This document shows, piece after piece, positions 1 to 28,884 of a stretch of DNA of 28,884 nucleotides. The DNA lies in the NCBI GenBank assembly GCA_015485455.1, contig WFTN01000449.1, forward strand, positions 1 through 28,884, in the 5' to 3' direction. Each line of letters opens with the position of its first letter. Positions within the stretch are counted from its first letter, which is position 1. A program made the position numbers and the translations under genes. Source of the stretch: Planctomycetota bacterium. Lineage in GTDB: Bacteria > Planctomycetota > GCA-002687715 > DRQF01. The notes below the pieces were generated by a model. The model was not told where the DNA came from. It did no database searches and worked only from the letters and a program-made list of their open reading frames with translations.

Positions 1-495
1 ATCCAAGTTGGTGTCAATGCCCACAGAGGCTGCGGGTGGAATCGGATCATTGCACCACTCGGAGATAAACACCTGGCCAGGGAAACCGTTGGTGATTTGA
101 CCACGAATGATTGGTGTGATGCCGCCTGGGCCATAAATCTGAAGGTAGAAACCATCTGCCAACATCATTGTTGCGTCTGCAGCCGTAAACAAGGTCATGG
201 ATGCCTTAGCCGGACTCGCGGCAATGTTGAACAAATTGTAAATGGGACCACTCGTTCCAGGAGCGCCAGTTTCCAAAGTGATCAGCGCTGCGCCAGGGAC
301 ATTGTGATGCACTGTGATTGTAACCAGGTCACCAGCATCCAAAGTCACGAATGCTTTGCCGATGGCGGTAGAAGTTGAGCCTCCGCCGGCCACTTGGGCA
401 GCGTCGAGGTCAAAGGTAAAGGTTGTCTGCTGAGCGAAAACCGGCATGGCAAATAATGCCAAGACCAAAGCCACGAGGCGGCAAGTGCGTTGCAT
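1..495 (-). CDS. Secreted protein of unknown function (C-terminus cut by window edge)
   Basis: An open frame of 165 codons runs from an ATG at 495 off the left edge without a stop. The N-terminus is a clear Sec signal peptide: MQRTCR, then a hydrophobic core LVALVLALFAMPVFA, with likely cleavage after VFA before QQTT. The mature part is rich in Ala, Gly and Thr, with alternating hydrophobic residues that suggest beta structure (for example FTFDLDAAQVAGG and GKAFVTLDAGDLVTITV). I see no catalytic motif. A Shine-Dalgarno-like GGAG lies about 9 nt upstream of the ATG. The gene follows the JAMM gene on the same strand with a gap of 110 bp. An exported surface or extracellular protein is the only safe call, and the family is not recognised. 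Confidence 0.75.
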   Translation of the reverse strand, partial: MQRTCRLVALVLALFAMPVFAQQTTFTFDLDAAQVAGGGSTSTAIGKAFVTLDAGDLVTITVHHNVPGAALITLETGAPGTSGPIYNLFNIAASPAKASMTLFTAADATMMLADGFYLQIYGPGGITPIIRGQITNGFPGQVFISEWCNDPIPPAASVGIDTNLD

Positions 496-605
496 GGTCG
501 AAATCTCCAGGATGTGCGAATGAAGTCGGAGGCATGTTCCATGGAAGGCCATGACATACCCGATAGAGTATCTTGCCAAAGGTGGACGACCTTTCAATCA
601 CTGGG

Positions 606-1076
606 TTAATACCCATGCAAAAATTCACCACTTACACCGGAAATCCCCGTTAAAACTGGCGTAAACACTCCTTTTCTCAGTTGCCAGCTACGGATTTCTT
701 CGCCGTCCCGTTCTTCTAAGCCACAAATCACATAGACCCAGCTACATCCCGCACCCCAAGAGTCCCGGGCATGGCGCAAATCCGTGGTGGAAGGGGCAGA
801 ACGCCCCTGAGGATGAGAATGAAACACGCCCAAGATTTCCTTTTGACAAACCAAGGCTCGCCGCTCTATTTCTCGGTAATCCCTGGGGTCAATGCGAAAT
901 CGGTCGACTTCAGATGCCTCATTGGAAAGTGGTATGAATTGATCCACCGCGGCATCAGCGCTGTTCCGCTTGCCAAGGAGCAATCCACAGGCCTCTTGGG
1001 GGGCGTGAAGCTGACTCATAGACAGCAAGTCCTGGTTCAGTTGCTTAGGAAGAAAGAGCGTCTTGAGCATCTCCAT
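606..1076 (-). CDS. JAMM/MPN (Mov34) zinc metalloprotease, Mec/desampylase-like
   Basis: This 156-aa protein carries the complete JAMM signature. Glu28 lies in PQEACG. His86 and His88 lie in GVFHSHPQG, followed at the expected spacing by Ser96 and Asp99 (HSHPQGRSAPSTTD). Known members hydrolyse the bond after the C-terminal Gly-Gly of ubiquitin-like proteins: archaeal desampylases release SAMPs, and mycobacterial Mec releases cysteine from CysO. The length matches stand-alone bacterial JAMM proteins, so this is probably a cytoplasmic single-domain enzyme. A strong GGAGG lies 10 nt before the ATG and fixes the start. It is divergent from the TPP-enzyme/AOR genes. No CysO, CysM or MoeB gene is adjacent. 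The only ubiquitin-like partner visible in this window is the MoaD domain at 19782-20054. The family call is firm; the substrate is inference. Confidence 0.9.
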   Translation of the reverse strand: MEMLKTLFLPKQLNQDLLSMSQLHAPQEACGLLLGKRNSADAAVDQFIPLSNEASEVDRFRIDPRDYREIERRALVCQKEILGVFHSHPQGRSAPSTTDLRHARDSWGAGCSWVYVICGLEERDGEEIRSWQLRKGVFTPVLTGISGVSGEFLHGY

Positions 1077-1125
1077 AACTCACCGTCCTCCAATACCTTT
1101 GGGCTCTCAATCATGACCACAGCCT

Positions 1126-1137
1126 TCCCAATTGGGA
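1126..1137. promoter_or_regulatory. Perfect 12-bp palindrome in the divergent promoter region
   Basis: TCCCAATTGGGA is a perfect dyad midway between the divergent starts of the JAMM gene (1076) and the TPP-enzyme gene (1244). Its position suits an operator serving both promoters. A 12-bp palindrome is expected by chance several times in a window of this size, so only the location supports it. Confidence 0.25.
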
Positions 1138-1243
1138 TTAAATAGTTTACGCCTATCTAATCAAATACGCCAAGGGGGCTCAGGACCCAGAAATACAGGA
1201 ACGGGAAACCTCGACTGAGGGGTTTCGATCTTAGGAGAGAAAG

Positions 1244-2887
1244 ATGAAGGCATCAGATCTATTCGTCAAGTGCTTGGAAGCGGAAGGTGTCGAGTACATC
1301 TTTGGTCTGCCCGGGGAAGAAAACGCAGACATCATGATTTCCCTTGAAGAATCGAATATTGATTTCGTTCTTTGTCGCCATGAGCAAGCTGCGGCCTTTA
1401 TGGCCGACGTCTATGGGCGGCTCACTGGACGTGCCGGGGTTTGCCTGGGCACCTTGGGCCCAGGTGCAACCAACCTCATCACAGGAGTTGCTGACGGTAA
1501 CATGGACCGTGCCCCCATGGTCGTCCTCACCGGGCAGGCAGACACCAAACGCCTACATAAAGAATCCCACCAAAACATGGACGTGGTTGCCATGTTCAAG
1601 CCCGTGACGAAATGGAACTTCAGCATCGTCCACCGGACCAACATCCCTGAAGTCGTCCGCAAGGCGTTTAAGGTGTCCCAAGCAGAAAAGCCCGGTGCCT
1701 GCCACATCGAGCTCCCCGAAGACATCGCCAAGCTTGAGCTCGACATGGAGCCCATGATTCCCAGAAAAGTCCGTCGTCCAGGGGCAGACCACAAAGCCGT
1801 GGCCCAGGCCATGGAATTGCTGAAAGCCGCCAAACACCCCATTGTCTTGGCAGGAAACGGTTCTCTGAGGAAACGAGCAGTGGCCCAACTTCGAGAATTC
1901 GCTAAGAAAAGCGGCATTGGCGTCGTCAGCACCTTCATGGGAAAAGGTGTGATCCCCCGGGACGATCCTCACTGCCTATTCACCATGGGGTTACAGTCCA
2001 GAGACCACATTAGCTGTGAAATGGAGAAAGCCGACCTTATCATGGCTGTGGGCTACGATCTGGTGGAATACCATCCTCAATTTTGGAATAGCGGCCGGGA
2101 CAAGAAAATCATCCATATCGACTTCGAATCAGCAGAAGTGGAAGCAGCCTACAATGTGGATGTCGAAATCGTCGCGGACATCGCCGATTCCTTGTGGAAC
2201 TTGAATGACATTCTCCCCTCGGAGCCCCTCTTTGACATCAGCAAGATGGCACCTTTGCGGGAGGCGATGCTCAAAGACCTCAATGAGTTCGCCAATGACA
2301 ACACAGAAGGTGTCATCAAACCCCAAAAGGCACTCTACGACGTCCGCGAAGTCATGGGCCCGGACGATATCCTGCTTTCGGATGTGGGTGCTCACAAAAT
2401 GTGGATCGGACGCTATTATCAATGCGACGAGCCCAATACCTGCCTTATCTCCAACGGATTCTGCACCATGGGATTCGCTCTTCCTGGGGCTATGGCCGCC
2501 AAGACCGTCTTCCCAGACCGCAAAGTCCTCTGCATTAACGGCGACGCTGGGGTCCTGATGAACATCCAAGACTTGGAAACTGCCGCCAGACGTAAACTGA
2601 ACATCGTGGTCATGGTGTGGGAAGATCACCACTATGGGCTCATCAAGTGGAAGCAAGAAAACACCTTTGGCCGCCATTCTGAGCTCAATTTCACCAACCC
2701 AGATTGGGTGAAGCTGGCAGAATCCTTCGGCTGCTGGGGGGCTCGGGTCGAGAATTCTCGCGACCTCAAATCGACTTTAGAAGAGGCATTCACGAAAGAC
2801 GGTCCGGCGGTTATTGTGATGCCTGTCGACTACAGCGAAAACAGCAAACTGACGGAGAAACTGGGTTCGATCACCTGCAAGCTCTGA
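1244..2887 (+). CDS. Thiamine-diphosphate-dependent enzyme, acetolactate synthase (AlsS/IlvB)-like
   Basis: This 547-aa protein has the three-domain layout of TPP-dependent 2-oxo acid enzymes. The N-terminal PYR domain contains the catalytic Glu47 in LCRHEQAAAFMA and the GPGATNLITG loop. The central domain runs from about 185 to 325. The C-terminal PP domain has GDAG at 433-436, beginning the metal-diphosphate motif, and ends it with VWEDHHYGLIKWKQ at 458-471. The sequence is closest in style to catabolic acetolactate synthase (RHEQ, TKRLHKESHQ, FKPVTKW). Catalytic Glu47 argues against glyoxylate carboligase, which lacks it. The metal-ligand Asn of the usual motif is replaced by Glu460. No regulatory small subunit is nearby, as for AlsS-type enzymes. 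AGGAGA lies 7 nt before the ATG. AOR follows after 137 bp. The true reaction could be acetolactate formation or decarboxylation of another 2-oxo acid. Confidence 0.85.
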   Translation: MKASDLFVKCLEAEGVEYIFGLPGEENADIMISLEESNIDFVLCRHEQAAAFMADVYGRLTGRAGVCLGTLGPGATNLITGVADGNMDRAPMVVLTGQADTKRLHKESHQNMDVVAMFKPVTKWNFSIVHRTNIPEVVRKAFKVSQAEKPGACHIELPEDIAKLELDMEPMIPRKVRRPGADHKAVAQAMELLKAAKHPIVLAGNGSLRKRAVAQLREFAKKSGIGVVSTFMGKGVIPRDDPHCLFTMGLQSRDHISCEMEKADLIMAVGYDLVEYHPQFWNSGRDKKIIHIDFESAEVEAAYNVDVEIVADIADSLWNLNDILPSEPLFDISKMAPLREAMLKDLNEFANDNTEGVIKPQKALYDVREVMGPDDILLSDVGAHKMWIGRYYQCDEPNTCLISNGFCTMGFALPGAMAAKTVFPDRKVLCINGDAGVLMNIQDLETAARRKLNIVVMVWEDHHYGLIKWKQENTFGRHSELNFTNPDWVKLAESFGCWGARVENSRDLKSTLEEAFTKDGPAVIVMPVDYSENSKLTEKLGSITCKL

Positions 2888-2977
2888 TCGTTAGGACCTG
2901 GGATCTAAGGAACTCATCGAGGGCCTGGTGGCGAATACGTTGGAATTAGAGCCCCCATCGGTGAGTAGAAGGTTTGA

Positions 2978-3003
2978 ATCGACGTCGCAAACGCGGCGTC
3001 GAT
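2978..3003 (+). terminator. 11-bp hairpin between the TPP-enzyme and AOR genes
   Basis: ATCGACGTCGC, a four-base AAAC loop, and GCGGCGTCGAT form an 11-bp stem with one G-T wobble. CTTTCC follows, and the AOR ribosome binding site AAGGAG (3014-3019) lies ten bases downstream. It may be a weak terminator of the upstream gene, an attenuator, or an mRNA-stability element for fhaAOR. The short T tract makes full termination uncertain. Confidence 0.5.
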
Positions 3004-3024
3004 CTTTCCATTTAAGGAGTTCTC

Positions 3025-5658
3025 ATGACTGAGATCATTTTCAAGATCACGGAAGCCGGTCAACCGAGCCGCGAAGAGCGCATTAGGGTGGGTATGAAAA
3101 TTGGCCGCGACCCTCGTTGCGACATTGTCATCATGGATCCCAACTCATCCGGCCGCCATGCCCAAATCGTTGCCGAAGGCGAAGGCGTTGCCATTCAAGA
3201 CTTGGGGAGCTCCAACAAGACTCGTATCGAAGATGGCCCTGCCCTCTCGAAGGGAGAACAGCACCGCTTAGGCCATGGCCTCAAATTGATGCTTGGCAAG
3301 TGTGCCATTGAAGTCATCATGAAGCCCTCCGCCAAGAACGCGAAAACGGAAAAAGCAGCTGCTCCCAGGGGCACAAAAACCGAACCTCAACCCATTCACC
3401 CTTATGGAGAAGCTGCAGCCCAAACGCAGACTCCAATTGACGAAGCCAAAGACGACGCAACCCAGCTTTCCAAACCAGAATCCGTCACACCGCAACAACC
3501 GAAACCAGAATCCGTCACACCGGCCCCCCTGGCCCCAAAGGTGCCCGACGAAAGTGTCACCGAGGCACAAGAGTCCCCGGTAAGCGATGCCCCCCAACCC
3601 GTCAAAGAAAAAACGACGGAAGCACAGCAGACAATCCCATCGGCCCCAGAAAAAGTAGCAGCGACGGAAGAACCCACAGAGGCTCAAAAGGTCGTTGTCC
3701 CTCCTAAGCCCCAAGCGCCGGACGAACCGGCGACGGAAAAGACAGAAACTCCCAAGGCCGATGAAGCCTCAGAAAAACCAGCTCCGAAAGCGAAGAAAGC
3801 AAGTCTCCCTGAAATCCCCCCCATGAAAGCCGGGACCAAGGAGCCGAAGGAATTTACCGTCAACCGCTACGAGATTGACCTTTCGACCTATACCGTCAAA
3901 CACATCCCCTTCCAATGTGAAGATTTAGAAGACGTTTTGGGAGGTGCTGCTCGGGGCTTCAAGATCTTGGAGAACTACGACGTTGACGATGCTTATGCTC
4001 CGGAGGCCCCATTAGTCCTGAACTTGGGGTGTCTAAGCGGTAGCCAATTCATGACCGCCTTACGCACCTACTTCCATGCTTATTCGCCACTCAAATCTTC
4101 ATTGGAAAACAAACCCAGCGCCATGTGGACAGCGGGGTCCGGCAAATTCGGTACCAAGCTGCGATCCCTGGGAATCGACGAAGTCATTTTCAAAGGTCGC
4201 GCAGTGATGCCGGTCTACCTACATATTCATTTGGAAGACGGAGCCACAGAACCCACCTTCACATTCGAAAATGGCAGACACCTTCAGGACAAACCTGCCA
4301 ACGAGAAGATCCAACACCTCTACAGCAAATACCCAGAAGGTCAGTTCGCCGTGGTCGGGCCCGCTGGTGAAAACTACGACAGCGTGAATTATGCGGCCAT
4401 TGCTCTTTCGACCATGAACCAACTGCGTAGCGGAGACATGAAAAGTCGTTTCTGTGGACGTGGGGGCATCGGCGGGGTCATGGGATCAAAGAACCTCTTG
4501 GGCATCGTGGCCGATGTCAAAGACCCAAAGAAAGAAAAAGTCGATGGTCTTAAAGAGATGAACCAATGGGTGGCCAGGGGCGAAGGTAGCCGTCGGTTCC
4601 GCGACAAGAAAAAAGGCGATGGTGGCGGGGGTACTTGGGCCAACATGATTGCCTTGGATCCTCTCAATGCCATGCCCGAATACAACTTCAACCCCACAGG
4701 CACAGAGGTCTCGCGGCAGTTGTGGCGGGAAGAGGTCGAAAAAGAAGGCAAGTATCTGATCAAAGATGAAGCCTGCTACGCCTGTGGAATCGCTTGTCAC
4801 AAGAACATGTACACCAACGAAGACGGCAAGAAAGGCAAATACCACGCCAAATTTGACTACGAACCTCTCAACCTGCTCTCGTCGAACATCGGCATCTACG
4901 ACATTGGGGAAGCAGCTGTATTAGTGGAGTTGGTCGATGACCTGTGCATGGATTCCATCTCTATTGGTGTCACTTTGGCCTATGCCATGGAATACAACAA
5001 ACGCCGCAAGGATGCTGAACTTTCCTCGATCCTTCCTGATTACATCGAATACGGCAACTTCGAAGGCACCAAGCGGGCCATCGAAGAAATCGGGCGAGGG
5101 AAATTGCCTGTTCTAGGGCAGGGGACCAAGCGCTTGTCTGAAGCCTTGGGGGAAACTGACTATGCCATGCATTGCAAAGGCATGGAGTTCCCAGCCTACA
5201 TGCCCCACGTCAATCCCGGCTATCCTTGGGCTTTGGCCGGTGGCCATATGTCCATGAAGACTTATTTGCTCTACGTTTTCGAAAAAGAGTCCGGCATGGA
5301 TTACTGGGTGGATGCGATAACCAAGCGGGGCCCCATGATCATGCGCGACGACTTAATCGGCGTTTGCAAGTTCGCTGCCATGTGCGACGAGCACATGACT
5401 ATGGCCTTAGGTGCCCTCTCTGACCTCAAAATAACCGAAGAAGAATTGCAGCGCGTTGTCATGCGCACCTTCTTGCGAGGCTATCGTTTGGAGAAGAAAC
5501 AAGGCTTCACGGACTTGGACTACGCCATGCCAGCAGACGCCCTAAAGAAACAAGAGCACATGAAAATGGAGCACTTCAACACTCCCGAGTTCTTTGCAGA
5601 GTTACAAGGCAAGGTGACAGAAACCCTCGACAAAATGCTCATCGAAGAAGGCATCTAA
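3025..5658 (+). CDS. FHA domain fused to tungsten/molybdenum aldehyde:ferredoxin oxidoreductase (AOR)
   Basis: This 877-aa protein has three parts. Residues 1-100 are a forkhead-associated domain with the phospho-threonine-binding residues in place: IGR at 26-28, SSGRH at 41-45, and DLGSSNKT at 59-66. Residues 101-265 are a low-complexity Pro/Glu/Thr/Lys linker with a repeated KPESVTP. Residues 276-877 are a full-length AOR: GRGGIGGVMGSKN at 478-490 for pterin binding, and [4Fe-4S] ligands Cys584, Cys587 and Cys591 (CYACGIAC) with the fourth, Cys781, in IGVCKF. AORs oxidise aldehydes to carboxylic acids, passing electrons to ferredoxin. The segment normally reading like YDPR before the glycine-rich helix is YMPHVNPGY here, so substrate choice may differ. 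AAGGAG six bases upstream fixes the start. The fused FHA domain suggests kinase-dependent recruitment, which is inference. Confidence 0.92.
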   Translation: MTEIIFKITEAGQPSREERIRVGMKIGRDPRCDIVIMDPNSSGRHAQIVAEGEGVAIQDLGSSNKTRIEDGPALSKGEQHRLGHGLKLMLGKCAIEVIMKPSAKNAKTEKAAAPRGTKTEPQPIHPYGEAAAQTQTPIDEAKDDATQLSKPESVTPQQPKPESVTPAPLAPKVPDESVTEAQESPVSDAPQPVKEKTTEAQQTIPSAPEKVAATEEPTEAQKVVVPPKPQAPDEPATEKTETPKADEASEKPAPKAKKASLPEIPPMKAGTKEPKEFTVNRYEIDLSTYTVKHIPFQCEDLEDVLGGAARGFKILENYDVDDAYAPEAPLVLNLGCLSGSQFMTALRTYFHAYSPLKSSLENKPSAMWTAGSGKFGTKLRSLGIDEVIFKGRAVMPVYLHIHLEDGATEPTFTFENGRHLQDKPANEKIQHLYSKYPEGQFAVVGPAGENYDSVNYAAIALSTMNQLRSGDMKSRFCGRGGIGGVMGSKNLLGIVADVKDPKKEKVDGLKEMNQWVARGEGSRRFRDKKKGDGGGGTWANMIALDPLNAMPEYNFNPTGTEVSRQLWREEVEKEGKYLIKDEACYACGIACHKNMYTNEDGKKGKYHAKFDYEPLNLLSSNIGIYDIGEAAVLVELVDDLCMDSISIGVTLAYAMEYNKRRKDAELSSILPDYIEYGNFEGTKRAIEEIGRGKLPVLGQGTKRLSEALGETDYAMHCKGMEFPAYMPHVNPGYPWALAGGHMSMKTYLLYVFEKESGMDYWVDAITKRGPMIMRDDLIGVCKFAAMCDEHMTMALGALSDLKITEEELQRVVMRTFLRGYRLEKKQGFTDLDYAMPADALKKQEHMKMEHFNTPEFFAELQGKVTETLDKMLIEEGI
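3472..3522 (+). repeat. 30-bp-period direct repeat inside the FHA-AOR linker
   Basis: A 21-base block encoding KPESVTP (starting AAACCAGAATCC) occurs at 3472-3492 and again, identical, at 3502-3522. The period is 30 bp, or ten codons. It lies within the disordered linker and looks like a recent in-frame duplication. Confidence 0.8.
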
Positions 5659-5666
5659 TCCGCATT

Positions 5667-5699
5667 CTCCCCGGGGTATCAATATGAATGCCCGGGGAG
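5667..5699 (+). terminator. Hairpin downstream of the AOR gene
   Basis: CTCCCCGGG at 5667-5675 pairs perfectly with CCCGGGGAG at 5691-5699 around a 15-base loop, starting nine bases after the AOR stop. No T run follows; instead there is an 11-C tract. It is probably a transcript-end or stability hairpin, possibly partial termination before the AlkC-like gene. Confidence 0.45.
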
Positions 5700-5705
5700 T
5701 CTCTT

Positions 5706-5716
5706 CCCCCCCCCCC
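5706..5716 (+). repeat. Mononucleotide tract of 11 C before the AlkC-like gene
   Basis: Eleven consecutive C residues end ten bases before the ATG at 5726. Tracts this long are prone to slippage. It occupies the place of the ribosome binding site, and no purine-rich Shine-Dalgarno sequence is visible. It would be inside the reading frame if translation began at the in-frame ATG at 5684. Confidence 0.85.
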
Positions 5717-5725
5717 ACCAAACAC

Positions 5726-6835
5726 ATGTCTGACAAGAAATTCACCCCCCTCAAGTTCGGTTATGACAAGGCTTACATTCGGAAACTGAGCCAGGCTTTG
5801 GCGGATGTCTATGAAAACTTTGATCAGGAAGGATTCATCGACAACGTACTTCAAGCACCTTGGAATGACTTGGAACTCAAAGATCGCATGTATCGGATCG
5901 CAAATTCCATAGTTGCTTTCTTGCCATCAGGCTTTTCATCTGCCATCAAAATCGTTGATCAAGCGGTAAGTCATTTCGATGGTTATTTGGCCATGTTCTT
6001 CCCAGAATTCGTCGCCCTGAAGTTCGCCGAGAACGAATCAAAGAACTGGCATCCAGTCTGCAAGGCGCTGGCACGCTACACTCAATACTCCAGCTCAGAA
6101 TTCGCCGTTCGCCCCATGATTATCCAAAACCAAGAGCGCATGTTGAAAGTCATGCTCGCTTGGACCAAGAACAAGAACGAGCATGTTCGTAGGTTAGCCA
6201 GTGAAGGATGCCGCCCTCGCTTGCCCTGGGCCATGTCCCTGCCAACCCTCAAGAAGGACCCACAGCCAATTCTTCCAATTCTAGAAGAACTTCGATCCGA
6301 CGATTCAGAGTACGTGCGGCGAAGCGTGGCCAACAACCTCAACGATATTTCCAAGGACCATCCTGAAGTTATCCTAAACATCGCAGCTCGTTGGCTCCAA
6401 GAAGAGCCAAACAACAGCAACCGCAACAAGCTGGTCAAACATGCCCTTCGAACCCTCTTGAAGCAAGGAAACTCACGGGCACTCCGAATGTTCGGCTTTC
6501 GCAATCCCACTGCCATCCAAGTCAAAGATCTGGCACTCGCCCCGGCCCGAATCAAACGAGGCGGAGAGCTATCTTTCTCATTCTCAATTCACTGCCAGGG
6601 AGGATTAGGCAAGATTCGCTTAGAGTATGCTGTTTATTACCTCAAGAAGAATGGCACTCTGAGCCCCAAGGTCTTCAAGATCAGCGAGTTTGACAGCGAA
6701 GATTCTCTGCGAGTCGTTGAACGCTGCCACAAGTTTCACGACCTATCCACCCGCAAACATCACAAAGGCCAGCACAAGATTGCCATCATCGTCAATGGCG
6801 ACGAAAAAGTAAGCCAAGCCTTCACGCTTTCGTGA
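5726..6835 (+). CDS. alkC: AlkC-like DNA alkylation repair glycosylase (HEAT-like repeats plus C-terminal Ig-like domain)
   Basis: Starting at 5726 (MSDKKFTPLKF) the protein has 369 residues. The first two thirds are helical HEAT-like repeats with the family's characteristic stretch HVRRLASEGCRPRLPWAMS followed by SDDSEYVRRSVANNLNDISKDHP. The last 95 or so residues (from about LGF/MFGFRNPTAIQVKDLAL) are predicted beta structure, ending RKHHKGQHKIAIIVNGDEKVSQAF. This matches the Ig-like tail that separates AlkC from the shorter AlkD. AlkC and AlkD excise cationic alkylated bases such as 3-methyladenine without flipping them. An in-frame ATG at 5684 lies inside a hairpin and would add a Pro-rich leader coded by the 11-C tract, so I prefer 5726. 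No clear Shine-Dalgarno sequence supports either start. The gene follows AOR by 67 bp and converges on the hydrolase with an 8-bp gap. Confidence 0.8.
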   Translation: MSDKKFTPLKFGYDKAYIRKLSQALADVYENFDQEGFIDNVLQAPWNDLELKDRMYRIANSIVAFLPSGFSSAIKIVDQAVSHFDGYLAMFFPEFVALKFAENESKNWHPVCKALARYTQYSSSEFAVRPMIIQNQERMLKVMLAWTKNKNEHVRRLASEGCRPRLPWAMSLPTLKKDPQPILPILEELRSDDSEYVRRSVANNLNDISKDHPEVILNIAARWLQEEPNNSNRNKLVKHALRTLLKQGNSRALRMFGFRNPTAIQVKDLALAPARIKRGGELSFSFSIHCQGGLGKIRLEYAVYYLKKNGTLSPKVFKISEFDSEDSLRVVERCHKFHDLSTRKHHKGQHKIAIIVNGDEKVSQAFTLS

Positions 6836-6843
6836 AACTCAAC

Positions 6844-7797
6844 TTATTCACAAGTTTGATACCAGGATAATATCTGTTTCGCTAATCCCAGGTTTTCAGG
6901 GTCACCCAAGCCCAGATCAAGATTCTTCGGGAATCCCAAATGCCCCCCTCGCTCGACCCAGCAAACTTTCAAACAAGAAGCCACGTTTTCTAAGTGAGGG
7001 CGAATGGTGAAAGCCGGGACCATAGGATCGTTCTCAGCGGCGATCAACAGGGATGGGATTCGAAGATCCCTCAACTTATGAGACACAGACTGGGTCCGGT
7101 AGTACTCTTCAACTGAGTTAAAACCGAAGCGAGGTACGACGGTCAGTTCATCCCATTCCCGAAACGTCTTAATGGCCAAGACTCTTTCCACAGGAGTTGG
7201 CACCTCATGCCCCACTTCGGCGACATGGGCATAGATCTCTTTAAGCCCTTTCAAGACATGACGCCGATAGAAGTTTCTCCCAACACCATCCATCCAATCA
7301 GAGCAAGCGCCCAAGTCAATGGGGCAACAAATAGCCGCCACTGCACGAACAGACTCGGCACCTGGCTCGGTGGCAAATTTGAGAGCCACATGTCCACCCA
7401 CAGAGAATCCAAGGATGAAAACATTGTCAAATTTCTGGATAAAGGAATCCCGAATGAGGGCATGCAAGTCTGAAGTCAGGCCACAGTGATAAAAGTCTTG
7501 CCCCGAGCGATCTGCGCCCCGCATGTCAACAGAAAGGATCGCCAGGTCATCCCCACCTAATCGGGACATGGTTTCTCGGCAATAGGGGCTAGCTGCCCCC
7601 CCCCCCAGGCCATGCAAAAGAACAATAAGATTCTTCGCGTGATTCGAACCCAATAGGTAGCCGGAGATGGCGATTTCATGGCCATCATCGTAGTAGGACG
7701 TACTCCATGGTGCCCCTTGGGTTTGCCCAATGGTCACGTTCCCAATCAGGCGGGACACCACAGTCCAGATATGTCCGCTCAGGCGGCTCATGTCCAT
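6844..7797 (-). CDS. Alpha/beta hydrolase, YheT (ABHD1/3) family
   Basis: This 317-aa protein has all the elements of a serine alpha/beta hydrolase. The oxyanion-hole motif is LLHGLGGG at 60-67. The nucleophile elbow GFSVGG at 130-135 carries Ser132. The acid is Asp257 in AENDPMVP, and the histidine is His286 in GGHLGF. The spacing and the ending RGGHLGF fit the YheT/UPF0017 esterase group, whose physiological substrates are poorly known. There is no signal peptide, so it is likely cytoplasmic. The three Gly codons of the oxyanion hole are all GGG and, with flanking bases, form an uninterrupted run of 11 G on the coding strand (7596-7606). One slipped base would truncate the enzyme before its catalytic serine. 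Alternative start: ATG at 7791. The gene is convergent with the AlkC-like gene. Confidence 0.88.
   Translation of the reverse strand: MDMSRLSGHIWTVVSRLIGNVTIGQTQGAPWSTSYYDDGHEIAISGYLLGSNHAKNLIVLLHGLGGGAASPYCRETMSRLGGDDLAILSVDMRGADRSGQDFYHCGLTSDLHALIRDSFIQKFDNVFILGFSVGGHVALKFATEPGAESVRAVAAICCPIDLGACSDWMDGVGRNFYRRHVLKGLKEIYAHVAEVGHEVPTPVERVLAIKTFREWDELTVVPRFGFNSVEEYYRTQSVSHKLRDLRIPSLLIAAENDPMVPAFTIRPHLENVASCLKVCWVERGGHLGFPKNLDLGLGDPENLGLAKQILSWYQTCE
7596..7606 (-). repeat. Mononucleotide tract of 11 G inside the hydrolase coding sequence
   Basis: On the minus strand CTG GGG GGG GGG GCA encodes L-G-G-G-A of the oxyanion-hole loop. No other homopolymer in the window exceeds 8 except the 11-C tract at 5706-5716. 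Confidence 0.9.
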
Positions 7798-8193
7798 ACA
7801 ACAATCTCAGAAATTCAAACGGCCCCGTGATCTTAGTCAGCGCAAGAAGAAGTGCGAAAGTAAATTTTTACCCAATACCACCTACCATGAGTTGTCACCC
7901 TCGTTCTATCGCATCCGACGACTTTTCACGAGGGCAATGTCCAAACTCACGATGAAACATGATATTCCTCATCCCTAACCCGGCTAGTTCATGAGGTCAT
8001 GGAGGTCCATGGGCTAATTTCTGATCTCTTAGGTATTCTTGGCTTGCTGTTCCTGGCCCCTAAACCAGGCTATAGGTTTCTACTATAGAATATCGAAACA
8101 ATGTTGGCGACCATGATGGTAGGCGGGAAGAAATTCGCGAAGGCTTTGTCGTCCTGCTGTTGAACAAGGTGAGAATATCAGCACCGAGCTGTG
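7798..8193. other. Intergenic region, about 400 bp, upstream of the hydrolase gene
   Basis: No convincing ORF lies here. It must hold the promoter of the minus-strand hydrolase (start 7797) and the 3' end of the sigma-fusion transcript (stop 8194). I see only a short CCTGG/CCAGG inverted repeat (8052-8069), an adjacent pair of CTATAG hexamers, and no strong terminator or recognisable RNA. Confidence 0.5.
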
Positions 8194-11100
8194 CTACTGA
8201 ACAACAGTTGTTGTCTGGCCTGGCCGCAGCAAGATCTTGTGTGTTCTTATGATGCCGAACTGAAACCCGGCTGGACTGATCTTCAACTCGAACCGCCCCG
8301 GACTAAGATTGTCCAACGTCACCTTCTTGTCAGCCGGAACTTTATAGATTCGTTTTTGGAAGGGTGCCTCAAGAGCCCGCAAGATAAGGGTCACTTTGCG
8401 CCCGGGCAGCACATGTTCAGGAGGATCGATGCTGAGTGTGCTGCCCTCCGTGGGCACTGGCCGTTTCAAAATTTCACCGGGAAGAAGTCGACGGCGCCCC
8501 AAAAATGCAACCGGCCCTTCTCCCGTGTCTAACCAGATATCCTGTTCTTCTTCAGGAATGTTCCCGGCAACGAGCTTATCGGCGAAGATCTGCAATGGGA
8601 GGCTAATGGTCTCTTCCGGGGTAGCCACACTGCGCAAGAACAGGCGACTTTTCTTGAGTTTCAAGACCCGAGGAGGCACGTCCTCAATTGCAACCTGAAC
8701 CATAGGAGCCAATACCATTCTTAGTTTCACAGATCCTGCTCCTTGGGGGATCTCCAGAAAATCGGCGCCGGAGTCGAGTTGGCAAAGGGGATGGTAAGGG
8801 CGAATACGATAGAACTCTCTACCCGGAAGACGAAAATGGTAGTTGCCGTTGTCATCCTGCTTCAAGGAGACATTCCAAGGTGTTTCCCTATTCAAAAGTT
8901 CAATCTTGAGGTCTTCACGACTCACTTGTTCTGGCAGATCAAGAATGACTGGCAGATTGCGGCACTCGGTGAGATCGAGGGTCATGCTTCTGTCGTTCGC
9001 ACCAGGCACGATCACAAACTCAGGACCTATGCAGCCACTTTGGGCATCAAAAACCCGATGACGTCCCGGGGCCAGTTCGGACCAGCGATATTGATGTTCG
9101 CCTATGCGCAGTGCTCCACCCCGCCCCACACGACGCCAGATGCCTCGCTTAGGTACCCACTGAGCAATCGCTGGTTCATAGAGCCCGTCATCTGGTTCCT
9201 GAACCGTGAGAACAGCGCTGCTCAGCCGCTTGAGTGACAACTCCCCTTTCAAGAGGCCAGTCTGGGTCAAGTCGAGCAGCACCTGATTGGCACCGTACTG
9301 GCTCGTCACGACTCCTACTGTGCATCGCTTCGACCCCGAGTCCGGCCAAACGTGAAAACGAATCAAACCGGCATCATCCTGGGTCTGGAGATCTGAACGT
9401 AAGGCTCCCCGGACTGCAAGCCGATAGTCAGCAGGCAGTCCGGGACGTCCGTCAATAGTGAATTGTAGCTCAACTTGACGGGGCGAGCGGAGAGTGACGA
9501 CCTTCGTTTCTTCGCCGAGCTTTGCCGTTCCGAGAGAGAGATGATTCATCAACCAAGAATCAGGACGGCCAGCAAAAAGGTAAACCTCATCCGTGGCAAA
9601 GGGGCCAAGCCTCCCACAACCCAAAGAATCAGTCCTGACATGGCGAATAGCCTTATGGGGCTGATCGCTTGTGGCCGTCAACAAGACGCCAGGCTGTGGC
9701 TTTCCACGTTCATCCAAGACCCTCACTTCGAGGAAATGCTGCTCACTGAATGAAAGAGAGCGATCTCGAATCGCCTGGGCATCAACACGAGCAACGCGAC
9801 CGTCGGCGGAGAGAATCAGGAGACTTTCGTCCAGATCCTGGAGCCCCTCAAGGACCACCTGGTTATCGAATAAAAGAGCGCGTACCCCAATGAGGGAATC
9901 CGTATTCAACAGTTCGAGAGGAGGAAGTGGTCCAGAGCCTTTCAAGCTGAAGCGAATCAAATTGCTCATGGACCAACCGGGATTCAGGTCCCATGTCTCA
10001 GCACCACCCGGTATCTCGGCTACGTAGGGTACAAAGGGCGAGCGATGGGCAAGCAACTTCAGAAACCTATTCTTAGGGAGCCCCTTCAAGGTCAAAGAAC
10101 CTGGGCGGGCGACATCAACGATAGGGTTCTTCCATGGCCACGGGAGTTCCATGTTATCGATGCCCCGAGAAACGAAGAAACTCATAGCCAAGCGGCAAGG
10201 CAGCCTATGTTTTGCACCACGGACAGGCGTGATATTGACCTTCAGCACTCTGCCCTCAGTGAGAATAACTGATCGTTGAAGAGAAGCTCCCCCGTCAAGG
10301 CTGAAGGAAAGTTCTCCCACAAGCCCAGTTCCCTTGCTGCGGCACAGCATAAGATAGTCACCCGGAATCAGCCCACCGAGGCTAAGGCGGCCATCCCTGT
10401 TTGTCTTGTGTATCCCCAAAAACACGTTCTGCCGCATGGTCATCTCCATTTCGACAATGGGGATTCCCAGGGCATAGAGGGCCACTTCTGCCGACTCGCT
10501 AACCCCAGCAAGATTCCTGGTGAAGATATCAATCTCAGCCGCAGGTCTGAGCGCCATGGTGAATGGGTGAGGTTGCTGAATCGTCGGCTGTACCGGGAGC
10601 AGAGCTCGAATAGCGGCCATGCTGCCATCCTCCGACGATGCCCACAGACCAGGCAAGCGTCTCGGCCAACTGGAGGTACTGCCAGTGAACCAACCCTTTG
10701 GATCGACGGCCAATCTTGTGCTGTCCGTGCCGCAAAATGCCCGCAGCACGACGGTTGAGCCTCCTGATTCGGGAAGACCCGAAACACGTCCCTTGAAATT
10801 GCGTTGTTCTCGAGCGGGCCGTGGCCAGAAAGAAACGGTGGTGGTTCCTGGGGAGACCAAAGTCGGATCGGGGATGGGAGGCTGATCAGCTGTTCTGGAG
10901 ACTCGAGTTCCTGCGGTGCTGTTTTGGGCCACAGGAAGTTCAAGGTCTGAGTCCCCGGCCTCACGGAGAAAAGTCCACAGGAGTACACTGGATACAATCA
11001 CCGCCACAGATGCCAATGACTTGAAGGATAACCAGGGTCGTGGCTCGGGCAGAGAAAGACCCAGCAGAAGCCCCAGGGAGCGCTGCCATTCCTGGCGATT

Positions 11101-11595
11101 TTCGCCGTACTTGCGATCCATGATACGGCGCATGGAAGTCAAGCCCCGTTGGAGGCGGCTTTGCACCGTTGTCACGGGAACACCCAGGCGCTTGGCGATG
11201 TTGCGAGGAGGGAGGTCTTCAAAGTAGCGAAGCAAAATAACTTCCCGTTGATTGGAAGGTAACTCCGAAACCGCTTCGGTTACTTTCTCAAGAATAGACT
11301 CACGGGCCACGAGGTCGATTGTTGCTGGAGCTCCCTCCGACGCGGCTACGCGTTGTTCCCGAGCAACACGTCGCGTTGTGTCGCGACTTTGCCGCCTCGC
11401 CAGATTGCCAGTGACCGTGCGAAGCCAGGAACGAATACGCGAAAAGTCAGACGGAGGAGATTGTAGAGCGGTGAGCCAAGCCTGCTGGGCAATGTCGTCA
11501 GCTGCATTTTCATCAAAGACAAGTCGGCGAGCTAAGTTTCGCACAAAGCGCGCGTGATCTCGAATAAGATCAACATTGTCATGGGACATGTTCAT
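8194..11595 (-). CDS. ECF-type sigma-70 factor fused to a transmembrane helix and a large extracytoplasmic Ig-like region
   Basis: From the ATG at 11595 the protein has 1133 residues. Residues 8-75 form sigma region 2 (HARFVRNLARRLVFDENAADD, then QQAWLTAL). Residues 105-160 form region 4 with the helix-turn-helix LPSNQREVILLRYFEDLPP and NIAKRLGVPVTTVQSRLQRG. A hydrophobic helix at about 192-210 (SLASVAVIVSSVLLWTFL) should cross the membrane, placing the remaining roughly 920 residues outside the cytoplasm. That part is beta-rich and resembles serial carboxypeptidase-regulatory/Ig-like domains (for example RLSLGGLIPGDYLML and KVTLDNLSPGRFELKISPAG). Sigma factors with C-terminal extensions are known from Planctomycetota. 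The reading frame stays open to 11853, but that crosses a terminator and the upstream gene. GAGG six bases before 11595 supports this start; ATG 11589 is the alternative. Confidence 0.85.
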   Translation of the reverse strand: MNMSHDNVDLIRDHARFVRNLARRLVFDENAADDIAQQAWLTALQSPPSDFSRIRSWLRTVTGNLARRQSRDTTRRVAREQRVAASEGAPATIDLVARESILEKVTEAVSELPSNQREVILLRYFEDLPPRNIAKRLGVPVTTVQSRLQRGLTSMRRIMDRKYGENRQEWQRSLGLLLGLSLPEPRPWLSFKSLASVAVIVSSVLLWTFLREAGDSDLELPVAQNSTAGTRVSRTADQPPIPDPTLVSPGTTTVSFWPRPAREQRNFKGRVSGLPESGGSTVVLRAFCGTDSTRLAVDPKGWFTGSTSSWPRRLPGLWASSEDGSMAAIRALLPVQPTIQQPHPFTMALRPAAEIDIFTRNLAGVSESAEVALYALGIPIVEMEMTMRQNVFLGIHKTNRDGRLSLGGLIPGDYLMLCRSKGTGLVGELSFSLDGGASLQRSVILTEGRVLKVNITPVRGAKHRLPCRLAMSFFVSRGIDNMELPWPWKNPIVDVARPGSLTLKGLPKNRFLKLLAHRSPFVPYVAEIPGGAETWDLNPGWSMSNLIRFSLKGSGPLPPLELLNTDSLIGVRALLFDNQVVLEGLQDLDESLLILSADGRVARVDAQAIRDRSLSFSEQHFLEVRVLDERGKPQPGVLLTATSDQPHKAIRHVRTDSLGCGRLGPFATDEVYLFAGRPDSWLMNHLSLGTAKLGEETKVVTLRSPRQVELQFTIDGRPGLPADYRLAVRGALRSDLQTQDDAGLIRFHVWPDSGSKRCTVGVVTSQYGANQVLLDLTQTGLLKGELSLKRLSSAVLTVQEPDDGLYEPAIAQWVPKRGIWRRVGRGGALRIGEHQYRWSELAPGRHRVFDAQSGCIGPEFVIVPGANDRSMTLDLTECRNLPVILDLPEQVSREDLKIELLNRETPWNVSLKQDDNGNYHFRLPGREFYRIRPYHPLCQLDSGADFLEIPQGAGSVKLRMVLAPMVQVAIEDVPPRVLKLKKSRLFLRSVATPEETISLPLQIFADKLVAGNIPEEEQDIWLDTGEGPVAFLGRRRLLPGEILKRPVPTEGSTLSIDPPEHVLPGRKVTLILRALEAPFQKRIYKVPADKKVTLDNLSPGRFELKISPAGFQFGIIRTHKILLRPGQTTTVVQ

Positions 11596-11611
11596 GCCTA
11601 GCCTCACGAAG

Positions 11612-11645
11612 AAAAACGACGCATCGGAGACTATCCGATGCGTCG
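11612..11645 (-). terminator. Rho-independent terminator after the secreted propeller-like gene
   Basis: On the minus strand a perfect 12-bp stem (CGACGCATCGGA with its complement, loop TAGTC, 11617-11645) is followed directly by TTTTT (11612-11616). It lies 24 bp after the stop of the 11669-13249 gene and just before the sigma-fusion start at 11595. It therefore separates the two transcripts and argues against the longer sigma ORF. The sigma gene must have its promoter very close or be read by leak-through. Confidence 0.85.
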
Positions 11646-11668
11646 ATGAGTTCAAAACACAATCGAAA

Positions 11669-13249
11669 TCAACGCCAAATCGGGTTCTTGAGATTGGCGC
11701 CGCTGACATAACCAGAACCACCAAGCAGGGGCACAGTGAATTGGTGGGACATCGTCTTGGCATCGAAGAATCTGAGGCGCGGTGATGATCCGCTGAGGGT
11801 TGTGATGGCCACCATGGTCCCCTCTGGGTTGACAGCGCAGAACCACCCGGCATTCAAACTTGTCCCAGACGCTGGGGTCACAGACCAAAAATTAGGATTC
11901 TGCACATCAAAATCGATCCGTGCCGCCCAACCATTCCCCCCAAAACCTGAAACCACGAAAAAATCTGAATCTCCGAATCGCGGGCTGGACAAACATGAGG
12001 CCGCCGAGCCCAGAATAACCGGTGGGGAAGATGACGGCCCCATGTTTTGGATCCCAGGGGCTGAAAGATCATGGTCGAACCAGGCCCCGGTAGATTGGGA
12101 ATAACGGGCGATTTGTGCGAGACCAAAATTGAGACCCTGAAGACTGAAGATGAGTTGGTCTCCATCCAGGGATGTTGTCACAGCAGTTGCTCCCGCGCCG
12201 CCGCCAAATGGACCACCTGCTGCTCCCGGTGGGGTGATGGTAGAAATGTTCTGGAGGAATGTCCCACTGGTGGGATCCATGTCGAAGATCTCGATGTCGC
12301 CACTGAATATTTCTGGCGCGACAATTTTCAAGTCTGACGTCAGGTGCCAGATGCCAACGCTGCCACCCAACGCTGTCGTCGGAGCAGAATAGAGAACAAT
12401 GCCATAACTCAGGCTGTTCTCGTTGACATCAATGCCAACAAATTCAAGACCTGAGCCCCCTCCGAGATCGGCAACGCACCAGAGAATTCCATTCAACTCG
12501 TCAATCGCCAGACCGTAAGAATTCGTTCCTGGCGCGAAGGTCATGAGAGTCGACCAACTCGGAGGGTTGACCGACAAGTCGGCGTGACGAATAGCTGGAG
12601 TTATGGAGGAATTTATGTAGAGATCGAGTCCGTCAGTAGTGAAGACAGCGCCGTCACAGTTGTCGCCGACAGAATTGTTCTGAGATTTGACCGCAGCGGT
12701 CTGGGGATCAACCAGCCAGGCTGGGTCTGAGGACCCACTTAGGGCACTGCCAACGAAGACCTCCGGGGGCATGGTCAAATAGAGAATGAGACCGGGGCTC
12801 ATGGCGGCACCTCCCACAGCAGCACTGTCGAAGACCAAAGATTGGCAAAAGAACGGCACACCTGCGAGAGAAGGATTGACTCCAAAAGAATCAAGTGGAG
12901 CCGGAAAGTCAATGTAACCATCTCCTGCTACACCGGGTGTGCCGCCCAGACTCAGATAGGAGACGCTAAAAAGATTGTTGACGTCAACGTAAAAAGGAAG
13001 TCCGCCGAACAGCGTCGTGTTGGAAGGAGTTGGCGAGACCAGGAGGTATCCAGTTCCTGCACCGATAGCCTGATCGATCTTGATGCTAAAGTTGGCGTTG
13101 CCCATCCAGGCTTGGCCGCAGGAGATGCGTGGCGTCAGGCCTCCCGATCCGGGATGACCGACACCATAGTTATATTGGGCCATCAGGCTGCCGCCGAGGA
13201 CAAGGATCATGGCATGGTATAGCCCCAACTGGATCATTCTGCGGGTCAT
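11669..13249 (-). CDS. Secreted protein with N-terminal planctomycete-type beta module and propeller-like repeats
   Basis: This 526-aa protein starts with a signal peptide (MTRRM, then a hydrophobic LGLYHAMILVLGGSLMA, cleavage likely before QYNYG). Residues 25-160 form a Gly-rich beta module beginning YGVGHPGSGGLTPRISCG and ending AMSPGLILYL. It is recognisably related to the C-terminal module of the FG-GAP protein at 14734-16422. The rest contains blocks such as DGLDLYINSSI, NSYGLAIDELNGILWCVADLGG and DGDQLIFSLQGLN, which look like blades of a beta-propeller (SMP-30/WD40 style). I see no enzyme motif. GGAG about 9 bp before the ATG supports the start, and a strong terminator follows the stop. 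The role is probably extracellular or cell-surface. It might be linked to the adjacent sigma factor, but nothing proves that. Confidence 0.75.
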   Translation of the reverse strand: MTRRMIQLGLYHAMILVLGGSLMAQYNYGVGHPGSGGLTPRISCGQAWMGNANFSIKIDQAIGAGTGYLLVSPTPSNTTLFGGLPFYVDVNNLFSVSYLSLGGTPGVAGDGYIDFPAPLDSFGVNPSLAGVPFFCQSLVFDSAAVGGAAMSPGLILYLTMPPEVFVGSALSGSSDPAWLVDPQTAAVKSQNNSVGDNCDGAVFTTDGLDLYINSSITPAIRHADLSVNPPSWSTLMTFAPGTNSYGLAIDELNGILWCVADLGGGSGLEFVGIDVNENSLSYGIVLYSAPTTALGGSVGIWHLTSDLKIVAPEIFSGDIEIFDMDPTSGTFLQNISTITPPGAAGGPFGGGAGATAVTTSLDGDQLIFSLQGLNFGLAQIARYSQSTGAWFDHDLSAPGIQNMGPSSSPPVILGSAASCLSSPRFGDSDFFVVSGFGGNGWAARIDFDVQNPNFWSVTPASGTSLNAGWFCAVNPEGTMVAITTLSGSSPRLRFFDAKTMSHQFTVPLLGGSGYVSGANLKNPIWR

Positions 13250-13662
13250 TCGTATTCTCCGTGTGTGTGGAATTACCCCTCGACATCATGGGGCTTGCTC
13301 TTCAAAGAGCCCGCCGAAGTCAGATTCCATCGGCAAAAATCAAAAAAAACAGAGTAAAACACCCATCGACTGCCTAGCGCAAGTGATTCCTGCTTTTTGA
13401 GTGCTGCAGATTTATCAAAGTATTGGTATTGGCGTTGCTGGCTTCCAGCCAACAGTACAGAACCACTGGATTTGCGCCAATTCACTTTAACCGCGAGAGA
13501 TGCGCCGCCATGGGAAGTCCCACGCCGCCATGGGAAGTCCCACAAACCTCATTGGCCAGCCAATCAAGAGCGTGATACGATTCGCCTCGTTCAGATAAGA
13601 TAGAAAAGTTAACCATAGATTAGAGATGGGCCTAGCGAGGCCCCAGGGAACAGGACTCCAAT
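13250..13662. other. Intergenic region between divergent genes, about 410 bp
   Basis: This must contain promoters for the secreted protein (start 13249) and the dehydrogenase (start 13663). It contains the tandem 20-bp repeat at 13503-13542 and an imperfect hairpin, GTTGCTGG CTT CCAGCCAAC, at 13434-13453. No ORF with coding character or recognisable RNA gene is seen. Confidence 0.5.
13503..13542. repeat. Two tandem 20-bp repeats, each holding the dyad TGGGAAGTCCCA
   Basis: CGCCGCCATGGGAAGTCCCA occurs twice in direct succession (13503-13522 and 13523-13542) with no mismatch. Each copy contains an inverted repeat TGGGA-AG-TCCCA. A 20-bp period is close to two helical turns, which would place bound dimers on one face. 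It lies 121 bp before the dehydrogenase ATG in a divergent promoter region, so an operator pair is plausible. Confidence 0.6.
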
Positions 13663-14553
13663 ATGCGAATCGCTGTCATCGGTATGGGTACCATGGGTAC
13701 CCCTATGGCCCAGAATCTCCTCAAAGCAAATCATCAAGTTTGTGTGTTCAACCGCACCACGACGAAGGCAGAGGCCCTTGTGAATGATGGAGCGACTGTG
13801 GCCTTGAGCCCAGCAGAAGCCGCAGCCCAAGCCGACGTGGTCTTGGTCTGCGTGTCGGACACGGCTGATGTTCAAGATGTGCTGACCCAAGAACAAACAG
13901 GGGTCATCCACACCATCCAGCCCGGCAGCTTGGTTATCGACTGCTCAAGTATTTCTCCCCGCGTCACCCGCGACTTGGGGACACAATTCGCCGCCAAAGA
14001 AGTAGGCTATGTGGATGCTCCAGTTTCTGGGGGTTCAGAAGGTGCCATACATGGAACCCTGGCCATCATGTGCGGTGGAACCAAGGAAGACATGGCTCGG
14101 GCTATGCCCATTCTTCAAGTGATCGGAAAGAACGTCACCCATGTGGGCCCACGAGGAGCAGGCCAAGTCACAAAAGCAATCAATCAGATTGCTATTGCAG
14201 GAACCTACCGGGCCATCGCCGAAGGATTAGTCTTGGCGTCCCGCTCTGACATAGATCCCAAGAAAGTCGTCGAAGCCATCTGCGGTGGTGCAGCTGCCTC
14301 CTGGGTCATGGATCATCGCTCGGACAACATGATCAACAACGAATATCCATTGGGATTTCGCCTGAGCCTCCACCGGAAAGATTTGAACATTGCCTTGGAA
14401 GCAGGGAAAGAGCTGGGCGTTTCTTTGCGTTTGACCAAGCTGGTGGCGGAAGCCAAAGACACCCTGATCGCCTCAGGATACGGCGACGAAGACATGTGGG
14501 CCATCGCCCGTGGCGTCAGAAGCGAATCGGACTTGCCCCAAAAACCCTTCTAA
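13663..14553 (+). CDS. NAD(P)-dependent beta-hydroxyacid dehydrogenase (GarR/3-hydroxyisobutyrate dehydrogenase/glyoxylate reductase family)
   Basis: This 296-aa protein has the normal family length. The Rossmann motif is IGMGTMG at 6-12, and NRT follows beta-2 at 30-32, where Arg31 favours NADP over NAD. The substrate-binding motif is DAPVSGG at 118-124. The catalytic Lys171 lies in GAGQVTKAINQ with Asn174. The cofactor-end motif is KDLNIAL. Members reduce tartronate semialdehyde, succinic semialdehyde or glyoxylate, or oxidise 3-hydroxyisobutyrate; sequence inspection alone does not choose among these. It is a soluble cytoplasmic enzyme. It stands alone with no obvious pathway partners, 180 bp before the FG-GAP gene. 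A weak AGGGA/AGGA element precedes the ATG. Confidence 0.9.
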   Translation: MRIAVIGMGTMGTPMAQNLLKANHQVCVFNRTTTKAEALVNDGATVALSPAEAAAQADVVLVCVSDTADVQDVLTQEQTGVIHTIQPGSLVIDCSSISPRVTRDLGTQFAAKEVGYVDAPVSGGSEGAIHGTLAIMCGGTKEDMARAMPILQVIGKNVTHVGPRGAGQVTKAINQIAIAGTYRAIAEGLVLASRSDIDPKKVVEAICGGAAASWVMDHRSDNMINNEYPLGFRLSLHRKDLNIALEAGKELGVSLRLTKLVAEAKDTLIASGYGDEDMWAIARGVRSESDLPQKPF

Positions 14554-14733
14554 CGTGACAAGCCTGGCTCCCTCTCCGTGAAATGCCCTCAACGCCCACC
14601 TACGCAGCACGAAGCTTAGTTCATCATAATTCTGAAATTCTTTGCCAAGCTAGACCCGAAATACTAAGCTCTGCCTACCGAGTGCGTACTGTGCTACTAC
14701 GAGAGGAGGCCATTTCGGCCGCAAGATTTTACT

Positions 14734-16422
14734 ATGAGAATGAAGAATTTTTTGAACCTGTCCGTCTGCATGTTGTTTCTCGTGCTTGGCGCCAGGACTC
14801 ATGCTCAGTTGACTTCCGTATTCTACAACGAAGCCGTAGCAGATCATCACTTCAATCATTCCAACGTGAGTGCCGCTGGTGATGTGAATGGTGACGGCAT
14901 TCCTGATTTTATGGTGGGTGAACCAGGAGATCTGTCGGGAGGACTACTCGGACCGATCCCAGTCATTGGCTTCGTGGAGGTGTTTTCTGGCGCTGATGGG
15001 TCTCTCCTCCACACTCTTGTTGGAGACACCTTAGGGGACCGATTCGGATTTTCAGTCAGCGAGGCTGGAGATGTCAACAATGACGGCTTTGACGACATTC
15101 TGGTGGGCATTCCCTACGATGGAACGAATGGCACAAAGGCTGTATCTGTGAAGGTATTTTCAGGTCTCGACGGCAGCGTCCTTTTCTTTATTCCTGCCAC
15201 GGCCCCGGGACGTACTTCGGGATGGTCAGTTGCAGGAATGGGTGACATCAATGGCGATGGGCACGATGATTTCGCTGTCGGTGAGCCTCAAAGAAGTTCC
15301 GCTTCCTCGTCCAACTCGCGTGTCCGAGTTTTCTCCGGTATCGATGGTTCTTTGATCCGTGTGCACCTTTCTCCTGCTTCCATCCTCAGTGGATCTAGCA
15401 TTGCGAATGCCGGTGATATAAACGGCGACGGAACCAATGACCTCATCGTTGGACAACCGAAATTCAATCCCACGAATTTTGGTGGTCGTGGACGAGCCCA
15501 AGTCTTTTCAGGAGCAAACGGCAGTTTGATTCATACGGTTCCTGGGACGTCTGCCAATAGCCGAGCAGGCAAGAGTGTGGATGGAATTGGTGATATCAAT
15601 GGTGACGGCTTCGGAGATTTCATCATCAACGAAGTGGGAGCACCGACACCAGATCCGAGTGCTTTCGGCATCGTTCGCATCTTTTCCGGGCAGGACAAGT
15701 CGGTTATCCACACCTTTGTCAATCAGATTCAGGTTTTAGAATTTGGTAGCCGAGTCGCCGGACTTGGTGACGCCGACGGTGATGGGATCGACGACTTTTG
15801 CATTACACAATCGGGGCTCAGTATCATTGGAGCTCCTTTGCGTCTTCCCGTCGTCAAAGTCTTCTCCGGGGCCAATCGGTCCCTCGTGGCAGAACTACCT
15901 GGGGAATTGACCACGCAGATTCAAAGTGTTGACAATATCGGCGACATCAATGGAGATGGCAAGAGCGACACGGTTGTCGGCTCCTTCTCTCCTTCATTCA
16001 ATGGCCCAAGTGGAAATATTCGTGTCTACTTGAATGATGTCAAACCGGTCAGCACTTACAGCTCAAACTCGGGCAATCCATCCGGATTGACCCTGACTTG
16101 GCAGCCAGAGCTTGGGAATGTCAATTTGCTGACGGGAGCTCTGCAATGCTCTGGTGCGACACCAGGAGGCTCGGGATTGGTTCTGGTAAGTTTGGCGAAA
16201 GCGGATATCCCTGTTTTCGGATTCGATCTCTTGGTGGCCATCGACCCGGTAAACTTGCTTCTCGTAGCAACTTTGAGTGCCGATGTGAACGGTGAATTCG
16301 CGGTTGCTGAGGTTTCCCGTCGAAACCCGATCATCGCTGGCACCCGAGTTAACGTCCAGTTCATCGAAATTGGCCCAACAATTCAGGCGTCCAATGGACT
16401 GCAGATCATCGCGATCCCTTAA
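14734..16422 (+). CDS. Secreted FG-GAP (integrin-alpha-like) repeat protein with C-terminal surface module
   Basis: This 562-aa protein has a signal peptide (MRMKNFLNLSVCMLFLVLGARTHA, cleavage before QLTS). It then has about seven FG-GAP repeats of roughly 60 residues, each with a Ca-binding-like core: GDVNGDGIPDFMVG, GDVNNDGFDDILVG, GDINGDGHDDFAVG, GDINGDGTNDLIVG, GDINGDGFGDFIIN, GDADGDGIDDFCI and GDINGDGKSDTVVG. The blades alternate with KVFSGLDGS-type strands, as in a seven-bladed propeller. Residues from about 437 to the end form a Gly-rich beta module ending ASNGLQIIAIP, similar to the N-terminal module of the 11669-13249 protein. An AGGAGG at 14705-14710 is 24 bp from the ATG, which is too far for an ideal ribosome binding site. 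The protein is probably cell-surface or extracellular and binds calcium. Confidence 0.9.
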   Translation: MRMKNFLNLSVCMLFLVLGARTHAQLTSVFYNEAVADHHFNHSNVSAAGDVNGDGIPDFMVGEPGDLSGGLLGPIPVIGFVEVFSGADGSLLHTLVGDTLGDRFGFSVSEAGDVNNDGFDDILVGIPYDGTNGTKAVSVKVFSGLDGSVLFFIPATAPGRTSGWSVAGMGDINGDGHDDFAVGEPQRSSASSSNSRVRVFSGIDGSLIRVHLSPASILSGSSIANAGDINGDGTNDLIVGQPKFNPTNFGGRGRAQVFSGANGSLIHTVPGTSANSRAGKSVDGIGDINGDGFGDFIINEVGAPTPDPSAFGIVRIFSGQDKSVIHTFVNQIQVLEFGSRVAGLGDADGDGIDDFCITQSGLSIIGAPLRLPVVKVFSGANRSLVAELPGELTTQIQSVDNIGDINGDGKSDTVVGSFSPSFNGPSGNIRVYLNDVKPVSTYSSNSGNPSGLTLTWQPELGNVNLLTGALQCSGATPGGSGLVLVSLAKADIPVFGFDLLVAIDPVNLLLVATLSADVNGEFAVAEVSRRNPIIAGTRVNVQFIEIGPTIQASNGLQIIAIP

Positions 16423-16446
16423 CGTCTTCTAAGAAAACCATTCGGG

Positions 16447-16476
16447 GAGGCAGCCTTCACTTACGAAGGCTGCCTC
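16447..16476. terminator. Perfect 12-bp hairpin between convergent genes
   Basis: GAGGCAGCCTTC pairs with GAAGGCTGCCTC around a six-base ACTTAC loop. It lies 24 bp after the FG-GAP stop and 68 bp after the end of the minus-strand MoeA fusion. No T run follows on the plus strand, and only a weak GGTTTTCT on the minus strand. It probably ends transcription from one or both sides. Confidence 0.65.
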
Positions 16477-16543
16477 ATGGGGCCAAGCAATAGATTCAGC
16501 GATCTCCGAGATTCAACGCCCTGACCTTGCCCCCAATACGGTG

Positions 16544-18529
16544 TCAGATGAGATGGTCATCGCACATCATCTTATCTGACGCTGTGCATAGTCCCATGCT
16601 TCTCAGGGCCTCCTTGCAGACTTCGTCGTTCAACAATCTTTCCAGAGCCAGGATGGCTTCGCTCTTCTTATTCTTGGCATCGACTATGAGGTCGAATCTT
16701 TCCGTTTGCACGAAGACGAAACCAAGTCCTTGGTCTTTGGCTAGGATGTCGAGAGTCATGCCCCAATCTCCGCGACCTTGACGAACTCCGGCGGCAACGC
16801 CGTGGTGGCTCTTTGATTCGCTGTGAAAACCTGGGGGTTCATGCCCCTGGAGCAATCGGTCAATGAGGACCCGTGTCCCGCTCCCGACGTTACGGTTCAC
16901 CATGCGAAGATCAGGGTTACTCAAGATTTCTTCGGTGATCTCCGCCAACGTTTTGCCTTCAAAGCGGGCATCACCCAAGCGAAAAACGATACCTTGCCTT
17001 CTTCCATATCCCCCCAATATCTGAGCGCCCTCGGGGAGAAAATCAACGTTGTAAAGCCCTGTCTCACCGTTCAATAAGTGAGAGCCACAAACATCACCTT
17101 CCCCCCGGCTGCGGGCACGCAATCCGGCCAGGGAACCCACCAAGACATTCTTCACGCGAAAACCCATCCGGGCCAAACGGCCCAGAAGATAGTCCATGCC
17201 AACACAATGACTGCCAATGGCTACCAAGTCCGCAGGCTTAGGACTTGCGCCAATGAGTTGAACGATCAGGTCTTCCCCTTCATCCACCCGTTCTTGGTGC
17301 TTGGGAATGCGAATGAAACCATCCGCTCGAGAAAACGTCGAGACACTTCCAGAACCGGCACCCAAGGGATAGGCACTAAGACCATCCTGACCACGGACCA
17401 AATCCACTAACAGGAATTCAGTCCGCCCAGCCACGGACCTCATTGTCATAGGCAATCGAGCTTGAACGACCCTCTGTTCATCGCCAGAACGCCCCGTCAA
17501 GCGAAACAAGATGGGCGTTATGAATTCGTGGAAAGTAAAAATGGCTGACGTGGGAAACCCAGGAAGAATAGCGACAGGCTTGGAGGCTATTTGCGCTACA
17601 CAAATTGGCTTTCCGGGTTTCAGAGCCACACCATGAACAATCACACCCTGAGAATCGGGAAGTTCCTCGCCAAGCTTGTTTATGACGGCGTGATTGAGGT
17701 CGCCTTTACCTTTTGATGTCCCACCTGAAAGAATCACCAAGTCAACAGGAGAATCGGCAGCGAAAAGAGGTCGAAGTTTCTCTTCGAGGATCACCACGTC
17801 ATCGGGGCAAATACCCAAGAAAAGCGGTTCTCCTCCCAGCTCACGGACAGCGTCGCAAATGACGCGGCTATTGGAATCATAGATTTCGCCCACCTTCAAA
17901 GACGTTCCCGGTGCCTTCACCTCATCGCCAGTAGACAACACTGCAACTTGGGGTAGGCGCCAAACTTCAACTTCGTCCACTCCCACCGCAGCCAAGAGCG
18001 CCGTCTCCCGCGAGCCTAACTTGGTCCCGGCATAGAGGACAATCTCCCCCCGCCCTATGTCAGAGCCAGCACCGGTCACATTGCTTCCGGGGGTCAGGGC
18101 ACGAAAGACGTCAATCGTGCTCTTCTCGGCACCAGGGGCACTGTCTTCCACCATCAAGACCGCATCGGCTCCCCGTGGCAGCACCCCCCCCGTCGCAATC
18201 GGAATAGCGCAGTGGCGGCGCAAGACTTGGGGGGATTCTTCGTCGACCTGACCGGCGGAAATGGCATCTTCTTCTTGGACAGTGAGTTGCTTGGGCTCCC
18301 TTTCTTCCGCTCCATAGCTGTCCATCGCGCGTATAGCAAAACCGTCCATGTTGCTGCGATCAAACCCCGGAACATCCACTTGGGCGCAGACGTCATTCGC
18401 CAAGGTCCGGCCCCATGACTGATGAAGCAAACAAGATTCGGAAGTGGGTGCCAAATGTCCAAAGGCCAAATCCAAGAGTTCGTGGGCTTTCGTATCGTCC
18501 ACAACGTTGAGGAATTGCTTCTGTTTCAT
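16544..18529 (-). CDS. moeA: MoeA molybdopterin molybdotransferase fused to a C-terminal PBP-like domain
   Basis: From ATG 18529 the protein has 661 residues. Residues 1-430 are a complete MoeA: VPGFDRSNMDGFAI at 53-66, VLPRGADAVLMVED at 116-129, STGDEV at 199-204, SGGTSKGKGD at 268-277, and KPGKP at 304-308 followed by LPGFPTSA. MoeA inserts molybdate or tungstate into adenylated molybdopterin. Residues 434-650 form a type-2 periplasmic-binding-protein-like domain (YLLGRLARMGFRV, then GLRARSRGEGDVCGSHLL and NVGSGTRVLIDRLL), which may sense or bind the metal oxyanion. The domain is cytoplasmic, with no signal peptide. The frame stays open to 18682, but earlier starts overlap the preceding gene; ATG 18568 (20-bp overlap) is the alternative. 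It is probably co-transcribed with the MoaD-MoeA gene. Confidence 0.88.
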   Translation of the reverse strand: MKQKQFLNVVDDTKAHELLDLAFGHLAPTSESCLLHQSWGRTLANDVCAQVDVPGFDRSNMDGFAIRAMDSYGAEEREPKQLTVQEEDAISAGQVDEESPQVLRRHCAIPIATGGVLPRGADAVLMVEDSAPGAEKSTIDVFRALTPGSNVTGAGSDIGRGEIVLYAGTKLGSRETALLAAVGVDEVEVWRLPQVAVLSTGDEVKAPGTSLKVGEIYDSNSRVICDAVRELGGEPLFLGICPDDVVILEEKLRPLFAADSPVDLVILSGGTSKGKGDLNHAVINKLGEELPDSQGVIVHGVALKPGKPICVAQIASKPVAILPGFPTSAIFTFHEFITPILFRLTGRSGDEQRVVQARLPMTMRSVAGRTEFLLVDLVRGQDGLSAYPLGAGSGSVSTFSRADGFIRIPKHQERVDEGEDLIVQLIGASPKPADLVAIGSHCVGMDYLLGRLARMGFRVKNVLVGSLAGLRARSRGEGDVCGSHLLNGETGLYNVDFLPEGAQILGGYGRRQGIVFRLGDARFEGKTLAEITEEILSNPDLRMVNRNVGSGTRVLIDRLLQGHEPPGFHSESKSHHGVAAGVRQGRGDWGMTLDILAKDQGLGFVFVQTERFDLIVDAKNKKSEAILALERLLNDEVCKEALRSMGLCTASDKMMCDDHLI

Positions 18530-18548
18530 CGGATTCGTCTCATTGGAA

Positions 18549-20054
18549 TCAAGCTCTGAACCGGTCATAGAGATAGACAACAACCTTCTGTCCTTCGTCA
18601 GCACCCTCTGAATCTTCAGAAACCAAGACAAAACCATCCGCTTGAGTTGTTGATGACAACAAGGAGGCCCCAGACAAAGCAATGGGCGCTACAAGTCCCT
18701 CGGAATCAACAGCCACCCGCACATAGTCATGGCGTCCAATCTGAGAAGAAATTCGACGGCTCAAAACCAGAGACTTGGATTCATAAGGCCAACCTGAGTC
18801 TCGACCCGACAAAGCCCGAAGCGCAGGACCGGCGAAATGGTCATAGGCGCAAAGGCAAGAGACAGGATTACCAGGGAGAAGGAAAATAGGAAGGCCACCA
18901 ATGACTCCCAAACCAGTGGGAGCGCTGGGTCGCATCGCCACGCCGTGGATTGGCAAGCTGCCCAGCTCAGCAACCAGAAGAGGAAGGAAGTCCTCTCGGC
19001 CGACGGATGAGCCCCCGGCACAAAGCAAAACATCGCAGGACAACGACGACAGGAATGCCCGAATCTCGTCTGGATCATCAGGCAAGCGGTGAAGCCCTTC
19101 GAGAACTCCTCCGTCCCGGTCGACCAAAGCAGCCAGCATAGGAGAATTACTGTCCACGATGAAGCCTGGTCGTGGAGTCTCACCTGGAGCCAAGAGTTCG
19201 TTACCCGTCACCAGGATGGAGACCCGCGGTTGAGAAAACACTCTCGCTTCCCCTTGCCCGATACTCGCCAATAGCCCAACATCCTGGGGCCTCAAACGCC
19301 GTCCTTTTCTAAGCACTTCTTGCCCTTGAGCAATGTCTTCTGCCCGCTTGCCAACGTTCTTCTTTGGGCTGACATCACCATAGGCCTCCAAGATATTGCC
19401 CTTGGCCTGACAATCTTCAGCCATGAGCACGGCATTGGCCCCAGGAGGCATGGGTGCCCCCGTCATGATGCGGCAGGCCTGCCCTCGTTGGACTTGGGGC
19501 AAGTCTTGGCAACCAGGCATGGAGTCACCGCAGATCGTCAGAGTGATAGGAGCATAAGGCGTGGCACCAAAAGTGTCTTCCGCGACCACCGCAAAACCGT
19601 CCATGGCCGAGCGATCAAAGGGCGGCACATCCACGGTACTTGTAACGCTACTCCCCAAGACACGCCCGGCCAATGCGCTCAATGGAGCCCTCTCAAACTG
19701 AGGTGTCACAGAATCCAGGGCCCAATCCATGGCATGTGCCACAGAGCTGCGATCGTGAAACCCCTTCATGCGGACATCACTCCCCCCTTCCACGGCGGGA
19801 ATGATGTCGATCTCATCGTCTTCAGCAAGAGCAATATCCCGCCAAGCGTCGCGGGGGACCTCATCATCGCCCACCATGATGATGAGATAGGGATGAATCT
19901 CGTCATTCTCGTTGATGGTGCGAATCCTGAATGCAGGGAGCGCTTGGAACAAATCATCCAAAGCCTCACCGACAGTCGTTCCAGAAACGATCACCGAGGG
20001 CTCGTTGTTTGAATAGCGTCGCAGAGGAGTTGGAATGTGAATTCTGATTGTCAT
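18549..20054 (-). CDS. MoaD (ubiquitin-like sulfur carrier) fused to MoeA molybdotransferase
   Basis: This 501-aa protein opens with a MoaD/ThiS-like beta-grasp domain (residues 1-91: MTIRIHIPTPLRRY, then GTTVGEALDDLF and LAEDDEIDIIPAVEGG). In free MoaD the final Gly-Gly is the C-terminus and is adenylated and thiocarboxylated to feed sulfur to molybdopterin synthase. Here Gly90-Gly91 continue straight into SDVRMKGFHD and a complete MoeA (VPPFDRSAMDGFAV at 143-156, PPGANAVLMAEDC, VTGNEL, LLPGNPVSCLCAYD). The usual KPGKP motif is replaced by MRPSAPTGLG. The Gly-Gly codons are a GGGGGG run (19782-19787). GGGGAG stands 10 bases before an in-frame ATG (19769, Met96), so free MoeA could also be initiated internally. 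The second MoeA gene follows on the same strand within about 20 bp. Confidence 0.88.
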   Translation of the reverse strand: MTIRIHIPTPLRRYSNNEPSVIVSGTTVGEALDDLFQALPAFRIRTINENDEIHPYLIIMVGDDEVPRDAWRDIALAEDDEIDIIPAVEGGSDVRMKGFHDRSSVAHAMDWALDSVTPQFERAPLSALAGRVLGSSVTSTVDVPPFDRSAMDGFAVVAEDTFGATPYAPITLTICGDSMPGCQDLPQVQRGQACRIMTGAPMPPGANAVLMAEDCQAKGNILEAYGDVSPKKNVGKRAEDIAQGQEVLRKGRRLRPQDVGLLASIGQGEARVFSQPRVSILVTGNELLAPGETPRPGFIVDSNSPMLAALVDRDGGVLEGLHRLPDDPDEIRAFLSSLSCDVLLCAGGSSVGREDFLPLLVAELGSLPIHGVAMRPSAPTGLGVIGGLPIFLLPGNPVSCLCAYDHFAGPALRALSGRDSGWPYESKSLVLSRRISSQIGRHDYVRVAVDSEGLVAPIALSGASLLSSTTQADGFVLVSEDSEGADEGQKVVVYLYDRFRA

Positions 20055-20408
20055 GAGCTATCTTCGCGGCCCACAACCTATTCAGATCATGAGCGCTTTT
20101 TGTCTTTCCTGTCACCCTTCGCTGCGGGACTATCCTTCCATAGCCGCACAATACCTGTGGCCTAAATGATGAGCGAAGGATCCCACTCATCATACGATAA
20201 GTCCGGTTGCATCTCAGGCCAATGGCATCTCTGACATCAATTTCCAGAAAATCAACCTAACGTGGATGGATTCAAAGACGAAGAACGCGGTCAGCTATCC
20301 ACTGAAAAATGGCCGGCACGGGTGAGGTGCCGACCATTCTCTGTTGCAAGTCGGTATCTGCTTGGCCAAGTGCCAAAACAGCGATCACGTTCTCATGCGT
20401 GAGCCGAA
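20055..20408. other. Intergenic region upstream of the MoaD-MoeA gene, about 350 bp
   Basis: No gene is seen. It contains the terminator of the lipoprotein gene (20305-20338) and should contain the promoter of the moaD-moeA/moeA pair. I looked for a long conserved-looking structure such as a Moco riboswitch and do not recognise one by eye. Confidence 0.45.
20305..20338 (-). terminator. Rho-independent terminator after the lipoprotein gene
   Basis: On the minus strand a 12-bp stem with one mismatch (AATGGTCGGCAC against GTGCCGGCCATT, seven-base loop, 20308-20338) runs into TTTTT at 20305-20309. It begins about 70 bp after the stop of the 20409-22301 gene. Confidence 0.75.
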
Positions 20409-22301
20409 TCAAGGGCAGTCCAGACGCCCCAAGAACAAGATGGAATCAGCGATGTCGGTGTCCCCCATATTGGCATTGTAGTTGACGCCTGGCCCCACAG
20501 TCCCTTCCCCAGTTGGGAATGCCACGATGGAATCGCTGAGGAGAATAGGGAAGGCACTGGTGGCCGCATTCGTTTCGATGCTTCCTAAAACCCGTGTCCC
20601 AATGAGAGAGCCATCCGCCTTGTTGATTTGGGCGGTCAGCAAAACATGGTCATCAAAATCACCATCATTGTTGGCATCGCCGAAAGCAATGCTTGAGTTT
20701 TCTGGTGCAAAAGAAAGGTAGCGAACAGATGTGCCGCAGTCTTGCAAAACTGTATTGCCACTGGATCCGACTTGGGTAGGTGCGTTGGAAACGACACCGG
20801 CAGTAATCGAAAAGAAGTAAGCAATCTCATCCCCTGTGTCCCCATCGTTGTTGAGGTCACTCGAACCATTAGCAGATTCATTGGCAATGACGGTCAAGAA
20901 GTCGAAGGCCACATCAGAACAAAGACCTTCATTCCCAGCGAAATTCAGATTGGTGGGCACCGTCACGCCCCCCACTGTGTTCACATGGAAGAAGACCGTG
21001 TCCTGGAAATCGACATCACCGAGGGCACCATTATAATTGGTTCCATTCGGTCCTTGAGCAGCCTCGTCCGCCAGAATCAAGATGGACTCACCACAGACCA
21101 AGGGAAATCCGCTTGTGCCATCGTCTTGAGCAATGCCCACGTTGTGAATCACGGCAGGGTTCGCCAGGTCCAGCCAGAAGGGGACGACGTCTGAGGTGTC
21201 ACCATCTGCATTAAAGTCGGTGCCATTATCGGCGTTCTCTGTTTCTGATACAGAGAAAACCAAACGTGTTGCTGATCCAGAATAGCGCAGAGATTCTACA
21301 GCAATCCCTCCTCCAGGTATTGTCTCCGTCATGGTGTTGACATCAAAGACAGCACAAATGGAATCCTGAGCGTCAAAGTCGCTGGTCAACCCAGACGAGT
21401 TGAACGAGACCGCGCCGCTGTTTGCTTCGTCGATGCTAAAAGCAAGAACAGGCATAGCGGCACTCCCGTAGATGCCATAAGAAGCGGGCACGATGGCTCG
21501 GGGCAATCCTGTGATCATCGCCATAGACGGATTAACCAAGTACAAGAGGGTATCACCACTGTCGCCATCGCTATTCAAATCGGCCGCTGCCCCCCCCATT
21601 CCTGTCTCCTGGGATGCCTCGCTGGCAGCAAAGATGAAGAAGTCAAATCGTGTTCTAAAATTGAAGTCAACGGTGGCCAGGCCTGTGTTAAACAACGTCA
21701 TTGACGACGTGTCAAAGGAGTGAACAACAAAATCGTTCAGGTTTACATCGCCATTGAGATCTGCTCCTTGGTTGATCTCATTCGTGGCGAAAACGAAAAG
21801 GTTTCCTGACCCTATTAGGGGAGAATTCTCGTCGATGCTCATCCCCGTATTGAAGGGATTCGCTGGAGAAACGGGCAACGACGGATCAAAGACCACAACA
21901 ACGCGATCTCCCATGTCACCATCCCCATTCATGTCCACACCACCTTGGGAGGCTTCAGAGACACCCCAAGCGATATGAGTATCGTTCGTCGCCACACCAA
22001 CGGTAGCGGCGACACCCAAGTTCGTCCGAGTGCCGGTGATGGAGTCGATCATGAACATGACATTGTCAGCAAAATCACCGTCTCCATTCAAATCGGTGCC
22101 ACCTTGCTCCAGCTCGCTCACCATGGCGAAGGCCAAGGTCCCCATGCCCACCACACCTCCGGTGTAATTAGAAGCGATAGCAAGTTGGGAATTGAGCACG
22201 GAAGCTCCATTATCAGGGCTCCCACCACTGCCGCCTCCACAGGCTTGCAGAAGAAGAATTGGTGCAACAATAAGAAGTTGTCTGAGTTTTCGCGTGATCA
22301 T
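20409..22301 (-). CDS. Lipoprotein with about ten acidic DxNxDGDxxD repeats
   Basis: This 630-aa protein has a type-II signal peptide with lipobox LLQAC (MITRKLRQLLIVAPILLLQAC), so it should be acylated at Cys21 and membrane-anchored. The anchor is followed by a flexible GGGSGGSPDNG. The body repeats a unit of about 55-60 residues. Each unit carries SE.x.QGG-type residues, then an acidic loop, then a hydrophobic strand: DLNGDGDFADNVMFM, DMNGDGDMGDRVVVV, DLNGDVNLNDFVVHS, DLNSDGDSGDTLLYL, DFNADGDTSDVVPFW, DLNNDGDTGDEIAYF, DANNDGDFDDHVLLT and degenerate copies including the last, NYNANMGDTDIADSI. The loops resemble dockerin or EF-hand calcium sites, and the repeat number suits a propeller. The exact family is not recognised. 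GAGG eight bases before the ATG supports the start. Confidence 0.82.
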   Translation of the reverse strand: MITRKLRQLLIVAPILLLQACGGGSGGSPDNGASVLNSQLAIASNYTGGVVGMGTLAFAMVSELEQGGTDLNGDGDFADNVMFMIDSITGTRTNLGVAATVGVATNDTHIAWGVSEASQGGVDMNGDGDMGDRVVVVFDPSLPVSPANPFNTGMSIDENSPLIGSGNLFVFATNEINQGADLNGDVNLNDFVVHSFDTSSMTLFNTGLATVDFNFRTRFDFFIFAASEASQETGMGGAAADLNSDGDSGDTLLYLVNPSMAMITGLPRAIVPASYGIYGSAAMPVLAFSIDEANSGAVSFNSSGLTSDFDAQDSICAVFDVNTMTETIPGGGIAVESLRYSGSATRLVFSVSETENADNGTDFNADGDTSDVVPFWLDLANPAVIHNVGIAQDDGTSGFPLVCGESILILADEAAQGPNGTNYNGALGDVDFQDTVFFHVNTVGGVTVPTNLNFAGNEGLCSDVAFDFLTVIANESANGSSDLNNDGDTGDEIAYFFSITAGVVSNAPTQVGSSGNTVLQDCGTSVRYLSFAPENSSIAFGDANNDGDFDDHVLLTAQINKADGSLIGTRVLGSIETNAATSAFPILLSDSIVAFPTGEGTVGPGVNYNANMGDTDIADSILFLGRLDCP

Positions 22302-22511
22302 TTACCCGTCCTCAAATTTCGGCGGCGATTCTGTTCCTGAACCGGGTATCGACGTCCTAAGACTGGTGCTTGAATGGTTTTCCGAGGATTGCCGATCTCT
22401 CAATACCGGAGTGAGGATTCCATGTCACAAAAGACGGGATTGGAAGAAAACTTCTGGGATCTGTCCCCAAGAAGGAGAAATCCCTGAACACTCTCGGTAG
22501 TCTGAGACGAC

Positions 22512-23498
22512 ATGTTTCATTCCTCACAAAGCAAAATTCCTTGGGAAGACAGGACGCTACCCCTGCCCTTTACCAGCCCTTGGCTCCTGGCCCCTATGGA
22601 CGGCGTCACCGACGCCTGTTTTCGCGATTTGCTCATGGAGACTCACCAGCCTGAAAACTTGGGAGGCGCGTTTACCGAGTTCATCCGTATTCATCAGGTG
22701 GTGCCCTCGGAAGAACTCTTTCGCAGACATCTGGGCCCCAAGCGCTTCCCGTCCCCAGTGGGGATTCAATTTATGGGCAACGATCCCAGTTTACTCAAAG
22801 ACTGCGCCGCCCAAGCCGCAGCCATGGGAGCCCCGGTGGTGGACATCAACTTCGGCTGCCCCGCCCGAGGTGCCAGAAAAGGTTGTGTTGGAGCTGCCCT
22901 CCTGGATTACCCTGAACGCATCACGCCCATCATTGATGCTTGTGTGGATGGAGTCGAAGGAAAAGTTCCTGTCACCGCCAAGATTCGTTCCGGAGTCGAA
23001 GACGATCGACGTTTGGCAGACATCGTACGGGCGGTAGAGGATTCTGGGGCGAGCTTGCTCACGATCCACTGTCGCACCAAGAAAGAAGGCTATGATGCTG
23101 ATGCCATTGATTGGGGCCGCATCGCCTTGGCTCGAAAGCTGTTGAATAAACCTCTGTGCGGAAACGGTGCCGTGGAGTCTCTTGGGGAAGCCCGAGACAT
23201 GTGCAACAAAGTCGGCTGCGATTTTGTCATGATCGGACGAGCAGCCCTGGCAAACCCTTGGATCTTTTCGGGCTACGAAGCATCTACTCAGGAGGCCGCT
23301 GCTTTTGTCCTCCGCTACGGCGACATGATGTTAGAGCGGGGCGCACACCCCAAGAACGCCCTATCGCGTCTCAAACAGATGATCCGGTTTTGGGAGGTTG
23401 GAGATTTGGTTGCCCATAAAGATGACCGCAAGACCTGGCTCAAGACCAAACGATTGGAAGACTTCCATCATCGCCTGCAGCAGATGGCCCAAACTTAG
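22512..23498 (+). CDS. tRNA-dihydrouridine synthase, DusC-like
   Basis: This 328-aa flavoenzyme reduces uridines in the tRNA D-loop using NADPH. Visible motifs are the FMN-site LLAPMDGVTDACFRDL at 25-40, TEFIRI at 55-60, VGIQFMGNDP at 83-92, and DINFGCPARGARKGCVGAAL at 111-130 with catalytic Cys116. KIRSG at 157-161, HCRTKKEGYDADAIDW and CGNGAV follow, and then the FMN-phosphate motif DFVMIGRAALANPWIF. TEF(I/V)R and RTK.x.GY.x.IDW are typical of DusC, which modifies U16, rather than DusA or DusB. The length is normal. The gene is divergent from the lipoprotein gene across 210 bp and convergent with the membrane protein across 50 bp. The Shine-Dalgarno sequence is weak (GAGACGAC). Confidence 0.9.
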   Translation: MFHSSQSKIPWEDRTLPLPFTSPWLLAPMDGVTDACFRDLLMETHQPENLGGAFTEFIRIHQVVPSEELFRRHLGPKRFPSPVGIQFMGNDPSLLKDCAAQAAAMGAPVVDINFGCPARGARKGCVGAALLDYPERITPIIDACVDGVEGKVPVTAKIRSGVEDDRRLADIVRAVEDSGASLLTIHCRTKKEGYDADAIDWGRIALARKLLNKPLCGNGAVESLGEARDMCNKVGCDFVMIGRAALANPWIFSGYEASTQEAAAFVLRYGDMMLERGAHPKNALSRLKQMIRFWEVGDLVAHKDDRKTWLKTKRLEDFHHRLQQMAQT

Positions 23499-23548
23499 CA
23501 CGACAATTCACGAACTCACCGCCGCCACGATCTCATGAGTAAGTCGAG

Positions 23549-24541
23549 TTAGTCATCGTCGTCGCCGAAATCATCGACGGCATCATCAAGGAGAACATCT
23601 TCGTTCTCAAGGCCACGGTTGGCCATCTTCTGCGCCAATTGTGCTGCTTCGTCTTCCGCCTCCATGGCGGCAAAAGCGACGTCTCGGTGAGCGTGAAGAG
23701 CTTCAACCACTCCAAAAGGAACCAGCCAAATGGGTGACAAAGGTTCATCCACTTCAGTCAAGTCGCCATCTTTATCAATGCTGTACTGCACCACATGGGT
23801 TTGCGCAGCCGCCAAGTCAGAACATTTTGCACAAGACCATGTATCGATGCGTATCCCACTCTTCTCAAGCATGGCGAAAGGCGGAATATCCAAAGGAAGA
23901 GTCAGGTTCTGCGGATGATACCGGCTGATGTCATCGGTATCATCAGACAACTCAAAACGTGTGCACCCTTCGTATTCATCAGCCCATTCCCCGCAATTTT
24001 CACAAAAAACACTCGACTCCAAACTTGATGGTGCCAAGAGCCAAGTGACAGTGAACACAATGGCTGCTTCCAAAGCCCAAAACACCCATAGAACCATGCC
24101 CGCGATTTGCATGCTGCCGATGCCATACCAGCCATCAACTGCAATAGCTTGAGCAATCTCCCAAACCACCTGGGGGTGCATGAAAATATCGACGAGCGAA
24201 CTATCGAAGTCAGTGGAATAACGAGAAAGCAAGACGTATTCGAATGCGACCCAAGATGTATAAATGGCGAAGACCGCAGCGATGGCCCCCATCATCTTAG
24301 CGTAGCTCATGTTGCGACATTTGGACAAATGGGCAGCAAACGAGAGGGAAGCGCCAACCCCAAAGGCAAACGCAGCAACAAAGAGAATCGAAATCCAACC
24401 GGCAATAGGGCTGTAAACCGTGATGTAGGCGTAGATCACTGCGAGCACGGAGATGATCGCCGCCGCAACCACCGGCACTCCTATCATGCTCAGGCCCAAG
24501 TTCCCGGATAACCGATATTCACCGTCGCCCTGATTAGGCAT
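23549..24541 (-). CDS. Four-helix membrane protein with two CxxC pairs and an acidic tail
   Basis: This 330-aa protein is not assigned to a known family. Hydrophobic segments lie at about 16-40, 44-70, 84-105 and 148-168 (for example MIGVPVVAAAIISVLAVIYAYI and AAFAFGVGASLSFAA). After the last helix comes a soluble domain with CENC and later CAKC, spaced like a split zinc ribbon. The tail is rich in Ala and Glu, then strongly acidic, ending DDAVDDFGDDDD. The soluble part probably faces the cytoplasm. GAGGAGG about 10 bases before the ATG gives a firm start. It is divergent from the Ig-like protein gene at 24740. No function is proposed. Confidence 0.72.
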   Translation of the reverse strand: MPNQGDGEYRLSGNLGLSMIGVPVVAAAIISVLAVIYAYITVYSPIAGWISILFVAAFAFGVGASLSFAAHLSKCRNMSYAKMMGAIAAVFAIYTSWVAFEYVLLSRYSTDFDSSLVDIFMHPQVVWEIAQAIAVDGWYGIGSMQIAGMVLWVFWALEAAIVFTVTWLLAPSSLESSVFCENCGEWADEYEGCTRFELSDDTDDISRYHPQNLTLPLDIPPFAMLEKSGIRIDTWSCAKCSDLAAAQTHVVQYSIDKDGDLTEVDEPLSPIWLVPFGVVEALHAHRDVAFAAMEAEDEAAQLAQKMANRGLENEDVLLDDAVDDFGDDDD

Positions 24542-24739
24542 ATCTCTTTCCCTCCTCGATCAACTTAGAGCAAACAGCCGCTTTCCTCAATTCCCCTTTG
24601 CTTGATCTTCCATTGAAACAATCACAAGTCCTTTCATTTTAACACATTAAGAACAGAGTCGCAGAGGCTGGGATTTCTTGCAATCAATACCCAAGTTGTC
24701 CAGGCGGCTTGCCGATAAAGAGTCAGGAGAAGAGATTCT

Positions 24740-26737
24740 ATGATCGCAGCAAATTCGAGCCCCAAAGAAGTCATCGCCTTGGTCGCCATCTTTCTGGTCA
24801 TCGTCGGCCTCGTTGGTTTTGTTTCTTTCGCTAACGATGACGAGATCGACATCCAGGATGGGGAAGAAGTTCGCATTGTGGACGAGGAATCAACCACGAT
24901 TCCACAAGCTACGCTCGACCGAGAAGAGCAGAAATCCCGAGAGGCCAAAGGGCTTCCCACCATCGGCAAGAAAAAGATCAGCGGCAAATCGCACCTTCAT
25001 GGAGGCTACGGAGCCACATTTCGTGTTGTCGATGGCGAAACGCGGACGGGCGTGAGCAATGCACGGGTCTATTTCATGGCGGAGAAATCTGCCAGCGAAG
25101 TTGATTGGAAATGGCGCCGTGAAGATCTCATCTTTCAGCGTGGCACAAAACTCAAGGCCGACCATTGGGGTGATGTCCGGATCCAGAATTTCATTGGTTC
25201 AGCCTTAGTGTTATGCGAACACGATGGCAAGTATGGCGAACTCTATATCAAGTCATTCTACGATGTGATGACAAACAAAATTGAGCTCGTTTTAGAGCCG
25301 GACCAGGGAGTGAAAATCCAGGTTATAAACAAAGACGGCAAGGGAGTTCGGGGCGTGCCCGTAGCACTATGGCGCGACAACAAGAAAGCCCATGACGAGT
25401 CCAAAGGTTTAGCGCCGAAACGAATCTTAATCTGGACCGGAACCACCTACGGTCCCAAAGGAATCGCTTTCGCCCGCCGAAGCTTAAGCGCTAAGAGCTC
25501 CAAATATGCCGGCGACGATGGGTGGAATGGACCTCTGGCGTCACAACTCAAGAAAGGCCGTGTTTTCGCCAGCTTCTATTTCCCGCCTTTGATGCCCCAG
25601 AGTTTGTTCGATGAGCTCAGTGCCGCAAGAAACGAAGATACACTGAACGATGCCAGTGGAGTCACCCAAGCCCTCTTAGAGCAAGTGGTCCCCGTCAACA
25701 TGGCCTCCGATGGGCCCTATTGTCGCCCTTTGGAATTGCCAGCGACAGGTTCGGTAAAACTCGTTCTTCGGCACGACGATGGTTCTCTTTACCAAGACCC
25801 CTGCGTCGTTTGGATCGGTTCTTACTCTCACCAGTTAGAACGAGACCCCAATAAACCCAACGATCGAATTGACTTCGATCCAAAACTCAAATCCATCTCT
25901 GCGGGCTCTGTCCCATTCGTGGCCAGAAAAGGTGTGGTCATCTTGCCTCATGTTGGTCTATTTTCTGATTTCGACATCACTGTCATGCCCATGAACAAGA
26001 GCCATGACCCGGTGGAGATGGTTGTCTACGGGCCTACCCGTGCCAAACAGCGCCTCACCATGAACGTACCTTTGGGCCCAGAACGCCCCATCATCACGGC
26101 CTTAGTCCGTGACAAAGATGATCGCCCCTACAAGAACAAGAAGATGGACGTAGAAATCGCCGTTCCAGGAGTAGCTGTGAGTGGCAATGCCAGCAAACAT
26201 GAACGGGTCACAACCGACAAGGATGGTCGATTCTGGGTTCGAACCCCGGTTGAATTCTCCCGTTATCAGAAGATCGAAATCCGACTAACCGGCCTCAAGA
26301 GTAACCCTCTACTAGAGCCTCCCTATGCTTCGAAGTTAATCTCTTCGCCAGAACCGGGATTGGAAAGCGACGTGGGCACTTTCGATCTCAGTCGTCGAGG
26401 TCTCATTTGCCGGGGCCGTATTCTAGACGAGAAAAACCGCCCAGTTCCCGGTGCCAAGATTTTGGTGATGCGCAATCCCTTCCCCTACGATGTCAAACGC
26501 CAAGAAGGCGACTCCCGGGTTCATGCCCTGACCCAGGCTGGTCCAATTCAAGAACAAGTAGCTTCCTTCACCAGCAACAAACAAGGTTACTTCACCTTGG
26601 GAGGTTATCTCCATGGGGGAATTTGGGAGATGATCGTGTCTCAAGGTGAAGGAGCAGAAGCCAGAGAAACGCGATTCGAGTTCACCCCTGGTACCAACAA
26701 CATGAAAGTAGAGCTCCCCTCCATCCCGAATCGTTAG
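24740..26737 (+). CDS. Membrane-anchored protein with carboxypeptidase-regulatory/Ig-like domains
   Basis: This 665-aa protein has one N-terminal transmembrane helix at about 11-30 (VIALVAIFLVIVGLVGFVSFA) after a short cytoplasmic stub, then an acidic stretch (DDEIDIQDGEEVRIVDEE). The rest is a large extracytoplasmic beta-rich region. Several units look like carboxypeptidase-regulatory domains: FRVVDGETRTGVSNARVYFM, IQVINKDGKGVRGVPVALW, ALVRDKDDRPYKNKKMDVEI and GRILDEKNRPVPGAKILVM followed by SNKQGYFTLGGYLHG. These are structural or binding modules and no catalytic residues are visible. The style resembles the ectodomain of the sigma fusion at 8194-11595. AGGAG (24725-24729) lies 10 bases before the ATG. 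The unknown protein gene follows after 96 bp. Confidence 0.78.
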   Translation: MIAANSSPKEVIALVAIFLVIVGLVGFVSFANDDEIDIQDGEEVRIVDEESTTIPQATLDREEQKSREAKGLPTIGKKKISGKSHLHGGYGATFRVVDGETRTGVSNARVYFMAEKSASEVDWKWRREDLIFQRGTKLKADHWGDVRIQNFIGSALVLCEHDGKYGELYIKSFYDVMTNKIELVLEPDQGVKIQVINKDGKGVRGVPVALWRDNKKAHDESKGLAPKRILIWTGTTYGPKGIAFARRSLSAKSSKYAGDDGWNGPLASQLKKGRVFASFYFPPLMPQSLFDELSAARNEDTLNDASGVTQALLEQVVPVNMASDGPYCRPLELPATGSVKLVLRHDDGSLYQDPCVVWIGSYSHQLERDPNKPNDRIDFDPKLKSISAGSVPFVARKGVVILPHVGLFSDFDITVMPMNKSHDPVEMVVYGPTRAKQRLTMNVPLGPERPIITALVRDKDDRPYKNKKMDVEIAVPGVAVSGNASKHERVTTDKDGRFWVRTPVEFSRYQKIEIRLTGLKSNPLLEPPYASKLISSPEPGLESDVGTFDLSRRGLICRGRILDEKNRPVPGAKILVMRNPFPYDVKRQEGDSRVHALTQAGPIQEQVASFTSNKQGYFTLGGYLHGGIWEMIVSQGEGAEARETRFEFTPGTNNMKVELPSIPNR

Positions 26738-26833
26738 CCGCAAGGCTGCCCAAAATCGCAGAAAAGCGGCCCTCCACTTCCTTGAAGACGCTCAGTTTGG
26801 CAAGTTGTCCCTACTTGAGTTTGGGGAAGACCA

Positions 26834-27886
26834 TTGCAGCAACACTACAGCAAGACAAAACTAGCCGCCGCCCAAGAAGACCTTTGGTTGGCAGAAGTCG
26901 AAAGAGAAGACCAAGACACCTTGGTTATTACTTTGGCGGGCCCAGGTGGGATCATCCTTCTTGAATGCAGCGGCCTATCAGCGTTCGCCTTAGCTCAGGA
27001 GAGTCTCGACCCTGATGTCTTGCCCAAAGACTTAGTTTTGGAAGACGAATTTCAATTGTCAGCAGTGACAGAATTCAACCCCGACGACGAGATCGCCGCA
27101 AAGATCACAGAGGTCTCTCCGGAATACGCTGATGATGTGCTCTGCGCATCGAAGGCAACATTCTTGGATGGCGATTTGGACACCCTCAAGAAAGCCGCGC
27201 TCCTCTTGGACCTTCGCGTCGAGAGCTGGCGGCTCTCGCCCCAGCCTTTGGACCTCCACCTCCTCATTGGCTGCACCCGCCTTATGATTGCAAATGAAGC
27301 TGGCGAAGTTGACATCACACATGTGGCGGGAGAAGTGGAAGACCACCATGAGAGTAGTGGTCCTGCAGCGCCCTACACAGCCCCCTCTGAACCCCCGTTT
27401 GAGTTGGATCAACAGGATCTACCCCAAGGCATTTTAGAAGTCTTGCGTCGATTCTTTGAGGCCGGCCTCAACGACGACTTCAACCAGCTCGCCGACTTGG
27501 TCCCCAGTTTCGATCTGTCACACGCCGAACAAGCTGCCCACTTCGCGGAGCACTTTCACAGCCTCTACGATTGGGGATATGCCCGTGCTTTAGATGGCTG
27601 GGGACAAGATGGCCCCTTGGCAACCGTCCGCATCCGAGGAGTCATCCATTCCCGTGCAGAAGACGGCATCACAGCCATCAACGAAGAATGCGTCTGGAGT
27701 TTCTCATTGCGAAAGACGAAAGAATCCTGGGTCATTCGCAATTGGGCCACCTCTTGGCCTTCCGTTGGCAGCGCACCCCACCTGCCCGAAGAAAAAAACC
27801 CTGGCTCAAGACTTGGAATAGCGGCCCGATCGTTTGAGATCATCTCAAAAGTTCAACGAACAATCTCATATTTGACAAGTTTGTAG
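26834..27886 (+). CDS. Protein of unknown function, TTG start
   Basis: The 350-codon frame opens at a TTG at 26834. An in-frame stop at 26816 leaves no room for an earlier start, and no ATG appears in the first 150 codons. GGGGAAG lies a few bases upstream as a possible ribosome binding site. The protein is acidic and soluble with no signal peptide. It seems to have two parts: an N-terminal half of mixed alpha/beta character, and a C-terminal half from about 195 (QGILEVLRRFFEAGLNDDFNQLADL, then KTKESWVIRNWATSW). The C-terminal half is reminiscent of an NTF2/SnoaL-like fold, but that is only an impression. Its 3' end overlaps the convergent transporter gene by 34 bp. It is probably co-transcribed with the Ig-like gene. 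The function is not known. Confidence 0.6.
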   Translation: MQQHYSKTKLAAAQEDLWLAEVEREDQDTLVITLAGPGGIILLECSGLSAFALAQESLDPDVLPKDLVLEDEFQLSAVTEFNPDDEIAAKITEVSPEYADDVLCASKATFLDGDLDTLKKAALLLDLRVESWRLSPQPLDLHLLIGCTRLMIANEAGEVDITHVAGEVEDHHESSGPAAPYTAPSEPPFELDQQDLPQGILEVLRRFFEAGLNDDFNQLADLVPSFDLSHAEQAAHFAEHFHSLYDWGYARALDGWGQDGPLATVRIRGVIHSRAEDGITAINEECVWSFSLRKTKESWVIRNWATSWPSVGSAPHLPEEKNPGSRLGIAARSFEIISKVQRTISYLTSL

Positions 27887-28884
27887 ACGCCGAACGCAAT
27901 CAACACAGCGAAGGTGCAAGCCAAGCCCAGCATGACCGTATGTTGACCTTCCCGGTCGATGAGAAGTCCAATGAAAGGGGCTATCATCAAGAAAATGCCC
28001 CGAAAGAAAAGACTCCGCAAAGACAAAAAACCAGCTCGATCCGCTGAGGGAATCAAGCGCTGCTCCTCATGTTGCATGACCGGACTATAGAGCCCCCGGG
28101 TGATCGTCAGAAAATAGTAAAAGACAAAGCCAAAAACAGCATGACTAAGCCCTAAGCCAGCGTAGCCTGCCACAATCAAACAAGTGCACACCAATAGCAG
28201 GCGCTTCTTTCCCCAGATCTGAGCCAAGCGATTGCTCAACAAAGCGCCAATAGCAACAAAGTAGTTAGCGCAAGCCCAAAGCGGTCCTAACCAAGATTCC
28301 TTCACGCCACTATCCAAAGCATAAACTTGAATGGTCCACACGGGAATGAAGGAAGCCATGCCCAAAGCAATGATGGTGAAGAACGTGGCTCTCAGTTTCA
28401 CGTTCTCCCGCAGCACATGATGAAACATCGCTTTCATCTGAACCCAGTTTCCCTCAGTACACGGCCGATGGCGGGACGGCTCCACTATTCTCCACCCCAC
28501 AAAGGCGGCCACCACCCAAACCCCCATTTCTACCAAGAAAGGCGAACGATCGAAGTAGGCGTAAAGCAAACCCGCGGCGATGGCAGCACTCCCTTCTCCA
28601 GTTTGCCCCCAGAACTTCATGCGACCCGACCACTTGGTATAGAGCTCTTCTTGGTCGGTTTCCTTCAAGGACTCGTAGAGCAATGCAGCATCGGTGCCCG
28701 AGACCAAAGAAAGACCCGCCCCCAAGACCAACTCCGCCACAATGATCTGAAAAAAGGTCGTGGCGAAAAAATAGAGCCCCCATCCTAAGATCTGAGTGCT
28801 GCAGGCAATCAAAAGTGAACGGCGGTAACCAATTCTGTCGGCCAAATATCCGGAGGGGAACTCGAAAACCACCATGGCCAACCC
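27853..28884 (-). CDS. Major facilitator superfamily transporter (N-terminus cut by window edge)
   Basis: The frame is open from the right edge to a stop at 27853, giving 344 codons. The visible part begins inside the second transmembrane helix (GLAMVVFEFPSG). It then shows MFS motif A, GYLADRIGYRRSLL, between helices 2 and 3. About ten further hydrophobic helices follow, with a charged central loop (ETDQEELYTKWSGRMKF and EPSRHRPCTEGNW). The ending is LLIDREGQHTVMLGLACTFAVLIAFGVYKLV. Only the first helix or so is missing. MFS proteins move small solutes by proton coupling or facilitated diffusion; the substrate cannot be read from this sequence. An internal TTG near the edge (28881) is not the real start. 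The gene overlaps the convergent unknown gene by 34 bp. Confidence 0.88.
   Translation of the reverse strand, partial: GLAMVVFEFPSGYLADRIGYRRSLLIACSTQILGWGLYFFATTFFQIIVAELVLGAGLSLVSGTDAALLYESLKETDQEELYTKWSGRMKFWGQTGEGSAAIAAGLLYAYFDRSPFLVEMGVWVVAAFVGWRIVEPSRHRPCTEGNWVQMKAMFHHVLRENVKLRATFFTIIALGMASFIPVWTIQVYALDSGVKESWLGPLWACANYFVAIGALLSNRLAQIWGKKRLLLVCTCLIVAGYAGLGLSHAVFGFVFYYFLTITRGLYSPVMQHEEQRLIPSADRAGFLSLRSLFFRGIFLMIAPFIGLLIDREGQHTVMLGLACTFAVLIAFGVYKLVKYEIVR

Follow-up and report, generated by a model that had tools for sequence, protein, structure and literature searches.

The locus and its fusion gene

The window analysed here, by which we mean the whole stretch of 28,884 nucleotides (contig WFTN01000449.1 of assembly GCA_015485455.1), belongs to a Planctomycetota genome of 4.13 Mb in 614 contigs that is 77% complete (G000 in what follows). 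On its minus strand it contains an uninterrupted open frame of 501 amino acids (18549-20054) in which a MoaD domain, residues 1-91, is joined to MoeA. The features of the window that concern this gene are as follows.

1..597, minus strand: CHRD-like gene, immediately downstream of the JAMM gene, its frame open at the window edge (Pfam CHRD)
606..1076, minus strand: JAMM/MPN+ metalloprotease, candidate processing enzyme (Prok-JAB; complete catalytic motif)
1244..2887, plus strand: acetolactate synthase large subunit, between the JAMM and AFOR genes (NCBIfam PRK08322, 771 bits)
3025..5658, plus strand: fusion of an FHA domain with an aldehyde ferredoxin oxidoreductase, AFOR (Pfam)
16544..18529, minus strand: second MoeA, with a C-terminal PBP domain, directly downstream of the fusion (NCBIfam PRK14498, PBP_like)
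18549..19778, minus strand: MoeA part of the fusion, residues 93-501 (MoeA_N, MoCF_biosynth, MoeA_C; Foldseek)
19779..19787, minus strand: junction Gly90-Gly91 / Ser92, with a predicted cleavage site after Gly91 (Gly-Gly conservation)
19782..20054, minus strand: MoaD/ThiS-family sulfur-carrier domain, residues 1-91, ending in PAVEGG (Pfam ThiS; alignment)

Every domain of the fusion exceeds its curated Pfam cut-off. The MoaD part is a ThiS-family beta-grasp domain (ThiS, residues 6-91, 34.5 bits against a cut-off of 22.5), and the last position of that profile, 76 of 76, falls on Gly91. The remainder contains all three domains of a MoeA insertase, namely MoeA_N (104-266, 150 bits), MoCF_biosynth (280-413, 85.4 bits) and MoeA_C (429-495, 44.7 bits), and Foldseek matches it best to MoeA structures, among them 1uz5 and 1g8l. 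The closest solved chains to the MoaD domain are 4n6e_B, a ThiS/MoaD family protein, and 3dwg_C (cfp10A), which we take to be CysO, while the best of the NCBIfam carrier models is SAMP1 at 38.6 bits, below its cut-off of 60.

The junction reads PAVE-Gly90-Gly91 and then Ser92-DVRMKGF. Since most closely related unfused MoeA frames have a DVRMxGF motif near their N-terminus, the two parts are barely separated, and in the fusion a whole MoaD is followed by an almost entire MoeA. The original prediction of a MoaD carrier buried in a MoaD-MoeA polyprotein, with Gly90-Gly91 running on into MoeA, is thus borne out by the uninterrupted frame; the interval it gave, 19769-20054, corresponds to MoaD plus about four codons. 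The Gly-Gly pair that a sulfur carrier of this kind presents at its free C-terminus is internal here and would become terminal only if the protein were cut. The fusion was modelled with AlphaFold2 from an alignment of seven sequences (mean pLDDT 80.7); the model falls below a pLDDT of 50 at residues 88-100, as it does in several MoeA loops, so that it argues only weakly for an exposed tether at the junction.

Three ThiS-family domains were found in the source genome: the fusion itself, a ThiS followed by ThiG (ThiG 364 bits) on contig C304, and a 95-residue MoaD ending in VSGG directly upstream of MoaE (MoaE 117 bits) on contig C58. The fused MoaD is therefore an additional copy, and the ordinary moaD-moaE pair rules out the fusion as a replacement for moaD. 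A stand-alone moaD had been expected to be absent, which is not so in this genome; a normal moaD combined with an uncleaved fusion had been named as evidence against processing, and the first half of that combination is present on C58.

The complete JAMM enzyme reported at 606-1076 is real. Its product matches Prok-JAB at 73.3 bits against a cut-off of 25, with the catalytic residues Glu28, His86, His88, Ser96 and Asp99 intact (H86-S-H88-x7-S96-x2-D99), and its AlphaFold2 model resembles PfJAMM1 of Pyrococcus (5ld9/5lda; TM-score 0.89-0.91 by target and 0.75 by query). Haloarchaeal desampylase, NF041370, is the best NCBIfam model at 58.5 bits, with its threshold of 130 not reached; judged from these matches the window JAMM is a relative of the haloarchaeal desampylase and not an equivalog of HvJAMM1. 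It is the sole Prok-JAB gene found in the genome. It lies about 17.5 kb from the fusion, beside the CHRD-like gene (E 1.1e-4, 23.5 bits, just below the cut-off of 24.1), the acetolactate synthase gene and the AFOR gene, and because of this distance and these other neighbours the argument from a shared window is weak in this genome alone.

Conservation of the internal Gly-Gly

A profile search of 392 Planctomycetota genomes found the MoaD-MoeA fusion in at least 8 genomes, which belong to three families (f1, f29 and f53). All three members of f1, within a class of 12 genomes, have it (G000, G004 and G005), as do four genomes of f29 (G061, G080, G037 and G157) and one of f53 (G073), where the gene is interrupted by a contig end. 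For this third lineage, no match other than G073 was found at E 1e-20 among the 12 genomes of its class. Eight fused genes in eight genomes of three families rule out a chance joining or a local assembly error. Outside f1, open frames of at least 300 residues were read at 20 places among the matches listed, and 13 listed matches with frames of 200-290 residues were left out of this reading. Five of the 20 long frames were MoaD-MoeA, eight were MoaD followed by rhodanese and/or ThiF (two of these checked with Pfam and the rest by eye), and the remaining seven had MoaD at the frame end or at most 5 residues from it.

Gly-Gly occupies the domain junction in all eight fusions and is invariant in the alignment of this MoaD type (10 of 10). 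The residues behind it diverge at once: S, S, APPR, AHD, SGD or GR precede DVRxxGF, in G080 there are 33 low-complexity residues before the motif, and in G073 the motif is missing, such that the spacing from Gly-Gly to DVRxxGF ranges from 1 to 33 residues in seven of the eight. The free MoaDs of the same type end in Gly-Gly-stop in eight of nine cases. Loss of the Gly-Gly in homologues, which had been put forward as grounds for abandoning the idea of processing, was not seen in any of the eight fusions. The one exception among the free carriers, an AFOR-linked MoaD at locus L117 (L117:89-364), continues with SGLR after Gly-Gly; given this tail, it might also require trimming.

A tungsten-type neighbourhood

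AFORs are a family of tungsten enzymes, and the window contains one at 3025..5658, with Pfam scores of 121 bits for AFOR_N, 139.5 bits for AFOR_C and 50 bits for FHA. The FHA domain, a phosphothreonine-binding module, is N-terminal; the alignments to the AFORs of G005 and G004 cover this N-terminus too, and in the G037 AFOR frame FHA is absent in the Pfam scan. Gene order is conserved in f1, where acetolactate synthase and AFOR are followed, farther on, by MoaD-MoeA and then by MoeA-PBP; the position of acetolactate synthase is common to G004, which has no JAMM there, and to G005, across a contig break. Some 13 kb separate AFOR from the fusion in the window, and some 7 kb in G004. Within the class, AFOR occurs only in G000, G004, G005 and G006 (4 of 12 genomes). 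In the cluster DNA examined it was present in five of the eight fused genomes (G000, G004, G005, G037 and G157) and was not found in G061, G080 and G073.

The second MoeA of the window scores 637 bits against a cut-off of 534 for PRK14498 and 114 bits for PBP_like, and its start probably lies near 18529, to judge from its relatives. This MoeA-PBP gene comes directly after the fusion in seven of the eight fused genomes (G000, G004, G005, G061, G080, G037 and G157); at G073 the corresponding position is beyond the contig end, and in G114, where MoaD and MoeA are separate genes, it follows the split pair. Genes resembling tupABC lie ahead of the fusion in three of the eight (G061, G080 and G037) and ahead of the split genes in G114. 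The binding protein of this set matches Pfam PBP_like_2, its ATPase is of the ABC type, and the remaining frame is of permease size and has no Pfam match; the name tupABC is given to the set from context. No tup match was found in the cluster DNA examined of G157, and in G004 a single binding-protein gene comes after AFOR. A search with Rfam for the molybdenum/tungsten riboswitch returned no match at gathering score in the window or in L051, L053, L091, L005 and L018.

MoaD directly adjoins AFOR only in G006, which has no fusion, and in seven Myxococcota/Delta-type loci. The AFOR gene of G006 has immediately upstream of it a stand-alone MoaD of this type (124 bits, in a search whose profile included this MoaD). 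The Myxococcota/Delta-type loci carry a free MoaD, AFOR, a DVRMxGF-type MoeA and then MoeA-PBP, with the genes close together in six of seven; at L117 some 8 kb lie between AFOR and the MoeA, and tupABC follows. Their AFORs share 59-66% identity with that of G006 and about 22-26% with that of the window. A further frame of the window, 8194-11853, encodes 1219 residues with sigma-70 regions 2 and 4 and a long tail, in which there is a weak carboxypeptidase-regulatory-like match.

These neighbours point to a tungsten role for the fusion cluster, and there is precedent in the literature for several of its components. MoeA-PBP co-occurring with TupA has been proposed to be tungsten-linked (PMC11733289), with the same MoeA-PBP and Tup partners as here and with MoaD unmentioned in the main text of that work. 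A MoeA dedicated to tungsten is known elsewhere (PMC13197769), and in Thermococcus a MoaD-type carrier takes part in tungsten cofactor synthesis, a role shared by several carriers (PMC11323500). A tungsten cofactor role for AFOR-linked MoaD genes was proposed in 2006 (PMC1779556); those are separate MoaD genes beside AFOR, sometimes with MoeA, and the Azoarcus fusion described there joins MoaD to AFOR, no MoaD-MoeA fusion being noted in the available text of that survey.

JAMM linkage to the fused carrier

In the DNA examined, six of the eight fused cases have a JAMM gene within the cluster or next to it, one of them inferred across a contig break, versus none of nine free-MoaD clusters (Fisher p 0.002 with loci treated as independent, although those of one family are not). 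The free set consists of G114, G006 and the seven Myxococcota/Delta-type loci. In f29 the distance between JAMM and fusion is about 2.2 kb in G061, G080 and G037, where the JAMM is divergent from tupA, and about 1.8 kb in G157. In f1 it sits between the CHRD-like and acetolactate synthase genes in G000 and G005, adjoining the CHRD-like gene in the same orientation in both; the linkage in G005 is inferred because two contigs each end in half of acetolactate synthase. The proposed co-occurrence of fusion and JAMM is upheld in part. In G004 the CHRD-like gene adjoins acetolactate synthase with no JAMM between them and there is no JAMM on the whole 43-kb contig. The only non-RadC JAMM of that genome is on another contig and is divergent, with 31% identity over 97 residues. 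At G073 no JAMM was found within the 10.6 kb examined around the fusion, and a Prok-JAB gene of this genome, on a different contig, adjoins another MoaD.

Prok-JAB exceeds its cut-off in all eight fused genomes. Genome-wide presence is uninformative as a test, being positive in 38 of 40 chosen genomes; six of the seven Myxococcota/Delta-type genomes are also above the cut-off, and no Prok-JAB was found in the G006 genome. Across 80 MoeA loci, with the frames around MoeA read in 46 and a profile search only in 34, a JAMM was found at two of three fused loci versus none of 77 without a detected fusion, many of these loci being cut by contig ends.

A profile of the f29-type JAMM was built from the four fused f29 genomes, where it reaches 183-252 bits; among the 392 genomes it matched 39 others, with scores no higher than about 109 bits. 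The f1 and f29 JAMMs group apart in a tree that carries long-branch warnings. The linkage pattern therefore rests on about two lineages, and a single orthologous JAMM behind all fusions is unsupported; it seems that two Planctomycetota lineages each recruited a JAMM of a different subfamily to the vicinity of the fusion.

Eight of the nine free clusters carry an AFOR of the G006 type, a different subfamily from the AFOR of the window, so the JAMM could track AFOR subfamily or lineage, and G114 alone separates these possibilities. This f29 genome (87% complete) has a cluster of tupABC, MoaD, MoeA, MoeA-PBP and AFOR. Its MoaD ends in GAAEGG-stop, exactly after Gly-Gly, and its MoeA is in another frame, with a start ATG that overlaps the MoaD stop by one base. 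No JAMM was found in the 19.9 kb examined, the sole Prok-JAB match in the assembly is RadC (104 bits to RadC), and the f29-type JAMM profile did not find G114 at E 1e-8. A MoeA tree was built from seven fused MoeAs, a single free one, 31 stand-alone rows taken from the 80 loci and an outgroup of two, the incomplete G073 sequence having been removed by a length filter. It places G114 as sister to the fused G157, which has a JAMM, with support of 100/98. Support for f29 as a whole is only 91/57, and f1 is separated from f29 by two Actinomycetota loci that have no fusion (96/85). With this topology and support, the gene may have fused once and been split later, or may have fused more than once. 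G114 is the cleanest case for a JAMM that goes with a fused MoaD.

JAMM genes also accompany other carriers of these bacteria. At the eight loci with MoaD-rhodanese and/or ThiF fusions (L054, L055, L056, L057, L058, L059, L061 and L066), MoaD is immediately preceded by a JAMM, which is no more than about 210 bases away or, at L066, shares its frame. The latter (L066:2-2410, in G213) is an 803-residue frame, starting at a contig edge, that contains JAMM, MoaD ending in AIAGG, rhodanese and ThiF, and thus has protease and presumed carrier substrate on one polypeptide. We set these eight of eight loci aside as independent proof, because JAMMs also adjoin stand-alone carriers (G069, G073 and G134). 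At L015:3889-6989 (G007), genes for a JAB protein, an E2 (UQ_con, 58 bits) and ThiF (146 bits) stand in a row that looks like a bacterial ubiquitin-like conjugation operon.

Proposed mechanism and competing explanations

The analysis revealed a MoaD-MoeA fusion, an invariant Gly-Gly at its junction, a tungsten-type neighbourhood and a JAMM linkage that goes with fused MoaD and includes the comparison with one split gene. From these observations we infer the tungsten role, cleavage of the fusion, that the JAMM is the enzyme which cuts it, and that the MoaD set free is active. We consider the chances slightly better than even that the fusion is a tungsten-cofactor (tungstopterin) module for the AFOR of the cluster, cut after Gly91 and most probably by the cluster JAMM. 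In this model, MoaD and MoeA would be made as one polypeptide, supplying an AFOR-type sulfur carrier and a metal insertase in a 1:1 ratio. One cut, after Gly91, would free the C-terminal glycine of MoaD for adenylation and thiocarboxylation by an E1-like enzyme while leaving MoeA with an almost native start. The JAMM metalloprotease of the cluster would be the most likely scissors, and its cleavage of the fusion after Gly91 seems likely. A stronger version, to which we give somewhat less than an even chance, is that proteolysis gates tungstopterin synthesis, with the cluster JAMM maturing a tungsten-specific MoaD-MoeA polyprotein whose carrier stays uncharged until it is cut.

The alternative that survives best, although we regard it as rather unlikely, keeps the cut after Gly91 and assigns it to another protease, the JAMM having a different task, such as a cysteine/sulfur relay or the removal of MoaD-like modifiers from proteins, or simply following the AFOR lineage. 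The G004 and G073 fusions, with no JAMM nearby in the DNA examined, would fit this explanation, as would the position of the JAMM in G000 and G005, adjoining and co-oriented with the CHRD-like gene; there is also the M. tuberculosis fusion MoaX, whose protease is described as unidentified (PMC4326299). Against it stands f29, where a JAMM lies within about 2.2 kb of the fusion in four of four fused genomes and none was found in the split G114.

It is improbable that the fusion is never cut and that its MoaD is a docking module bringing MoeA to MPT synthase or AFOR, with the ordinary moaD supplying the sulfur. The ordinary moaD-moaE pair is indeed present in the source genome, and since carriers share the tungsten-cofactor role in Thermococcus a free carrier could stand in (PMC11323500). 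However, a docking tail would have no obvious need of a Gly-Gly, and the internal pair is exact in eight of eight fusions, at the very place where eight of nine free relatives end and where the split gene breaks. Least probable, and in our view very much so, is a JAMM that acts as an isopeptidase reversing MoaD/SAMP1-like conjugation in the tungsten pathway with the gene fusion incidental, an explanation that would suit the best models for MoaD (SAMP1, 38.6 bits) and for the JAMM (desampylase, 58.5 bits), both below cut-off, and the activity of HvJAMM1 on conjugates as well as linear fusions (PMC8832034), but that sits poorly with nine of nine free-MoaD clusters lacking a linked JAMM though conjugation would be equally possible there.

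Processing of the MoaD-MoeA fusion by the cluster JAMM would have close parallels. That JAMMs cut linear ubiquitin-like fusions, a principle on which the original prediction drew, is published for MoaD-MoaE in Deinococcus and for SAMP1-MoaE in Haloferax. In Deinococcus radiodurans, the JAMM DR0402, reported to be necessary for activation, cleaves the MoaD-MoaE fusion DR2607 (Yang 2018, as recounted in PMC8832034). As in the window, MoaD is linked there through its terminal glycine to a cofactor-synthesis partner, and DR0402 releases the C-terminal Gly; unlike here, the partner is MoaE, DR2607 is the sole MoaD-MoaE of the cell, and the available text mentions no tungsten cluster. MoaX is likewise a MoaD-MoaE fusion, cut between Gly82 and Ser83 with Gly81 required (PMC4326299), and it shares with the window fusion a Gly/Ser bond at the junction. 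HvJAMM1 cuts SAMP1-MoaE after the C-terminal Gly of the ubiquitin-like domain and so restores MPT-dependent DMSO respiration (PMC4443979); that fusion was expressed ectopically, samp1 and moaE being naturally separate genes in Haloferax, unlike the fusion of the window. In cells, cleavage by HvJAMM1 was undetected for fusions without diglycine (PMC4443979), while earlier work is cited as finding diglycine unnecessary for cutting linear fusions (PMC8832034). Because HvJAMM1 reportedly cuts linear fusions without diglycine, the conservation of Gly-Gly speaks for carrier function more than for a JAMM.

Iyer, Burroughs and Aravind suggested in 2006 that a JAB might cut off fused ThiS/MoaD, and according to the same survey thiamine and Moco/Wco neighbourhoods contain no JAB gene (PMC1779556). 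MoaD-MoaE, MoaD-MoeB and MoaD-MoeBR are listed in a survey of fusions in archaea, with no MoaD-MoeA noted in the portion available (PMC11237513). The claim of novelty originally made for a JAMM that liberates MoaD from MoeA thus has to be narrowed: the principle is published and was suggested in 2006, whereas no report of MoeA as a fused MoaD partner, or of a tungsten setting, was found in the open-licence literature. The known JAMM-processed linear fusions of MoaD have MoaE as partner, unlike the MoeA of the window, and share with it the junction Gly-Gly and a JAMM in the genome.

If our model is correct, JAMM processing of linear sulfur-carrier fusions would reach beyond MoaE to the MoeA metal-insertion step and to tungsten, and would add a JAMM to a pathway in which the 2006 survey reported none (PMC1779556). 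The sister lineages of f29, one fused with a JAMM and the other split without one, provide a clean comparison for asking whether an internal Gly-Gly predicts the processing of ubiquitin-like proteins.
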